Shown in pieces: positions 1 to 64,000 of a stretch of DNA of 64,000 nucleotides (its first letter is position 1; every line of letters starts with the position of its first letter). The notes beneath the pieces were generated by a model. The model worked only from the letters and a program-made list of their open reading frames with translations, made no database searches and was not told where the DNA came from. The DNA comes from Bradyrhizobium sp. CB1650 (GTDB lineage Bacteria; Pseudomonadota; Alphaproteobacteria; Rhizobiales; Xanthobacteraceae). The stretch spans positions 1,827,501 to 1,891,500 of the forward strand of contig NZ_CP121695.1 of NCBI RefSeq assembly GCF_029761915.1. The letters run 5' to 3'. A program made the translations under genes and the position numbers.

Positions 1-1419
1 GCGACCGCCAAGATCATCGAGAAGGCGACGAGGCTGAAGGTGATCGGCCGCGCCGGCATCGGCGTCGACAACGTCGAGATTCCCGCGGCAACCGCCAAGG
101 GCATCATCGTGATGAACACGCCGTTCGGCAATTCGATCACGACCGCCGAGCACGCCGTCACCCTGATGCTGGCGCTGGCGCGCGAGATTCCGCAGGCCGA
201 CGCCTCGACGCAGGCCGGCAAGTGGGAGAAGAACCGCTTCATGGGCGTCGAGATCACCGGCAAGGTGCTTGGCGTCGTCGGCTGCGGCAACATCGGCTCG
301 ATCGTTGCCGATCGCGCGCTCGGCCTGCGCATGAAGGTCGTCGCCTACGATCCGTTCCTGTCGCCGGAGCGCGCCAAGGACATCGGCGTCGAGAAGGTCG
401 AGCTCGATGACCTGCTGAGGCGCGCCGATTTCATCACCCTGCATACGCCGCTCACCGAGAAGACCAGGAACATCATCGACGCGGCTGCGATCGCCAAGAT
501 GAAGAAGGGCGTGCGCCTGATCAACTGCGCCCGCGGCGGTCTGGTCGACGAGCAGGCGGTGGTCGATGCGCTGAATTCCAAGCACATCGCCGGCGCCGCC
601 TTCGACGTCTTCGTCGAGGAGCCCGCCAATTCGAACGTGCTGTTCGGCCATCCCAACGTGATCTGCACGCCGCATCTCGGCGCCTCCACCACCGAGGCGC
701 AGGAGAACGTCGCGCTGCAGGTCGCCGAGCAGATGTCGGACTATCTGATCTCCGGTGCCATCTCCAACGCCATCAATTTCCCGTCCATCACCGCGGAAGA
801 AGCGCCGAAGCTGCGGCCGTTCATCACGCTCGCCGAGAAGCTCGGCTCTTTCGCCGGCCAGCTCACCGAGACTGGCATCTCGAAGGTCACGATCACCTAT
901 GAGGGCCATGTCGCCGAGATGAAGATCAAGGCGCTGACCTCCGCGGTGCTGTCGGGCCTGTTGCGGCCGATGCTGGGCGAGGTCAACGTCGTGTCCGCGC
1001 CCGTCGTCGCCAAGGAGCGTGGCATGGTGGTCGACGAGGTGACCCGCGCCGCGCAGAGCGACTATGAAAGCCTGATCACCGTGACGGTCGCGACCGAACG
1101 TCAGGAGCGCTCGGTCTCCGGCACCGTCTATCACGACGGCAAGCCGCGCCTCGTCGACATCAAGGGCATCCGCGTCGACGCCGAATTCGGCAAGTCGATG
1201 ATCTATGTCACCAACGAGGACAAGCCGGGCTTCATCGGCAAGTTCGCAGGCCTCCTGGGCGACGCCAAGATCAACATCGCGACGTTCCATCTCGGCCGCG
1301 TCGAGCAGGGCGGCGATGCCATCGCGCTCGTCGAGGTCGATGGCGCGGTGCCGGCCGAGGTGCTCGCCAAGGTGCAGGCCCTGCCGCAGGTCAAGCAGGT
1401 CAAGGCGCTGACGTTCTGA
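1..1419 (+). CDS. serA: D-3-phosphoglycerate dehydrogenase, 5' end missing
   Basis: The enzyme oxidises 3-phosphoglycerate to 3-phosphohydroxypyruvate with NAD, the first step of serine synthesis. The frame is open from base 1, so the gene starts outside the window; 472 codons are present of the roughly 529 usual for the long form. The visible part opens in the substrate domain with GRAGIGVDN, followed by the Rossmann motif GVVGCGNIGS, the catalytic-Arg region INCARGGLVDE, and the His-containing HLGASTTEAQ. After the catalytic part comes the intervening domain and a C-terminal ACT domain (VTNEDKPGFIGKFAGLLG), the serine-sensing module of the long form. The ACT domain suggests feedback inhibition by serine. 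A terminator-like hairpin lies at 1562-1598. Confidence 0.96.
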   Translation, partial: ATAKIIEKATRLKVIGRAGIGVDNVEIPAATAKGIIVMNTPFGNSITTAEHAVTLMLALAREIPQADASTQAGKWEKNRFMGVEITGKVLGVVGCGNIGSIVADRALGLRMKVVAYDPFLSPERAKDIGVEKVELDDLLRRADFITLHTPLTEKTRNIIDAAAIAKMKKGVRLINCARGGLVDEQAVVDALNSKHIAGAAFDVFVEEPANSNVLFGHPNVICTPHLGASTTEAQENVALQVAEQMSDYLISGAISNAINFPSITAEEAPKLRPFITLAEKLGSFAGQLTETGISKVTITYEGHVAEMKIKALTSAVLSGLLRPMLGEVNVVSAPVVAKERGMVVDEVTRAAQSDYESLITVTVATERQERSVSGTVYHDGKPRLVDIKGIRVDAEFGKSMIYVTNEDKPGFIGKFAGLLGDAKINIATFHLGRVEQGGDAIALVEVDGAVPAEVLAKVQALPQVKQVKALTF

Positions 1420-1430
1420 TCAACGGATCT

Positions 1431-1531
1431 CGTCATTCCGGGGCGATGCGAAGCATCGAACCCGGAATCTCGAGATTCCACAATTCACCATTGCGAATTG
1501 GGGTTCGCGCTCACGCGCACCCCGGAATGAC
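1431..1531. repeat. Interspersed palindromic repeat, family A
   Basis: The element begins CGTCATTCCGGGGC and ends in the inverted CCCCGGAATGAC, with a second small palindrome (TCTCGAGA) inside. Related copies lie at 29397-29503, 31461-31544, 36120-36221, 41143-41249 and 51117-51158, all between genes. It is a REP/BIME-like dispersed element. Confidence 0.85.
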
Positions 1532-1561
1532 CGACAACAAACATATTCCGACCCGCGGAAC

Positions 1562-1598
1562 AACGCCGTCCCCGCTTCGCGAGGGCGGCGTTTTTGTT
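1562..1598 (+). terminator. Probable Rho-independent terminator after serA
   Basis: A G+C-rich imperfect inverted repeat (AACGCCGTCCCCGC, loop TTC, GCGAGGGCGGCGTT) is followed directly by TTTTTG. It lies about 140 bases past the serA stop codon, after the family A repeat. Confidence 0.7.
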
Positions 1599-1696
1599 TC
1601 ATCAGCGCCGCGCTTTATTTCCCCGCGACCTCCAAACTTTGTGTACCAATGGCGCGAGGGCGCACCAATCCAAGTCGTTCGAAAAGGGAGAAAACA

Positions 1697-2869
1697 ATGC
1701 GTGAAGCCGTCATCGTTTCCTATGCGCGCACGGGCCTGGCGAAGTCCGCCCGCGGCGGGTTCAACATCACGCCGCCGATGTCTCTCGCGGCCCACGCCAT
1801 CCATCACGCCGTCGATCGCGCCGGCGTCGAGAAGGATTATGTCGAGGACTGCTACCTCGGCAACTGCGCCCATGGCGCGCCGAACATCGGCCGTCAGGCC
1901 GCGCTGCTCGCGGGCCTGCCGAAGACCACCGCCGGCGTGTCGGTGAACCGCTTCTGCTCCTCGGGGCTGCAGACCATCGCGATGGCCGCCAACTCGATCC
2001 GCTCCGACGGTGCCGATTGCATCGTCGCCGGCGGCGTCGAGAGCATTTCGATTCCCGGCGGCGGCTCGCCGAAGGAATCGATCGATCCGGAGCTGCTCAA
2101 GGTCGCGCCCGACATCTTCATGGCGATGATCGACACCGCCGACATCGTCGCCGAGCGTTACAAGCTCAGCCGCGAATATCAGGACGAGTTCTCGCTGGAA
2201 TCGCAGCGCCGCATGGCGGCGGCGCAGCAGGCGAACAAGTTCAAGGACGAGATCGTGCCGATGAAGACCAAGATGAAGGTCGTCGACAAGCAGACCAAGG
2301 CCGAGAGCATCGTCGACTACGTCGTCGACCGCGACGAGTGCAACCGGCCCGAGACCACGATGGAGGGTCTCGCCAAGCTCGAGCCGGTGAAGGGCCCCGG
2401 CAAGTTCGTCACCGCCGGCAATGCCAGCCAGCTCTCGGATGGTGCCGCGGCCGTGGTGCTGATGGAAGCCAAGGACGCCGAGAAGCGCGGCCTCAAGCCG
2501 CTCGGCCGTTTCGTCGCCTGGGCGACCGCCGGCTGCGAGCCGGACGAGATGGGCATCGGTCCGGTGTTCGCGATCCCGAAGCTGTTGAAGCGCACCGGCC
2601 TGAAGATCGACGACATCGATCTCTGGGAGCTCAACGAGGCCTTCGCCAGCCAGTGCCTCTACTGCCGCGACAAGCTCGGCATCGATCCCGCCAAGTACAA
2701 CGTCAACGGCGGCTCGATCGCGATCGGCCATCCCTTCGGCATGACCGGCGCGCGCCTGACCGGCCATCTCCTCCAGGAAGGAGCGCGCCGCAAGGCCAAG
2801 TGGGGCGTCGTGACGATGTGCATCGGCGGCGGCCAGGGCGGCGCAGGCCTGTTCGAGATCTATAGCTGA
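1697..2869 (+). CDS. Thiolase family protein (acetyl-CoA C-acetyltransferase type)
   Basis: This 390-residue thiolase condenses or cleaves acyl-CoA with CoA. The nucleophilic cysteine is in [10 protein letters not shown] (about residue 87), the catalytic histidine in [11 protein letters not shown] (about 345), and the second cysteine in [11 protein letters not shown] (about 375), so the active site looks complete. The ATG at 1697 follows AAGGGAG with good spacing; a longer frame opens at 1649 but has no comparable ribosome site. It stands alone between serA and an opposed methyltransferase gene, so a degradative (beta-oxidation) or biosynthetic role cannot be chosen from context. The class is certain, the substrate is not. 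Confidence 0.92.
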
Positions 2870-2888
2870 TCCAAACCGTAAGAATGCG

Positions 2889-2920
2889 AAAGGCACGGCG
2901 CCGCAAGCGCCGTGCCTTTC
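2889..2920. terminator. Hairpin terminator between convergent genes
   Basis: A perfect 12-bp inverted repeat, AAAGGCACGGCG and CGCCGTGCCTTT, surrounds a seven-base loop. It sits between the thiolase stop (2869) and the end of the opposed methyltransferase gene (2939), so it could serve both. Confidence 0.7.
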
Positions 2921-2938
2921 TGGTCAGACCCTGTTCGA

Positions 2939-3625
2939 TCAGAGTCGTTCGAACAGGACGTCGAAATAAGCGCCACCGGATGTGCGCTTCGCGAACCGGT
3001 CCTCGCGGTTCACCTGAAATCCAAAAGGCTTCAGATACGAGCATAGTTGGTCGACGGTCGCACAATTCCGGTACGACTCGAAGTCCGCCGCTTCGGCCTT
3101 GATGAATCTGAATTGCCGCAAGAGTTCCTCCGCACCCCGCAGGACCAGCAGCTCCGAGCCCTGAGTGTCCAGCACGAGGGCATTGTATCGACCGGGATCG
3201 ATCCCCGACATCTCGAGAGCCGTTTTCAGGGTTGAAGAATGAATCGTTATGTCGCGGACGTAGTGCACATCCGGCCAAATGTCCTTGTGGCCGCGCAAGT
3301 CCAGAATGGATGACGACAGGCCATCATTGTTCGAGACATGGAAGGTGTAGGGCTTGCCGTCACTGTCTGCGATCAGCGCATTGATGGCGCGCTGGTCGGG
3401 TAGGGAACGGATATTCTGTTGAAGCTTCTCGAATTGCTCCGGGATAGGCTCTATCCACGCGACCTTGAGCTTGTGTCGAGCATAGAGGTCGCGTTCCTGG
3501 CCGGCATTCGCGCCAACATGAATCACGCCGGAACATAGTTTCAGATAGTTGTCGGGATCGCCGTAAACGCGGCGATGAAGGTAGCGGTGCAAACGTCCGG
3601 CAATGTGTAGCGGCGCCTTGAGCAT
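2939..3625 (-). CDS. FkbM-family SAM-dependent methyltransferase
   Basis: The 228-residue product has the FkbM pattern: the SAM motif GVIHVGANAGQE, then VAWIEPIPEQF, a serine-rich middle (NNDGLSSSIL), the LVLDTQGSELLVLRGAEELL signature and an ending with YFDVLFERL. FkbM proteins are O-methyltransferases, often acting on sugars or lipids of surface polysaccharides. The ATG at 3625 is chosen over one at 3709 because the extra 28 residues do not resemble the family and AGGCGAA precedes the inner start. It is next to, but oppositely oriented from, a second methyltransferase gene (3919), which hints at a glycan-modification theme. The acceptor is unknown. Confidence 0.85.
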   Translation of the reverse strand: MLKAPLHIAGRLHRYLHRRVYGDPDNYLKLCSGVIHVGANAGQERDLYARHKLKVAWIEPIPEQFEKLQQNIRSLPDQRAINALIADSDGKPYTFHVSNNDGLSSSILDLRGHKDIWPDVHYVRDITIHSSTLKTALEMSGIDPGRYNALVLDTQGSELLVLRGAEELLRQFRFIKAEAADFESYRNCATVDQLCSYLKPFGFQVNREDRFAKRTSGGAYFDVLFERL

Positions 3626-3918
3626 AGCGAATTCGCCTGTGTTCTTGTCGCCCGAACAGCCCACCGGGAGAGTTAAACCTGCGCATGAAGGCAGGTCAAC
3701 CAGGTCCACGCATCACTGTTCCCGATCGTCGGAGACAATGATGGCAACACGGCGATGCATCGCGTCAATTGGAACGCCAACCGAAGTTGCCCTCCGCAAG
3801 TGTGGCATCGTGGAACTCGGTGACGCGGGCCACCTCTTCGCAAAACACAATGATCGATGGGCTTGACGTTCTGCGGCGGCATGGCGCAGCCTTCCCCCGA
3901 GTGACCGGAGGTGTTGAT

Positions 3919-4677
3919 ATGGCGAATTCTGTAGCCGGGCATTACGGGGCGCAGTTCTACAGGGAGCAATCCGGCGGGTCTTTCGAATCCGCGTCGGTGA
4001 TCGTCCCGCTGGTGCTTCGACTGTTCAGAGTGAATTCGGTCGTTGACGTCGGCTGCGGCGTCGGCGCCTGGCTGCATGAATTCGCGACGAACGGTGTTGG
4101 CGACTATCTCGGAATTGACGGCGACTACGTGCCTCGGGATCAGCTCAGGATTCCGTCAGAAAGGTTCAAATCCATGGACCTTCGATATATCACCGATGTC
4201 GGCCGCAAATTCGATTTGGCCTGCTCGTTGGAAGTCGCGGAGCATTTGCCCGAGAGCAGCGCCGATGATTTCGTTTCCGCGCTCGTGGTCGCCGCACCGG
4301 TCGTGCTGTTCTCTGCTGCCGTCAAGGGACAAGGCGGAAGAAACCACCTGAACGAGCAGTGGCCATCCTATTGGGCGAGACGTTTCAGTCGCCACGGTTA
4401 CAACGCCGTCGATTGCATCCGACCGCAGATCTACGACGATGGCCGGATCCGGCCCTGGTATCGACAGAACCTTCTCGTCTATTGTCGAGACGATTACTGT
4501 CCCGAAGGCTATTCCCCGATAACCGGAGCCTTTGATCTCGATCGCGTCTTGCCGGACTACTTCGAGTACAAGCTGCAGGAAGTCACCGAAGGCAAGAGCG
4601 CGGCGATAGCGGCAAGGCATCTTCTCGGAAACATGGGGGTCTTGATGAGAGCAGCAAGACGTCGGTCGGGCCTCTAG
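3919..4677 (+). CDS. Class I SAM-dependent methyltransferase
   Basis: This is a 252-residue methyltransferase-fold protein. The SAM-binding loop is VVDVGCGVGAW, followed by an acidic strand end GIDGDYV and the post-motif CSLEVAEHLPE, typical of the small-molecule and glycan methyltransferases in surface-polysaccharide clusters. The ATG at 3919 has GGAGG seven bases upstream; longer in-frame starts at 3769 and 3850 lack this. Codon use is less G+C-biased than in the flanking housekeeping genes, suggesting accessory DNA. A dispersed repeat begins at the stop codon. The substrate is unknown. Confidence 0.8.
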   Translation: MANSVAGHYGAQFYREQSGGSFESASVIVPLVLRLFRVNSVVDVGCGVGAWLHEFATNGVGDYLGIDGDYVPRDQLRIPSERFKSMDLRYITDVGRKFDLACSLEVAEHLPESSADDFVSALVVAAPVVLFSAAVKGQGGRNHLNEQWPSYWARRFSRHGYNAVDCIRPQIYDDGRIRPWYRQNLLVYCRDDYCPEGYSPITGAFDLDRVLPDYFEYKLQEVTEGKSAAIAARHLLGNMGVLMRAARRRSGL

Positions 4678-4795
4678 AGCATGATCCGGAAAAGTGTGCA
4701 GCGGTTTTCCCTCACGACAAACGCGGAACGCGTTTGCGCGGAGATCATGCTCAAACAACAACCTAAAGCGCGATGACGAATCTCATCGCGCTTTA
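4677..4795. repeat. Interspersed repeat, family E, ending in a perfect hairpin
   Basis: The element starts GAGCATGATCCGG, returns as GATCATGCTC, and ends with a perfect 13-bp inverted repeat (TAAAGCGCGATGA and TCATCGCGCTTTA, 4764-4795). It resembles a dispersed intergenic element I associate with Bradyrhizobium genomes. The terminal hairpin could act as a terminator for the upstream methyltransferase gene. Confidence 0.7.
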
Positions 4796-4920
4796 ACGCC
4801 TCGTTCCCTCACTCGCGCCCATCCGCCAGTGGCATAGCTGCAAGGATCGCCGCCGACAGGGGCGCGCAGACGGGCCAACCGGGGTCTGCCTCTTCGCGGC
4901 AGCAATCAACTGATGTTGCC

Positions 4921-7900
4921 CTAAGCCCGCGCCAATGCCCGTGCGAACACCACCTCGATCAGCGTGCCGGAATTGGCTGCGCTCTTGATGTTGAACTTGG
5001 CGCGATTGGCTTCGACCAGGGCCTTGGTCAGCGACAGGCTGAGGGCCGCATTGTCCGACGCATCGCCCGGCGGCGGCGTGCGGAACGGCTCCATCGCGGC
5101 CGCCACCTCCTTCTCGCTCAGGCCATGGCCGGTGTCGCGGATGCGAAGGGCGACCTCGCCGCCATCGGTCAGCGCGGTCGAGACGATGACCTGGCCGCCG
5201 GCGCTGGCGAGCCGGATCGAGTTGGAGATCAGGTTCATGGTGATCTGCCGCAGCGCGCGCGCATCCGCCGTGATCTGCGGCAGCGCGTGTGCGAGCGAGG
5301 TGCGGATGATGATGCGCTCGCGGTTGGCCTGCGGCTGCATCACCGTGACGCAGGCTTCGACGAGATCGTTGAGGCTGAGATTGGCGAAGTTGAGATCGAG
5401 CTTGCCGGTCTCGATGCGCGAGAGCTCGAGGAGATCGTCGACGATCGTGATCACGCGCTCGCCGGAGGCGCGGATGTCCTTCATGTATTCGCCGTAGCGC
5501 TCGTTGCCGAGTGCGCCGAAGCGCTCGGAGATCATCACCTCGGCAAAGCCGATGATGGCGTTCAGCGGCGTGCGGATCTCGTGACTGATCCGCGCCAGCA
5601 TGTCGGCCTTGGCATTGGCGGCGCCGTCGGCGAGCCGCCGTGCCTGCTTCAATTCGCTCTCGCCCTTCTTGCTCTGCGATAGGTCGCGGAACACGGCGAA
5701 GAAGTTCGGACCGTCGGGCCTCGTGCGGCCCATGATCATGGCAAGCGGAATGAAGCCGCCCTTGCACTCGCGTCCCAGCACCTCGCGGCCGTGGTCGAGC
5801 AGGCTCGCGATGTCCTGGCTCCTGAGGCTTTCGAGATAGTCGGTCACGACACGCTGGCTCTCGGGCGCGAACAGGGTCAGGAGATTTTGCTGCAACAAGG
5901 CCTCGCCATCATAGCCGAACAACGCCTCGGCGCTGCGGTTGCAGGCGTGGATGTTGCCTTCGGCATCGAACATGACGATGCCTTCGGCCGTGGTGTCGAG
6001 GATCGCCGCGAGATCCTCGGCATCCGCGTCGCCGGCATCGGACGCCGGCTCGGGCTCGGGCGCATCGGCGATCATCACCACGGGCTCGGCGACGGCAGGC
6101 TCCGCGACGACTGGCGCGGCCTGCGGTAGCGCGCAGATCAGCGCATGCGCGCTCTCGCCGTCCCAGGCGATCGCGTGCAGATGCGCCTCGGTGGTCGCGA
6201 ACGGCTCGTCGCCGTTTGTCACGCTCGTGCTGATCGTCACCGGCGTACCGGCTTGCGACGTGCTGCTGGCCGCGGAGACGCCCGCCTCGATGTAGAGCGC
6301 GTCCAGCCCGCCGGCATTCTCCAGCGCGCTCAGATCGGCATAGCCGATGCGCGCGAGAAAGGCGGGGTTGGCGTAGAGCAGGCGGTCGAGGCGATAGATC
6401 AGGATGCCCGTCGGCAACAGGTCGAGCAGCGTGCGGTCGCCCAGGCTGTCGCCGCGCGCCGGCGGCTCGGGCTCGGTCAACCATCCGGCAGGCAGGCGCG
6501 GTGCCTCTGCCTCGGGCGGCGGTTCGGCAGCGATCTCGCTCGCCAGCGGTTCGGACGATGCGCTCTCCATCGTCTCCCGCTCGCGTTCGAGGCGCTCCGA
6601 CAATTGCCGGGCAAGCTCGTTGAACGCGCTGTTCTCGACGGGCGTGAGCGCCGGCGATTTGGCGTCGCCGAGCGGGCGGAACGGCACGACGTTGGGAGGC
6701 GTTTCCACGGGCGTTTCCGGATCGGTTGGGTGTGAATTCGCTTCGGTTGCAGGCTCGGGGAGTTCGGCTTCAGGCAATTCGGCTTCGGGCGGTTCAGGTT
6801 CTGGCAGTTCGAGGTCTGCCAGCTCGGGTGCGGACGAGATCGGTTCGACCGGCGAAGGCGGCGCCTCCGGTTCGGGCTCAGGCCGAGGCTCAGGCTCAGC
6901 CTCGGGTTCGACGATGTCGGCGGAGAGGCGCTGCGGCGTCGGCTGCTCCGTGGCGAGCTCGAACCGTCGCAGCGCGTCGAGCCGGTTGAGGCCGTCGAGA
7001 TCGCGGCACACGCCAAAACCCTTGAAGCCGGCGAAGTTGCGCATCCGGTCATAGACCGGCAGGCCCGCGAGCTCGACCGGCAGTCGCTCATTGCCATCGA
7101 CCGGCCAGTTCACGGTGATCCCGGCCCAGGTGTCGCGGCTGGCAAGCGCCCGCGCGACGTGGCCGTCCGGATCGAGCGAATACTCTTCCGCGATCTCGTG
7201 CCAGGGCCGGCCGAAGCCGGCCGCCGTGTGCGCGCCCATCAGGCGGATGAACTCGTCGGAGCCGAGCACGAAGCGTCCCTGCGCATCCATCTGCCACACG
7301 AAGCGCAGCGGCTGGTGGCGCGGTGCGGGCGGCTCCGCATGGTGTGACGGCGGCTCGACCATGGCAGCCGTGATCGGCTCCGCTTGGGGCGAGACAATGG
7401 CTTCCGCCAGGCTATCAACCGGAGATTCGCTTGCGGTCTGCGTCCGCCCTGCGCCAGGTTCGCCCCGGCTGGCGGGCGGATCCGGCTCTAGCGGCGCGGG
7501 AGCCGGCATCTCGACCGGCTCGGCGAACGCATCGAACAGCGCAAATTCGGCCGGCACCTCGTTCGACAGCGCCGGCTGCTCGTAGTCCGGCACCCCCGGC
7601 GTGAGCTGCGATGGCGGCCGAACGAGCTCCTCGCGCGCAGTCTCCGCGGCGGCCTCGGCCGTGGTCTCGGGCGCCGCTTGCCTGGTGGCCGGCGCGATCA
7701 GCGCGACGAGGCCGACATCGCCGCCCACGCCGACCCGTTGCAGCACCATATGGCCGATGCCGATTGGCATCTCGACGCGGCCTTGCCGCAGCGCCTCGCT
7801 GCGAGCCTGTTCGAGCCCGGCCTCGCCAAGGTCGCGAAAGCCGAGCAGGGGGCGGGCGGCTTCGCTGGCGCCGATGAAGAGCCCGTCGGGCGCGAACGCC

Positions 7901-8334
7901 GCCATCGGCAGGAGGACGCCGTCGACCAGGCGCTGGAGGCGTTCCACCAGCGGCATGGTACGGCCGGTCGGGTCCATCGCGGTGACGAGCACGCCGTGGC
8001 CGCCGTCGGGAAAGTCGAGCCGTGCGCAGGCGCAGGTCATCAGGGTGCCGAGCCGGGCGCCGAAGCCGCGCAGCCGCTCGAGCCGGACTGCGCCGTTCGC
8101 GGCGAGCTGACGCGCGAGGCGGGCGACCTGGCGGCGATGCGCGTCTGCCGGCCCGAACGTCCTTGCCGCGAGCGCGGCGGCATTGGGCGCGCCGAACAGG
8201 TTTGCGCCGACCGGATTGGCCCAGAGCACGCGCGTGCCGTCGATCGACCAGAGCCACGCGGGCAGCGGAGAGGTCGCATGCACGGCCAGCCGCGGATCAC
8301 CCACGCCTCGCAACTGGAAATCCGAACTCGTCAT
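4921..8334 (-). CDS. PAS-domain sensor histidine kinase, PdhS/PleC/DivJ type
   Basis: The 1137-residue protein has several PAS-like segments, a long Pro/Glu-rich linker (about residues 470-600), a PAS domain near 790-900 (AILDTTAEGIVMFDAEGN) and a C-terminal kinase core. The H-box is SHEIRTPLNAIIGFAEVM (His about residue 920), with the ERFGALGNERYGEYMKDI stretch typical of the PdhS/PleC/DivJ kinases that act on DivK in alphaproteobacterial cell-cycle control. The N-box (NLISNSI) and the D-box (RDTGHGLSEKE) are visible, but the usual Gly-rich G2 box reads NAALSLSLTKAL, so ATP-lid function is doubtful. No membrane segment is evident. Three 15-bp direct repeats lie just upstream (8354-8398). The family is clear; the partner is inferred. 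Confidence 0.82.
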   Translation of the reverse strand: MTSSDFQLRGVGDPRLAVHATSPLPAWLWSIDGTRVLWANPVGANLFGAPNAAALAARTFGPADAHRRQVARLARQLAANGAVRLERLRGFGARLGTLMTCACARLDFPDGGHGVLVTAMDPTGRTMPLVERLQRLVDGVLLPMAAFAPDGLFIGASEAARPLLGFRDLGEAGLEQARSEALRQGRVEMPIGIGHMVLQRVGVGGDVGLVALIAPATRQAAPETTAEAAAETAREELVRPPSQLTPGVPDYEQPALSNEVPAEFALFDAFAEPVEMPAPAPLEPDPPASRGEPGAGRTQTASESPVDSLAEAIVSPQAEPITAAMVEPPSHHAEPPAPRHQPLRFVWQMDAQGRFVLGSDEFIRLMGAHTAAGFGRPWHEIAEEYSLDPDGHVARALASRDTWAGITVNWPVDGNERLPVELAGLPVYDRMRNFAGFKGFGVCRDLDGLNRLDALRRFELATEQPTPQRLSADIVEPEAEPEPRPEPEPEAPPSPVEPISSAPELADLELPEPEPPEAELPEAELPEPATEANSHPTDPETPVETPPNVVPFRPLGDAKSPALTPVENSAFNELARQLSERLERERETMESASSEPLASEIAAEPPPEAEAPRLPAGWLTEPEPPARGDSLGDRTLLDLLPTGILIYRLDRLLYANPAFLARIGYADLSALENAGGLDALYIEAGVSAASSTSQAGTPVTISTSVTNGDEPFATTEAHLHAIAWDGESAHALICALPQAAPVVAEPAVAEPVVMIADAPEPEPASDAGDADAEDLAAILDTTAEGIVMFDAEGNIHACNRSAEALFGYDGEALLQQNLLTLFAPESQRVVTDYLESLRSQDIASLLDHGREVLGRECKGGFIPLAMIMGRTRPDGPNFFAVFRDLSQSKKGESELKQARRLADGAANAKADMLARISHEIRTPLNAIIGFAEVMISERFGALGNERYGEYMKDIRASGERVITIVDDLLELSRIETGKLDLNFANLSLNDLVEACVTVMQPQANRERIIIRTSLAHALPQITADARALRQITMNLISNSIRLASAGGQVIVSTALTDGGEVALRIRDTGHGLSEKEVAAAMEPFRTPPPGDASDNAALSLSLTKALVEANRAKFNIKSAANSGTLIEVVFARALARA

Positions 8335-8353
8335 CCAACCGGCTTGCTTTTCA

Positions 8354-8398
8354 CTCTCACGCGTCTTGCTTTCACGTGTCTTGCTTTCACGTGTCTTG
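8354..8398. repeat. Three tandem 15-bp repeats upstream of the kinase gene
   Basis: On the minus strand the unit reads CAAGACACGTGAAAG. There are two perfect copies (8369-8383 and 8384-8398) and a third with two changes (8354-8368), starting about 20 bases upstream of the kinase ATG. Each unit has a CACGTG or CGCGTG core. They could be binding sites or a slippage product. Confidence 0.8.
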
Positions 8399-8679
8399 GG
8401 CGTCGGGTTGCGGGGGCTGCCGCAATGACAGCCTTAAGAAAGGGTTAGTATCGCGCGCCGGCGCGGGCAGGTCCACGGCTGCGATCCCGAAGGGGCCGCC
8501 GAAAGCCGCGATAACCTTAATTCGGCTGAACCCGCAAGGCGCGGGCGCGTTGCTTCCCCTGGGATTCGCGGGGGCGCGGGGGTGCCGCGTCATACCGGCA
8601 ATATCCGCCGCTGCTAGTCTCATCGCGGGCTCGGGGACGGCCGCACAGGGCCGACAGCAACAAGACAGGAGTGGTAGGC

Positions 8680-9063
8680 ATGACCGAGCAGGCGCATGAT
8701 CGTTTCGAGATTCCGCCGGAGATGCGATCCATGGCGGAAACGAGCTTCAAGCAGGCGCGCGAGGCCTTCGAGGAGCTGCTTGCCGGCGCGGAGGCCGCGG
8801 CCGGCTCGTTCGAGCAGCGCGGCGCCACCGTGCGCGCGGGCGCCAAGGATATCGGTGCCAGGGCGGTCGCCTTCGTCGAGGCCAATGTGCAGTCCTCCCT
8901 GGACCACGCCCAGTCGCTGGCCCATGCCAGGGACCTCTCCGAGGTGATGCGGCTGCAAAGCGAATACGTGCAGGCCCAGATGCGTGTGCTCGCCGAGCAG
9001 GCCGGCGAGATGAGCCAGATCGTCAGCCGCGCGGCGATCGACGCGACCAAGCCGAAGCACTGA
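8680..9063 (+). CDS. Phasin family protein
   Basis: This 127-residue, Ala/Glu/Gln-rich, almost wholly helical protein has the phasin pattern: FEIPPEMRSMAETSFKQARE near the start and a run of amphipathic heptads (FVEANVQSSLDHAQSLAHARDL, then VMRLQSEYVQAQMRVLAEQAGE). Phasins coat polyhydroxyalkanoate granules. The ATG at 8680 follows ACAGGAG with eight bases spacing. It is followed 257 bases later by a second, related phasin gene in the same direction, each with its own leader. No signal peptide is seen, as expected for a cytoplasmic granule protein. Confidence 0.85.
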   Translation: MTEQAHDRFEIPPEMRSMAETSFKQAREAFEELLAGAEAAAGSFEQRGATVRAGAKDIGARAVAFVEANVQSSLDHAQSLAHARDLSEVMRLQSEYVQAQMRVLAEQAGEMSQIVSRAAIDATKPKH

Positions 9064-9320
9064 AATTTGGCACTGCGATACCTCAACCACGGGTTCCCCC
9101 GGCCAGGAACCGCATCCCGGCCGGGTTAAATTTTCGCAGCGCACCTCGGATCACATTGCGTTGCACAATGTTGACATGATACGCGCGGAGAATGCTGGGC
9201 GAGCCATCTCTCGTTTGAAGCGTTAGCAGTTTTCGCACCCGCCGACTTTTGACCACGAACTTGGCCGGCGAGCGCGCCAGACGGCTCACTCGATTTTCAA
9301 CTTAATCGTGAGGGACAATC

Positions 9321-9755
9321 ATGACAGGTGCGACTGATCCATTCTCTGCCTCGATCATTCCGTTCGAGGTTCCGGAACAGATGCGGGCGTTCGCCGAGAA
9401 GGGCGTTTCGCAGGCCCGCGAAAGCTATGCCAAGTTCAAGGATGCGGCCGAAAGCCAGAACGGCACCATCGAGGCCGTGTTCACCACCGCCAGCAAGGGC
9501 GCGAGCGAATACACCGCCAAGCTGATGGAGTTCATGAAGGCCAACACCAGCGCCCATCTGGACTTCGCCCAGGAGCTGCTCGGCGTGAAGTCGCCGTCGG
9601 AGGCGATGGAGCTGTGGACCGGCCATACCCGCAAGCAGCTCGAGACCTTCCAGCACCAGGCCAAGGAGCTCCTCGAGATCAGCCAGCGCGTCGCCTCCGA
9701 GACCGCCGAGCCGATCAAGGCCAGCGCGGCGAAGTTCGGCAGGCCCGCCGCCTAA
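9321..9755 (+). CDS. Phasin family protein, second copy
   Basis: The 144-residue product resembles the preceding phasin in layout: IPFEVPEQMRAFAEKGVSQA at the N terminus, then SKGASEYTAKLMEFMKANTS, an amphipathic helix typical of PHA-granule phasins. The two proteins are clearly related but diverged. The start follows GTGAGGG. A strong Rho-independent terminator follows at 9780-9811, so the gene ends its own transcript. The likely role is control of granule size and surface; whether both phasins are co-expressed cannot be seen here. Confidence 0.87.
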   Translation: MTGATDPFSASIIPFEVPEQMRAFAEKGVSQARESYAKFKDAAESQNGTIEAVFTTASKGASEYTAKLMEFMKANTSAHLDFAQELLGVKSPSEAMELWTGHTRKQLETFQHQAKELLEISQRVASETAEPIKASAAKFGRPAA

Positions 9756-9779
9756 TCGAACTGGCCCGTTTTGAGTTAA

Positions 9780-9811
9780 GAAACCCGGGCCCCAGGGCCC
9801 GGGTTTTGTCT
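9780..9811 (+). terminator. Rho-independent terminator of the second phasin gene
   Basis: An 11-bp perfect stem, AACCCGGGCCC and GGGCCCGGGTT, with a two-base loop is followed by TTGTCTT. It lies 25 bases past the stop codon. Confidence 0.85.
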
Positions 9812-9949
9812 TGGAAATAACGTCGCTTGAAGGGGTGATTCGAGGGGATTGCGGCCTTGCCAAAAACGGCCGTTGCACCTAGTTTCCGCCCCGTCCAGCC
9901 CCCCTTGGCACCCGCCCGTTCAAGGCGTCCATCGGCGGCTCGCAAGGAT

Positions 9950-10026
9950 GCAGTTGTAGCTCAGTTGGTTAGAGCGCCTGTCTGTGGAACAGGAGGTCGG
10001 TGGTTCGAGCCCACCCAACTGTACCA
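9950..10026 (+). tRNA. tRNA-His (anticodon GTG)
   Basis: The 77-nt cloverleaf has an acceptor stem GCAGTTG/CAACTGT, D-arm GCTC..GAGC, anticodon stem CCTGT/ACAGG around loop CTGTGGA (anticodon GTG), T-arm GGTGG-TTCGAGC-CCACC and an encoded CCA. Discriminator A73 and the absence of an extra G-1:C73 pair fit the unusual alphaproteobacterial tRNA-His. Its last 17 bases plus one are repeated at 13132-13149, marking it as an integration site. Confidence 0.96.
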
Positions 10027-10027
10027 A
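10010..10027 (+). repeat. attL-like direct repeat within tRNA-His 3' end
   Basis: The 18-base sequence CCCACCCAACTGTACCAA is the tRNA-His T-stem/acceptor end plus one base. It is identical to 13132-13149 and is the expected core of a tRNA attachment site. Confidence 0.85.
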
Positions 10028-10092
10028 GATTGCGGATAACACCGCGTTCACAGCAACTTACTGACAGACTTGGTGTATTCGCGCTGCGCAAA

Positions 10093-10467
10093 ATGCGAAA
10101 GGCGTCACAAATTGCATTGCGGATGGTCGCGTTAGGTCGGGCTGCTGGTGGTCGATGGTTTGCCCGCAAGGTCATCCCCGAAGAAGTCCGAGAGGAGTAC
10201 GCGCGGCTCTTTGGCGTGAAGCGTGAAGCTCATCTCAAGCTCGCCGCTGATACCGCCAAGCATGAGGCAAAGGCGCGCCTTGGGGAGTGGGAAGCCGAGG
10301 TGGAAACTCGGATCGCCACCCTGCGCGCTCGGCGCAACGGGAAGGGCCAGCCCCTAACCCGGATCAACGCAATCGCGCTCGCTGGCCGCTGGTACAACTG
10401 GTTCATCGCGCAGCACGAGAATGATCCCGGACCTGCGAAGCGCTGGCGGGAGTTGGGCGACGTTTAG
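10093..10467 (+). pseudogene. Truncated tyrosine-type integrase, N-terminal fragment
   Basis: The 124-codon frame resembles the N-terminal part of phage-like site-specific integrases of the DUF6538 type: RWFARKVIPEEVREEYARLFG, an alternating basic/acidic helix (AKHEAKARLGEWEAEVETRI) and LTRINAIALAGRWYNWFIAQHEND. The catalytic domain with the Arg-His-Arg-Tyr residues is absent: the frame stops at 10467 and no catalytic-domain motif follows in any frame before the next gene. Position immediately after the tRNA-His attachment site fits an island integrase. The ATG at 10093 is one possible start; the exact start does not matter for a fragment. Confidence 0.72.
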
Positions 10468-10615
10468 GATTTATACAACTCGATTGTGGGATTGCATGCA
10501 CCCAGACATTCAATCAAAACTGACAACGATGATTGGACACGTTGGGGCCGATGTCTGCCGTTAGTAATTGCGGGCTGTGCGCAGGCAGAGGCTTTGCGGC
10601 CTACGGAGTTGACCA

Positions 10616-11005
10616 TTGTCGAAAAAGCTCAAGCCGATCCCGGCCGTCCCCTTCGATGTGCTCATAAAGGGCCACGAGGGCATCATCGCCGACCACGAAA
10701 GAGCAGGTCCGGGTGATCCCACCATTTCGCTGATGCGGACGCTGCACAAGGAGCAGAAGCCCGAGACCATTCTTGCCATCGACTACCGTCTCCGTGCCCT
10801 TGCCAAGATCATTAGTGAAGGCGAGGGCAAGCCATGGACATTCGCAATCACCGAAGATAACGGCCATATGGTCAACGAAGCGCTTTTCAAGGCAGCCGCA
10901 CGCGCGCCGCTCTTTGAGGCCGGGACTGTTGGACAAGTTGCGTTCGACCGCGATCAGTTTTTGAGGATAGCCCTTGAGGAGAGCGAGACGGATGGAGAAG
11001 CATAG
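10616..11005 (+). CDS. Hypothetical protein of the tRNA-His island
   Basis: This is a 129-residue soluble acidic protein that I do not recognise. It begins SKKLKPIPAVPFDVLIKGHE from a TTG start at 10616 with ACGGAG upstream, contains no membrane segment, and ends EESETDGEA. The TTG is the first start in frame that has any ribosome site; a later start is possible. Its 3' end overlaps the next gene by 14 bases, so the two are probably translated together. The moderate G+C content matches the island rather than the host flanks. Confidence 0.5.
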   Translation: MSKKLKPIPAVPFDVLIKGHEGIIADHERAGPGDPTISLMRTLHKEQKPETILAIDYRLRALAKIISEGEGKPWTFAITEDNGHMVNEALFKAAARAPLFEAGTVGQVAFDRDQFLRIALEESETDGEA

Positions 11006-11243
11006 TTTCCCTCCAAGGGCCGTGCGCTTGGAAGTGAGACATGACGATCATCTTGTGCCTGTGTGCAAAGGAAAGTGCCTTTGTGTTGCATGTGACGGCC
11101 GAATGGAAATCTTCCACGAGGGCAGGAAGGAGTGGTCAACCTGCCCGGTGTGCAGCAGCCAGAATAAGAACGTCTCCGACAATGGAGTCTGCCAGACGTG
11201 CAGGGGTATCGGCGCCGCGCCGCTGCGCGGTGGGCAAGCGTGA
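10992..11243 (+). CDS. Small protein with zinc-ligand cysteine pairs
   Basis: The 83-residue product carries a cysteine-rich region CKGKCLCVACDG and then CPVCSSQ and CQTC, which together form a plausible zinc ribbon or rubredoxin-like knuckle. The ATG at 10992 has GAGGAGAG upstream and lies inside the end of the preceding gene. No catalytic motif is visible, so binding of nucleic acid or a partner protein is the likeliest role, but this is inference. It precedes the DUF262 gene by about 290 bases in the same direction. Confidence 0.6.
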   Translation: MEKHSFPPRAVRLEVRHDDHLVPVCKGKCLCVACDGRMEIFHEGRKEWSTCPVCSSQNKNVSDNGVCQTCRGIGAAPLRGGQA

Positions 11244-11529
11244 ACCGCTGGACTGAATTGGATGGAGCAAATGAACCGGAGTGAGCGCCGTAGATCAGAG
11301 GCGGTCCATCGCTGGTCATACAGATAAGTGTCTTAAGTCAATGTTGGCTTCAAACCGATGGCTTCGATTGTCGCCAATGGGCTTCCTTGAGGGCAGGGCC
11401 TATCAACCCTCTCGGTGAGCTCGCCGTGAAGCTGTTGATACCTTAGCTCGCTCGGTCTGCGGAGATTGGCTGGCTCCGCCGTTTCACGCTATGGCTGAAC
11501 CGGTCGCCTGCATACACCGGAGGTCGCCC
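11244..11529. other. Intergenic stretch within the island
   Basis: About 290 bases without a convincing gene. It must contain the promoter of the DUF262 gene if that is not co-transcribed. I see no strong hairpin or repeat. Confidence 0.4.
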
Positions 11530-12969
11530 ATGAGCAAGAAGCCAAGCACGAAGCCTACGACAACCAATCCCGTGCAATCCACGCCCGCAGGCCTTCCCTC
11601 ACGAGCGCCCGAACCCACAGTAGACCGTATCGAAGAATTGGCGGGCCGCATTCTGCGGGGCGACATCCTGCTACCAAAGTTCCAGCGCGAATTTGTCTGG
11701 GAGAAGCATCAGATACTTGATCTGTTGGACAGTATTGCGAACAACTATCCGATTGGCAGCGTGCTCCTTTGGCGTAGTCGAGAGCTGCTGAAAAGCGAAC
11801 GCAACATTGCTGACCTGGAGATTGCTAAGACGCAATCCGGTTACCCCGTAAATTACCTGCTCGATGGCCAACAGCGTCTATCCACCATTTGTGGCGCACT
11901 GTATTGGAATGGGTCAGAGGCCGAGAGCCGCTGGAACCTTGCTTACGATTTGAGGACAAAAGCGTTCCTACATCTCGACACGTTGGATGATCCTCCGCTT
12001 CACCAAATACGATTGAATAAAATTATCGATCCGTCTGCGTATTTTCTGCACGTGTCGAGCCTCAAGACATTGGGCGCGCCTGACGTCGATGCATTGGAGG
12101 CCCAGGCAAAAGAACTTTTTGACCGCTTCAAAGACTACAAGATAGCGACGGTGACGTTGCATGAAATGTCGGTTGAAGCTGTTGCACCTATCTTCGAGCG
12201 AATAAACAGCCGTGGAACTCCGCTAACCATTGTCGATCTGATGCGCGCCGCTACATGGAGCGAGCAATTCGATCTGATTGACGCGATTACCGACATCAGC
12301 GATGAGCTTTCTAACAAATACTTTGGCGGTATCGAGCGTAAAGCCATCTTGCGCAGCATCTCGGCTGCGGCGGGAGGCGGTTTCTCTGAAGCAAGCATCG
12401 ATGGCTTGCGGAAGCACTCCTCCGGGGAATTAGAAGCCGCCGTTAAATCGACGAAGGAGGCTTATTCTCGTGCTGTCGATTTCATGTCGACCGAACTGCA
12501 CATTCCCTCTGACAAGCAGATACCCTACGTCAATCAGGTAGTTGTTCTTGCGGAGGTGTTTCGGCTTATCAAACATCTCACACCTGCTCAATTAGAGTCG
12601 GTGCGTCGCTGGTTCTGGCGAACAGCAGTCGCTGGTTACTTCGGCGGCTGGAATACTGGGAACATGGGCTCGGATCAGAAGGCCGTGAAGGGTTTCGCAG
12701 CGGCCCAAACGACCGAGATTGAAAGTGTTGTGCGCAATCCCGGCGCAGCTATTTGGACTGCCCAGCAGTTTCGCTCAAACACCGCTCATTCGAAGATACT
12801 GATTCTGCTGCTTGCGTTCTCCAAACCTCTGGATTTGCTCACCTCCCAGAACATCGACACTGGGGACGCGCTCTACCACGGCAACACTAAGGAGTTTCAT
12901 CACTTCTTCCCGCGAGATTATTTGAAGAGCAAAGGCCAAGATTGTCGCGGTACACGACATCCCGGCTAA
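11530..12969 (+). CDS. DUF262 (GmrSD-like) protein with frameshifted C terminus
   Basis: The N-terminal half has the DUF262 pattern shared with the GmrS part of type IV modification-dependent nucleases: LPKFQREFVWEKHQILDLLDS, SVLLWR, LLDGQQRLST, and later IFERINSRGTPLT. DUF262 is a ParB/Srx-like fold that hydrolyses nucleotides. The C terminus begins the expected HNH-like element (EFHHFFPRDYLKSKG, about residues 452-466), but the frame then runs into an unrelated end. Shifting frame at about 12931 restores KIVAVHDIPANLLLAA, which fits the family, and a further shift near 13000 continues it to about 13080. The start at 11530 has GGAGG upstream. As read, it is a 479-residue, probably damaged, defence-type protein. 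Confidence 0.72.
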   Translation: MSKKPSTKPTTTNPVQSTPAGLPSRAPEPTVDRIEELAGRILRGDILLPKFQREFVWEKHQILDLLDSIANNYPIGSVLLWRSRELLKSERNIADLEIAKTQSGYPVNYLLDGQQRLSTICGALYWNGSEAESRWNLAYDLRTKAFLHLDTLDDPPLHQIRLNKIIDPSAYFLHVSSLKTLGAPDVDALEAQAKELFDRFKDYKIATVTLHEMSVEAVAPIFERINSRGTPLTIVDLMRAATWSEQFDLIDAITDISDELSNKYFGGIERKAILRSISAAAGGGFSEASIDGLRKHSSGELEAAVKSTKEAYSRAVDFMSTELHIPSDKQIPYVNQVVVLAEVFRLIKHLTPAQLESVRRWFWRTAVAGYFGGWNTGNMGSDQKAVKGFAAAQTTEIESVVRNPGAAIWTAQQFRSNTAHSKILILLLAFSKPLDLLTSQNIDTGDALYHGNTKEFHHFFPRDYLKSKGQDCRGTRHPG

Positions 12970-13131
12970 TCTGCTTCTCGCTGCGCAGCTTGAACTGCTC
13001 CGCAGGTGATCTGCCGAGCGTTGTGGCGAGTGACGGTTACTTGAAGCGAATACAAAACGCAGAAACAAAAACCAACAATGGCGAAGCAAATTCGTTAGGT
13101 TTATCAAGGCTGAAGGCGCTTGTTGGCAGTA

Positions 13132-13149
13132 CCCACCCAACTGTACCAA
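13132..13149 (+). repeat. attR-like direct repeat
   Basis: This is a perfect second copy of the 18-base tRNA-His 3' end. It is not part of a second tRNA, because the upstream bases do not form a cloverleaf. It closes the island. Confidence 0.85.
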
Positions 13150-13269
13150 TGCTTCCAGCTAGTTAGCGTCGAGCGCGTCTTGTTCGCCCGTTTGGGTAGC
13201 GGATTTAGGTAGCGATGCGACCTCTCGGCAGCCCACGCCAATCCTCACCTGAGAGAGCCCTGACTTTTT

Positions 13270-13617
13270 TCAATGATCATCGAGGATGCGGACAAGCTCC
13301 ACGTCCAACTTCAGTCCGGGCGATTGCTTTGCGAAGCCCGTGCAGGATGTGGATGAGCCATCGACCGAGCGGCCTGACACGACGATGTCGATCTCATCCA
13401 ATCCAAAGACACCGGGCGGTCCGGGCACCACGCGTCGGGCGGAAAGACGGGCTTTGAAGTGCTCGCCCTCCTGCGTCCAGTTTCCCGCATAGGCAAACGT
13501 GGAATCGCCGCCGTCCAGTTTCCCGTCAGGGCCGAACTCGACGACCCCGGCGCCTTCGCCAACCGGCGTCTTGAACCAGACGGAGTATTTACCCGGGGTG
13601 ATCATCAAGCCCACCAT
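13270..13617 (-). CDS. GrlR-like small protein
   Basis: The 115-residue product has the pattern of GrlR-like beta-barrel proteins: GKYSVWFKTPVGEGAGVVEFGPDGKLDGGDSTF (in short blocks), then YAGNWTQEGEHFKARL, DEIDIVVSG and a late GFAKQSPGLKLDVELVR. GrlR was named as a negative regulator of type III secretion in enterobacteria, but the rhizobial homologues are uncharacterised, so no role is assigned. Starts at 13617 and 13605 are both possible and neither has a strong ribosome site. It lies just outside the island's right repeat and is opposed to a RES-domain remnant. Confidence 0.6.
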   Translation of the reverse strand: MVGLMITPGKYSVWFKTPVGEGAGVVEFGPDGKLDGGDSTFAYAGNWTQEGEHFKARLSARRVVPGPPGVFGLDEIDIVVSGRSVDGSSTSCTGFAKQSPGLKLDVELVRILDDH

Positions 13618-13770
13618 CGCAACGGGTATCCTGGCTGTGTTGAGCCAGATCAAAATGGCTATCGAGTGGCAGGCGCGTGTTCTCGGGCGCCTGCAACCTC
13701 AGGGCAGACGGACTTCCGCTGGCGGACAGGGCCAGAGTTCGGCAAGGCATCCTCGATTGGTCGGACTGTG

Positions 13771-13968
13771 AATTCACCTGTCCCCAGGGTGACACGCGGT
13801 TTGTTGCGGCCCTGGTTCGACGCGGCGCGCACGGCGATGGTGTCCGTTCCATCGGTCATCGTGCCGTTCGCGCAAAACTACATCATCAATCCGAGACACG
13901 AGGACGCGGCGCGCATCCGCGTGTCGCATGTCGCGCGCTACCCCCATGACCTCGGGCTGTTCGGATAA
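13771..13968 (+). pseudogene. RES-domain toxin remnant, C-terminal part only
   Basis: In the frame ending at 13968, about 65 residues match the end of RES-domain proteins: the WFDAARTAMVSVPSVIVP block, QNYIINPRHEDAARI and a terminal HDLGLFG. RES toxins are NAD-degrading members of toxin-antitoxin pairs. The N-terminal two thirds with the Arg and Glu of the RES motif cannot be found upstream, where the opposed GrlR-like gene lies. No antitoxin gene is adjacent. This is inferred from the C-terminal motif alone. Confidence 0.5.
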
Positions 13969-14467
13969 AGGGCAGGCGGCGTCTGAAGCGCGCGACGATC
14001 CGCTGACCACCCCCACGCCCTCGATGATGGCATCATGCCGCTGTTTTGCCCGACGTGTCAAACGGGCTTCGTAAAATCCGCAAAGCCTATCAAGGCCTGG
14101 CTACTTTGCATGGGGTTGTTTTCGCGTTTTTTGCCGGACGGTCAGCGGAGCCTCAGGCCGCACCCGATCTCGCCTGTTCTGCCAATGGGTTAGTCGTGTA
14201 GTGCAGAGTCTTTCCCACACGGCTCTCATCCCCCGCGACCCGGCTACGCCAAGGCTTCGCCGGGGCTGACACTCTTGGGCCGCCGAAGCTTTAGCGTAGG
14301 CGGCAAGCGGGGGATCCAGTACGTCGCGGCTCCTCGACGAACCTCAGTCTGAGCCGACCGCCCTGTTGCCGAGAGCGCACACGTCCCGGTTTTCGCATCT
14401 ACGCTCGGTTGCCAACCAACAGGCGTTCACCCACTATTCCCTCCGAACTCGACGCGTGGGGGGATCG
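13969..14467. other. Repeat-rich intergenic stretch
   Basis: About 500 bases with no convincing gene. It includes a 26-base sequence (14099-14124) that recurs exactly at 27141-27166, and a segment near 14280-14320 (GGCAAGCGGGGGATCCAGTA) like dispersed Bradyrhizobium intergenic repeats. Confidence 0.5.
14099..14124 (+). repeat. 26-base exact repeat, copy 1
   Basis: This sequence, centred on CTTTGCATGGGGTTGTTTTCG without its last base, is identical to 27141-27166 in the same orientation. The flanking bases diverge at once. Confidence 0.8.
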
Positions 14468-14818
14468 ATGGCGGCGTTTCGCTTTGACAAGTCCTTGGCT
14501 GCAATCTCCGGGATTGCGCTCGCCATCCTGATCCAGCCCGGCGCTGGCTTCGCCTACACCCCGGAGCAGCAGCAGGCCTGCACGCCGGACGCGATGCGGC
14601 TGTGCGGCGAGTTCGTTCCGAACGTCGATGCCATCACCGCCTGCATGATCCAGAAGAAGGCGCAGCTCTCGCCGCAATGCCGGGTGTTCTTCCGGCAGGG
14701 ACCGGAGCCGGGCGAAGTCCGCGCCTCGCGGCCGACCGAGATCAAGCCGCATACGGCGAAGAAGAGCAGCAAGCCGACCTCGAAGGCGAGCAAGAAGAAA
14801 AAGGCCGACGCGACCTGA
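14468..14818 (+). CDS. Small secreted Lys-rich-tailed protein
   Basis: The 116-residue product has a probable signal peptide (hydrophobic SLAAISGIALAILIQ, cleavage near GAGFA-YTP), then a compact four-cysteine block (CTPDAMRLCGEF, ITACMIQKK, SPQCRVFF) and a strongly basic tail (AKKSSKPTSKASKKKK). The cysteine spacing is that of a small periplasmic domain common in this family of bacteria; the function is unknown. The ATG at 14468 is chosen because the signal peptide starts there; the frame extends upstream to 14366 with no recognisable sequence. Confidence 0.65.
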   Translation: MAAFRFDKSLAAISGIALAILIQPGAGFAYTPEQQQACTPDAMRLCGEFVPNVDAITACMIQKKAQLSPQCRVFFRQGPEPGEVRASRPTEIKPHTAKKSSKPTSKASKKKKADAT

Positions 14819-15190
14819 GCGGCTCTGCCTCGCGTCAAAATGGCTCGCGGCATCAGCTTGGCGAAAGCCAGGGGACTCCTTTTGTTCACCCATCGCGCGC
14901 ACGCGCCTGCAGCGATTGGCATCGCGAATGGCAGAAAAGAGCCGGAATAGGATTTGCGCGGCGAGGTTGCATCCACCCTTTTCCCGCCCCGCTGCTCAAA
15001 GAGCGCACGCTGTGCCGGCCTGACCGGCGTTTTGTTACAGTTCGCGTCTGCGTCGCGCGCAGCAGTGTGACTCAAAAGCCAACACGTCTTGTTATTTCGT
15101 GGCGGCGACGCAACTCCCGGTAAATTTTTCTTTCACGAATCAGCGCGGTGATTCATTTTCGCGACCTGGGGTCAATCTGGAGGCCAAGGT
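14819..15190. other. Intergenic stretch without an identified gene
   Basis: About 370 bases. The last 100 bases are less G+C-rich and presumably hold the parA promoter; the SD GGAGG at 15179 is clear. I see no gene, hairpin or repeat that I can name. Confidence 0.4.
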
Positions 15191-15868
15191 ATGAACGTTA
15201 TTGTTTTTGCATCGCGTAAAGGCGGCTCGGGCAAGAGTACCCTGGCCGCACATCTCGCCGCGCAGATCAAGGCGACCAAGCCCGTTCTGCTCGTCGATGC
15301 CGATCCGCAAGGGTCGCTCACGCTGTGGCACAAGCTGCGTGGCACCAACGAGCCGCAGATCAAGGCTGCGGTGAACTCCGTCAGCGGCATCGTCTCCGCT
15401 GCCAGGCGCGACGGATATGAATGGGTGTTGATCGACACGCCGCCGAACCTGTCGGCCGTCGTCGACGACGCCATCAAGAACGCGACCATGGTGATCATTC
15501 CAGCGCGTCCCGGCGTGTTCGACGTCAACGCGGTGCAGGAAACGATCCAGATGTGCCGCGCGGCGCGCAAGCCCTATGCGGTCGTGCTGAACGGTGCGCC
15601 GGCCCGTCGCGACGAAGTCGAAAGCCCGATCGTCACCATCGCGCGCGAGGCGCTGGGGAAATTCCGCGCACCGGTGTGGGGCGGGCAGATCACCAACCGT
15701 TCCGATCTCCTGATGGCGCTGAGCCATGGCGAGGGCGCGCGGGAATATCAGGCCGAGAGCCGTGCGGCTCAGGAAATTGCAAGGCTGTGGGCGGCGATCG
15801 AGCGTTCAGTGAAGGCTATTCGCGGCACGGCGTCGGCATCCGGCGCAATGCACAAGCAGGCGGCTTAA
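15191..15868 (+). CDS. Orphan ParA/MinD-family ATPase
   Basis: This is a 225-residue deviant-Walker ATPase: KGGSGKSTLAAHLAA (residues 10-24), the VDADPQGS strand and LIDTPPNLS (Walker B). Such proteins position DNA or protein complexes by forming gradients. There is no adjacent parB and no parS-like cluster is visible, so it is more likely a stand-alone positioning ATPase than a chromosome partition protein. The start at 15191 has GGAGG eight bases upstream. A hairpin terminator follows at 15896-15923. Confidence 0.87.
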   Translation: MNVIVFASRKGGSGKSTLAAHLAAQIKATKPVLLVDADPQGSLTLWHKLRGTNEPQIKAAVNSVSGIVSAARRDGYEWVLIDTPPNLSAVVDDAIKNATMVIIPARPGVFDVNAVQETIQMCRAARKPYAVVLNGAPARRDEVESPIVTIAREALGKFRAPVWGGQITNRSDLLMALSHGEGAREYQAESRAAQEIARLWAAIERSVKAIRGTASASGAMHKQAA

Positions 15869-15895
15869 TTTCTTTTATTCATTGCTGGCTTACGA

Positions 15896-15923
15896 AAAAC
15901 GCGCGGGCGAGCCGCGCGTTTTG
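15896..15923 (+). terminator. Terminator after the ParA-family gene
   Basis: AAAACGCGCG and CGCGCGTTTT form a 10-bp stem around a seven-base loop. It is followed by two direct copies of the 13-mer GCGTTTCGCTCTT. Confidence 0.75.
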
Positions 15924-15976
15924 CGTTTCGCTCTTGCGTTTCGCTCTTGCGTTTCTCGAGGGCTGATCGAGACGCC

Positions 15977-16150
15977 TCACGCCACCATCAGCATGTAGAA
16001 CACGATCACCGGCGACAGGGTCAGGATCACCGACCAGATGCCGACGGCCCAGAGGATGTCCCCGGTGGTAAAGCCTTGGTTGGCAAGGTCCTGGTTGGCA
16101 AAGCCTTGGTTGGTAAAGCCTTGCCGCTCGGCGTCGTAATGCGACGCCAT
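15977..16150 (-). CDS. Tiny single-pass membrane protein with short repeats
   Basis: The 57-residue product has three pentapeptide-like repeats (GFTNQ, GFANQ, DLANQ, then GFTTG) followed by one hydrophobic helix (GDILWAVGIWSVILTLSPVIVFYMLMV). Its C terminus resembles that of the next small gene at 16297, with a shared W(A/S)V-L-L-PV-F pattern. The start at 16150 is one option; the frame is open to 16270. The repeats are encoded by a DNA tandem repeat, so the N-terminal part may vary in length between strains. Function unknown. Confidence 0.45.
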   Translation of the reverse strand: MASHYDAERQGFTNQGFANQDLANQGFTTGDILWAVGIWSVILTLSPVIVFYMLMVA

Positions 16151-16296
16151 ATCATTCTGACTATTCACAAACGCCCCCGCGATTTCTTCGCTGATGGGCT
16201 TAGGTGATACGCGCGATGTTTTAAGATCCGGATCGCAACTCCGCTCGCATTTGAGCGCAGGTGCTACCACGGATTAACCATCGGCTTTGGTCCGCG

Positions 16297-16446
16297 TCAG
16301 CCGACGAGCCAGACGCGAAACAGCAGGACCGGCATCAGGCCGAGCATCACGGCCCAGAAACCGAACGACGATACCACCAGGATTCCCTGCAAGAGATCGG
16401 CGGGCGCAAATTGGCGCGCGGCCGTAGGCCGGGTTCGATGTCCCAT
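16297..16446 (-). CDS. 49-residue single-pass membrane protein
   Basis: The ATG at 16446 has AAGGGGGAA at ideal distance. The product has a basic, Arg-rich N terminus (MGHRTRPTAAR) and one transmembrane helix (ILVVSSFGFWAVMLGLMPVLL). It is in the same direction as, and shares its helix pattern with, the small protein at 15977-16150, so the two look like paralogues. A positive-inside orientation would leave the N terminus in the cytoplasm. No function can be assigned. Confidence 0.6.
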   Translation of the reverse strand: MGHRTRPTAARQFAPADLLQGILVVSSFGFWAVMLGLMPVLLFRVWLVG

Positions 16447-16572
16447 GGTTTCCCCCTTTGGAAGGTCTAAGGGACAACGATAGGCGCGATTGCGTAAACG
16501 AGACGTGGATGCGCCATGCCGCGGCCGCGAAGGCGGCTTCGGCGGGTTAACCAAGGTGCATGCTCCTTCACT

Positions 16573-16711
16573 CCCTCTCCCCGTTCTTACGGGGAGAGGG
16601 TGGGGTGAGGGGCCGCTTCCACAAACACGGTGAGAGCTGGACTCGCGGAGGCTCCCCCTCACCCGGAATTTGCGCATGCGCAATTTCCAGCCTCTCTCCG
16701 CAGGCGGCAGG
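16573..16711. repeat. Interspersed repeat, family C, copy 1
   Basis: The element opens with the palindrome CCTCTCCCC-GTTCTTAC-GGGGAGAGG and continues with a G-rich middle (GGGGTGAGGGGCCGCTTCC). Copies lie at 20917-21053 and, inverted, 38317-38460. Confidence 0.85.
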
Positions 16712-16740
16712 GTAATCGCATATGAATAATCACGAGAGGT

Positions 16741-16826
16741 CGTCATGCCCGGGCTTGCCCCGGGCATCCACGTTCTTTTGTGCCGCGGGCAAGGCGTGGA
16801 TGGCCGGGACAAGCCCGGCCATGACG
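16741..16826. repeat. Interspersed repeat, family B, copy 1
   Basis: It runs from CGTCATGCCCGGGCTTG to the inverted CAAGCCCGGCCATGACG, with GCATCCACGTTCTT inside. Copies lie at 31577-31697 and 63400-63522. Confidence 0.85.
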
Positions 16827-16907
16827 CTGTGGAGGCTTCAGCACTTCAAGCTCTCACGTCATATGCGATTGCCCTGCCGCAGGCGGGGAGAGGCGAAGAA
16901 AGAAGCG

Positions 16908-17816
16908 CTACGCCGCGACCTGCATCCGTCGCTCGATCTCGCGATCGAGTGCGGCGGCGAGCTCGCTGCTCACCTCCACCATCGGCAGGCGCACTTCGGG
17001 GCTGTCGATCAGGCCCGTTCGCCACAGCCAGTACTTCGCCGGCGCGGGACTGGGCTCCGTGAACAACAGGCGCGTCAGCTCCGCGACCTCCTGCCAGTGC
17101 GCCAGCGCCGCGCCGGAATTGCCGCGCTTCAGCTCCGTGTAGCCGGCAGCGAAGGTTGCGGTCTCGATATGGGCGGAGAGCAGGATGCCGCCGTCGGCGC
17201 CATCTGAGAGCGCCTCGTGATAATTGGCATCCTCGCCGGTGAGCACGCGAAAGCCCTTCGGCCGGTCGCGCAGCAGCGCGATCGATTGCTCGCGGCTCGC
17301 GCCGCAATCCTTCAGGCCGACGATGTTCGCATGCTCGGCAAGACGCAGCAGCGTCTGATTAGTGATGTTGACCGAGGTGCGATAGGGGATGTTGTAGAGC
17401 GCGAGCGGCCAAGCGGCGTGATCGGCGAGCGCCTCGAAATGCGCGAGCATTCCGCGCTGCGATGGCCGCACGTAATACGGGCTTGCGATCAGATAGCCGT
17501 CGATCGGCCAGTCCGCGGTCTCGTCGAGACGATCCTTCAGCCGCGATGTGTCGGCGCCGGACAGACCCAGGCAAATTGGTAACGTGCGGCGGCCGGCCGC
17601 GATCTCGTCGCGCACGGTGGCGACGAGGCGTTCGAGCTCGGCATCGCGCAGCGTCATGCCTTCGCCGGAGGTCGCACCCAGGATGAAGCCGTCGATGGCT
17701 TGCGCGCCGTAGTGCCGCGCCAGGCGCCGCAGCGACGTCTCGTCGAGACGGCCGTCGCGAAACGGTGTCACCAGCGGCAGCCAGAGTCCGTGCAAATGAT
17801 GTCGTAGGCCGGTCAT
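16908..17816 (-). CDS. Dihydrodipicolinate synthase (DapA) family protein
   Basis: This is a 302-residue (beta/alpha)8 aldolase-type lyase. The Schiff-base lysine is in GLKDCGASR (about residue 169), the catalytic Tyr in YNIPYRT (about 141), and the front motif reads LGATSGEGMTL. These are the family hallmarks, but the family also holds N-acetylneuraminate lyase and keto-deoxy sugar aldolases, so the name dapA is not given. The true dapA may lie elsewhere. The start at 17816 has AAGGAG upstream. It lies 45 bases after a minus-strand terminator hairpin (17860-17888), so it begins its own transcript or is attenuated. Confidence 0.85.
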   Translation of the reverse strand: MTGLRHHLHGLWLPLVTPFRDGRLDETSLRRLARHYGAQAIDGFILGATSGEGMTLRDAELERLVATVRDEIAAGRRTLPICLGLSGADTSRLKDRLDETADWPIDGYLIASPYYVRPSQRGMLAHFEALADHAAWPLALYNIPYRTSVNITNQTLLRLAEHANIVGLKDCGASREQSIALLRDRPKGFRVLTGEDANYHEALSDGADGGILLSAHIETATFAAGYTELKRGNSGAALAHWQEVAELTRLLFTEPSPAPAKYWLWRTGLIDSPEVRLPMVEVSSELAAALDREIERRMQVAA

Positions 17817-17859
17817 GTTCCATCTCCTTGTCAGAAAAGACCTGAGACGGAGGCACATG

Positions 17860-17888
17860 AAAAAACCCCGTCCAGGTGGCGGGGTTTT
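17860..17888 (-). terminator. Rho-independent terminator upstream of the DapA-like gene
   Basis: AAAACCCCG and CGGGGTTTT form a perfect 9-bp stem around nine bases. On the minus strand it is followed by a run of T. Confidence 0.8.
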
Positions 17889-17990
17889 CGGGATTGCGAC
17901 GATGACGAAGCTTTAGCTAGCGCGCGCAAATATCCCTGGTCCCCGGATGGGGGCCTTTTTTCGAGATAGCTGCGCACGACTTCGTGATCA
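17860..17990 (-). ncRNA. Candidate small RNA or leader, proximal to the DapA-like gene
   Basis: On the minus strand a promoter-like pair (TTGACA at 18021-18026, 17 bases, CATCAT at 17998-18003) would start an RNA near 17990. It runs through short hairpins (CACGA-AGT-CGTG and GGCCCCC-ATCC-GGGGACC) to a 9-bp terminator stem with a U-run (17860-17888). The DapA-like ATG is 44 bases further. It could be a free small RNA or a terminated leader of that gene. No homologue is claimed. Confidence 0.45.
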
Positions 17991-17997
17991 TCGGCAA

Positions 17998-18026
17998 ATG
18001 ATGCGGGGTACACATGGAACTGTCAA
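17998..18026 (-). promoter_or_regulatory. Sigma-70-like promoter, minus strand
   Basis: TTGACA (complement of 18021-18026) and CATCAT (complement of 17998-18003) are 17 bases apart. This is the best consensus match in this intergenic region and is placed to drive the RNA ending at 17860. Confidence 0.5.
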
Positions 18027-18057
18027 TACACGCGGAACGCGAAAGCTGGAATTGACG

Positions 18058-18087
18058 AAAAAAAGCCGGGCCCAAAGAGCCCGGCTT
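18058..18087 (-). terminator. Terminator of the small RNA candidate (and possibly lysR)
   Basis: The 9-bp stem AAGCCGGGC/GCCCGGCTT is followed by at least seven T on the minus strand. It lies 170 bases past the lysR stop. Confidence 0.85.
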
Positions 18088-18192
18088 AGGTATTGGCCAC
18101 GTGAGGCCGACACAATCACCTTCCAAGAGGGATTACTGAACTCCCGCGCCACTGGAGGAGGGGGACAAATGCGCAACGCGAAGGCTCAGCGT
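18058..18192 (-). ncRNA. Candidate small RNA with an anti-Shine-Dalgarno motif
   Basis: On the minus strand the region between lysR and the next transcript has its own near-consensus promoter (TTGCTG, 18 bases, CATAAT at 18199-18228), about 135 bases of RNA, and a strong terminator (AAGCCGGGC, seven bases, GCCCGGCTT, then a run of T, 18058-18087). The RNA carries CCCCCTCCTCC at 18154-18164. Such anti-SD sequences mark several alphaproteobacterial trans-acting RNAs. No protein frame fits. It is a good RNA candidate, but expression is not shown. Confidence 0.6.
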
Positions 18193-18198
18193 GGAAAC

Positions 18199-18228
18199 AT
18201 TATGGGCTCGCCCAGCGCCATGCAGCAA
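18199..18228 (-). promoter_or_regulatory. Sigma-70-like promoter of the small RNA candidate
   Basis: TTGCTG (complement of 18223-18228) and CATAAT (complement of 18199-18204) are 18 bases apart. A start about seven bases on would fall near 18192. Confidence 0.55.
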
Positions 18229-18259
18229 GCGTCGAGGCCGCATGTCAGTCATGCGGAAA

Positions 18260-19192
18260 TCAGGACGGCCAGCGCTGCGCCTTGCTCACCACGAAATCGC
18301 GGAACACCTGCACGCGTGCGACCGTCTTCAACTCCTCGGGATAGACGAAATACGTGTCGAGTTGGATCGAATCCGATTCGCCGAAGAGCTGCACCAGACG
18401 GCTCTGCTCCTCGACGAGGTAGTCCGGCAACGCGGCGATGCCGAGACCCTGCTGACACGCGCGCACGAGACCAAGGATGTTGTTGACCTTGAAGTAGGCT
18501 TCGCGCGGACCCGAGCCGTTGCGCCCGGCTTCGATCAGCCAGTTGCGGTTCTGCAGATGCGGCGCGAAGTTGCCGTCCGAGAGCGTGATGATGCGGTGCG
18601 AGTCGAGCTCCTCCAGCGTGCGCGGCGTGCCGAAGCGCTTGATGTATTCCGGCGAGCAATAGGCGTGAAAGCCCATCGCGAACAGCTTGCGCTGGATGAG
18701 GTCGGGCTGCGTCGGCTTGCGGGTGCGGATCGCGACGTCAGCCTCGCGCATCGACAGATCCAGCTCCTCGTCGGTCACGATCAGCGAGATGCGGATCTCG
18801 GGATAGAGCGCGGTGAATTCGCCGAGCCGCGGGATCAGCCAGTTGATGCCGACGCCCGGCGTGGTGGTGATCTTGAGGTCGCCGCTCGGCCGCTCGCGGC
18901 TGTCGGTCAGTTTCGCGCGCGCGGCCTGAAGCTGCATGAACACGTCATGCGCGGTGCGGAACAAGAGGTCGCCCTGCTCGGTGAGGATCAGGCCGCGGGC
19001 GTGGCGGTGGAACAGCGAGACCGAGAGCTCCTGCTCCAGCGCGCTGACCTGGCGTGAGACCGCCGATTGCGAGAGGCCGAGCTGTTCGCCCGCATGCGTG
19101 AAGCTGCCCGCTTCCGCCGCCGCGTGAAACACCTTCAGCTTGTCCCAGTCCATATCCGTAAATCCGTCGCGTGTTCGAGCCATGGTCTTCAT
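18260..19192 (-). CDS. LysR-family transcriptional regulator
   Basis: The 310-residue product has the LysR winged helix (MDWDKLKVFHAAAEAGSFTHA, LGLSQSAVSRQVSALEQEL) at its N terminus and the periplasmic-binding-protein-like effector domain after it. The ATG at 19192 overlaps the trxB stop as ATGA, so it is translated with trxB. The alternative upstream frame within trxB is not coding. A shorter start at the MDWDKL methionine is possible. The inducer is unknown; linkage to thioredoxin reductase suggests a redox or oxidative-stress link, which is inference. Confidence 0.9.
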   Translation of the reverse strand: MKTMARTRDGFTDMDWDKLKVFHAAAEAGSFTHAGEQLGLSQSAVSRQVSALEQELSVSLFHRHARGLILTEQGDLLFRTAHDVFMQLQAARAKLTDSRERPSGDLKITTTPGVGINWLIPRLGEFTALYPEIRISLIVTDEELDLSMREADVAIRTRKPTQPDLIQRKLFAMGFHAYCSPEYIKRFGTPRTLEELDSHRIITLSDGNFAPHLQNRNWLIEAGRNGSGPREAYFKVNNILGLVRACQQGLGIAALPDYLVEEQSRLVQLFGESDSIQLDTYFVYPEELKTVARVQVFRDFVVSKAQRWPS

Positions 19193-20154
19193 TCCGCTGC
19201 CGCGCGCTCGCTGGCGCGCAGGGCCAAGAAACGTTCGGCTTCGAGTGCTGCCATGCAGCCGAGGCCGGCGGCCGTGACGGCCTGGCGATAGGTCTCGTCG
19301 GCGACATCGCCGGCGGCGAACAGGCCGGGCACCGAGGTGGCGGTCGAGTTCGGGGCGACCTCGACATAGCCCGACGGTTTGAGCTTGACCTGATCCTTCA
19401 CGAGTTCGGTTGCCGGCGCGTGTCCGATGGCGATGAACACGCCGTCGGCTTTCAGCTCGGTGCGTGCGCCGGTCTTGACGTTCTTGAGCCGGACATGGCT
19501 GACCTTGCTCGGATTGGCCTCGCCGCAGATCTCGTCGATGACGCTCTCCCAGACCACCTTGATCTTGGGATGCTTGAACAGGCGGTCCTGAAGGATGCGC
19601 TCGGCGCGGAAATGGTCGCGGCGGTGAACGAGCGTGACCTGCGAGGCGAAATTGGTCAGGAACAGTGCCTCCTCGACCGCGGTGTTGCCGCCGCCGACCA
19701 CGATCACTTCCTTGCCGCGGTAGAAGAAGCCGTCGCAGGTGGCGCAGGCGGAGACGCCGAACCCCTTGAAGGTTTCCTCCGAGGGGATCCCGAGCCAGCG
19801 GGCCTGGGCGCCGGTGGCGAGGATGACGGTGTCGGCGAGATAGACGTCGCCGGAGTCGCAGGTGAGGCGAAAGGGACGGTGCAAGGTCTCCAGCTTGGTC
19901 ACCAGGTCGGTCTTGATCTGGGTGCCCATGTGCAGCGCCTGCTTCTCCATCTGCTCCATCAGCCAGGGGCCCTGGATCACGTCGGCGAAGCCCGGATAGT
20001 TCTCGACGTCGGTGGTGATGGTGAGCTGGCCGCCCGGCTGGATGCCCTGGATCAGGATCGGCTCGAGCATCGCCCGCGCGGCATAGATTGCCGCGGTGTA
20101 GCCGGCGGGGCCGGAGCCGATGATGACGACCTTTGCATGGACGGGAGCTGGCAT
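19189..20154 (-). CDS. trxB: Thioredoxin reductase
   Basis: The 321-residue flavoprotein reduces thioredoxin with NADPH. It has the N-terminal FAD-binding GSGPAGYTAAIYAAR (about residues 13-27), the redox-active CATC (residues 137-140), an NADPH-binding GGGNTAVEEA and a late GLFAAGDVAD. Length and layout are those of the low-molecular-weight bacterial enzyme. It is the first gene of a two-gene unit with lysR and is divergent from the Lrp-family gene at 20423. Confidence 0.95.
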   Translation of the reverse strand: MPAPVHAKVVIIGSGPAGYTAAIYAARAMLEPILIQGIQPGGQLTITTDVENYPGFADVIQGPWLMEQMEKQALHMGTQIKTDLVTKLETLHRPFRLTCDSGDVYLADTVILATGAQARWLGIPSEETFKGFGVSACATCDGFFYRGKEVIVVGGGNTAVEEALFLTNFASQVTLVHRRDHFRAERILQDRLFKHPKIKVVWESVIDEICGEANPSKVSHVRLKNVKTGARTELKADGVFIAIGHAPATELVKDQVKLKPSGYVEVAPNSTATSVPGLFAAGDVADETYRQAVTAAGLGCMAALEAERFLALRASERAAAE

Positions 20155-20422
20155 TTTTTTGGACTGCCTTTCTCGGGGGAATCACAGCGCGGGCGCGGAA
20201 AGTGCCGGGAGGGCGTCGCGGAGGCGCTGAAATATCAGAGCTAATCTAAGCGTTCTGGTGAGCCATGCAAGAATTGCATTCCCTCTCGGCGGATTTTTCC
20301 AACAAGGAACAAAAGTCAATTGCGCTGCACGCGCAATAAAATTGCGCACCCGCTGCGGACTCGGCTATGAGGATTGCGACAGACCCACCCGATACCGCCG
20401 CAAGGCCAGGAGTTCCAATCAC

Positions 20423-20902
20423 GTGTCGCGGAACCTAGACGAGATCGATCTCAAAATTCTCGCCGAGATTCAGGCCGACGGTCGAATCACCAATGTCGAG
20501 CTGGCCAAGCGCGTCGGGATTTCGCCGCCGCCGTGCCTGCGCCGCGTCCGGGCGCTGGAGGAGGAGGGCTACATCCACGGCTACCGCGGGCTCCTGGATG
20601 CGCGAAAGCTCGGCTTCGACGTCACCGTGTTCGCCGCCGTGCATCTTTCCAGCCAGGCCGAGGCCGACCTGCGGGCCTTCGAGGAGTTCGTCCGCGCCGA
20701 GCCCCTGGTGCGGGAGTGCTGGATGCTGTCGGGCGAGGTCGACTTCATCCTCAAATGCGTCGCGCCCGACATGGCGACCTTCCAGGATTTCGTCACCCAC
20801 CTGACCGCGGCCCCCCATGTCCGCAACGTGCGGACCTCGCTGGTGCTGCACAATTCGAAGTACGAGGCGGCAGTGCCGCTGGACGTGAAGGGGCGGAGGT
20901 AG
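20423..20902 (+). CDS. Lrp/AsnC-family transcriptional regulator
   Basis: The 159-residue protein has an N-terminal helix-turn-helix (LDEIDLKILAEIQADGRI, VELAKRVGISPPPCLRRVRALEEEGYI) and a C-terminal effector domain of the AsnC type. The GTG at 20423 has AGGAG at about ten bases; the frame upstream to 20258 is not family-like. These proteins control amino-acid metabolism genes in response to amino acids, but the target here is not evident. It is divergent from trxB. A family C repeat follows. Confidence 0.9.
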   Translation: MSRNLDEIDLKILAEIQADGRITNVELAKRVGISPPPCLRRVRALEEEGYIHGYRGLLDARKLGFDVTVFAAVHLSSQAEADLRAFEEFVRAEPLVRECWMLSGEVDFILKCVAPDMATFQDFVTHLTAAPHVRNVRTSLVLHNSKYEAAVPLDVKGRR

Positions 20903-20916
20903 GGCGCTGCATCTTC

Positions 20917-21053
20917 CCCCTCTCCCCGTTCTTACGGGGAGAGGGTTGGGGTGAGGGGCCGCTTCCGCAATCACGGTGAGAATGCGACTCGCGGAGAGTC
21001 CCCCTCACCCGATCGCTTCGCGATCGACCTCTCCCCGCAAGCGGGGCGAGGTG
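20917..21053. repeat. Interspersed repeat, family C, copy 2
   Basis: It opens with CCCTCTCCCCGTTCTTACGG and closes with CCTCTCCCC-GCAAG-CGGGGCGAGG. It is colinear with the copy at 16573-16711. Confidence 0.85.
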
Positions 21054-21067
21054 AAGGATCACGGAAA

Positions 21068-21097
21068 CAAAAAGGCCGCGCGATGCGCGGCCTTTTC
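21068..21097 (-). terminator. Terminator of greA
   Basis: AAAAGGCCGCGC and GCGCGGCCTTTT form a 12-bp perfect stem with a three-base loop, with the T-run on the minus strand. It lies just past the greA stop. Confidence 0.85.
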
Positions 21098-21119
21098 ACG
21101 TCGAACGCGACGGCATTAA

Positions 21120-21593
21120 CTACCGCCACTCCACCTTGGTGATCTCATAGGCCTTGGCGCCGCCGGGCGTGTTGACCTCGACGGTCGCGCCTTTCTTCTT
21201 GCCGATCAGCGCGCGCGCGAGCGGCGAGGTGATGGAGATGCGGCCCTTCTTGGCGTCGGCCTCGACCTCGCCGACGAGCTGCCACACCGTCTTCTTCTCG
21301 GTGTCCTCGTCGACCAGCGTCACGGTGGCGCCGAACTTGATGGTGTCGCCGGACAGTTTCGAGATGTCGATGATGTCGGCGCGCGCGAGCTTGTCCTCGA
21401 GCTCGGCGATGCGGCCCTCATTGTGGGACTGCTCTTCCTTCGCGGCATGATATTCCGCGTTTTCCGACAGGTCTCCGTGCGAGCGCGCCTCCGCGATATG
21501 CTCGATGATCCGCGGACGGTCCACGGACTGGCGCTGCTTCAATTCTTCCCCGAGCGCGGTAAAACCCGCCAGAGTCATCGGAACCTTTTCCAT
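21120..21593 (-). CDS. greA: Transcription elongation factor GreA
   Basis: The 157-residue protein has the N-terminal coiled-coil arm ([17 protein letters not shown], then [27 protein letters not shown]) with the acidic tip that enters the RNA polymerase secondary channel, and the C-terminal FKBP-like domain ([22 protein letters not shown] in short). GreA promotes cleavage of backtracked RNA. The ATG at 21593 follows GAGAGAAG. It is downstream of carB on the same strand, about 200 bases apart. Confidence 0.95.
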
Positions 21594-21801
21594 CGCTTCT
21601 CTCGTTCTCCGGTCGCGCCCCCTCGAAAACGAAAGGGCGTTGCAACCATGATTCGTCGATATTTTCCGGGGCTGAACATCCGGCCACCGGAACGTTATGT
21701 GGGTCGGCGCCGGAACAGAACAACCACCTGGCCGGACAGTTCCTCCGGCCATTGTGGCTTCATTGCCAATCACTTAGCGGAGGCTTCGCCTCCGCCAATG
21801 A

Positions 21802-25266
<3,465 letters not shown>

Positions 25267-25293
25267 CACCGCTCGCGGGCTGGAATTTGGGCA

Positions 25294-25323
25294 CAAAAAA
25301 AGGGCGCGCTCGCCGCGCGTCCC
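25294..25323 (-). terminator. Terminator-like hairpin 30-60 bases upstream of carB
   Basis: On the minus strand GGGACGCGC, a short loop and GCGCGCCC with one bulged A are followed by eight T. It either ends the upstream MFS transcript or attenuates carB. Confidence 0.6.
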
Positions 25324-25407
25324 CATTTGCCGAGAGCGCGGGTTTCCCTCGCGCGCGGGTGGGTCTTAGACCAGTTTTCGGGACGGCGAAACCCCGAAAA
25401 ATGCCCA

Positions 25408-26577
25408 TCAACCGGCAATTTTCACGGGTTTTGGCCTGGCCTGCCAGCCACGGGCCAGATGCACCAGAAGCGACGCCGTGACGCTCGATCCGCCGACCCA
25501 GCCGAGGTCGGTCGGCGACAGCGTCGCCAGCACCGCGCCGCCGAGCGCCCCGCCGATGGCGAAGCCGAGATACATCGCCGAGGCGTTGAGCGAGAGAGCG
25601 ATCATCGAGGCCTGCGGCTCGATCCGGATGATGCTGGCGAGCTGGGCCGGATAGAACGCCCAGCCCGAAATGCCCCAGAGGAAGATGGCGCCCAGCACCG
25701 CGTAGTGGGCCTGCTCCGGCATCAGCTTCAGGACCAGCGAGTGTAGGATCAGCGCCGTTGCCATGCCCGCAAGCCCAAGCGCCGCCGTGGCCAGAGTGCC
25801 GAGCCGGTCGGCGAGGACGCCGCCGAGCATGTTCCCGATCGCAGCCGCGCCGCCGAACACCAGAAGCGCCAGGCTGATCTGGGACGCATCGAAACCGAGG
25901 CTCTTCAACGGGACCGCGAAATAGGTGAAGACGGTGAAGCCGCCGAGCGCCCACAGGATGGTGATGAGAAGCGCGATCAGGACATTGCCGTGACGGGCCA
26001 CGGCCAGCCGCTCGGTGAGCGAGGCGGTGTTGCGCGGCAGGCCGCGGGGCAGGCCGAACAGGAGACCGGCGAGCGCGACGGCGCCGAGCAGGGCGACCAT
26101 GGCAAAGGTCGCGCGCCAGCCAAACAGGCTGCCGACGAAGTTGCCAAGCGGGACGCCGATGACGGTCGCGACCGTGATGCCCGAGGTGACCAGCGCCACC
26201 GCGCGGCCGCGCCGCTCGGGCGCGGCGACCGCCACCGCCACGCCCAGTGCCGTCGGCATGCAAAGCCCGGCGCCGAGCGCCATCAGCATGCGTGAAGCCA
26301 GCAGCAGCACATACCCCGAGGCCACCATTGCCACGAGATTTCCGGCGATGAAGGTCGACAGCGCCAGGGTCAGCACGGTGCGGCGGTCGATGTTGTTCAG
26401 CGTCACCGCCAGGATCGGCGAGCCCACCGCGTAGGTAAGGGCATAGGCCGTCACGAGTTGCCCGGCGGCGGACACTGAGATTTGCAGGTCAGCCGCAATC
26501 AAGGGCAAAAGTCCAGCAATCACAAAACCTTCTGTACCGATCGCAAAGGCCGCCAGGGCCAGCCAGAACACGCTCAT
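25408..26577 (-). CDS. MFS transporter (DHA1-type efflux family)
   Basis: The 389-residue protein has about twelve hydrophobic segments. The start MSVFWLALAAFAIGTEGFVIAG and motif A-like NNIDRRTV are typical of sugar or drug efflux permeases in the DHA1 group. It is divergent from a small ArsR-family gene (26688), with two identical-type palindromes between them, so it is probably repressed by that regulator. The substrate cannot be read from the sequence. It is not related to the carB gene that follows. Confidence 0.9.
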   Translation of the reverse strand: MSVFWLALAAFAIGTEGFVIAGLLPLIAADLQISVSAAGQLVTAYALTYAVGSPILAVTLNNIDRRTVLTLALSTFIAGNLVAMVASGYVLLLASRMLMALGAGLCMPTALGVAVAVAAPERRGRAVALVTSGITVATVIGVPLGNFVGSLFGWRATFAMVALLGAVALAGLLFGLPRGLPRNTASLTERLAVARHGNVLIALLITILWALGGFTVFTYFAVPLKSLGFDASQISLALLVFGGAAAIGNMLGGVLADRLGTLATAALGLAGMATALILHSLVLKLMPEQAHYAVLGAIFLWGISGWAFYPAQLASIIRIEPQASMIALSLNASAMYLGFAIGGALGGAVLATLSPTDLGWVGGSSVTASLLVHLARGWQARPKPVKIAG

Positions 26578-26593
26578 CTCGAAGCATTCCTAT

Positions 26594-26611
26594 GTTCAAT
26601 GTTTATTGAAC
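26594..26611. promoter_or_regulatory. Operator-like palindrome 1 (MFS side)
   Basis: GTTCAAT-GTTT-ATTGAAC is a perfect 18-bp inverted repeat just upstream of the MFS start. It shares the GTTCAA-N6-TTGAAC form with the site at 26642. Confidence 0.75.
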
Positions 26612-26641
26612 TATTGTTTGTTGGAGTTCTGCTGTCAATTG

Positions 26642-26659
26642 GTTCAAGAACTATTGAAC
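26642..26659. promoter_or_regulatory. Operator-like palindrome 2 (ArsR side)
   Basis: GTTCAA-GAACTA-TTGAAC has the same 18-bp form as the site at 26594, with centres 48 bases apart. It lies about 30 bases before the ArsR-family ATG. Confidence 0.75.
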
Positions 26660-26687
26660 ATTGCCGGCACTGCGCTATCATCCCTCC

Positions 26688-27059
26688 ATGAGCCGCACAC
26701 CCCTTCACCCCACCCGCGAGCAGATCGAACTGCCGATGGTTCTGGATTGCCTGAGCGATCCGATCCGCCTGGCGATCGTCTACCAGCTCGCCCAGCAGGA
26801 ACGTGGCAGCAGCGAATTGCGCTGCGGCGATTTCAGCGGGCTCGGGGCCAAGTCGAATCTCGCCTATCACTTCGCCAAGCTGCGCGAATGCGGCCTGACG
26901 CAGACCCGCATCGTCGGCACCAGCCGCATGACAAGGCTCCGCCGCGAGGATCTGGACGCGCGCTTCCCGGGCTTGCTCGATGCCGTGATCAACTCCGCAG
27001 CCAAGGATGCTGATCGGCTTCAGCCTCTTTCCGAGTGCGATGTGGTCGAGGCGGACTGA
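26688..27059 (+). CDS. ArsR-type HTH regulator, probable MFS repressor
   Basis: The 123-residue protein carries a winged helix (VLDCLSDPIRLAIVYQLAQQ, then SNLAYHFAKLRECGLTQTR) of the ArsR/MarR-like small regulator class. No metal-binding cysteine motif stands out, so an organic inducer is likelier. The ATG at 26688 is chosen over one at 26661 because it leaves both palindromes outside the gene. It is divergent from the MFS gene, the normal layout for a repressor and its exporter. Confidence 0.82.
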   Translation: MSRTPLHPTREQIELPMVLDCLSDPIRLAIVYQLAQQERGSSELRCGDFSGLGAKSNLAYHFAKLRECGLTQTRIVGTSRMTRLRREDLDARFPGLLDAVINSAAKDADRLQPLSECDVVEAD

Positions 27060-27140
27060 AAATGAGACGCGTCGGCGCCCGATTGGCCCGCTGCGTCAAT
27101 GCTTTCGCAAAATCCAGCGAGCCGTCACGCCGGAATCACC

Positions 27141-27166
27141 GGCTACTTTGCATGGGGTTGTTTTCG
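27141..27166 (+). repeat. 26-base exact repeat, copy 2
   Basis: It is identical to 14099-14124. It lies 53 bases before the tRNA-like element on the other strand. Confidence 0.8.
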
Positions 27167-27219
27167 AGATTTTGGTTGGGCGGGCTTGCCGAGCCGAAGC
27201 TGGCGAAGCCGGCGAAGGC

Positions 27220-27295
27220 TGGAGACCCGGCCTGGACTTGAACCAGGATAAAGAGCGATGCACCGCTCTCGCGTGGACGCTTCCGCCACCGGGCC
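27220..27295 (-). other. tRNA-like element (possible tRNA pseudogene) with an 8-nt anticodon loop
   Basis: The 76-base minus-strand sequence folds into a near-perfect cloverleaf: acceptor GGCCCGG/CCGGGTC (7 bp with one G-U), T8, A14, a T-arm CCTGG-TTCAAGT-CCAGG in the canonical position, discriminator T and encoded CCA. The anticodon stem AGAGC/GCTCT is perfect but encloses eight bases (GGTGCATC), with no U33. The D-stem has only three pairs. It therefore probably is not a normal adaptor. Confidence 0.5.
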
Positions 27296-27349
27296 GTCGC
27301 GATCATGGCTGATCGGGACACCGCAAGCCACCGCAGCTAAATTTTAACC

Positions 27350-28054
27350 CTAACCGCGCGCTAACGGCGGCCGTGCGATGAAGGTCATGCGCCAGCGGTT
27401 GTGGCCGATATTGGTATGGGCGCGCTGGACCGCGAACCCGGCCGCGGTCAGCTTGGCGGTGATTTCATCCTGGCTGTAGCGCTGCAGCCCAATGCGCGAG
27501 CGCAGATGACGGTAGTCCGACAGCGCGGTGCTGATCAGCCCGATCAGCGCATCTTTCAGGAAGCCGTGCCGCAGGCCGAAACCGAGCAGCGCCATCACGT
27601 CGCGGCCCATGCCGACGTTCGGCTGGAGGATGTCGCCGAGCACCAGCTTGCCGGACGGCTTCAGCAATCGGCGGATGTTGAGGAGCGCGGCGTCGAGCTC
27701 TTCCGCCGTCATGTATTGCGCGACCGAATTCATGACGGCGAGGTCGACGGACTGCTCCTTCATGTTCCTGACGTCCTCGAGCGAGCGGACGCGGATTGTG
27801 GTGTTCGGGGCAAACCGCGCGATCAGCCGGCCGCGGACTCCGGGCGCAGGCTCGGCGAGGATCAGCTTGCTGCAGGCCGCTGCAACCTGGCCCGCCGACA
27901 GCGCCTCGCCGCAGGCATAGTCGAGCACCGTCGCGTCGGGCGACGGGATATAGCTGATGATGTCCCGCGCGATGATCTGGAAGTGCAAGTCGCGATGCAG
28001 CTTGCTGACATAGATCGTATGCGTGGAGTCGTAATAATCGATCCAATCGTCCAT
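27350..28054 (-). CDS. Class I SAM-dependent methyltransferase
   Basis: The 234-residue protein has a degenerate SAM motif I (VLDYACGEALSAG), followed by LILAEPAPGVR and the later VMNSVAQYMTAEEL and LVLGDILQP. The pattern is that of small-molecule methyltransferases of the ubiquinone/tocopherol-like group. It starts MDDWIDYYDSTH. It is divergent from the Dps-like gene at 28169 and the two starts are about 115 bases apart. The substrate is unknown. Confidence 0.8.
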   Translation of the reverse strand: MDDWIDYYDSTHTIYVSKLHRDLHFQIIARDIISYIPSPDATVLDYACGEALSAGQVAAACSKLILAEPAPGVRGRLIARFAPNTTIRVRSLEDVRNMKEQSVDLAVMNSVAQYMTAEELDAALLNIRRLLKPSGKLVLGDILQPNVGMGRDVMALLGFGLRHGFLKDALIGLISTALSDYRHLRSRIGLQRYSQDEITAKLTAAGFAVQRAHTNIGHNRWRMTFIARPPLARG

Positions 28055-28168
28055 GGTATTCGAGGGTCCCGGCCAAACGGTTCCTGTGCAGGAACTGGCG
28101 CTGCCCGCCTTGCGTTAGGGGTGCGACGGCGCGCCGTCAATGTCCGCGTCCTAACAGGAAGGTTTCCC

Positions 28169-28693
28169 GTGAGCAAAGCCAACAACAAGGTCTCGCCCGA
28201 CCTCGACACCCCCACCGATCTATCGCCCCAGGGCGTCAACAAGGTTTCGGAGGCGCTCAACGTGCTTCTGGCCGACGCGTTCGCGCTCTACCTCAAGACC
28301 AAGAATTTCCACTGGCACATCAGCGGAAGGCATTTCCGCGACTACCACCTGCTGCTCGACGAGCAGTCGGACCAGATCTTCGCCACCACCGACCAGCTCG
28401 CCGAGCGCGTGCGCAAGATCGGCGGTACCACGCTGAAGTCGATCGGCCAGGTCGCCAAGCTCCAGACCATCAAGGACAACAACGAGGCTTACGTTCCGCC
28501 GCGCGAGATGCTGCGCGAACTGATGCAGGACAACAAGCACGTCGCGAGCGCGATGCGCAAGGCGCACGAGGTGTGCGACGAGGCCGGCGATGTCGCGAGC
28601 GCAAGCATCCTCGAAGTCTTCATCGACGAGACCGAGCGCCGCACCTGGTTCCTGTTCGAAGCCACCCGCCAGGAAGGCAGCAACGCGGCGTAG
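28169..28693 (+). CDS. Dps/ferritin-like DNA-protection protein
   Basis: The 174-residue four-helix protein has the Dps signature: LYLKTKNFHWHISGRHF, then YHLLLDEQSDQIFATTDQLAER, which hold the His/Asp/Glu ligands of the inter-subunit ferroxidase site. Dps dodecamers store iron and shield DNA in starvation and oxidative stress. The GTG at 28169 has AGGAAGG six bases upstream; an ORF upstream in the same frame is not coding. The C terminus has the conserved helix with TERRTWFLFEA. Confidence 0.9.
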   Translation: MSKANNKVSPDLDTPTDLSPQGVNKVSEALNVLLADAFALYLKTKNFHWHISGRHFRDYHLLLDEQSDQIFATTDQLAERVRKIGGTTLKSIGQVAKLQTIKDNNEAYVPPREMLRELMQDNKHVASAMRKAHEVCDEAGDVASASILEVFIDETERRTWFLFEATRQEGSNAA

Positions 28694-28700
28694 GCGCATT

Positions 28701-28793
28701 GCCGTAGGGTGGGTTAGCGAAGCGAACCCACCTCTCTTGTTTCCGTGTCGATAGAAGTGGTGGGTTACGCCTTCGGCTAACCCACCCTACGGC
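28701..28793. repeat. Interspersed repeat, family D (long hairpin)
   Basis: GCCGTAGGGTGGGTTAGC at the left is matched by the inverted GCTAACCCACCCTACGGC at the right, with a second pair (GCGAACCCACC, GGTGGGTTACGC) inside. It separates the Dps-like and cupin genes, which converge. Confidence 0.85.
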
Positions 28794-28805
28794 ACCGTGT
28801 TGAAG

Positions 28806-29327
28806 CTATCGCCACAACCGCATTAGCGCTCCATCCTTCCCGGTCACCGGATCGGCCGGCGGCAGCTTCACTGCGGGTATCGTCTTCAGCGCCTTGGCGT
28901 GGTTCTCGGGCGTCGGCCGCGTGACCTCCATCCTCGCACCGGGCGGATAGGCACCGATCACGCAGAAATCGTCGCTGGCCCCGATGCATTGATGCCCGGT
29001 GCCGGCGGGAAGGATCGCGACGTCGCCGGCCCTGATCTGAAGCTCTTGGCCGTGATCGCCGCCGAAGCGGACCCGGGCGTGGCCGCGCGCGACCCCGAGC
29101 ACCTCATGCACGGTCGAATGATAATGCGGATAGTCGTAGACGCCGTTGCGCCACGTGCCGCCCCAGCCGTTTGCACCGAACAACTTCTCGATCGTTTCCT
29201 CAGGGTTCTTCGGGTCGAGCGTGACTGCGCCCTGATAGACCAGGAAGGGGAGGATGTTGTTCGGCACGAGACCGTCGTCCTCGAAGACGATGGCGAGCGG
29301 CTCGGCATTGTCGCGGACGACGGACAT
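28806..29327 (-). CDS. Cupin-domain protein, YjlB-like
   Basis: The 173-residue protein has the cupin motifs NGVYDYPHYHSTVHEVLGV and ILPAGTGHQCIG, whose histidines and glutamate bind a metal. The front VPNNILPFLVYQGAV and the GWGGTWRNGV block match the YjlB group. Enzymatic function is not known for this group. The ATG at 29327 has AGGAG seven bases upstream. A family A repeat separates it from carA, which is upstream of it on the same strand. Confidence 0.85.
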   Translation of the reverse strand: MSVVRDNAEPLAIVFEDDGLVPNNILPFLVYQGAVTLDPKNPEETIEKLFGANGWGGTWRNGVYDYPHYHSTVHEVLGVARGHARVRFGGDHGQELQIRAGDVAILPAGTGHQCIGASDDFCVIGAYPPGARMEVTRPTPENHAKALKTIPAVKLPPADPVTGKDGALMRLWR

Positions 29328-29396
29328 GGCAAGCTCCTGGATCAGAGTAGCAGGGATCAACGAGGGTCGTGAGTTGACGTTCCTTAACTGCCAGCC

Positions 29397-29503
29397 CGTC
29401 ATTCCGGGGCGACGCGCAACGTCGAGCCCGGAATCCATCGTGCCGCAGAGCTCGTTGCTCAATGGATTCCGGGCTCGCGCCAAGTGGCGCGCCCCGGAAT
29501 GAC
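29397..29503. repeat. Interspersed palindromic repeat, family A
   Basis: It runs from CGTCATTCCGGGGCGACGCG to CGCGCCCCGGAATGACG. It lies between the cupin and carA genes. Confidence 0.85.
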
Positions 29504-29578
29504 GGCCTGCAACCAAACCGAAAATGCCCGGGACCAGGCCCGGGCAAGAGGTTTGTGAAGCAGTTGCGCGAGAGCGCC

Positions 29579-30769
29579 TTACGCGCTCTTCTTCTGCCGC
29601 ATCAGGTCTGCAAAGCGCCGGAACAGATAGTGCGAATCGCGCGGGCCGGGCGAGGCCTCGGGGTGGTACTGCACCGAGAACACCGGCCTGCCGTCGAGCT
29701 GGATGCCGCAATTGGAGCCGTCGAACAGCGAGATGTGGGTCTGCGTCGCGCCCTTCGGCAGCGTTGCCTGGTCCACGGCAAAGCCGTGGTTCATCGAGGT
29801 GATCTCGACCTTGCCGGTGGTCTCGTCCTTGACGGGGTGGTTGGCGCCGTGATGGCCCTGATGCATCTTCCTGGTCTTGGCGCCGACGGCAAGGCCCAGC
29901 ATCTGGTGGCCGAGGCAGATGCCGAAGGTGGGCATGCCCGACTTGATCACGTCCTGGATCACCGGCACGGCGTATTTGCCGGTCGCGGCCGGATCGCCCG
30001 GACCGTTGGACAGGAACACGCCGTCGGGCTTCATCGCCAGGATGTCTTCGGCCGAGGTCGTTGCCGGCACCACCGTCACCTTGCAGCCGACGCCGGCGAG
30101 CAGGCGCAGGATGTTGCGCTTGATGCCGTAGTCGATGGCGACGACGTTGAACTCCGGTTTCTCCTGCCGGCCAAAGCCGTTATTCCACGCCCAGGGCGTC
30201 TCGTCCCAGGTGAAGCGCTGGCCGGAGGTGACCATCGGCACGAGGTCCATGCCCTCCAGCCCCGGCCATTCGCGTGCCTCTTCCTTCAGGCCGTGGAGGT
30301 CGAACTGGCCGTTCTTCGCATGCGCGATCACGGCGTTCGGCATGCCTTTGGAGCGGATCAGCGCGGTCAGGGCGCGGGTGTCGATGCCGGAGAGCCCGAT
30401 GATGCCGCGGGCCTTGAGCCAGGCGTCGAGGTGCCTGGTCGCGCGGTAGTTCGAGGGATCGGTGATCGCGGTGCGCAGGATCACGCCGCGCGCGCCGGGC
30501 GTCGCGGCCATGTTCACCGTCTCGATGTCTTCCTCGTTGGTGCCGACGTTGCCGATATGCGGGAAGGTGAAGGTGATGATCTGTCCGGCATAGGAGGGAT
30601 CGGTCAATATCTCCTCATAGCCGGTCATCGCGGTGTTGAAGCAGACTTCACCGACGGCGTGGCCCTCGGCGCCGAGACCAAAGCCCTCGAGCACCGTGCC
30701 ATCGGCGAGCACGAGGAGCGCGGTCGGTTTGTGGTCCGGCCAAGCGGGATCGTTGTCATGTTGTGTCAT
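29579..30769 (-). CDS. carA: Carbamoyl-phosphate synthase small subunit
   Basis: This 396-residue glutamine amidotransferase supplies ammonia to CarB. The N-terminal CarA domain shows VCFNTAMTGYEEILTDPSY; the C-terminal class I amidotransferase has the nucleophile in PTFGICLGHQMLGLA and the His/Glu pair in QYHPEASPGP. It is on the same strand as carB but about 4.3 kb apart, separated by the cupin, Dps, methyltransferase, ArsR and MFS genes. The two must therefore be coordinated by separate promoters. Confidence 0.96.
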   Translation of the reverse strand: MTQHDNDPAWPDHKPTALLVLADGTVLEGFGLGAEGHAVGEVCFNTAMTGYEEILTDPSYAGQIITFTFPHIGNVGTNEEDIETVNMAATPGARGVILRTAITDPSNYRATRHLDAWLKARGIIGLSGIDTRALTALIRSKGMPNAVIAHAKNGQFDLHGLKEEAREWPGLEGMDLVPMVTSGQRFTWDETPWAWNNGFGRQEKPEFNVVAIDYGIKRNILRLLAGVGCKVTVVPATTSAEDILAMKPDGVFLSNGPGDPAATGKYAVPVIQDVIKSGMPTFGICLGHQMLGLAVGAKTRKMHQGHHGANHPVKDETTGKVEITSMNHGFAVDQATLPKGATQTHISLFDGSNCGIQLDGRPVFSVQYHPEASPGPRDSHYLFRRFADLMRQKKSA

Positions 30770-31002
30770 GAGCCCGCTTCATAGTCGCACCTAGACCGCC
30801 CGTCAAAGCGGGAGAGGGCGGATTCACATGCGTTTTTGCATATTTGACAGGTCGTCCCAGGCACTTAGGCTGGAACCGGTAATTTTGAGCCATTTCCGCG
30901 GTCGACGGGGAAACAATGAACCGGAGATGGCCTGGGGTCCGGTATGGCCTCTTGCCAGCGAACGGCTTAGATCAGGCGCGATAGATTGAGAGGATCACGG
31001 CC

Positions 31003-31458
31003 ATGTTGCGCGACGACATCAACAATGCGGTCAAGGAGGCCATGAAGGCCAAGGACGAGCGCAGGCTCTCGACGCTGCGCATGGTCAATTCGACGATCAA
31101 GAACGCCGACATCGAGGCGCGCGGCAATGGCAAGCCGCCGCTGTCGGATGCCGACCTGCTCGGCGTGCTCCAGAAGATGATCAAGCAGCGCCAGGAGGCG
31201 GTCGAGCTCTACGACAAGGGCGGCCGCGCCGAGCTCGCCGCGCAGGAGCGCGAGGAGATCGCGGTGATCTCGGTGTACCTGCCGAAACAGATGGCGGATG
31301 ACGACGTGAAGAAGGCGATTTCGGACGTGATCGCCGAGACCGGCGCAGCCGGCATGAAGGACATGGGGAAGGTGATCGCCGCGCTGAAGGCGAAGTACAC
31401 CGGCCAGATGGACTTCGGCAAAGCCAGCGGATTGGTGAAGGCCGCGCTGACGGGGTAG
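31003..31458 (+). CDS. GatB/YqeY-domain protein
   Basis: The 151-residue YqeY-family protein begins MLRDDINNAVKEAMKAKDERRLSTLR and contains the conserved QRQEAVELYDKGGR and LPKQMADDDV blocks, ending near MDFGKASGLVKAAL. It resembles the tail domain of the GatB amidotransferase subunit that recognises tRNA, but the free-standing protein's role is not established. In related genomes yqeY precedes dnaG-rpoD; here dnaG is 10 kb further on the same strand. A TTGACA at 30849 lies upstream and may be its -35. Confidence 0.9.
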   Translation: MLRDDINNAVKEAMKAKDERRLSTLRMVNSTIKNADIEARGNGKPPLSDADLLGVLQKMIKQRQEAVELYDKGGRAELAAQEREEIAVISVYLPKQMADDDVKKAISDVIAETGAAGMKDMGKVIAALKAKYTGQMDFGKASGLVKAALTG

Positions 31459-31460
31459 GT

Positions 31461-31544
31461 CGTCATTCCGCGGCGACGCGAAGCGTCGAACCTGATTGCG
31501 CAACGGGGAATCTCGAGATTCCGGGTTGCGCTCCGCGTCCCCCG
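31461..31544. repeat. Interspersed palindromic repeat, family A, partial
   Basis: It opens CGTCATTCCGCGGCGACGCG and has the TCTCGAGA centre, but its right end is altered and runs straight into a family B element. Confidence 0.75.
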
Positions 31545-31576
31545 CAGTAGCGCCCTAGAGGCGGCATGTCCCCCAT

Positions 31577-31697
31577 CGTCATGCCCGGGCTTGTCCCGGG
31601 CATCCACGTCTTTAAACTGACGGCCAAGCAAGAAGAACGTGGATGGCCGGGCCTCTCTTCAGCGAAGACGCGCTTCGCGCTTTTTGCCCGGCTATGC
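31577..31697. repeat. Interspersed repeat, family B, copy 2
   Basis: It starts CGTCATGCCCGGGCTTGTC and ends near GCCCGGCTATGCC. It contains two ATG codons in frame with the next gene, which makes those upstream starts unlikely. Confidence 0.8.
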
Positions 31698-31723
31698 CGC
31701 AACAATGGGAAACGCCCGCAGCC

Positions 31724-33334
31724 ATGCTGACCGAAGCCGCAACCTATGACGAGCTCTACCGCAATTTCCGCTGGGACATCCCGGCGCGGTTCAACATGGC
31801 GGAGGCCTGTTGCGATCGCCACGCCGACGGCACCGGCCGCCTCGCGCTGATCTATGTCGACGAGAACGGCACGACGAGCCGCACCTCCTTCGACGAGATC
31901 GCGGAGATGTCGCGCCGCTTCGCCAACGTGCTGAAGGCTGACGGGCTCGCGCGCGGCGATCGCGTCGCGGTGTTCCTGTCGCAATCGCTGGAACTGCCGA
32001 TCGCGCATATGGCCGCGTTCCGCTCCGGCATGATCTCGATCCCGCTGTTCGCGCTGTTCGGCGAGGACGCGCTGGAATTCCGCCTGTCGAATTCGCAAGC
32101 AAGAGCCATCATCACCGACGAAGCGGGCTGGGAGAAGCTCACGAAGATTCGCGATCGGCTGCCCTATTTGCAGGACATCTATGTCACGAGCGGCGTCGTC
32201 CACGCAGGCGCAAAACCGTTCTGGTCAGCGATCGAAACCGCGTCCGAGGACTTTGCGACCGTCGACACCTCCGCCGATGATCCCGCGCTGATTATCTACA
32301 CCTCGGGCACCACCGGCAATCCGAAGGGCGCGCTGCATGCCCACCGCGTCGTGCTCGGCCATCTGCCGAACGTGGAGATGTGTCACAACTTCCTGCCGCG
32401 TCCCGGCGATCTGATGTGGACGCCGGCGGACTGGGCCTGGATCGGTGGCCTCGTCAATGCGCTGTTTGCATTCTGGTATCACGGCATTCCCCTGGTCGGC
32501 CATCGTGCTCGCAAATTCGAGCCGCAGGCGGCGATGCAGATGATGGCGGATCTCGGCGTCCGCAACGTCTTCCTGCCGCCGACGGCGCTGAAACTGATGC
32601 GGCAGGCCGGCGTCAAGCATCCCGGCGTGAAGCTTCGCAGCATCTTCACCGGCGGCGAATCCCTTGGCGGCGAGCTTCTGGGCTGGGTGCGCGAGACGTT
32701 CGGCATCGATGCGCACGAGGTGTTCGGCCAGACCGAATGCAATCTGGTGATCGGCAGCAACTCGAATCTGTTTCAGATCCGCCCCGGCGCGATGGGCAAG
32801 GCGACGCCGGGCTTCGATGTCCGCATCGTCAACGACAAGGGTGAGGAAATGCCGCGCGGCCAGCGCGGCATCATCGGCGTGCGCCAGCCCTGCCCCGTCA
32901 CGATGATTGAGTATTGGCGCAATCCGGAAGCGACGGCGAAGAAATATGCCGGCGAGTTCCTGCTGACCGGCGATCTCGGCGTGCAGGATGAGGACGGTTA
33001 TTTCTGGTACGTCAGCCGCGAGGATGACGTCATCACCACCGCCGGCTATCGCGTCGGTCCCTCGGAGATCGAGCACACGCTGATGAAGCATCCGTCCGTG
33101 GCGATGGCTGCGGTGGTCGGCATTCCCGATCCCATCCGCACCGAGTCGATCAAGGCCTGGATCGTGCTGCGGCCCGGCTTTGCCGCAAGCGATACGCTTG
33201 CGTGCGAGATCCAGGAGTTCGTCAAGGTGCAGCTCGCCGCCCACGAATATCCGCGCTTCGTCGAGTTCGCAGAGACGCTGCCGATGACGGCGACAGGGAA
33301 AGTGCTGCGAAGAGAGTTGCGGGCGAGGGGATAG
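31724..33334 (+). CDS. AMP-dependent acyl-CoA synthetase
   Basis: The 536-residue adenylate-forming enzyme has the nucleotide motif LIIYTSGTTGNPKG, a later GQTECNLVIGSN and the hinge/lysine region typical of medium- or long-chain acyl-CoA synthetases, ending PMTATGKVLRRELRARG with the catalytic lysine. The ATG at 31724 is chosen because two earlier in-frame ATGs (31643 and 31694) lie inside a dispersed repeat. It stands alone, with a membrane-protein gene 150 bases after it. The acyl specificity cannot be told by eye. Confidence 0.9.
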   Translation: MLTEAATYDELYRNFRWDIPARFNMAEACCDRHADGTGRLALIYVDENGTTSRTSFDEIAEMSRRFANVLKADGLARGDRVAVFLSQSLELPIAHMAAFRSGMISIPLFALFGEDALEFRLSNSQARAIITDEAGWEKLTKIRDRLPYLQDIYVTSGVVHAGAKPFWSAIETASEDFATVDTSADDPALIIYTSGTTGNPKGALHAHRVVLGHLPNVEMCHNFLPRPGDLMWTPADWAWIGGLVNALFAFWYHGIPLVGHRARKFEPQAAMQMMADLGVRNVFLPPTALKLMRQAGVKHPGVKLRSIFTGGESLGGELLGWVRETFGIDAHEVFGQTECNLVIGSNSNLFQIRPGAMGKATPGFDVRIVNDKGEEMPRGQRGIIGVRQPCPVTMIEYWRNPEATAKKYAGEFLLTGDLGVQDEDGYFWYVSREDDVITTAGYRVGPSEIEHTLMKHPSVAMAAVVGIPDPIRTESIKAWIVLRPGFAASDTLACEIQEFVKVQLAAHEYPRFVEFAETLPMTATGKVLRRELRARG

Positions 33335-33483
33335 ATTTGAATCGCAGCGATTGGCATTCGCGGTAACCTTAGACCGCTCCCGGCTCATTCTGCCGCTACC
33401 TCACGCGTGCAAGCCCGGCGCGAACGCGCTAGTATCGGCACGAACGAATTCGCGCGGCGTAGATCGCGTGACGGAGGACGCCG

Positions 33484-34254
33484 ATGTCGATCTCGGGCAA
33501 AGTCGATCCGGTGGTGCGCCCCGTGGCTGCGACGGATATCGCCGAGGCGCTGGTTGAGGGCCTGCGCGACTTTCAGGCCTTGCCGTTCTATGGCCTTTGC
33601 TTCGGCGCGCTCTACGCCGCCGGCGGTATCGCGATCATGCTCTGCCTCACTGCCTTCGGCATGGTCTATCTCGTCTATCCGCTTGCCGCCGGCTTCGCGC
33701 TGATCGGGCCGTTCGTTGCGATCGGCCTTTACGAGGTCAGCCGCCGCCGCGAGCGTGGCGAGCCGGTGTCGTTCGGTGCGATCTGGACCACGGTGCGCTC
33801 GCGCAGCGAGATCGGCTGGATGGCTTTCGTCACGCTGTTCGTGTTCGTGGTCTGGATGTACCAGGTGCGGCTCCTGATCGCGCTGCTGCTCGGCCTGCAC
33901 GCGTCGTTCTCGAGCCTGCAGGAATTCATGACGGTGGTGCTGACCACGAACGAAGGCCTCTTGTTCCTCGCCATCGGCAACGCGGTCGGCGCGGCGCTGT
34001 CGCTGATCCTGTTCTCGCTGACCGTGGTGTCGTTTCCGCTCCTGCTCGATCGTGAGGTCGATTTCGTCACCGCCATGGTGACGAGCGTGCGTGCAGTCGT
34101 GATGAGCCCCTTGCCCATGATTGGCTGGGCGGCCGTGATCGTGATGCTGCTGATCGTTTCGGCGCTGCCGTACTTCCTCGGGCTGATCGTGACGCTGCCC
34201 GTGCTCGGGCATGCGACCTGGCATCTTTATCGGCGGTTGGTGGTGCCGGTGTAG
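33484..34254 (+). CDS. DUF2189-domain membrane protein
   Basis: The 256-residue protein has about six hydrophobic segments and the DUF2189 layout: a short N-terminal cytoplasmic part (DIAEALVEGLRDFQALPFYGL), paired helices, a charged loop (EVSRRRERGEPVSFG) and a conserved SFPLLLDREVDFVTAM. DUF2189 proteins are inner-membrane proteins of unknown function. The start has GGAGG eight bases upstream. There is no clear operon partner. Confidence 0.85.
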   Translation: MSISGKVDPVVRPVAATDIAEALVEGLRDFQALPFYGLCFGALYAAGGIAIMLCLTAFGMVYLVYPLAAGFALIGPFVAIGLYEVSRRRERGEPVSFGAIWTTVRSRSEIGWMAFVTLFVFVVWMYQVRLLIALLLGLHASFSSLQEFMTVVLTTNEGLLFLAIGNAVGAALSLILFSLTVVSFPLLLDREVDFVTAMVTSVRAVVMSPLPMIGWAAVIVMLLIVSALPYFLGLIVTLPVLGHATWHLYRRLVVPV

Positions 34255-34324
34255 TCTCGACGTCGTCCCGGATCGGCGCTCACTTCGTTCGCTTGTCCGG
34301 GACGACAGCGTAGTTTGCAGCAGC

Positions 34325-34840
34325 CTATGGCGTCTTGATTCCCATCGCCTTGAGTGCATCCAGCATCCGCTGCGGCGGGCCCAGCTTGACGACCAGCGGT
34401 TTGCCGGTCTCGAGCACGCTCTTGAGCGCCGAGAGGATCGCGGGCCAGCCGGAGCGGCCGCCGGCCAGAATGTCGTCGCTGAGCGGCCGGTCGTGGCCTT
34501 CGCTCATGGTGAGCCGGACCGCGTCGCCGACCTGCTCGATCTCGTAGGTCACGAGTGTCGGTCCGAGTTTCTCGATCAGCTCGGGCCAGTTGACGTTGAA
34601 GGTGACGGAGAGTTTTCGCGGCGGGTCATATGCGAGGACCTCGCCGCTGATATGCAGCGCGCCGTCCGGCGTACGCACGGTGAAGGCGCCGCCGAGCTGC
34701 GGCTCGACCTCGACCGCGTTGCCGAAGAAATACTTGCGGCTGAACTCGGCCGTGGTCAGCGCCTCCCATACCTTCTCGGGCGTGGAGGCGATGTAGATGG
34801 TGTAGACCGTCAGCGGCTTGAACTGATCGAGATTCATCAT
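34325..34840 (-). CDS. AHSA1/SRPBCC-domain protein, third of three
   Basis: The 171-residue protein has the AHSA1 (START-like) pattern: VYTIYIASTPEKVWEALTTAEF, AVEVEPQLGGAFTV and LSVTFNVNWPE. Its start (34840) overlaps the stop of the middle copy by four bases. AHSA1 domains bind hydrophobic ligands or partner proteins; these bacterial forms usually sit with ArsR-type regulators. It is the distal gene of the operon starting at 36075 (minus strand). Its relation to the others is sequence and spacing; ligand unknown. Confidence 0.88.
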   Translation of the reverse strand: MMNLDQFKPLTVYTIYIASTPEKVWEALTTAEFSRKYFFGNAVEVEPQLGGAFTVRTPDGALHISGEVLAYDPPRKLSVTFNVNWPELIEKLGPTLVTYEIEQVGDAVRLTMSEGHDRPLSDDILAGGRSGWPAILSALKSVLETGKPLVVKLGPPQRMLDALKAMGIKTP

Positions 34841-35307
34841 TCAAATCCTTCGATGCCAAGCGCGGCCGGCGGGATCGTCGGTGCCTTGCCGGTTTCAAGC
34901 AAGCTCTTGAGCCCGGACAGGATGGCCGGCCAGCCCTTGGAGATGCCGTCGAGCAGCTTGCTGCCTGCGACGAAGCCTTCGTGCGTCACGGTCAGCTTCA
35001 CGAGCTTGCCCCAAGGCTCGAGCGTGAAAACGACCTTGGTCGGCCGTTCGTTCCGCATCTCCTCGTTCACTTCGTGCCTGAACGTGTACGATAGTCGCCG
35101 CGGCGGAACGGCCTCCAGGATCTCGCCGGTGTCGGTGGTCTTGCCGCTCATCACGAGGGCAAGGGACGAGCCGACCTTCCAGTCGGACCTGACCTCGGTG
35201 TCGAACCAGTACTGCCGCGTAAACTCGCTGTTGGTGAGCGCATCCCACAGCTTTTCCGGCGTGGTCTCGATATAGGTGACGTAGATGAATTCGGGCCGGG
35301 CCATCAC
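34837..35307 (-). CDS. AHSA1/SRPBCC-domain protein, second of three
   Basis: The 156-residue protein begins MMARPEFIYVTYIETTPEKLWDALTNSEF and continues with QYWFDTEVRSDWKVG and VVFTLEPWGKLVKLTVTHEGF, the usual AHSA1 order. It overlaps its neighbours on both sides by four bases (ATGA type), showing translational coupling. It is most like the first copy, which suggests tandem duplication. Confidence 0.88.
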   Translation of the reverse strand: MMARPEFIYVTYIETTPEKLWDALTNSEFTRQYWFDTEVRSDWKVGSSLALVMSGKTTDTGEILEAVPPRRLSYTFRHEVNEEMRNERPTKVVFTLEPWGKLVKLTVTHEGFVAGSKLLDGISKGWPAILSGLKSLLETGKAPTIPPAALGIEGFE

Positions 35308-35768
35308 GCAGCATCCTTCGTCGAGTAGCTCGGCGGGACGATGCCGATGGTGTGGCCGGTCTCGAGCAGGCTCTTGAGGTTCGACAGCACCATCGGCCAG
35401 CCGCCGGAGATGTCGCGCAGGGTCTTGCCGTCCTCGCCGAGTTCGTCATGGGTGACGGTCAGCTTGACGACCTTGCCGTTCGGTTCGAGATCGAAGGCGA
35501 CGCGCGAGACACCCTCGCCGGCGGCTTCGGGCTTGCGATTTTGCCAGCTATAGGCGAGCCGCCGCGTCGGATCGAAGGTGATGACCTCGCCTTCCACCTT
35601 CGGATTGCCATCGTTGGTGAGGCGGTAGGCCGCGCCTTCCTTCCAGTCGGAGGCGATGCGGTGGCCGAACCAGTAGCGTTCGGTGAAATCGCCGTCGGTC
35701 AGGGCGTGCCACAGCGCCTCGGGCGAGGTCTCGATATAGGTCACGTAGACATAGCTCGGCTTACTCAT
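35304..35768 (-). CDS. AHSA1/SRPBCC-domain protein, first of three
   Basis: The 154-residue protein starts MSKPSYVYVTYIETSPEALWHALTDGDF and has YWFGHRIASDWKEG and LEPNGKVVKLTVTHDELG. It overlaps the ArsR gene by eight bases and the next AHSA1 gene by four. It appears to be the proximal member of a coupled four-gene unit controlled by that ArsR protein. Confidence 0.88.
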   Translation of the reverse strand: MSKPSYVYVTYIETSPEALWHALTDGDFTERYWFGHRIASDWKEGAAYRLTNDGNPKVEGEVITFDPTRRLAYSWQNRKPEAAGEGVSRVAFDLEPNGKVVKLTVTHDELGEDGKTLRDISGGWPMVLSNLKSLLETGHTIGIVPPSYSTKDAA

Positions 35769-36075
35769 CGCGTTTCTCCAATTGGCGTTTCAACTCGCCG
35801 AGCGCGGCAAGCTTGCCGCGCTCGAATTTCCTGATCCAGCGTTCGCCGATCTGATGGATCGGCACCGGGTTGAGGTAGTGCAGCTTTTCGCGGCCATGCT
35901 TGAAGGTCGTGACCAGATTGGCCTCTTCGAGAATGGCAAGATGCTTGGTGACGGCCTGGCGCGTCATCTCCAGGCCCTCGCACAATTCGTTCAAGGTCTG
36001 CCCGTTCCTGGCGTGAAGTCTGTCCAGGAGCGACCGCCTCGATGCGTCGGCCAGCGCTTTGAAGACCTCATCCAT
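35761..36075 (-). CDS. ArsR-family regulator of the AHSA1 operon
   Basis: The 104-residue winged-helix protein has MDEVFKALADASRRSLLDRL, ELCEGLEMTRQAVTKHLAIL and the basic wing (VTTFKHGREKLHYLNP). There is no metal-binding ELCVCDL motif; this is the non-metal ArsR group that typically accompanies AHSA1 genes. The start at 36075 is chosen over 36093 because the upstream palindrome GCAACC-AAAT-GGTTGC (36090-36105) lies across the latter. It leads an operon of four overlapping genes and probably represses it. Confidence 0.88.
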   Translation of the reverse strand: MDEVFKALADASRRSLLDRLHARNGQTLNELCEGLEMTRQAVTKHLAILEEANLVTTFKHGREKLHYLNPVPIHQIGERWIRKFERGKLAALGELKRQLEKRDE

Positions 36076-36089
36076 GGCAGAGATAATAG

Positions 36090-36105
36090 GCAACCAAATG
36101 GTTGC
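36090..36105. promoter_or_regulatory. Operator-like palindrome of the ArsR-AHSA1 operon
   Basis: GCAACC-AAAT-GGTTGC is a perfect 16-bp inverted repeat 15 bases before the ArsR start. Its placement fits autoregulation. Confidence 0.78.
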
Positions 36106-36119
36106 ATGTCAAGGGCTGA

Positions 36120-36221
36120 CGTCATTCCCGAAACCGCGCAGCGATTATCCGGAATCTCGAGATTCCACAGTGCGCAATTGCGCAACGGGGTTCGACGCTG
36201 ACGCGTCGCCCCCGGAACGAC
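36120..36221. repeat. Interspersed palindromic repeat, family A
   Basis: It opens CGTCATTCCCGAAACCGC and ends GTCGCCCCCGGAACGAC. It separates the ArsR operon from the following secreted-protein gene. Confidence 0.8.
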
Positions 36222-36308
36222 TCCTGCGAAATGGTGTTTTTGGCGCCCGCGAAGGCCCGTGCTAGCCTCGCAATCTCAGCCAACGCAGATTGGTTCCGGG
36301 AGGATCAA

Positions 36309-37757
36309 ATGATCAGCCGCGTTCAACTTGCTGCCTGCCTTGTCGTTTTCGCCGGCAGCACATGCGTCCATGCCCAGAAGCAGCAGGTGATCGGCGCGCC
36401 GCCGGAAGCCTCCAACATGAAGCTGGTCGGCACCAACGACCTGCAGGCGCGCAGCGCCTATCAGCCGACCATCCATCACCAGGGCGATCGCTGGATCGCC
36501 TATATCGGCCATCACGGTGGCACCGACGCGATGCCGAGCCCCATCAACCCGATGACGGGGCAGGCCGAGCCCAACGGCACCTCGATCGTCGACGTCACCG
36601 ATCCCGCGCATCCAAAATACCTGCGGCACCTGCCGGGGCAGGAGGGCAAGTACGAATCCGGCGGCGCGCAGATGGTGCGGGTCTGCGACGGCAAGTCGTT
36701 GCCGAAGGGCGATCCCAATGCGGTCTACATGCTCCGCACCTTCGGCAGCGAGGCGCACGAGATCTGGAACGTTGCCGATCCCGGCAATCCCGTGCTCGTC
36801 ACCCGCATCGCCGGCCTGAAGGATACGCACAAGAACTGGTGGGAATGCGACACCGGCATTGCCTATCTCGTCTCGGGCGCGCCGGACTGGCGCACGCGCC
36901 GCATGACGCAGGTCTATGATCTCTCCGACCCCGCGCATCCACAGAAGATCCGCGACTTCGGCCTGCCCGGCCAGGAGCCCGGCGCGACCGGCCCGGTGCC
37001 GACCGAATTGCACGGGCCAATCTCGACCGGCCCCGCGGGCAACCGCGTCTTCTTCGGCTACGGCACCAACAAGGGCGGCATTCTGCAGATCGTCGATCGT
37101 GAAAAGCTCCTGAGCGGGCCGAAGGAGCCGACGCCCGACAATCTGCGCTACCCCGAGATTGCGCGGCTGCCGATGTCCGCCTTCAACGGCGCGCACACGA
37201 CGTTCCCGATGCTGGACATGCCCGTCGCCGAGTTCGCCGAGGACAAGGACGGCAAGACCCGCGACATCGTTATGATCGTGGACGAGGCGATCCTGAACGA
37301 ATGCGGCGAGGCGCGACAGATGGTGTGGTTCGCCGATGTCACCACCGAGACGCGGCCGATGATGATCTCGAGCTATACCGTGCCGGAGGCGAGCGGGCAG
37401 TTCTGCCAGCGGGGCGGCCGCTTCGGCTCGCATTCCTCGAACGAGAGCATGGCACCGGTCTATTACAAGAAGATGGCCTTCATCGCCTTCTTCAATGCCG
37501 GCGTGCGCGCGCTCGACATCCGCGATCCCTATCACCCCAGGGAAGTCGGCTACTTCATTCCCTCGATCACGAGTGCGACCGACAAGCGCTGCATTCCGAT
37601 CGAGGGCGGCGAGCGCTGCAAGGTCGCGATCCAGACCAACAATGTCGAGACCGACGATCGCGGCTACATCTACATCGTCGATCGCGCCAATACGGGCCTG
37701 CACATCCTCGAACTGACCGGGCCCGCGCGCGCCGTCGCCGGCCTGCCGAAAAACTGA
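36309..37757 (+). CDS. Secreted LVIVD-repeat protein
   Basis: The 482-residue protein starts with a signal peptide (RVQLAACLVVFAGSTCVHA, cleavage near HA-QKQ) and contains repeated LVIVD-type units such as DVTDPAHPKYLRHL, NVADPGNPVLVTRI, DLSDPAHPQKIRDFG and DIRDPYHPREVGYF, the pattern of a beta-propeller. The start at 36309 has GGGAGGATCAA upstream. Proteins of this class are exported and uncharacterised, perhaps binding or acting on small molecules. The next gene follows two bases after its stop, so they form an operon. Confidence 0.82.
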   Translation: MISRVQLAACLVVFAGSTCVHAQKQQVIGAPPEASNMKLVGTNDLQARSAYQPTIHHQGDRWIAYIGHHGGTDAMPSPINPMTGQAEPNGTSIVDVTDPAHPKYLRHLPGQEGKYESGGAQMVRVCDGKSLPKGDPNAVYMLRTFGSEAHEIWNVADPGNPVLVTRIAGLKDTHKNWWECDTGIAYLVSGAPDWRTRRMTQVYDLSDPAHPQKIRDFGLPGQEPGATGPVPTELHGPISTGPAGNRVFFGYGTNKGGILQIVDREKLLSGPKEPTPDNLRYPEIARLPMSAFNGAHTTFPMLDMPVAEFAEDKDGKTRDIVMIVDEAILNECGEARQMVWFADVTTETRPMMISSYTVPEASGQFCQRGGRFGSHSSNESMAPVYYKKMAFIAFFNAGVRALDIRDPYHPREVGYFIPSITSATDKRCIPIEGGERCKVAIQTNNVETDDRGYIYIVDRANTGLHILELTGPARAVAGLPKN

Positions 37758-37759
37758 CG

Positions 37760-38302
37760 ATGCGCCGTGCGGTGACGATAGCGGCCGCGGTGATCGTCCT
37801 CGGTGCATCGGGCGTCGGGGCCTATCAACTTGCGCCGGCGCCCACGGAGAGGCCCACGCATTGGCGGGAGATCGCCTGGCCGTTTCCGCGCGATGGCTGG
37901 CCCGCAGGCCGCGCGTTTCGTTGCGAGGGGGGCTGCACAGGCGCCGAACTCTACGTCCGCGCCAAGCTCGGCTTCTGCAATTGCGACCGCGGCGTCGCCG
38001 ATGACGACGAGGTCGATCGTGTCACGGACATGGATTTGATCAGCCCGCGCTTTGCAGCGACAGCACCGGGCGTGGCGGTGCGCGTTGGCGAGCTGCGCGG
38101 CCGTGCCAGGTCCTACGATCTCGACATGCCCGACGGCGCGCGCCACGCAGCCACCGGCTTCGCCCTCTCGCGCCGCTGCGACCTGCTGGTCGCGGTCGCG
38201 CAAGGCGCGGGCGAGATGCAGGCGATGCAGCGTGCCGCGCTGGCATTGCTGGAGACGCAGGAGATGAAGCGATGGATGGTCGCTGCGCTAGACGGCAGGT
38301 GA
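37760..38302 (+). CDS. Small exported protein of the LVIVD operon
   Basis: The 180-residue protein has an N-terminal signal or anchor helix (VTIAAAVIVLGASGVGAYQLA) and a soluble part with FRCEGGCTGAELYVRAKLGFCNCD, where two pairs of cysteines could form disulphides or a metal site. It starts two bases after the LVIVD gene. I do not recognise the family. The natural reading is a periplasmic partner of the propeller protein. A family C repeat follows. Confidence 0.65.
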   Translation: MRRAVTIAAAVIVLGASGVGAYQLAPAPTERPTHWREIAWPFPRDGWPAGRAFRCEGGCTGAELYVRAKLGFCNCDRGVADDDEVDRVTDMDLISPRFAATAPGVAVRVGELRGRARSYDLDMPDGARHAATGFALSRRCDLLVAVAQGAGEMQAMQRAALALLETQEMKRWMVAALDGR

Positions 38303-38316
38303 GGGCGCGCTCTTCG

Positions 38317-38460
38317 CCTCTCCCCGCGTGCGGGGAGAGGCCGGATCGCATCGAAGATGCGATCCGGGTGAGGGGGAGTCTCCGCGAGTCCGTCTCCTAC
38401 CGTGATTGTGGAAGCAGCCCCTCACCCCGACCCTCTCCCCGTAAGAACGGGGAGAGGGAG
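38317..38460. repeat. Interspersed repeat, family C, inverted copy
   Basis: CCTCTCCCC-GCGTG-CGGGGAGAGG at the left and CCTCTCCCC-GTAAGAAC-GGGGAGAGG at the right. It is inverted relative to the copies at 16573 and 20917. Confidence 0.85.
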
Positions 38461-38524
38461 AAGAGCTTCCGTTCCCGCCGCCGCCATGCATTAATGCACC
38501 GAAACGCCTTCAGCGAGTCCTGCC

Positions 38525-39145
38525 ATGATGTCCCTGCAAGCCTATCTCGCCTTCGTCGCCGCCTGCGTTGCGTTGGCGCTGCTGCCTGGTCCGATCGTTA
38601 CCCTCGTCATTGCCAATGGCCTGCGCCACGGCACGCGTGCGGCGCTGACCAATGTCGCAGGCGCGCAGGCCGGGCTCGCGATCGTGATCGGCGTCGTCGC
38701 GATCGGCCTGACCTCGCTGATGGCGACGATGGGCTACTGGTTCGACTGGGTGCGCTTTGCCGGCGCGGCCTATCTGATCTGGCTCGGCATCAAGCTGATC
38801 TGGGCGCCCGTCGAAGGCGTCAAGGTCGACGAACCGCCGGCGCCGCCGCGCGGTGGCTTCTTCCTGCAAGGTTTTCTGGTGCTGCTGTCGAATCCGAAGG
38901 TGCTGGTGTTCTTCGGCGCCTTCATCCCGCAGTTCATGGACATGAACCGCGACCACTTCCCGCAGGTCGCGCTCTTGGGCGTGACCTTCATGGTGACGGC
39001 GGCGATGACGGATGCGCTCTACGCCACGGCTGCGGGGCGTGCGCGAAAATTCTTCTCCGCGCGCCGGACGCGGATGCTGTCGCGTGTCTCCGGCGGCTTC
39101 ATGATCGGCGGCGGTATCTGGCTGGCGCTGACCCGGGCGAAGTGA
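38525..39145 (+). CDS. LysE-family exporter
   Basis: The 206-residue protein has the LysE/RhtB layout of about six hydrophobic helices: MSLQAYLAFVAACVALALLPG with the PGP-like turn, GLRHGTRAALTNVAGAQAGL and LLSNPKVLVFFGAFIPQF. These proteins export amino acids or related small molecules. It stands alone between a repeat and a convergent gene. The substrate is unknown. Confidence 0.9.
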   Translation: MMSLQAYLAFVAACVALALLPGPIVTLVIANGLRHGTRAALTNVAGAQAGLAIVIGVVAIGLTSLMATMGYWFDWVRFAGAAYLIWLGIKLIWAPVEGVKVDEPPAPPRGGFFLQGFLVLLSNPKVLVFFGAFIPQFMDMNRDHFPQVALLGVTFMVTAAMTDALYATAAGRARKFFSARRTRMLSRVSGGFMIGGGIWLALTRAK

Positions 39146-39176
39146 TCGCTGTTCGAGGACGGTGCCGAGCCGCGCG

Positions 39177-39980
39177 CTACACCAATCCTTCCGCCCGCAA
39201 CTCCGCTTCGATTTCGGCAAGGATCGGCGCCAGCCGCTCGGCCCATTGCCGTTGGCCGGATTGGTCGGCGATCAGGTCCTGGCGGATTTCGATGCCGGTG
39301 TTGATCAGGCCGCGGGCTTCGCCGTGAACGGGGATGGTGTAGTCGGTGATATCGCTCACCGCATAGGGCTCGTTGTCGCCGACGACGAGATCGCCCTTGC
39401 TGCGCAGATGCTTGAGCAGAAGCCGCGGCAGCACCGTGTCGCGGTGGTAGAGCGTGCCGATATGCCAGGGCCGGGCGACGCCGGCATAAATCGGCGTGAA
39501 GCTGTGCAGCGACACCAGCACCGTCGGCCGCTTGGTGTGTACCCGGCCATCGATCACGGCGTTGATGCGGCGGTGATAAGGCTCGAAAATCTCGCGCCGC
39601 CGCGCCTCGCGCTCCTCCGCCGAAATCGCCTCATTGCGCGGGATTGCGGTGGCCTCCGAGATCGCCGGGATCGAGCTTGCGACGCTGGGGGGACGGTTGC
39701 AGTCGATCACGAGCCGCGAATAGCGTTGCGCGATCAGATGCGCGTCGAGCATTTCGGCCAACCTCTCGACAACGCCGGCGATGCCGATGTCCCAGGCGAT
39801 GTGCCGCGTCAGCTCGCTCTGGGCGATGCCGAGGTCGCCGAGCGCGCGCGGCAGAAGCCGCCCGTAATGGTCGCAGGTGAGCAGGAACGGTGATCGCCCC
39901 GCACGATTGGCCTCATGAACCGGATCAACGTCGTTCGCGCCCAGCAGTTGAGCCGGCGCGCTTGTAGCGTCTGAAGCCAT
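39177..39980 (-). CDS. N-formylglutamate amidohydrolase family protein
   Basis: The 267-residue enzyme has the family pattern: SPFLLTCDHYGRLLP, HIAWDIGIAGV, LVIDCNRPP and VLVSLHSFTP with the Asp/His residues of a zinc hydrolase. The classical reaction releases glutamate and formate at the end of histidine breakdown. No hut genes are adjacent, so the family name is given without a gene symbol. It converges with the LysE gene. Confidence 0.87.
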   Translation of the reverse strand: MASDATSAPAQLLGANDVDPVHEANRAGRSPFLLTCDHYGRLLPRALGDLGIAQSELTRHIAWDIGIAGVVERLAEMLDAHLIAQRYSRLVIDCNRPPSVASSIPAISEATAIPRNEAISAEEREARRREIFEPYHRRINAVIDGRVHTKRPTVLVSLHSFTPIYAGVARPWHIGTLYHRDTVLPRLLLKHLRSKGDLVVGDNEPYAVSDITDYTIPVHGEARGLINTGIEIRQDLIADQSGQRQWAERLAPILAEIEAELRAEGLV

Positions 39981-40126
39981 TCGGATTGCCTATCGAAGCA
40001 GCACTCTGGTCGTGACCGGACAAGGCTATAGAGGAGACGGCTTCAAAGCACCATTGCGAAGACGGCTGACGAGACGGCTTGCAAGACGACTTGAATCGGC
40101 GCGTGCTCGCAGGATAACTAGCGCAG

Positions 40127-40525
40127 ATGACCTCCGATCTCCTCTTCGTCTACGGCACCTTGATGCGCGGCTTCGACCATCCGATGGCGCGGCTCTTGTC
40201 GATGCATGCGGATTTCCTGGGGAAAGCGACCTGTCGCGGCCGGCTCTTCCTCGTCAAGCACTATCCGGGGCTGCTGTTGTCGGGTGCGCCGTCGGACCTC
40301 GTCCATGGCGAACTGTTCCGCCTGCGCGCGCCCGACGAACTGCTGCGCGAGCTCGACATGTACGAAGCCTGCGGCGAAGGTTTTGCGGAGCCGACCGAAT
40401 ATTTGCGCAAGCTGGTCGACGTGACGATGACGGACGGCAGCGTTACGCAAGCCTGGACCTACATCTACAACTGGCCCGTCACCGACTTGCCGCCGATCGA
40501 GTCGGGCCGCTTTCTCGATCACTAG
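40127..40525 (+). CDS. Gamma-glutamylcyclotransferase-like (AIG2/YtfP) protein
   Basis: The 132-residue protein begins MTSDLLFVYGTLMRGFDHP, the YGTLxxG signature loop of the GGCT/AIG2 fold, and has GRLFLVKHYPGL and the acidic ELLRELDMYEACGE with the catalytic Glu position. This fold cleaves gamma-glutamylamines, but the small YtfP-like proteins are not always active. It converges on the chlorite-dismutase-like gene, sharing the bases CTAG at the two stop codons. Confidence 0.85.
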   Translation: MTSDLLFVYGTLMRGFDHPMARLLSMHADFLGKATCRGRLFLVKHYPGLLLSGAPSDLVHGELFRLRAPDELLRELDMYEACGEGFAEPTEYLRKLVDVTMTDGSVTQAWTYIYNWPVTDLPPIESGRFLDH

Positions 40526-41085
40526 GCCGAAAGCACCTCTCGCACCAGGCGCACGTCGACCTCGCGCTCGACATAGGTCCACTCCTCGGTCTGCCGCAGC
40601 ATTGCGACCAGCTCCTCGAACATCGAGGCATCCGCCGGCGTGAACTCGAACCAGGTGAGGAAGTCGAAGGGCTCGCCGAAGTCGCGAGAGTGATAGAGCT
40701 GCCGCGCGATTGCGGGGAGGAAGCGCAGGCTGCTCGCGATGTGGTGCGACCTGTCCTCAAAAATCTTGCGCCGTTCTTCCGGCGCGAGCTCCCACCAGGC
40801 TTCCGACTTGCGGATCGGGATCAGTGCGGCGCTGGTCGCCTCGGGACGGCCGAGCTCGGCCTGCGCGGCCGTGAGTTGCTCCTTCTCGGTGCGCGTGGTG
40901 TAGCGCGGATAGCTCGCAACACCGACCAGCCGCCACGCATTGCGCGAGGGCACCAGCGGCAATGAGACGGCGTCGCTGTCCGTCACCGACAGCGCCGGCA
41001 CGAAGGGCAGGGGCTCGCCCGTCACTGATGACATCGAGGTGACGCGCCAACCCCCGCTATGGCCGCCTCGAAACGTCCTGAACAT
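40522..41085 (-). CDS. Chlorite dismutase family protein
   Basis: The 187-residue protein has the Cld-like pattern: WRVTSMSSVTGEPLPF, WRLVGVASYPRYTTRTEKEQL, and the heme-ligand region RQLYHSRDFGEPFDFLTWFEF with the proximal His. The short length matches the two-domain Nitrobacter-type proteins. Whether the distal Arg needed for chlorite chemistry is present cannot be decided by eye; many such proteins act as heme-handling or peroxidase-like proteins instead. The ATG at 41085 keeps the first beta-strand; a shorter start lies at 41034. Confidence 0.78.
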   Translation of the reverse strand: MFRTFRGGHSGGWRVTSMSSVTGEPLPFVPALSVTDSDAVSLPLVPSRNAWRLVGVASYPRYTTRTEKEQLTAAQAELGRPEATSAALIPIRKSEAWWELAPEERRKIFEDRSHHIASSLRFLPAIARQLYHSRDFGEPFDFLTWFEFTPADASMFEELVAMLRQTEEWTYVEREVDVRLVREVLSA

Positions 41086-41142
41086 GGCACCATGGAAGCG
41101 TGGAACTGGCCGGGGTTCAAGGGCGCCTTTTTTGCCATCCCC

Positions 41143-41249
41143 CGTCATTCCGGGGCGCCTCGAAGAGGCGAGCCCGGAATCCATTTCTCCCAGCGTTCCT
41201 GCGGCGCGATGGATTCCGGGCTCGCGCTGTCGCGCGCCCCGGAATGACG
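41143..41249. repeat. Interspersed palindromic repeat, family A
   Basis: It runs from CGTCATTCCGGGGCGCCTCG to CGCGCCCCGGAATGACG. It lies between the divergent Cld-like and dnaG genes. Confidence 0.85.
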
Positions 41250-41383
41250 GAGAAATGACGGAAAGGCCTGTGAATAGGTCGAATAACCCGGATAAGCCCC
41301 ACAAACCTGACTTTTGTGCGGGCCGCACCTATATCCCTAACCCCTTCGCCCGACTCACACGATTTCGCGCTAAACACACGCCC

Positions 41384-43375
41384 ATGCGCTTCACGCCCCA
41401 ATTCCTCGACGAATTGCGTGCCCGGCTTCCGGTCTCGGAAGTCGTGGGCCGGCGCGTGAAGCTGAAGAAGGCGGGCAAGGAGTGGAAGGGGCTGTCGCCG
41501 TTCCAGCAGGAGAAGACGCCGTCCTTCTACGTCAACGACCAGAAAGGCTTTTATCACGACTTCTCCTCCGGCAAGCATGGCGACATCATCACCTTCGTGA
41601 TGGAGACCGACGGCGTGCCGTTCGGCGAAGCGGTGGAGCGGCTCGCCAACATGGCGGGCCTGCCGCTGCCGGCGGTGACGCCCGATGCGGCGCGGCATGA
41701 GCAGCGGCGCAAGTCGCTGCATGACGTCATGGAGCTCGCGGCAAAATTCTTTGCGGAGACGCTGGCCTCGCGCGCCGGCGCCAAGGCGCGCGGCTATCTC
41801 GCCGACCGCGCGATCTCGCCCGCAACGCAATTGCAGTTTCGCCTCGGCTATGCGTCGCCCGAGCGCTTTGCGCTGAAGGAGCATCTCGGCAAGCAGGGCG
41901 TCTCCGTCGACGACATGGTGGAGACCGGCCTCTTGATCGGCGGCAACGACATCTCCGTACCCTATGACCGCTTCCGTGACCGCGTGATGTTTCCGATCAC
42001 GGACTTGCGCGGCCGCGTCATCGCCTTCGGTGGGCGCGCGCTGGAGAAGGATGTTCCGGCAAAATACCTGAACTCGCCGGAGACGCCGCTCTTCCACAAG
42101 GGCGACAATCTCTACAACCACCAGACCGCACGTGCGGCCTCCCACAATGGCGCGCCGCTGATCGTCGTCGAAGGCTATGTCGATGTCATCGCGATGGTGA
42201 CCGCCGGCTTTGCCGGCACGGTGGCGCCGCTCGGCACTGCGCTTACCGAAAGTCAGCTCGCGCTGCTTTGGAAGATGGCGGATGAGCCGGTCCTCTGCTT
42301 CGACGGCGATCGGGCCGGACAGAAGGCCGCTTATCGTGCCGCCGACCTGGCGCTGCCGTTCCTCGCGCCGGGAAAGAGCCTGCGCTTCGCGCTGCTGCCG
42401 GAGGGGCAGGACCCTGACGATCTCGTCCGCTCCGGCGGTCGCGGCGCGATCGAGGAGGTGATCGCGGCGGCGCGCCCGCTTGCCGACATGATCTGGTCGC
42501 GCGAACTCGAAGGCGGCAGCTTCGTCACGCCCGAGCGCCGCGCCGCGCTGGAGGCGCGGATCAAGGAGCTTTCCAACGGCATCCGCGATGAGGTGGTGCG
42601 GCGCTATTATCGCGACGATTTTGTCCAGCGCCTCCAGCGCGCCTTCGCGCCCGAGGGTGGCGGCTTCGCCGGCCGCGGCAATTTCCGGGGTGGGCAGGGC
42701 CGTTCGTTCCAGCCGCGCGGCGCCGGCGGCGCGAATCGATTCGCCGGCGGCGGCCGCCGCGGCGCGCCCGGTCCCGCCATGCTCCCTTCCGGCCCCTACC
42801 AGGCGGCGAGCCCGCAGCTCGCCGCAAGCCCGATCATGCGCGGCCAGCGCAGCGCCATCTCGCGCCGCGAGGCGCTGATCCTGCAATCCCTGATCAACCA
42901 CCCCTGGCTGCTGCATGAGCACCTGGAGGAGATCGCAGCGCTGGAGCTCGCCCATCCCGAGGCGCACAAGCTGCGGGCCGGCATCATCGCCGCCTTCGCC
43001 AACGACCATCATCACAGCCCCGACCCCACCGAGCAGGCCGAGAAGATGCGTGCCGATCTCGAGAAAGGCGGATTTGTACCGTTACTTCAAAGGGTTGAGC
43101 GCGCGATCACGACCCAGGCGGTGTGGGGCGCAAGGGAGGGCGCGGCGCGGGACGATGTTCTCGCCACCTGGCACCAGCTCGTTGCCTTGCATCGGCAGTG
43201 GCATTCACTACTTAGGGAGTTGAAGGACGCCGAGCTGGCCTTGGGGGAAGACCCCAGTGAGGCCAATTTGGCGTGGCTGCGTGACGTCAAGGCCCGGATG
43301 GGTGAGGTCGACGGCACCGAGGCCCTGATCGAGGGTTTTGGCGAGCTGTCGGGCCGGTTCCAGAAGAGCGTTTGA
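41384..43375 (+). CDS. dnaG: DNA primase, without zinc ligands
   Basis: The 663-residue protein is a DnaG primase: the N-terminal CHC2-like domain, the catalytic TOPRIM with VEGYVDVIAMVTAG and CFDGDRAGQKAAYR, and a C-terminal DnaB-binding part. The usual CHC2 zinc ribbon (three Cys and one His in the CPFHxEKTPSF...CFGCG frame) reads SPFQQEKTPSF and YHDFSSGKHGD here, with the metal ligands replaced. The rest of the domain is preserved. It is followed by rpoD, the usual macromolecular-synthesis order. The start is at 41384 because the upstream frame passes through a repeat. Confidence 0.94.
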   Translation: MRFTPQFLDELRARLPVSEVVGRRVKLKKAGKEWKGLSPFQQEKTPSFYVNDQKGFYHDFSSGKHGDIITFVMETDGVPFGEAVERLANMAGLPLPAVTPDAARHEQRRKSLHDVMELAAKFFAETLASRAGAKARGYLADRAISPATQLQFRLGYASPERFALKEHLGKQGVSVDDMVETGLLIGGNDISVPYDRFRDRVMFPITDLRGRVIAFGGRALEKDVPAKYLNSPETPLFHKGDNLYNHQTARAASHNGAPLIVVEGYVDVIAMVTAGFAGTVAPLGTALTESQLALLWKMADEPVLCFDGDRAGQKAAYRAADLALPFLAPGKSLRFALLPEGQDPDDLVRSGGRGAIEEVIAAARPLADMIWSRELEGGSFVTPERRAALEARIKELSNGIRDEVVRRYYRDDFVQRLQRAFAPEGGGFAGRGNFRGGQGRSFQPRGAGGANRFAGGGRRGAPGPAMLPSGPYQAASPQLAASPIMRGQRSAISRREALILQSLINHPWLLHEHLEEIAALELAHPEAHKLRAGIIAAFANDHHHSPDPTEQAEKMRADLEKGGFVPLLQRVERAITTQAVWGAREGAARDDVLATWHQLVALHRQWHSLLRELKDAELALGEDPSEANLAWLRDVKARMGEVDGTEALIEGFGELSGRFQKSV

Positions 43376-43748
43376 TGAAGAATCATGCGGACGGCCGGGG
43401 CCGCAACCGCTAAAAGACTCGCCAAATCCAAGGTTTGGCGGCAGAAACAGGGTTAATCGAGGCTTAACGGTCTTGTAGCACTTTGGCCCACAGGCGGCCG
43501 CAGGCAGAACAGACGCGTCAGGAATGAATCCGCGCGAGCACTGTTGGCACTACACCTGCATCCGCCGCGACAAAGGTGCTCACGAAGCGTTAGGCAAATC
43601 CGGCGAGAGAAAGTTTGGGGTGGCGAGAGAGGTTTGCGCCGCCCTTTCCGTGTCGAGCGCCGACGAGGCGAGAGCGTCGAGCAACAGGTTCAGGTGAATT
43701 CAGGCAGGCGCGGCGACCGTCTGTGTGAAGCGCGTTTAGGAGCAATGG
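43376..43748. other. dnaG-rpoD intergenic region
   Basis: About 370 bases. No reading frame here looks coding. The rpoD start has TAGGAG six bases before it. The region is likely to hold rpoD promoters (including a heat-shock one in many alphaproteobacteria), but I cannot name a convincing pair. Confidence 0.4.
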
Positions 43749-45890
43749 ATGGCCACCAAGGCAAAGACGCTGCAGGCGAAGGACAAGGAAAAAGACGACA
43801 AGGCAGCGGACGCTCCGGAGAAGGATTCCCAGGACGCGCCCTCGCCCTTGCTCGACCTGTCCGACGCGGCAGTGAAGAAGATGATCAAGCAGGCCAAGAA
43901 GCGCGGCTTCGTGACCTTCGATCAACTCAATGAAGTCTTGCCGTCCGACCAGACCTCGCCGGAGCAGATCGAGGACATCATGTCGATGCTCTCGGATATG
44001 GGCATCAACGTCACCGAAGCTGAGGACAGCGAAGGTGAGGACGAGAAGGACGACGGCGAGGACGAGACCGATAACGAACTCGTCGAGGTCACGCAAAAGG
44101 CCGTCACCGAGGTCAAGAAGAGCGAGCCGGGCGAGCGCACCGACGATCCCGTGCGGATGTATCTGCGCGAGATGGGCACGGTCGAATTGCTCTCCCGCGA
44201 AGGCGAAATCGCGATCGCCAAGCGCATCGAGGCCGGTCGCGAGGCGATGATCGCCGGCCTGTGCGAAAGCCCGCTGACCTTCCAGGCCATCATCATCTGG
44301 CGCGACGAGCTCAACGAAGGAAAGATCTTCCTTCGCGACATCATCGATCTCGAAGCAACCTATGCCGGCCCGGAGGCCAAGGGCGGGATGAACGCCGCGA
44401 TGATCGGCGGCCCCACCGCGGAGAACGGCGAAGCGCCGGCCGAGGGCGGCGAGGCCGCTCCGGTTGCTGGCGCGCCGGCGCATGTGGCCCCGCCTGCGGC
44501 GCCGCCGTCGCCGACCCCGTTCCGCCCGACGCCCGCTGCCGGTAACGGCGAAGGCGGCGAAGAGAAGGATCCGGCCGAGGCCGCCGCCGAATCCGACATG
44601 GACGACGACGAGTTCGAGAACCAGATGTCGCTGGCGGCGATCGAGGCCGAGCTCAAGCCGAAGGTGGTCGAGATCTTCGACAAGATCGCCGACAACTACA
44701 AGAAGCTGCGCAAGCTTCAGGAGCAGGACATCGCCAACCAGCTTCAGAACGAGTCGCTCTCGCCGCATCAGGAGCGCAAGTACAAGAAGCTGAAGGACGA
44801 GATCATCGTCGAGGTGAAGTCGCTGCGCCTCAACCAGGCCCGCATCGACTCGCTGGTCGAGCAGCTCTACGACATCAACAAGCGCCTCGTCTCGCATGAG
44901 GGCCGTCTGATGCGTCTCGCCGACAGCCATGGCGTGGCGCGCGACGACTTCCTGCGCAACTACACCGGCTCGGAGCTCGATCCGCGCTGGCTCAACCGGG
45001 TGTCGAAGCTTTCGGCGAAGGGCTGGAAGAACTTCGTCCATCACGAAAAGGACCGCATCAAGGACCTCCGCCACGAGGTGCATCAGCTCGCCGCGCTCAC
45101 CGGTCTCGAGATCGGGGAATTCCGCAAGATCGTGCACTCCGTGCAGAAGGGCGAGCGCGAAGCGCGCCAGGCCAAGAAGGAGATGGTGGAAGCCAACCTT
45201 CGTCTCGTGATCTCGATCGCCAAGAAGTACACCAATCGCGGCCTGCAGTTCCTCGACCTGATCCAGGAAGGCAACATCGGCCTGATGAAGGCGGTCGACA
45301 AGTTCGAGTACCGCCGCGGCTACAAGTTCTCGACCTACGCCACGTGGTGGATCCGGCAGGCGATCACCCGCTCGATCGCCGACCAGGCGCGCACCATCCG
45401 TATCCCCGTGCACATGATCGAGACGATCAACAAGATCGTGCGAACCTCGCGCCAGATGCTCAACGAGATCGGCCGCGAGCCGACGCCCGAAGAGCTCGCC
45501 GAGAAGCTTGGCATGCCGCTCGAGAAGGTGCGCAAGGTCCTGAAGATCGCCAAGGAGCCGCTCTCGCTCGAGACGCCCGTCGGTGACGAAGAGGATTCAC
45601 ACCTCGGCGATTTCATCGAGGACAAGAACGCGATCCTGCCCATCGATGCGGCGATCCAGTCGAACCTGCGCGAGACCACCACGCGCGTGCTCGCCTCGCT
45701 CACGCCGCGCGAAGAGCGCGTGCTGCGCATGCGCTTCGGCATCGGCATGAACACCGACCACACGCTGGAAGAAGTCGGCCAGCAGTTCTCGGTCACCCGC
45801 GAACGCATCCGCCAGATCGAAGCGAAAGCGCTGCGCAAGCTGAAGCATCCGTCGCGGTCGCGGAAGCTGCGGTCGTTCCTGGATAACTGA
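43749..45890 (+). CDS. rpoD: RNA polymerase sigma factor RpoD (sigma-70)
   Basis: The 713-residue primary sigma factor has region 1.1 at the N terminus, region 1.2/2.1 ([18 protein letters not shown]), an inserted Pro/Ala-rich non-conserved region (about 210-270), region 2.4 with the -10-binding [17 protein letters not shown], and region 4.2 ([20 protein letters not shown]). A strong terminator follows. It directs most housekeeping transcription. The start is set by AGGAG at 43738. Confidence 0.97.
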
Positions 45891-45927
45891 TCGGGATTGA
45901 TTGCCGGCGAGGTCCGGCTTCAGCCTC

Positions 45928-45965
45928 AATAAACGGCGGGCCGAAAAGCCCGCCGTTTATTTTTG
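45928..45965 (+). terminator. Terminator of rpoD
   Basis: AATAAACGGCGGG and CCCGCCGTTTATT form a 13-bp perfect stem with eight bases between, followed by TTTTGG. Confidence 0.9.
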
Positions 45966-46508
45966 GTCTTCAGCGTCGCCCGGGGCTGGAAGGGCAACAA
46001 CCTAAAATAGAATACTATAGCTTGCGCGCTGTGATGGCAAGGCCAATCATCGCGGCGTCGATGTCGCAGCACGCGCAGCGGATATGCGTCGATTGCGCGC
46101 CTTGGTTCCAACGTGTTCCTGAATCAAATGTTTGAATGGTTAAAGCATTTTGTTCATGTGGTCTGCTCTCGCACCGCAACGAGAGCTGCACTCAGCCCGG
46201 AAACGCGCGGAACTCGATACCTTGCCGCCGACGTATCGGGGCAATTGCGCGACGAGTTCCATCTCGCGGCGTACGCAGCGTCGGACAACGAAATCGCGAG
46301 CCCGGAATGACGAGAGGAGCGCCGCTTATCAGCACGCCCGCGCAGCGCGGTGTTGATGCGGATTAGGCCGGCTGCCGCTCGCAATCATGTCCATGCGCGC
46401 TGCGGCTGTCGCGGCCGACGCCGTTCGATCGGTTTGCCGCTTTGACGGGACTCCGGTTCCCGGGCATGATCGCGCGGCTTCACGCGGGGAATTGGGGGAT
46501 TATTCCAT
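45966..46508. other. Intergenic stretch without an identified gene
   Basis: About 540 bases between rpoD and the transglycosylase gene. It is less G+C-rich near 46000-46150 and has part of a family A element near 46290-46311 (GAGCCCGGAATGACG). I see no gene I would support. Confidence 0.45.
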
Positions 46509-47315
46509 ATGCTGAGATTTGCTCTGGCCGTCGCCTCCATGGTTTGTCTGGCCGGCGGCTCGGCTGAGGCTGCGCGCTGTGGCGGCGACTTCAACAGCTT
46601 TGTCGCCAGCATGGCTTCGGAGGCGCAGGCGGCCGGAGTCTCGGCGAGCGTGACGAGTGCGGCGTTCAGTGGCGTGACCCAGGATGGCGCCGTGCTCGCC
46701 TTCGACCGGCGTCAGCGCTACACCTTCAACAAGAGCTTTGAGCAGTACGTCTCGACGCGCGTCGGCCCGGGCCGCATCAATGGCGGTCGCGCGCTGCTCC
46801 AGCGTCATGCCGCGCTGCTGGCGCGCATCGAGCAGCAGTTCGGCGTGCCCCGGCAGATCCTGGTCGCGATCTGGGGCCTGGAGAGCGATTTCGGCAAGGG
46901 CGACATGGGCAAGCTGCCGGTGATCCGTACGCTCGCCACGCTCGCGCATGATTGCCGCCGCACCGAGCTGTTCCAGGGTGAGCTGCTCGCCGCGCTCAAG
47001 ATCGTGCAGCGCGGCGACTTGCCTCTGCGCGACCTCATCGGCGCCTATGCCGGCGAGATCGGTCAGACCCAGTTCCTGCCGTCGTCCTACATCAAATACG
47101 GCGTCGACTTCGACGGCGACGGCCGTGTCGACTTGCGCCACAGCGCCGCCGACGTGCTCGCCTCCACCGCGAACCTGCTCCACACCAGCGGCTTCAAGAT
47201 GGGCCAGCCCTACGGCGAAGGCACCGCCAATTTCGAGGCCATGCGCGAGTGGAACAGGGCGCTGATCTATCGCAAGACGATCGGCTATTTTGCCGATCGG
47301 CTGATGGGGCAGTGA
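46509..47315 (+). CDS. MltB-like lytic murein transglycosylase
   Basis: The 268-residue protein has a signal peptide (LRFALAVASMVCLAGGSAEA, cleavage near EA-ARC), a catalytic domain with QILVAIWGLESDFGKG (the Glu is the catalytic acid) and GEIGQTQFLPSSYIKYGVDFDGDGRVDL. It cleaves the MurNAc-GlcNAc bond to give 1,6-anhydro ends. No lipobox is seen, so it is probably soluble in the periplasm. It is monocistronic. Confidence 0.9.
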   Translation: MLRFALAVASMVCLAGGSAEAARCGGDFNSFVASMASEAQAAGVSASVTSAAFSGVTQDGAVLAFDRRQRYTFNKSFEQYVSTRVGPGRINGGRALLQRHAALLARIEQQFGVPRQILVAIWGLESDFGKGDMGKLPVIRTLATLAHDCRRTELFQGELLAALKIVQRGDLPLRDLIGAYAGEIGQTQFLPSSYIKYGVDFDGDGRVDLRHSAADVLASTANLLHTSGFKMGQPYGEGTANFEAMREWNRALIYRKTIGYFADRLMGQ

Positions 47316-47604
47316 AATGGTGGCGCGCAGCTAGCCGCAGCAATCGTCATTGCTGTCGATGTGAAGAAGGTGCGAAGCCTTTCCCTATCTTCGCCAGGAT
47401 GACGACTGAGTGTGCGGTGGCGCCGTCGCCCACGCAGCTTCATCGCCCGCCTTGTGCGCACTTGCGCGCTGGCGTGGACCGATCCTTCGATCCCCGAGAG
47501 GGAACTTTCATGTAGATTTTTTCAGTTTGGAACCGAACCAGATCGCGGGGAGCGTCCTTAACATACGTTACTTCAGTGAGGACGATCATTTATGGAGCGG
47601 CCAC

Positions 47605-47979
47605 ATGGGACAGGCAATGCCATATCGTGCGACCGCACTGATTGTCGAAGACGATGCCATGCAGCGTGAGATGCTGTGCCTCCTTCTGGAGGAAAGCGGC
47701 TACGAAGTCATCCAGTGCGAGAGTGCCGAGGCGGCTGCGTGCGTCCTGGACAAGAACGCCGGTACGCTATGTCTGATGCTGACCGACGTGCAGCTCGCCG
47801 GCCGCATGAACGGCGTCGAGCTCGCCTATGTCGCCAAGGATCGCAATCCGAAGCTCGACGTCGTCGTCACCTCGGGCCGCCCGCTGGCGCAGCCCTTGCC
47901 GGACGGTGCGAAATTCTGGGCCAAGCCCTGGGCGCCCCTCGACGTGCTTCGCGAGGCCGAGATCGCGCAATTGTCCTGA
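47605..47979 (+). CDS. Single-domain response regulator
   Basis: The 124-residue receiver has the acidic pair EDD (residues 15-17), the phosphoryl Asp in LMLTDVQLAGR (about residue 61), the conserved Ser/Thr in VVVTSGRP and the Lys in FWAKPWAP. There is no output domain, so it acts by protein contact like CheY or DivK. The ATG at 47605 has GGAG upstream. No kinase gene is adjacent. Confidence 0.85.
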   Translation: MGQAMPYRATALIVEDDAMQREMLCLLLEESGYEVIQCESAEAAACVLDKNAGTLCLMLTDVQLAGRMNGVELAYVAKDRNPKLDVVVTSGRPLAQPLPDGAKFWAKPWAPLDVLREAEIAQLS

Positions 47980-48035
47980 CGGCGCATTCCGGGAGCTTGC
48001 TTTCTCGGCGCGAGAGGCGGTGATAAGGTCTGTCC

Positions 48036-48647
48036 ATGACCTTGTCCTTCCTGATCACCTCACTGATCGTGGTCGCTTCACCGGGGACCGGCGTTCTCTA
48101 CACGCTGGCGGCGGCGCTGACGCGCGGCTCGCGCGCGAGTATCGCTGCAGCTCTTGGCTGCACGCTCGGGATCGTTCCACACATGACGGCGGCGATGCTC
48201 GGTCTTGCCGCCGTGCTGCATACCAGCGCGATCGCTTTCTCCGCCCTGAAATGGTGCGGCGTCGTCTATCTGCTCTACATGTCCTGGCAGGCGCTGCGTG
48301 AGACCGGAGCGCTGGCCGTCGAGGGTGAGATCAAGGAGCGTTCGAGCGGCCGCGTCGTCGTGACCGGCTTCCTGATCAACATCCTCAATCCCAAGCTTTC
48401 CATCTTCTTCCTCGCCTTCCTGCCGCAGTTCGTCGCAGTGGACGAGCCCCATGTGCTGGCGCGGATGCTGGAATTGAGCGCCGTCTTCATGGCGATGACG
48501 TTTGCGGTGTTCGTCGTCTACGGCTTGTGCGCGGCCTCGGTGCGCGAGCGCGTCATCTCCCGCCCCGGCGTCATGGCCTGGCTCCGCCGCAGTTTTGCGG
48601 CCGGCTTTGCGTTGCTCGGCGCGAAGCTGGCGTTCGCGGAGCGCTAG
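48036..48647 (+). CDS. LysE-family exporter, second copy
   Basis: The 203-residue protein has about six hydrophobic segments: MTLSFLITSLIVVASPGTG, LTRGSRASIAAALGCTLGI and FLINILNPKLSIFFLAFLPQF. It is of the LysE/RhtB exporter group, related in layout to the gene at 38525. The substrate is unknown. A minus-strand terminator hairpin at 48655-48680 follows its stop. Confidence 0.9.
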   Translation: MTLSFLITSLIVVASPGTGVLYTLAAALTRGSRASIAAALGCTLGIVPHMTAAMLGLAAVLHTSAIAFSALKWCGVVYLLYMSWQALRETGALAVEGEIKERSSGRVVVTGFLINILNPKLSIFFLAFLPQFVAVDEPHVLARMLELSAVFMAMTFAVFVVYGLCAASVRERVISRPGVMAWLRRSFAAGFALLGAKLAFAER

Positions 48648-48654
48648 GCAACGA

Positions 48655-48680
48655 AAAAGCGGGCCTTTCGCCCGCCACCT
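48655..48680 (-). terminator. Terminator of the small peptide gene (minus strand)
   Basis: On the minus strand GCGGGC, five bases and GCCCGC are followed by TTTTTC. It lies between the converging LysE and peptide genes, so may serve both. Confidence 0.65.
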
Positions 48681-48752
48681 TCAAACTCTCTCGACCTTAC
48701 CCGAAGCCCGGGCGGAGCGAGGCCCCACCCGGGCAAAGAAAAAGAAGCCGTG

Positions 48753-48821
48753 TTACTTCTTCTTCGCCTTCTTGGCCTTTTTCGCCTTCTTCTTCGCCGC
48801 CTTCTTCGCTTTCTTAGCCAT
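48753..48821 (-). CDS. 22-residue Lys/Ala-rich peptide
   Basis: The ATG at 48821 has GAGAGGAT at good distance. The peptide reads as repeats of KKAKKAAKK-type units, ending in KKK and a TAA stop. It is a histone-tail-like basic peptide with a third of its residues alanine and about two thirds lysine. The gene is followed by a terminator. No known enzyme fold is possible at this length; nucleic-acid binding is the natural guess. It may also be a chance low-complexity frame, but the SD, start, stop and terminator argue for a gene. Confidence 0.55.
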   Translation of the reverse strand: MAKKAKKAAKKKAKKAKKAKKK

Positions 48822-49236
48822 AGTATCCTCTCAGGGGTTAATGGTGAAACGCGACACGAGGGATGCTCGGCGGAGGGCCAGCCTCGCAACATCCTCGATG
48901 ACAAACTCAGCAGATTCGCGGGCAACTGCCCCGTGCCGTCATATCTCCGTCATCGCGTTATCCACAGCTCAGACGCATTTTCGGGTGATTTTTGCCCGCG
49001 AATCCGCATTGGCGCGCCCGAACGCGGTCACCTGCCGCGCATCAAGCCTTGCTTAACGATGCCGTAGTCCGCTTGCGGAATTCATCAATCCAAAACCAAA
49101 GCCGATGTTTGCAGGATTGCGGTGAGACTCCATTAAGCGCGCCACGCGCATTGTCGTCCGCAAGAACACGGGGACGGGTCATGGGCGAACGGCTGCGAGA
49201 GACGGGAGGCGGGACGCTGCGCGTGCTGCGGCCGTC
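48822..49236. other. Intergenic stretch between peptide and cyclase genes
   Basis: About 415 bases with no gene I would support. It has one perfect DnaA-box consensus, TTATCCACA, at 48958-48966, with no second box close by. Confidence 0.4.
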
Positions 49237-50448
49237 ATGCTGAACGTACCGACACTTTGGACGGTCTTCGTCGTCAACTTCCTGGCGCTCGGCCTGATCT
49301 GGGCCTATGTGACGCGCTCCTATCCGAAATTCGAGGCTGCGCGGTTCTGGATGGCATCGGCCTTCGTCGGCGCGGCGGGCGCGATGACGGCGTTGGTCCG
49401 CCTGTTCGTCACCTCTCCTGCGCCGCTTCTGGTTGGGGCTGCCGGTGTCATCGCGGCATCCTGTCTGGCGGCCATGGGCATTCAGCGCTTCTACGACCGG
49501 CCGGTGTCCTGGCGCGTCATGACCGTGACGGCGACCCTTAGCATCGGCGGCGTCGTGTTCTTCATGCTCGTCGTCGAACACATGCAATTGCGCATGCTGT
49601 GTTACACGCTCGGTCAGGCCCTTCCCCTGGTGCTGTCGCTGCGTCTGTTGTTGTCGCCGCCGGAAGGCCGCGTCAGTCCGGGGGCCCGGCTATCTGGCAT
49701 TGTGATCCTCACCATCATCGCGATCTTCCTGGCGCGCGCGGCGGGCAATCTGCTTGGCGGCGATTTCTCGGCTGTCGCCGGCAGTCAGGCCCATGCCGTC
49801 TTGGTGCTGGGTCTGCTGTTCCTGTCGATGACGCTCAATTTCGGCTTCCTGCTGATGGCGATGGACCGGCTGCGCAACGAGGTCGCCGACCTCGCGCTGC
49901 TGGACGATCTCACCGGCGTCGCCAACCGGCGGCATCTGTTGCAGCGCCTCGGCGAAGAATGTGCCCGCTCGGAGCGCAGCGGCGAGCCTTTCTCGCTGCT
50001 GGTGATCGATCTCGACGGCTTCAAGACCATCAACGACACCTATGGACATGCTGCGGGCGATGCCTGCCTCCAGCACTTCACCCTGATGGCGCAGACGCGG
50101 CTTCGGCCGGGCGACATGCTCGCCCGCACCGGCGGCGACGAGTTCTGCATCGTGCTGCCGTCCTCGTCCCTGCACGAGGGCGCGCTGATCGCCCGCCGCG
50201 TGCTCGAGATCTGCCGCCAGGATGCCGCCACCTGCACCGGCAACGACATCCCGATCGCGATCTCGATCGGCGTGGCGCAATGGGATCGTGGCATCGGCCA
50301 ATTCCCCGACCGCCTGATGGTCCATGCCGACGAGGCGCTCTATGCGGCCAAGAAGAACGGCAAGAACGATTTCGCGGTCTATGATCCGGCGCCGTCGCTC
50401 TTGCCCGAGCTGCCCGATACGGCGGCGGTCGCACGCAAATTCGCCTAG
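49237..50448 (+). CDS. Membrane-bound diguanylate cyclase (GGDEF)
   Basis: The 403-residue protein has about six N-terminal hydrophobic helices (from LWTVFVVNFLALGLIWAYV to LLFLSMTLNFGFLLMAM, about residues 6-210) and a C-terminal GGDEF domain with LDDLTGVANRR, the intact ARTGGDEF active site, and an RPGD inhibitory site five residues before it. It makes cyclic di-GMP from GTP, and product inhibition is likely. The membrane part is like a MASE-type sensor but not identified. It is followed 35 bases later by an amidase gene. Confidence 0.92.
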   Translation: MLNVPTLWTVFVVNFLALGLIWAYVTRSYPKFEAARFWMASAFVGAAGAMTALVRLFVTSPAPLLVGAAGVIAASCLAAMGIQRFYDRPVSWRVMTVTATLSIGGVVFFMLVVEHMQLRMLCYTLGQALPLVLSLRLLLSPPEGRVSPGARLSGIVILTIIAIFLARAAGNLLGGDFSAVAGSQAHAVLVLGLLFLSMTLNFGFLLMAMDRLRNEVADLALLDDLTGVANRRHLLQRLGEECARSERSGEPFSLLVIDLDGFKTINDTYGHAAGDACLQHFTLMAQTRLRPGDMLARTGGDEFCIVLPSSSLHEGALIARRVLEICRQDAATCTGNDIPIAISIGVAQWDRGIGQFPDRLMVHADEALYAAKKNGKNDFAVYDPAPSLLPELPDTAAVARKFA

Positions 50449-50482
50449 AGCCATGCTAGGCTCGGGTCCGTATTGGACCCGC

Positions 50483-51109
50483 ATGATGATGTCTCGCCTG
50501 CTCGCGGCGGTTCTCGCCGCCTTCGCCCTGATCGCTCCCGCCGCCGCAACGGATGCCGATCTCGCCAAGGTCGCGCGCGCCGCCGGCACGCCCGACATTC
50601 CCGGCCTGAAGATCGTCTGGCTCGCGCCGTGGGGCGACGTCGCTCAGGCCCATACCTGGCGCAACATCATCGTGCACCAGACTGAGGGGCCGGCCGGCTC
50701 GGCACGCGGCGGCGCGCTGGAGCAATCGAAGAACCCGACCCGCCGCGGCGTCACGGTCTGGGTCGAGACCGACGGTACCGTCTATTGGGCGGTCGCGGAG
50801 AACCTGGTGCCGACCCATGGCGATGGCGCCAATCGCAACGACAGCAAGTACATCGACAACAGGGCGACCTATCGCCAGGTCGTGCGCGACAACTCGATCG
50901 GCGTCGAGTTCGCCGGCAACTATCCGGACGTCGTGGCGGGCCCCACCGAGGCGCAGGTCGCGGCCTGGCGGATCCTCGTCCGCATCCTGCGCGCGCGCTA
51001 CGATATCCCGCTCGACCACGTCTATGCGCACAACTGGATCGACTACAAGGACGCGCGCTATTGCGAAGGCTGCTGGCTCGCAACGCTTGCGCGGGTGTGG
51101 GGGGAGTAA
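50483..51109 (+). CDS. N-acetylmuramoyl-L-alanine amidase family (Amidase_2)
   Basis: The 208-residue protein has a signal peptide (RLLAAVLAAFALIAPAAA) and an Amidase_2 (PGRP-like) domain: RNIIVHQTEGPAGSA, TVYWAVAENLVPTHG, IGVEFAGNYPD and HVYAHNWIDYKDARYC, with the zinc His residues. Such amidases cut the MurNAc-L-Ala bond and aid wall recycling. The start is one of three consecutive ATGs (50483); an earlier one at 50453 would add ten residues. It may be co-transcribed with the cyclase gene. Confidence 0.85.
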   Translation: MMMSRLLAAVLAAFALIAPAAATDADLAKVARAAGTPDIPGLKIVWLAPWGDVAQAHTWRNIIVHQTEGPAGSARGGALEQSKNPTRRGVTVWVETDGTVYWAVAENLVPTHGDGANRNDSKYIDNRATYRQVVRDNSIGVEFAGNYPDVVAGPTEAQVAAWRILVRILRARYDIPLDHVYAHNWIDYKDARYCEGCWLATLARVWGE

Positions 51110-51116
51110 ACCTCAA

Positions 51117-51158
51117 CGTCATTCCGGGCTCGCGACTTCGTCGCGCCCCGGAATGACG
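51117..51158. repeat. Interspersed palindromic repeat, family A, short copy
   Basis: It is CGTCATTCCGGGCTCGCGAC to GTCGCGCCCCGGAATGACG, nearly a simple hairpin, at the end of the amidase gene. Confidence 0.8.
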
Positions 51159-51334
51159 AGAGGCCTTAAACCGGCTCCGGTCATCCACCCGAACAATCGC
51201 CGGATCAGCCCCGGACGTTCCGGCAATTCCGGCGCCGCGTCGGCCACGCGCTTGAAGAAATAATCCAGGAACACCATGTCGTTCGGCTCGGTGACGGTGA
51301 ACTGATCGTCGCCGAACCACGCATCGCGCCCAAC

Positions 51335-51363
51335 AAAAAAGCCGGCGTTGCCGCCGGCTTTTC
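51335..51363 (-). terminator. Terminator of rpoH
   Basis: AAAAGCCGGC and GCCGGCTTTT form a stem about six bases apart. On the minus strand the T-run follows, 45 bases past the rpoH stop. Confidence 0.85.
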
Positions 51364-51406
51364 TGTCTTTTCGATCCGCCAATTCTCTGGCGCCGAGACA
51401 CCGCGC

Positions 51407-52306
51407 TTAGTGCGCGGCTTCCAGCGCAGCCTGTTCCTGCTTCGCGATCGCACCCTTGACCGCGGTCTGCACCTTTTCGAAGGCGCGGACTTCGATCTGG
51501 CGGACGCGCTCGCGCGACACGCCGAACTCGGCGGCAAGATCTTCCAGCGTCATCGGCTCATCGGCGAGGCGGCGCGCCTCGAAGATGCGGCGCTCACGCG
51601 AGTTGAGCACGCCCATGGCGCCATTGAGGGCGTCACGGCGGTGATCATACTCCTCGTGCTCGGCCATCAGCGCTTCCTGGTTGGGCGAGGTGTCGACCAG
51701 CCAGTCCTGCCATTCGCCGGCCTCGCCGTCGTCCCGGATCGGCGCGTTGAGCGACGCGTCGCCGCCGAGGCGACGGTTCATGTCGATCACGTCCTGATCG
51801 GTGACGCCGAGGCGCTTCGCGATCGTCTGCACCTGGTCGGGGCGGAGATCACCCTCGTCCAGCGCGTTGATCTTGCTCTTCGCCTTGCGCAGGTTGAAGA
51901 ACAGCTTCTTCTGGTTCGCAGTGGTGCCCATCTTCACGAGCGACCAGGAACGCAGGATGTACTCTTGAATCGACGCCTTGATCCACCACATGGCGTAGGT
52001 GGCGAGACGAAAGCCCTTCTCGGGCTCGAAACGCTTCACCGCCTGCATCAGGCCGACGTTACCTTCCGAGACGACCTCGGAGATCGGCAGGCCGTAGCCG
52101 CGATAGCCCATGGCGATCTTGGCCACGAGCCGGAGGTGGCTGGTGACGAGTTGATGAGCCGCGTCGCGATCGTCGTGCTCGCGCCAACGCTTCGCGAGCA
52201 TGTATTCCTGCTGGGGTTCCAGCATCGGAAACTTGCGGATCTCGGCGAGGTAGCGGGAAAGGCCGGATTCTCCATTGAGGACCGGCAAAGCAGCGGTACG
52301 GGCCAT
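51407..52306 (-). CDS. rpoH: RNA polymerase sigma factor RpoH (sigma-32)
   Basis: The 299-residue heat-shock sigma factor has region 2 (HLRLVAKIAMGYRGYGLP, FRLATYAMWWIKASIQEYIL), the RpoH box QKKLFFNLRK that distinguishes it from RpoD, and region 4.2 (VSRERVRQIEVRAFEKVQ). Many alphaproteobacteria carry several rpoH copies; only this one lies in the window. It is upstream of a terminator. It is adjacent to rluD on the same strand but separated by about 215 bases. Confidence 0.93.
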   Translation of the reverse strand: MARTAALPVLNGESGLSRYLAEIRKFPMLEPQQEYMLAKRWREHDDRDAAHQLVTSHLRLVAKIAMGYRGYGLPISEVVSEGNVGLMQAVKRFEPEKGFRLATYAMWWIKASIQEYILRSWSLVKMGTTANQKKLFFNLRKAKSKINALDEGDLRPDQVQTIAKRLGVTDQDVIDMNRRLGGDASLNAPIRDDGEAGEWQDWLVDTSPNQEALMAEHEEYDHRRDALNGAMGVLNSRERRIFEARRLADEPMTLEDLAAEFGVSRERVRQIEVRAFEKVQTAVKGAIAKQEQAALEAAH

Positions 52307-52521
52307 AGTGCGCCCTCCAAAGGTTCAGGCCCCCGATAGCGGCGGGCCAGGCAGACGACCGCTTGGTTAAAGCCGGCCGGACTGCGATGTTCCGCGTTGG
52401 TCTTTCAACGCAGGCGCAATATACCCCATCGGGGGTCATTTAGGGAAGGATTACTGACGTCACGTCCCCGTGTGGCAGCTATAACTTTTTGTAAGGTAAG
52501 GGTTTTCTGAAACCGCCTGCG

Positions 52522-53529
52522 TCATAGCGCCGCTTTCAGGGCACCTTCGAGGAGAAGCAAATCCTCCGGCAGGGGCGCCTCCCAGTGAAGTAATTCTCCC
52601 GTTCTCGGGTGCTCCAATACCAGCAGATAAGCATGCAAGGCCTGCCGTCCAAGGGCCGCCAAAGCCGCCTGCGACTCGGGGCCGAGCTGGTTCGCCTTGG
52701 TCTTGAAATGCGGGCCATAAACGGCGTCGCCCATCAGGGGATGGCCGATATGGGCGAGGTGGACGCGGATCTGGTGGGTGCGCCCGGTCTCGAGCTCGCA
52801 GGCGAGCAGCACCGCCACGCCCTTGCCGTCGCGCCCGGCAAAACTCTGAAGGATTTCCCAATGCGTCACCGCTTCGCGGCCGCTCTGGCGCACCGCCATC
52901 TTCTCCCGCGCGTACGGATGGCGGTCGATCGGCGCATCGACCGTGCCGCGCTGGCGGTTCGGCAGCCCCCAGGCGAAGGCCATGTAGCCGCGCCGCATCG
53001 CGCCCGTGCGGCCGTGATCGGCGAATTGCGCCGTCAGCGACTGGTGGGCGAGGTCGTTCTTGGCGACCACCATCAGCCCCGTCGTGTCCTTGTCCAGCCG
53101 GTGCACGATGCCGGGCCGGCGCACCCCGCCGATGCCCGATAGCGAAGAGCCGCAATGGGCGATCAGCGCATTCACCAGCGTGCCGGTCTCGTGGCCGGCC
53201 GCCGGGTGCACGACCAGCCCCTTCGGCTTGTTGATGACGATGATGTCGTCGTCCTCGAACACGATATCGAGGGCGATGTCCTCGCCTTGGGGCTCCGCGG
53301 GCGCGGCCTCTGGCACGTCGATTGTGATCGTATCGCCGGCGGCGACGTGATAAGCGGGGTCGCGGATCGCGGCGGCCTTGAGGCTCACCGCGCCTGCCAG
53401 AATCAGGGTTTTCAGCCTTGATCGCGACAGGTCCGGCAGGCGCGCGGCCAGCACCCGGTCGAGCCGGGCCGAACCCTCGTCGCCGGCAACGACAACCTCC
53501 AACCTTTGCGCTGACCCAGAGCCCTGCAT
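52522..53529 (-). CDS. RluD-family pseudouridine synthase
   Basis: The 335-residue protein has an N-terminal S4-like RNA-binding domain (ARLDRVLAARLPDLSRSRLK) and the RluA/RluD catalytic domain with the HRLDKDTTGLMVVAK motif holding the catalytic Asp, and RTHQIRVHLAHIGHPLMGD. It modifies uridines in 23S rRNA; the exact positions cannot be assigned. Its ATG (53527-53529 complement) overlaps the ATG of the divergent gene at 53528, so both starts share four bases (CATG). Confidence 0.9.
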   Translation of the reverse strand: MQGSGSAQRLEVVVAGDEGSARLDRVLAARLPDLSRSRLKTLILAGAVSLKAAAIRDPAYHVAAGDTITIDVPEAAPAEPQGEDIALDIVFEDDDIIVINKPKGLVVHPAAGHETGTLVNALIAHCGSSLSGIGGVRRPGIVHRLDKDTTGLMVVAKNDLAHQSLTAQFADHGRTGAMRRGYMAFAWGLPNRQRGTVDAPIDRHPYAREKMAVRQSGREAVTHWEILQSFAGRDGKGVAVLLACELETGRTHQIRVHLAHIGHPLMGDAVYGPHFKTKANQLGPESQAALAALGRQALHAYLLVLEHPRTGELLHWEAPLPEDLLLLEGALKAAL

Positions 53530-53869
53530 GACGACCGAAACTGCTGTTCCCGAACCGACCCCCGAGCAGGCCGCGTTGTTCGCGCGGGTGCGGCGGATGA
53601 TGCTGATCGCGGGGTTGACCACGGCGCTGGCGATCTGCGCCGTGCTGATTGCGGTGGGCTACCGCCTTTTCAAGTCGGAGGGAAGGGCGCCCGAGGCCGT
53701 CAGCGACGTCACAGCCACCCTGCCGAAGGGCACGAAAATCCTCTCGACCGGGGTCGCCGGCGATCGGCTGGTGGTCACGCTGGATGTGGGCGGGGTCACC
53801 GAGATCCGCACCTTCGACGCCCACACCTTGAGGCCGGCCGGCAAGCTGAAATTTGCCAATGAGCCATAA
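53528..53869 (+). CDS. DUF6476-like single-pass membrane protein
   Basis: The 113-residue protein has a short cytoplasmic start (TTETAVPEPTPEQAALFARV), one transmembrane helix (MMLIAGLTTALAICAVLIAVGYRL) and a small outer beta-rich domain (ATLPKGTKILSTGVAGDRLV, VTEIRTFDAHTL). It matches the alphaproteobacterial DUF6476 pattern, of unknown function. Its start codon overlaps that of rluD on the opposite strand. A tRNA-Glu follows. Confidence 0.75.
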   Translation: MTTETAVPEPTPEQAALFARVRRMMLIAGLTTALAICAVLIAVGYRLFKSEGRAPEAVSDVTATLPKGTKILSTGVAGDRLVVTLDVGGVTEIRTFDAHTLRPAGKLKFANEP

Positions 53870-53925
53870 AAGGCAGGTTCAGTCCTTGCGGCGGACAAAT
53901 TTCGAGGCTATTGCCTAGCCCTCAC

Positions 53926-54000
53926 GCTCCCTTCGTCTAGCGGTTAGGACGCGGCCCTCTCAAGGCTGAAACAGGGGTTCGATTCCCCTAGGGAGCGCCA
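53926..54000 (+). tRNA. tRNA-Glu (anticodon CTC)
   Basis: The 75-nt cloverleaf has acceptor GCTCCCT/AGGGAGC, anticodon loop CTCTCAA (anticodon CTC), T-arm AGGGG-TTCGATT-CCCCT, discriminator G and encoded CCA. No second copy of its 3' end was seen downstream, so it is not an evident integration site. Confidence 0.95.
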
Positions 54001-54056
54001 CGCCTTTTAGGCCTCATCTCTTCTTCGATTGATTGTTCGATCTGCCGGGTGGGCCT

Positions 54057-54590
54057 GTGGCATTGGCGATCAACATCCGGGCTGACAACAACACGGCATT
54101 CGAAATTGAGGGCCTGTGGGACCAGGTGGGCGTGTTCGAGGTCGAGCGATCGATGCGCAAGCTCGGCTACCGACCGCATTTCACATTCGCGATCTACGAC
54201 TCGCCCGAAATCGATGAAAAGACAGCGTGGGATGCGATGCTCACGGCCGTCGCTGGCCAAGCGCAAATTGCCGTCGAATTCGAGCGTATCCGCTGGTTTG
54301 AAGGCAGCCCTCTTGTGATTTGGGCGGAGCCAACCGCCAACGACATCCTCCGCCGAATCCACAGCTCGATCAGTGCGGCAATCGATCCCGCGTACTGTCG
54401 ACCGCACTACCGGCCCCAAGCGTGGACACCGCACTGCACGCTCGGCGTGGACATTGCCGACGAACGGCGCGATGACGCCCTCGCGTTTGCACGGTCGTTC
54501 GACAGAAAGATCGAAGTGCTGTTCGACGTTGTCGATTGCCTTACTTTTCCGCCAGTCCGTATCATTTCAGAACGGAGATTATTGCCGTAG
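54057..54590 (+). CDS. 2'-5' RNA ligase (2H phosphoesterase) family protein
   Basis: The 177-residue protein has the paired HxT motifs of the 2H family, PHFTFAIYD and PHCTLGVDI, which give the two catalytic histidines that cleave or join 2'-5' or cyclic phosphodiester bonds. The start is taken as GTG at 54057 (GGGTGGG upstream); a TTG at 54033 in the same frame is an alternative. Codon use is less biased than in neighbours. It follows tRNA-Glu by about 57 bases. The RNA substrate is not known. Confidence 0.8.
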   Translation: MALAINIRADNNTAFEIEGLWDQVGVFEVERSMRKLGYRPHFTFAIYDSPEIDEKTAWDAMLTAVAGQAQIAVEFERIRWFEGSPLVIWAEPTANDILRRIHSSISAAIDPAYCRPHYRPQAWTPHCTLGVDIADERRDDALAFARSFDRKIEVLFDVVDCLTFPPVRIISERRLLP

Positions 54591-54620
54591 CTCGAAGGGA
54601 TGTGTCTCGCCGCCACTGCA

Positions 54621-54992
54621 TCACTCCGCCTCCGGTTCGGGCGGCTTCTCGGCCACCTCCTCGGCCTGGACCTGCGGAGCGCCTTGCGCGCCGCGCAGAC
54701 GGATCATTGTGTCGATCACGTCGACGTCGATCTTCAGCATGTCGAGATCGTGGGTCATCTCGCGCACCTCCTGGCCCTTGCGCGCCAGCTCCTCCGAGAC
54801 ATCGACCGCCATCTTGCGTTCGGTCACGTTGCCCGGCGTGTTGACGAACAGCTTTGCGCGCATCCATTCGAGCCGCGCCCGCTGGGTGTCGCGCTCGAAC
54901 TTCTTCTCAGCGTAGCGGCGGCGTGCCTCGGCATAGGCGCCGATGAGGGCGGTTTCCGGCAGGCTCCATAATTGCTCGACCGACATGGTCAT
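54621..54992 (-). CDS. Coiled-coil hypothetical protein
   Basis: The 123-residue protein is mainly charged helix (YAEARRRYAEKKFERDTQRARLEWMRAKL in short) with a long coiled-coil stretch and an acidic tail (EEVAEKPPEPEAE). I do not recognise a family. No membrane segment or signal peptide is visible. Starts at 54992 and 54986 are both possible. It converges with the 2H phosphoesterase gene. Confidence 0.6.
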   Translation of the reverse strand: MTMSVEQLWSLPETALIGAYAEARRRYAEKKFERDTQRARLEWMRAKLFVNTPGNVTERKMAVDVSEELARKGQEVREMTHDLDMLKIDVDVIDTMIRLRGAQGAPQVQAEEVAEKPPEPEAE

Positions 54993-55132
54993 GCCGCTTC
55001 GGGTCCCAAGGCTTCGGAGAGCCTACTCTACCTCCGCCATCAGAGCCTTCCAGCCGTCAATTCTCAAGGGGGGCACGTCCGACGTGCGCTGGATATTGCG
55101 ATGGTCGGCATGCCGCGCTTGCGCCTGTGGTC

Positions 55133-55510
55133 TCACGCAAACTGCGCTAGGCCATGGCCGACGGACCAGTTCTCCTTCGGGGCATCGAGGACGTTCACGA
55201 ACACGTCCTCGGGGCGGATGCCCGGGCTTTCGCCGAGCAGGTCCGCGATCCGCCGATATAGCGCTTTCTTCTGGTCCGCGGTGCGCGTGTCGAACACGGT
55301 GATCTGGATTAGCACGGCGTCGTCGCTCCGGGTGACGCCGTAAGCGTTGCCGCAGCGGAAGTTCGCTGCCTCAAGCTCGGTGATGGTCATGAACTCGTCG
55401 CCCTCGGGCACGCTAAGTGCCTCGCGCATGGCGCGATAGAGACTGTCGAGAATCGCCTGCCGGTAGCTTTGCGGCTTTCCGGCCCGCAGCGAGATGTGAA
55501 GGAGGGGCAT
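55133..55510 (-). CDS. Tautomerase family protein
   Basis: The 125-residue protein begins MPLLHISLRAGKP, so the mature N-terminal proline (after Met removal) is the catalytic residue of the 4-oxalocrotonate tautomerase/MIF superfamily. The rest has the beta-alpha-beta pattern, with a longer C terminus. It is divergent from a TetR gene, and paired TGTCAA-type palindromes lie between them. The substrate is unknown. Confidence 0.85.
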   Translation of the reverse strand: MPLLHISLRAGKPQSYRQAILDSLYRAMREALSVPEGDEFMTITELEAANFRCGNAYGVTRSDDAVLIQITVFDTRTADQKKALYRRIADLLGESPGIRPEDVFVNVLDAPKENWSVGHGLAQFA

Positions 55511-55605
55511 CGCGAAGTCCTTTCCATGCCGGCCTGAACCGTTACGGCGCTTGCCGAGCGGCGCTCCGGCGCATTGACGAAACCGGTTCTCGGCCCCAAT
55601 TAGTT

Positions 55606-55649
55606 TTTGACACGATGTCGAGAAACCATGTTATTGACATCGTGTCAAA
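55606..55649. promoter_or_regulatory. Divergent operator between tautomerase and TetR genes
   Basis: TTTGACACGATGTC (55606-55619) and its inverted partner GACATCGTGTCAAA (55636-55649) are separated by 16 bases. Each half also has its own GACA-N3-TGTC palindrome. The spacing suits two TetR dimers. Confidence 0.75.
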
Positions 55650-55708
55650 TACTTTTGCATCGCCCCCGGCGACGGGGGCGGCACCTGTCGAGCAGGGAGG
55701 AGAGACGC

Positions 55709-56308
55709 TTGAGGCCGCGCGAGTTCGACCATGACGATGTCCTGCGCATCGCCTTCGATCAGTTCTGGCGCAAGGGCGTGCGTGGCACGTCGCTCTCGGA
55801 CATCGCCCGCGACGCCGGCGTCCAGCGCGGCAGCCTCTACAATGCCTTCGGCAGCAAGGAGGCGCTGTTCCTCCGCGCTTACGAGCGGTACGCAGGCGAT
55901 TATCTCGGCGCTGTGCAAGCGGCGCTCGGGGCCGGCACCTTGCGGAAGCGCCTGACCGCCTTCTTCGATCTGACCATCACGAACTTCCGTTCCGGCATAC
56001 CGGCTCGCGGATGCCCGACCACGCGCGGTCTGATGGAGCTTGGGTCGGCCGAAGGCGAGGGGCTGGACGAGGAGGCGCGTCGTGCCTTTGCGGACCTCGT
56101 GACGCGCATCACCACGCTGGTCGAGGACGCGCTGTCGGCCGGTGCCAAGCGAGGCGAGTTCAGCGGCGCGCCCGAGGCCGCGGCATTGCACATCGTCACC
56201 GTGACGCGAGGCCTTGCCGTGCTGGAACGCGCCTTTGGCGACGAAGCCCAGCTTCGCAAGATCGCTACCCACACGATCGATCTCGTTCTTGGTGCGACCA
56301 GGCGCTAG
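55709..56308 (+). CDS. TetR-family regulator
   Basis: The 199-residue protein has the TetR helix-turn-helix (VLRIAFDQFWRKGVRGTSLSDIARDAGVQRGSLYNAF in parts) and an alpha-helical ligand domain ending LVLGATRR. The start is a TTG at 55709 with GGGAGGAG just before it; an earlier in-frame ATG at 55607 would overlap the operator. It is divergent from the tautomerase gene and probably represses it and itself. Confidence 0.85.
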   Translation: MRPREFDHDDVLRIAFDQFWRKGVRGTSLSDIARDAGVQRGSLYNAFGSKEALFLRAYERYAGDYLGAVQAALGAGTLRKRLTAFFDLTITNFRSGIPARGCPTTRGLMELGSAEGEGLDEEARRAFADLVTRITTLVEDALSAGAKRGEFSGAPEAAALHIVTVTRGLAVLERAFGDEAQLRKIATHTIDLVLGATRR

Positions 56309-56464
56309 GCGGGCCGGGTGCCCCGCGTGCCCGCTCGTGGCGGATGCCGAGGCGCGTCGACTCGCGATCGCGGGCGCGGTGGGACCGAACCCGAATGCTT
56401 AATTCCTTGCTAAGGCGTTCGCGATAAACTGGCATATCTGCATTGCCAATTCCTGCGAGCCCCG

Positions 56465-58147
56465 ATGATTTTCTCCCGCATCAGTTTCAAGCTGGTCGTG
56501 ATCGTCGCGATCGGCCTTCTCGGCATGATCGCGCTGGCGCCGATTGCGCTCTCGACCCTGCGTGCACAGATGGTCGCCGACCGCCAGGCCAAGACGCAGC
56601 AGATGGTCGATGTCGGCTACGGCATCCTCGCGCATTACCAGAAGCTCGAAAGCGACGGGAAGCTGACGCGCGAGCAGGCGCAGGCAGCGGCCATGGCCGA
56701 GATCAAGAGCCTGCGCTACGACAAAGTCGAGTATTTCTGGATCAACGACATGGCCCCCAGGATGGTCATGCATCCGATCAAGCCCGAGCTCGACGGCAAG
56801 GATCTCTCCGGGATGAAGGATCCCGCGGGCAACGCGCTGTTCATGGGCTTCGTCGATGTCGTGAACAAGCAGGGCGCCGGCTTCTACGGCTATCTCTGGC
56901 CGAAGCCGGGATTCGAGCAACCCGTGCCGAAGATTTCCTACGTGAAGGGCTTTGCGCCCTGGGGCTGGATCATCGGCACCGGCATCTATCTCGACGACGT
57001 CGATGCCACCTTCCGCCAGAACGCGATGACGTTCGGCCTCGTGTGCCTTGTAGTGTTCGTGCTGGTGCTTGCCGCGTCGTTCGTGATCGGCCGCAGCGTC
57101 ACGCGGCCGCTCGCCGGAATCACGGCGCTGACCGAGCGTCTCGCCTCCGGCGACGGCGCGTTCGAAGTGCCCTACACGGGCCGCCGCGACGAGGTCGGAG
57201 GGCTCGCCAAGGCGCTCGCCGTGTTCAAGGACAACGCTTCTGCGGTGCGCCAGATGCACGCCGAGCAGGAGAAGCTCAAGCACGAGGCCGACGACGAGAA
57301 GCGCAAGGCGATGGCCGATCTCGCCGGCCGGTTCGAGGCCAGCGTCCAGGCGGTCGTGCGCGACGTCTTCAACGAGGCGCGCGAGATGCAGCAGGCCGCC
57401 CAGGGCATGTCGGAGACCGCGAACCGCGCGAGCGAACGTGCTTCTTTCGTCGCGAACGCCTGCCAGCAGGCCTCGAGCAACGTGCAGACCGTGGCCTCCG
57501 CCGCCGGCCAGCTATCCTCCTCGATCAGCGAGATCAGCCAGCGCGTCGCGCAGGCCGCAGAGGTCGCCGACAAGGCGGCCGCTGACGGCCAGCGTACCAA
57601 TGACACCGTGCAGGGTCTTGCCGCCGCCGCGCACAAGATCGGCGAGGTCATCGACCTCATCAACCAGATCGCCTCGCAGACCAACCTGCTCGCCCTCAAC
57701 GCCACCATCGAAGCGGCGCGTGCCGGCGAAGCCGGCAAGGGGTTTGCGGTGGTCGCGAGCGAGGTGAAGTCGCTCGCGAGCCAGACCGCCAAGGCGACCG
57801 ACGAGATCGGCGCGCAGATCTCGGCGATCCAGACCGAGACCCGTCAGGTGGTCGGCAACATCGAGAGCATCCGCACCACCATCATGGAGGTCAACGAGAT
57901 CTCCTCGTCGATCGCGGCTGCCGTCGAGGAGCAGGGCGCGGCCACGCAGGCGATCGCGCACAGCGTGCAGGAGGCGGCGTCCGGCACCAACCAAGTCTCG
58001 CAGAACATCTCCGGCGTGACCGATGCGACCTCGGAAACCGGCCATGCCGCCGGCCTCGTACTGCAATCGAGCGGCCGGCTCACGCACAAGCTGCAGTCGC
58101 TGCAGGACGAGGTCAGCGCGTTCGTTGCCGGCGTGCGCGCGGCGTAA
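56465..58147 (+). CDS. Methyl-accepting chemotaxis protein with single Cache domain
   Basis: The 560-residue receptor has a first membrane helix (about residues 9-29), a periplasmic sCache_2-type domain (VDVGYGILAHYQKLESDG, YFWINDMAPRMVMHP, GFYGYLWPKPG), a second helix (about 190-210), a HAMP linker (about 213-265) and a signalling domain ending in the hairpin tip EVKSLASQTAKATDEI. Cache domains bind small ligands such as organic acids. It lacks the C-terminal NWETF-like tether. No che genes are near. Confidence 0.92.
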   Translation: MIFSRISFKLVVIVAIGLLGMIALAPIALSTLRAQMVADRQAKTQQMVDVGYGILAHYQKLESDGKLTREQAQAAAMAEIKSLRYDKVEYFWINDMAPRMVMHPIKPELDGKDLSGMKDPAGNALFMGFVDVVNKQGAGFYGYLWPKPGFEQPVPKISYVKGFAPWGWIIGTGIYLDDVDATFRQNAMTFGLVCLVVFVLVLAASFVIGRSVTRPLAGITALTERLASGDGAFEVPYTGRRDEVGGLAKALAVFKDNASAVRQMHAEQEKLKHEADDEKRKAMADLAGRFEASVQAVVRDVFNEAREMQQAAQGMSETANRASERASFVANACQQASSNVQTVASAAGQLSSSISEISQRVAQAAEVADKAAADGQRTNDTVQGLAAAAHKIGEVIDLINQIASQTNLLALNATIEAARAGEAGKGFAVVASEVKSLASQTAKATDEIGAQISAIQTETRQVVGNIESIRTTIMEVNEISSSIAAAVEEQGAATQAIAHSVQEAASGTNQVSQNISGVTDATSETGHAAGLVLQSSGRLTHKLQSLQDEVSAFVAGVRAA

Positions 58148-58310
58148 CGCAAGCCTGCGCGACCTCTTGCTTTTTCCGCGTCACGGCATCGGCCGTGATG
58201 CGGAAGCACTGTTTTTCTTGACATGAAGTCTGCCGTGCTCGACCTGTAACGACGTCGATCGATGGACGCGCGTGCCCTCGCGAAAAGAAAAGCAATACGG
58301 GAAAGACGTC

Positions 58311-60035
58311 ATGAGCGCAGGCCTCAACGAGAAGGATTACCTCGCCACCTTGCGCGGCCTGTGGGACAGGGCGTGGCCGAAGGGCATGCCGCGCTCGCCG
58401 AACTATCTGCACGGCGAAGTTCCCCTGACGGAATATCTGCGCGCCTGGGCGAAGCAGAGCCCGGATCGTCCCGCGGTGATCTTCTACGGCCACGTCACCA
58501 CCTATGCCGATCTCGACCGGCAGAGCGACCGCTTTGCGGCGCTGTTGCAGGCGAAGGGCGTCGGCAAGGGCGACCGCGTTGCGGTCTTCCTGCCGAACTG
58601 TCCGCAATTCCACATCGTGTTCTTCGGCATCCTGAAGCTCGGCGCGATCCACGTTCCGGTAAGCCCGCTGTCGCGCGCCTTCGAGCTGTCCTACGAGTTG
58701 AATGATACCCAGGCCGAGGTGATCGTGGCGCTGGACCAGCTCGTGCCGGTCGTCGAGCAGGTGAGGAGCGAGGTGCGCCTGCGCGAGATCATCGTCACCA
58801 GCTTTGCCGAGGTCGTGCCGGCAGAGCCGACGTTCCCCACGCCCGACTCGATCCGCATGCCGCGCGTGGCGGTGCCCGGCGCGACCGACTTGTTGCCCGC
58901 GCTCGCCGCGATGCCGGCGCCGACGCCGCTGCCGTCGCCTGGCCTCGATGAGGTCGCGGCGCTCAATTACACCGGCGGCACGACGGGCATGCCCAAGGGC
59001 TGCGTCCATACTCACCGCGACATGGTCTACACGGCTGCCGCCAACTACGGCATCTCGGTCCTGTCGGACGAGAGCAGCGTGTTTCTGTCGTTCTTCCCGG
59101 AGTTCTGGATCGCCGGTGAGAATTTCGGCTTGATCTTCCCGCTGTTCTCCGGCGGGACGCTGGTGCTGCTGGCGCGGTGGGATGCGGTCGGCGCGATGGC
59201 CGCGATCGACAAGTACAAGGTCACGATCACGGCGATGCCGGTCGACGGTGCGGTCGAGCTGATGGGCCACCCGCGCTGGAGCGAGTTCGACCTGTCGTCG
59301 CTGAAGCAGGTACGCGTCGTCTCCTTCGTCAAGAAGCTCAACGCCGACTATCGCAAGCGCTGGAAGGATCTCACCGGCACGATCCTGATGGAGGCGGCCT
59401 GGGGCATGACGGAGACCCACACGTCCAACACCTTCACCGCCGGCTTCCAGGACGACGATTTCGATCTCGACAATCAGCCGATCTTCGTCGGACTGCCGGT
59501 CCCCGGCGCCGAGTTCAAGATCACCGATTTCGAGACTGGCGCGCTATTGCCGCTCGGCGCCGAAGGCGAGATCCGCGTGCGCACGCCGTCGTTGCTCAAG
59601 AGCTACTGGAACAAGCCGGAAGCGACCGCGGAGTCGCTGGTCGATGGATGGCTGCGCACCGGTGACATCGGCACCATCGACAAGGACGGCTTCCTGCACT
59701 TCCTCGGCCGCCGCAAGGAGATGCTGAAGGTCAAGGGCATGAGCGTCTTCCCGCCGGAGATCGAAGCGCTACTCGGGCAGCATCCGAAGGTGCTGGGCTC
59801 GGGCGTGGTCGGGCGCGATGATCCCGACAAGGGACAGGTGCCGGTGGCCTACATCCAGCTCAAGCCGGAGGCGGTCGGCACCATCTCCGCGGAGGATCTG
59901 CGCGCCTGGTGCGCCGAGCGCATGGCCGTCTACAAGATCCCGGAAGTGCGCATCATCGAAGCCCTGCCCCTGACCGCGACGGGCAAGGTGAAGAAGCAGG
60001 ACCTCGATCCAAACCGCCTGCGGCAGTCTGAGTGA
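58311..60035 (+). CDS. Acyl-CoA synthetase of the carboxylase operon
   Basis: The 574-residue AMP-dependent enzyme has LNYTGGTTGMPKGCVHTH, the later WGMTETHTSNTF and the terminal PLTATGKVKKQDL with the catalytic Lys. Its product would be the acyl-CoA used by the carboxylase encoded eight bases downstream. The start is ATG 58311; an in-frame GTG at 58272 is less likely. The acid it activates is not known. Together with the next gene it forms an activate-then-carboxylate pair. Confidence 0.88.
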   Translation: MSAGLNEKDYLATLRGLWDRAWPKGMPRSPNYLHGEVPLTEYLRAWAKQSPDRPAVIFYGHVTTYADLDRQSDRFAALLQAKGVGKGDRVAVFLPNCPQFHIVFFGILKLGAIHVPVSPLSRAFELSYELNDTQAEVIVALDQLVPVVEQVRSEVRLREIIVTSFAEVVPAEPTFPTPDSIRMPRVAVPGATDLLPALAAMPAPTPLPSPGLDEVAALNYTGGTTGMPKGCVHTHRDMVYTAAANYGISVLSDESSVFLSFFPEFWIAGENFGLIFPLFSGGTLVLLARWDAVGAMAAIDKYKVTITAMPVDGAVELMGHPRWSEFDLSSLKQVRVVSFVKKLNADYRKRWKDLTGTILMEAAWGMTETHTSNTFTAGFQDDDFDLDNQPIFVGLPVPGAEFKITDFETGALLPLGAEGEIRVRTPSLLKSYWNKPEATAESLVDGWLRTGDIGTIDKDGFLHFLGRRKEMLKVKGMSVFPPEIEALLGQHPKVLGSGVVGRDDPDKGQVPVAYIQLKPEAVGTISAEDLRAWCAERMAVYKIPEVRIIEALPLTATGKVKKQDLDPNRLRQSE

Positions 60036-60043
60036 GAGACCTC

Positions 60044-63000
60044 ATGTCGTTCAAAAAGCTCCTGATCGCCAATCGCGGTGAGATCGCCATCCGCATCGTC
60101 CGTGCCGCGGCCGACGCCGGCATTGCGACGGTCGCGATCCATCCCGCCGACGATGCGCTGTCGCTGCATGTTCGCGTCGCGGATGAGGCGATTGAAATTC
60201 CGGGCCGCGGCGCGCGGGCCTATCTCGATATCGAGGCAGTAGTGAAGGCTGCGAAGGCGAGGGGCTGCGATGCCGTGCATCCCGGCTACGGTTTCCTCAG
60301 CGAGAACTCGGCGTTCGCGAAGGCCTGCGCTGACGCCAGCATCACTTTTGTCGGACCGAAGATTGCTGCGCTCGAACTGTTCGGTGACAAGGTCGCGGCC
60401 CGCCAACTCGCGAAGCGTTGCGGCGTGCCGATCATTGCCGGCACCAGCGGCCCCTCGTTGCTGGAGGAGATCACGGCGTTCTTTGCGTCGCTCGGCGGCA
60501 ATGCGGCGATCGTGATCAAGGCGATGGCCGGCGGCGGTGGCCGCGGCATGCGGGTGGTGGAGAATGCAGCCGATCTCGCTGAGGCCTATGCGCGCTGCCA
60601 GTCCGAGGCGAAGGCCGCATTCGGCTTCGACGGCGTCTATGCCGAGCGGCTGATCCGGCAGGCGCGTCACATCGAGGTGCAGATCATCGGCGACCATCAC
60701 GGCGCCATCTCTCATCTCTGCGAGCGTGAATGCACGATCCAGCGCCGGCACCAGAAGCTGATCGAGGTGGCGCCGAGCCCTTCGCTGAGCGAGCCCGTGC
60801 GCGGCCGCATCATCGAGGCGGCGAAGCAGCTTGCGGCTGCGGCATCATACGACAATCTCGGCACTTTCGAGTTCCTGGTCGACGGCAGCGCCGACGACAG
60901 CTTCGCCTTCATCGAGGCCAATCCGCGGCTCCAGGTCGAGCATACTGTCACCGAGGAAGTGCTGGGCGTCGACCTCGTCCGCGCCCAGCTCGCGGTGTCC
61001 GCGGGCGCCTCGCTGGCCTCGCTCGGCCTGTCGCAGGATGCGATCCCGAAGCCGCGCGGCCATGCCATGCAGCTTCGCGTCAACATGGAGACGCTGGACG
61101 AGACTGGTGCGACGCATCCGACCGGCGGCGTGCTCGCCGTGTTCGAGCCGCCGTCGGGACCGGGGGTTCGCGTCGATAGCTTCGGCTATGCCGGCTACAA
61201 GACCAGCGCCGCCTTCGATTCTCTGCTGGCAAAGGTCATCGTGCATACGCCCGGCGAAACCTGGCATGACGTGGTGGCCAAGGCCTCGCGCGCGCTGCGC
61301 GAGTTCCGGATCGATGGCGTCGTCACCAACATCGCCTTCCTCCAGGCAGTGCTGGCACATCCCGATTTCCGGACCAACCGGATCGCGACCGATTTCATCG
61401 ATCGTAACATCGGCAAGCTGGTGGAGGCGGCCGATGGCGCGGCAAGGCCGCTCTACTTTGCCGCGACCGAGCGGACCGGCGATCCCGGCGCTGAGGCGCA
61501 CATCGCGCAGGAGGTGCCTGAAGGGACGGTCATGGTTGCCGCGCCCTTGCAGGGGACGATCGTCACCATCCAGGTGAAGCAAGGCGAGATCGTGCGCCCC
61601 GGCCAGCAGCTCGCTGTGATCGAATCCATGAAGATGGAGCATCTGGTCATGGCCGAGCAGGGCGGCCGGGTCATGAAGCTCGTCGCTGGCGACGGCATCA
61701 CGCTGATGCATGGCGAGCCGATCATGTATCTCGAGCCGCTCGACGTCGCGGCCGATGCGTCGGCCGCGGAGGCCGATATCGATCTCGACCATATCCGCTC
61801 CGATCTCGCCGAGCTGATCGCACGCCAGGCCAACACACTCGACGAGAACCGCCCGGCCTCGGTCGAGCGCCGCCGCAACACCAACCAGCGCACCGCGCGC
61901 GAGAACGTCGCCCAGCTCGTCGATGACGGCTCCTTCATGGAATATGGCAGCCTCGCCATCGCGGCGCAGCGCCGTCGCCGCAAGCTCGACGACCTCATCA
62001 AGAACACGCCGGCCGACGGCCTCATCATGGGCGTTGGCACCGTCAACGCCGACAAGTTCGGCGCCGACGGCGGGCGCTGCATCGTCGTGGCCTATGACTA
62101 CACCGTGCTCGCGGGCACGCAGGGCCACATGAACCACAAGAAGATCGACCGCATGCTGACGCTGGCGGAAGACTGGCATGTCCCGCTGGTGTTTTATGCC
62201 GAAGGCGGCGGCGGCCGGCCCGGCGATACCGACCGGCTCGGCATGACCGGCCTCGACGGTCCGTCCTTCGTGCAATTCGCAAGGCTCTCCGGCCTCGTGC
62301 CGGTGATCGGCGTCGTCTCCGGCTATTGCTTTGCGGGCAACGCCGCGATGCTCGGCTGCTGTGACGTCATCATTGCCACCAAGAACGCCTCGATCGGCAT
62401 GGGCGGCCCCGCCATGATTGAAGGCGGCGGGCTCGGCGTCTATCATCCGGCCGAGGTCGGCCCGGTATCATTCCAGGCGCCGAACGGCGTCATCGACATT
62501 CTCGTCGAGGACGAGGAGGAGGCGACGCGGGTCGCGCAGAAATATCTGTCCTATTTCCAGGGCGCGGTGACCGACTGGCAGGCCGCCGATCAGCGCCTGC
62601 TGCGCCGTGCGATTCCGGAGAACCGCCTGCGCGTCTACGACATCCGCAGCGTGATCGACCTCATCGCGGACACGGACTCCGTGCTGGAGCTGCGCCGTGA
62701 CTACGGCGTCGGCATGATCACCGCGCTGATCCGCATCGAGGGCAAGCCGTTCGGCTTGATCGCCAACAATCCGCGCCACCTCGGCGGCGCGATCGATGCC
62801 GATGCCGGCGACAAGGCCGCGCGCTTCCTCCAGCTCTGCGACGCCTTCGATCTTCCGATCGTCTCGCTCTGCGACACGCCCGGCTTCATGGTCGGGCCCG
62901 AAGCGGAGAAGACCGCGATCGTCCGCCACGTCTCGCGCATGTTCGTCAACGGTGCGAGCCTCACCGTGCCGCTGTTCGGCATCGTGCTGCGCAAGGGCTA

Positions 63001-63349
63001 TGGGTTAGGGGCGCAGTCGATGATCGGCGGCGGCTTCCACGCCTCCTTCTTCACCGCGGCCTGGCCGACCGGCGAGTTCGGCGGCATGGGTCTGGAAGGC
63101 TATGTCCGCCTCGGCTTCCGCAAGGAGATGGAGGCGATCGCCGATCCTGTCGAGCGCGAGACCTACTATCGCAACAAGGTCGCCGAGCTCTATGCCAACG
63201 GCAAGGCGGTCTCGATCGCCTCCGTGTTCGAGATCGACAACGTCATCGACCCTGCCGAGACACGCCGATGGATCATGGCTGGCCTGCGCTCCGTGCCAAA
63301 GCCGCCGCCGCGAACGGAGAAGAAGCGGCCCTGCATCGATACGTGGTGA
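60044..63349 (+). CDS. Single-chain acyl-CoA carboxylase (BC-BCCP-CT)
   Basis: The 1101-residue protein holds all carboxylase parts in one chain. The biotin carboxylase begins SFKKLLIANRGEIAIRI and has MAGGGGRGM (ATP-grasp) and EANPRLQVEHTVTEE. The biotinyl domain has VIESMKMEHLVMA with the biotin Lys at about residue 530. The carboxyltransferase follows from about 600, with GYCFAGNAAMLG and GGFHASFFTAAWP. This layout matches the single-chain long-chain acyl-CoA carboxylases reported from alphaproteobacteria and mycobacteria. It starts eight bases after the acyl-CoA synthetase, in one operon. Confidence 0.9.
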   Translation: MSFKKLLIANRGEIAIRIVRAAADAGIATVAIHPADDALSLHVRVADEAIEIPGRGARAYLDIEAVVKAAKARGCDAVHPGYGFLSENSAFAKACADASITFVGPKIAALELFGDKVAARQLAKRCGVPIIAGTSGPSLLEEITAFFASLGGNAAIVIKAMAGGGGRGMRVVENAADLAEAYARCQSEAKAAFGFDGVYAERLIRQARHIEVQIIGDHHGAISHLCERECTIQRRHQKLIEVAPSPSLSEPVRGRIIEAAKQLAAAASYDNLGTFEFLVDGSADDSFAFIEANPRLQVEHTVTEEVLGVDLVRAQLAVSAGASLASLGLSQDAIPKPRGHAMQLRVNMETLDETGATHPTGGVLAVFEPPSGPGVRVDSFGYAGYKTSAAFDSLLAKVIVHTPGETWHDVVAKASRALREFRIDGVVTNIAFLQAVLAHPDFRTNRIATDFIDRNIGKLVEAADGAARPLYFAATERTGDPGAEAHIAQEVPEGTVMVAAPLQGTIVTIQVKQGEIVRPGQQLAVIESMKMEHLVMAEQGGRVMKLVAGDGITLMHGEPIMYLEPLDVAADASAAEADIDLDHIRSDLAELIARQANTLDENRPASVERRRNTNQRTARENVAQLVDDGSFMEYGSLAIAAQRRRRKLDDLIKNTPADGLIMGVGTVNADKFGADGGRCIVVAYDYTVLAGTQGHMNHKKIDRMLTLAEDWHVPLVFYAEGGGGRPGDTDRLGMTGLDGPSFVQFARLSGLVPVIGVVSGYCFAGNAAMLGCCDVIIATKNASIGMGGPAMIEGGGLGVYHPAEVGPVSFQAPNGVIDILVEDEEEATRVAQKYLSYFQGAVTDWQAADQRLLRRAIPENRLRVYDIRSVIDLIADTDSVLELRRDYGVGMITALIRIEGKPFGLIANNPRHLGGAIDADAGDKAARFLQLCDAFDLPIVSLCDTPGFMVGPEAEKTAIVRHVSRMFVNGASLTVPLFGIVLRKGYGLGAQSMIGGGFHASFFTAAWPTGEFGGMGLEGYVRLGFRKEMEAIADPVERETYYRNKVAELYANGKAVSIASVFEIDNVIDPAETRRWIMAGLRSVPKPPPRTEKKRPCIDTW

Positions 63350-63399
63350 GGGCGGCGCAGCAATTTAGGCGGTTGAGTAGTTCGCAAACTGCTGCCGCT

Positions 63400-63522
63400 C
63401 GTCATGCCCGGGCTTATCCCGGGCATCCACGTTCTTTCGCGCCTGCGGCAAGACGTGGATGGCCCGGACATAGGCGAGCGGAAGCGACGCCGTCCTTCGG
63501 GCGGCTATGCCCGGCCATGACG
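63400..63522. repeat. Interspersed repeat, family B, copy 3
   Basis: CGTCATGCCCGGGCTTATC at the left, GATGGCCCGGACATAGGCGA inside, and CCCGGCCATGACG at the right. It separates the carboxylase from the next gene. Confidence 0.8.
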
Positions 63523-63615
63523 ACAGTGTGCCAAGCGTCTGTTCCCGGTTCCCGATTGACATCCCCGCCTGCGATGCCAGACTTTGCACAATAATACAGG
63601 GTGGAGACGTCCGCG

Positions 63616-64000
63616 ATGGCCAGCCTGTCGGCCTCGAACCATGTCGCCCGTGTCTTGTCTGTGGCCAACCACGTGGCCGACGTCGATGCCTCTTCGCGCA
63701 TCGCCAATTCCTGGCGGCGCTGCCTGATCAGCCACAAGCTCGATCCGGCCCGTCAGGGCCCTCCGCAGACGCTCACGGAAGCCGAGGTCCGCCACGTCGC
63801 CGAGCCGATGGAAGAGACGATCAGGCTCCTCACGCCCGAGCTCGATGATCTCGCCCGCGTGCTGCGTGATGCCGGCTACTGCGTCAATCTGGCTGACGCG
63901 AACGCAACCATGCTGTTCAGTCGCCTGCCAGGCGAGGCCGACGCAAAAATGTTCCTGGACTGGAAGATCTACACCGGCTCGAATTTCGCCGAAGCCTTTG
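63616..64000 (+). CDS. AcoR-like (GAF/Fis) regulator, 3' end missing
   Basis: The frame is open to the window end, giving 128 codons from an ATG at 63616. The N terminus reads ANHVADVDASSRIANSWRRC, then LTPELDDLARVLRDAGYCVNLADANATMLF, the start of the GAF part seen in AcoR-like acetoin or glycerol-metabolism regulators. The central AAA+ part and the C-terminal Fis-type helix-turn-helix would be beyond the window. It could regulate the upstream carboxylase operon, but no operator is visible. Confidence 0.7.
   Translation, partial: MASLSASNHVARVLSVANHVADVDASSRIANSWRRCLISHKLDPARQGPPQTLTEAEVRHVAEPMEETIRLLTPELDDLARVLRDAGYCVNLADANATMLFSRLPGEADAKMFLDWKIYTGSNFAEAF

What the first reader, a model, noticed from the sequence alone, without database searches (positions are those of the whole stretch)
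10010..13149. A 3.1-kb mini-island in tRNA-His with a broken integrase and a possible defence cargo
An exact 18-bp repeat of the tRNA-His 3' end flanks the segment, the integrase fragment starts right at the left end, and the cargo is only two small overlapping genes plus a DUF262 gene. DUF262 proteins are often restriction or anti-phage parts, and tRNA islands are common homes for these. The combination of a cysteine-rich small protein, an unknown acidic partner and a DUF262 protein is not one I can match to a described system.
Basis: partly seen in the sequence, partly recalled or inferred. Interest (0 to 1): 0.78.

Follow-up and report, generated by a model that had tools for sequence, protein, structure and literature searches.

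The report
Decayed mini-island in a tRNA gene
In this soil bacterium a 3.1-kb remnant of a larger mobile DNA element sits in the tRNA-His gene; its integrase and its anti-virus-like DUF262 gene are both cut short, so it looks like an ordinary relic of a family of elements that in some related strains carry virus-defence genes.

Summary
The segment is real and its boundaries hold. tRNA-His and a second 18-bp copy (13132-13149) flank it; in seven relatives the window's right flank follows tRNA-His directly. About 82 bp inside the right copy lies a motif (ATACAAAA...ACAAA) shared with nine other island right ends and found beside a copy of the tRNA 3' end in 19 of 265 congeneric genomes. A like motif marks the left ends, so the window holds a member of one integrative-element family. 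Eight larger members (9.6-17.1 kb) keep a 541-codon integrase; several carry defence genes (DrmA/DrmB, methylase+Vsr, AriA/AriB-like, DUF262 Orf5, PifA).

The window copy is a decayed derivative. The integrase keeps about 117 of 541 codons. The cysteine-rich gene is out of frame at its native start, which explains the apparent overlap. The DUF262 gene, a GmrSD/BrxU-like restriction homologue, ends inside the probable HNH nuclease fold. The 129-aa ORF is intact.

The three genes are not a recurring system: all three families occur in only 1 of 265 congeneric genomes, the window's own, and 41 loci of the DUF262 family hold neither small gene. Verdict: a degenerate genomic islet, a new member of a known kind.

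The parts
9950..10026 (+). tRNA-His (GTG), integration target
   Evidence: ARAGORN and Rfam RF00005, 71.2 bits
10010..10027 (+). left attachment copy (3' end of tRNA-His)
   Evidence: exact 18-bp repeat
10093..10111 (+). left arm-type motif (inferred function), diverged from the form seen in relatives
   Evidence: motif at 81-84 bp in 28 of 29 left-end rows of relatives, 26 exact; window copy at 83 bp with 3 substitutions
10093..10464 (+). integrase remnant (N-terminal ~117 of 541 codons); homology to relatives stops at about 10461; the codon where the 541-aa ORFs start is not ATG, GTG or TTG here
10616..11005 (+). intact 129-aa ORF of unknown function (TTG start)
   Evidence: differences from the G078 homologue by codon position 20/10/54
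11041..11243 (+). gene of a small cysteine-rich (zinc-finger-like, CxxCxGxG) protein, out of frame just after its native start
   Evidence: homologues P0187-P0192, loci L057-L059, genus search
11530..12969 (+). DUF262 (GmrSD/BrxU-like, PDC-M55C) gene, C-terminally truncated; family homology ends near 12936
13049..13131 (+). conserved right end of the element family with arm-type motif ATACAAAA...ACAAA at 13050-13069
13132..13149 (+). right attachment copy
   Evidence: exact 18-bp repeat; seven unoccupied sites

Best explanation
A tyrosine-recombinase element integrated site-specifically at the 3' end of tRNA-His, which kept the tRNA whole and left an 18-bp second copy at its far end (shown by anatomy and unoccupied sites). 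The integrase presumably binds the paired ATACAAAA/(T)ACAAA motifs that sit about 82 bp inside each end (inferred from symmetry and conservation). After arrival the interior was lost or rearranged (inferred): most of the integrase is gone, the DUF262 gene lost the second half of its probable HNH nuclease fold where it now abuts the right end, and a small cysteine-rich gene lost its native start frame. When intact, the DUF262 cargo would have acted as a GmrSD/BrxU-like type IV restriction enzyme: nucleotide-dependent recognition of modified phage DNA followed by HNH cleavage (inferred from homology). Today the segment is most likely an immobile relic.
Confidence: 0.85

Rival explanations
1. A working three-gene defence system (129-aa protein, cysteine-rich protein, shortened DUF262 protein lacking a nuclease, in the manner of DUF262 systems without DUF1524 such as Menshen or Dazbog).
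For: Tight tandem order in the window; the GmrSD_N domain with DGQQR is intact; PMC10952713 (passages read) reports DUF262 systems without DUF1524; most of the cysteine-rich protein stays open in a shifted frame.
Against: All three families are in 1 of 265 congeneric genomes. None of 41 DUF262-family loci has either small gene, and no neighbour family is shared by more than 3 of 40 loci. The cysteine-rich gene is out of frame at its native start. The 13 other family members aligned continue past the point where the window copy stops.
Confidence: 0.04
2. A non-autonomous mini-element that still moves when a related integrase is supplied in trans, like other 1.1-3.1 kb islands at this tRNA.
For: Both attachment copies and the right motif are kept. 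Other mini-islands with broken or absent integrase exist (L089 2,930 bp; L069 2,227 bp; L175 1,369 bp; L072 1,123 bp), two of them (L069, L175) with motifs at both ends.
Against: The window's left motif has diverged. Only a 31% integrase relative was listed in its genome. Whether any two mini-islands share cargo was not tested, so there is no sign of spread as a unit.
Confidence: 0.08
3. Chance assembly: the integrase fragment and DUF262 gene reached the site independently and the 18-bp copy marks an older, unrelated insertion.
For: The tRNA-His downstream zone is a patchwork in many relatives, and the DNA right of the second copy holds another decayed piece (weak RES match).
Against: The right end carries the same signature at the same distance from the repeat as islands with intact integrases, and unoccupied sites join at the repeat.
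Confidence: 0.03

Closest known systems
Small tRNA-borne genomic islands of Bradyrhizobium, e.g. BJ6TGI02 of USDA6 (PMC3927601, section 13 read)
   Same: Duplicated tRNA 3' end, lower G+C than the genome, 2.9-100 kb; BJ6TGI02 is 2,899 bp with an 18-bp duplication and no integrase gene listed.
   Different: BJ6TGI02 is at trnR-ACG. Table 5 of that paper lists no trnH island, and that section mentions no shared end motif.
intH-linked region beside tRNA-His in a Bradyrhizobium symbiosis ICE (PMC9239051, passages read)
   Same: An integrase-linked element adjacent to tRNA-His in the same genus.
   Different: That region carries nif/fix genes. Identity of its integrase to the family here was not tested.
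BrxU / GmrSD type IV restriction enzymes (PDB 7p9k, 7p9m)
   Same: GmrSD_N domain with DGQQR; whole-length fold match of an intact homologue.
   Different: Sequence identity is only about 16%, and the window copy lacks the end of the probable HNH domain.
PADLOC PDC-M55C (candidate defence protein)
   Same: Profile match over 10-461 of 554 for the window copy and 10-529 for intact P0069.
   Different: Neither small protein of the segment matched a PDC-M55 model.

Membership tests
site-specific tRNA genomic island | insertion at a tRNA 3' end with direct duplication | tested here: met
site-specific tRNA genomic island | unoccupied site with the same boundary in relatives | tested here: met
   seven relatives, L176-L182, at 52-65% identity
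site-specific tRNA genomic island | integrase gene next to the tRNA | tested here: met
   present as a remnant only, 117 of 541 codons
site-specific tRNA genomic island | intact integrase of its own | tested here: not met
   truncated; the only other relative listed in the genome is 31% identical
site-specific tRNA genomic island | excision or transfer | not testable with these tools
   needs experiment
tRNA-His element family defined here | right-end motif about 80 bp before the second copy | tested here: met
GmrSD/BrxU type IV restriction | DUF262 (GmrSD_N) domain with DGQQR | tested here: met
   PF03235 E 1.5e-30; D112-R116 invariant in 14 aligned sequences
GmrSD/BrxU type IV restriction | complete C-terminal HNH (DUF1524-like) nuclease | tested here: not met
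GmrSD/BrxU type IV restriction | cleavage of modified phage DNA | not testable with these tools
   needs biochemistry
PDC-M55 (PADLOC) | component C | tested here: met
   E 8.7e-80, partial
PDC-M55 (PADLOC) | other components beside C | tested here: inconclusive
   no PDC-M55 hit for the two small proteins; for 105 neighbours in 28 family loci only 25 of 146 matched models were listed
conserved three-gene system | the three genes recur together | tested here: not met

The most novel reading that the evidence does not exclude
Bradyrhizobium tRNA-His hosts one family of integrative defence islands, defined by symmetric arm motifs about 82 bp from each end. Interior deletion repeatedly produces 1-3 kb mini-elements that keep the ends, swap single defence genes in and out, and are mobilised in trans by intact family members; the window segment would be one such shuttle.
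Probability: 0.1. Interest if true: 0.55.

Novelty: new member of a known kind. Interest (0 to 1): 0.27.

Why it matters
On its own the segment is an ordinary relic. Its use is as a pointer: the end signature lets tRNA-His islands of this genus, several of which carry defence genes, be found and bounded exactly, and the segment shows one way a restriction gene can decay inside an immobilised island. If the mini-elements proved mobile in trans, that would help explain how single defence genes spread without their own integrase.

Tried and rejected
A three-gene defence system: rejected, the families do not co-occur. Frameshift by sequencing error as the cause of the DUF262 stop: judged unlikely, since the next ~190 bp match the missing C-terminus in no frame and their last 83 bp are the element's end. 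A conserved partner for the 129-aa ORF: none seen by eye in ten loci printed; loci L056 and L063 were fetched but their neighbours were not inspected. DNA relatives on plasmids: none in PLSDB. Pfam, NCBIfam, PHROGs and PADLOC gave nothing convincing for the two small proteins; all four used the longer, partly out-of-frame reading of the cysteine-rich ORF. A neighbour test for the DUF262 family gave scattered restriction genes (type I specificity in 3, mad2 in 4 of 105 neighbours at 1e-10) without a fixed partner; no control set was run. PADLOC hits come from proteins picked by eye, so they show that defence genes are present, not how common they are. The broken-integrase count covers only the loci listed first, which were found through the integrase N-terminus and with two candidates scored per genome; L032 was not examined. 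The exact right-end pattern misses variant ends such as L069, L072 and L089. Three of ten further genomes with a long right-flank match (G020, G096, G153) were not fetched. Paper searches: PDC-M55 gave 0 papers; searches listed 12, 12, 10 and 10 of 71, 16, 79 and 214 papers, and no listed title or abstract start describes this element family; only the passages and the one section cited were read.

Full report
What is there. The window lies in a 9.43-Mb single-contig genome. The genus is Bradyrhizobium by inference: two congeneric genomes have exactly the lengths that PMC3927601 gives for USDA6 and USDA110 (G057 9,207,384 and G027 9,105,828), and several homologues are named Bradyrhizobium. tRNA-His is at 9950-10026. 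Its last 18 bases recur once in 64 kb, at 13132-13149. The enclosed DNA is 55.1% G+C against 64.0% for the window.

Unoccupied sites. A query of the right flank (13132-14010) against 265 congeneric genomes found ten genomes, besides the occupied G049, in which about the first 70-85 bases match. I fetched seven (L176-L182); in each the matching stretch follows tRNA-His directly. The 82 bases after the repeat match the window's right flank at 52-65% and its left end at 28-44%. Eight other tRNA-His loci gave 17-49% against the right flank, so the two sets nearly touch. In G049 a similar flank (50%) follows an 11.9-kb island.

The element family. The ~83 bp before the right repeat match the DNA before the second tRNA copy in other islands. 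Twelve fetched tRNA-His loci were examined for a second copy and nine had one; in all nine and in the window ATACAAAA, then TACAAA or a close variant, stands 79-84 bp before the repeat. A like motif lies 81-84 bp inside the left copy in 28 of 29 left-end rows of relatives, 26 exact and 2 with one substitution, L072 lacking it; two of the 29 rows are from one genome. This left motif overlaps the integrase start. As an exact pattern tied to a tRNA 3'-end copy the right end occurs 21 times in 19 of 265 genomes, the window's included, and never when read backwards. In the window's genome the short motif alone occurs twice. I infer arm-type integrase sites. In the window the right motif is nearly kept; the left one has 3 substitutions.

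Larger and small members. Copy-to-copy sizes are 9,620 (G008), 11,874 (G049), 14,692 (G050), 15,192 (G251), 16,539 (G230), 16,798 (G195), 16,960 (G256) and 17,147 bp (G164); all eight keep 541 of 541 integrase codons. G214 spans about 23.1 kb (from coordinates) and has a broken integrase, 211 codons. Of 28 loci of relatives listed first (L004-L031), 27 have tRNA-His followed by integrase DNA: 14 intact, 12 broken, 1 cut by a contig end. Small members are L089 (2,930 bp), L069 (2,227), L175 (1,369) and L072 (1,123), with broken or undetected integrase. Of 19 island proteins picked by eye (18 from larger islands, 1 from L089), 15 matched PADLOC at 1e-5 or better. They include DrmA 1.2e-104 and DrmB 2.6e-32 with a cytosine methylase and Vsr in G251; methylase 2.1e-109, Vsr and an Old-like ATPase in G230; AriA 3.9e-23 and AriB 3.9e-13 in G049; DUF262 Orf5 1.4e-178 and PifA 1.6e-67 in G256; a weak ApeA match (4.3e-7) in G052, whose piece is not linked to tRNA-His on its contig. 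The four without a hit came from G256, G164, G008 and G084. The family thus carries defence genes, by a biased sample.

The cargo in the window. (a) The integrase matches codons 1-117 only; homology ends near 10461. (b) The 129-aa ORF (10616-11005) is intact. One search lists 66 proteins, its own included. It has no family match and no fixed neighbour by eye. Against its 78% relative in G078 the differences by codon position are 20, 10 and 54, which shows selection on the protein during their divergence, not necessarily in the island. Relatives are in 10 of 265 congeneric genomes at E 0.001 and, in a partly overlapping draw, in 9 of 391 family genomes at 1e-8, its own included in both. (c) The cysteine-rich protein has six listed homologues, the longest 71 aa with CPVC, CLCVAC, CPVC and CQTCRG motifs. 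Relatives are in 8 of 265 congeneric genomes, its own included. Three loci (L057-L059) hold it in one frame without the 129-aa ORF nearby. In the window its native start is out of frame, which created the apparent overlap; residues 5-69 stay open in the shifted frame. (d) The DUF262 gene is 94-96% identical to complete 555-aa proteins, two of them from named Bradyrhizobium. It keeps GmrSD_N with DGQQR and the HHFFP motif, then leaves the family near residue 469.

Is it a system? Forty-one loci from named records of several phyla carry relatives of the DUF262 protein; 40 gave a called gene. Within seven ORFs on either side no neighbour family is shared by more than 3 loci, and neither small gene is found in the 41 loci by protein search or by translated search, the cysteine-rich one with intact homologues. 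In the genus the DUF262 protein (E 1e-40, other members 28-32% identical) is in 9 of 265 genomes. Only G214 shares it with the 129-aa family, 1.5 Mb apart. Only G158 shares the two small families, on different contigs. The cargo is a mosaic, not an operon.

Known or new. A small Bradyrhizobium island at a tRNA gene with an 18-bp duplication and no integrase is in print (BJ6TGI02, PMC3927601). An integrase-linked region beside tRNA-His is mentioned for one symbiosis ICE (PMC9239051). The listings of searches, which were capped, showed no description of this element family. I file the segment as a new, degenerate member of a known kind.

Noticed in passing
13459-13968: Right of the island an ORF has a weak RES-domain match in its C-terminal part (E 6.6e-4, below Pfam's cut-off); it looks like another decayed remnant in the tRNA-His downstream zone. 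A full RES gene lies inside the G008 island (E 3e-22).
   Followed up: partly
13270-13653: The region of this minus-strand ORF is shared at 80-90% identity with 16 other congeneric genomes; function unknown.
   Followed up: no
27220-27295: ARAGORN calls a tRNA-like gene with an undefined anticodon that the Rfam scan does not list.
   Followed up: no
L064:8724-15809: A tRNA-His island in G251 carries DrmA, DrmB, a cytosine methylase and Vsr, with a NERD-helicase gene beside them, a DISARM-like set.
   Followed up: partly
L070:7792-9961: A tRNA-His island in G049 carries an AAA ATPase and an AriB-like partner, possibly PARIS-like; matches are moderate (3.9e-23, 3.9e-13).
   Followed up: partly
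L058:4765-9346: The cysteine-rich gene of G041 lies after a gene that by eye looks like a TIR-domain protein; not tested with a family search.
   Followed up: no
L161, L169, L165, L170: G195 and G230 each have two copies of the right-end pattern in opposite orientations, about 147 kb and 21 kb apart.
   Followed up: no
L061:15912-17291: A ~460-aa gene follows the integrase in several islands (by eye in L061, L064, L070, L172, L173, L174); the L061 copy has no Pfam match. A likely accessory of the element family.
   Followed up: no
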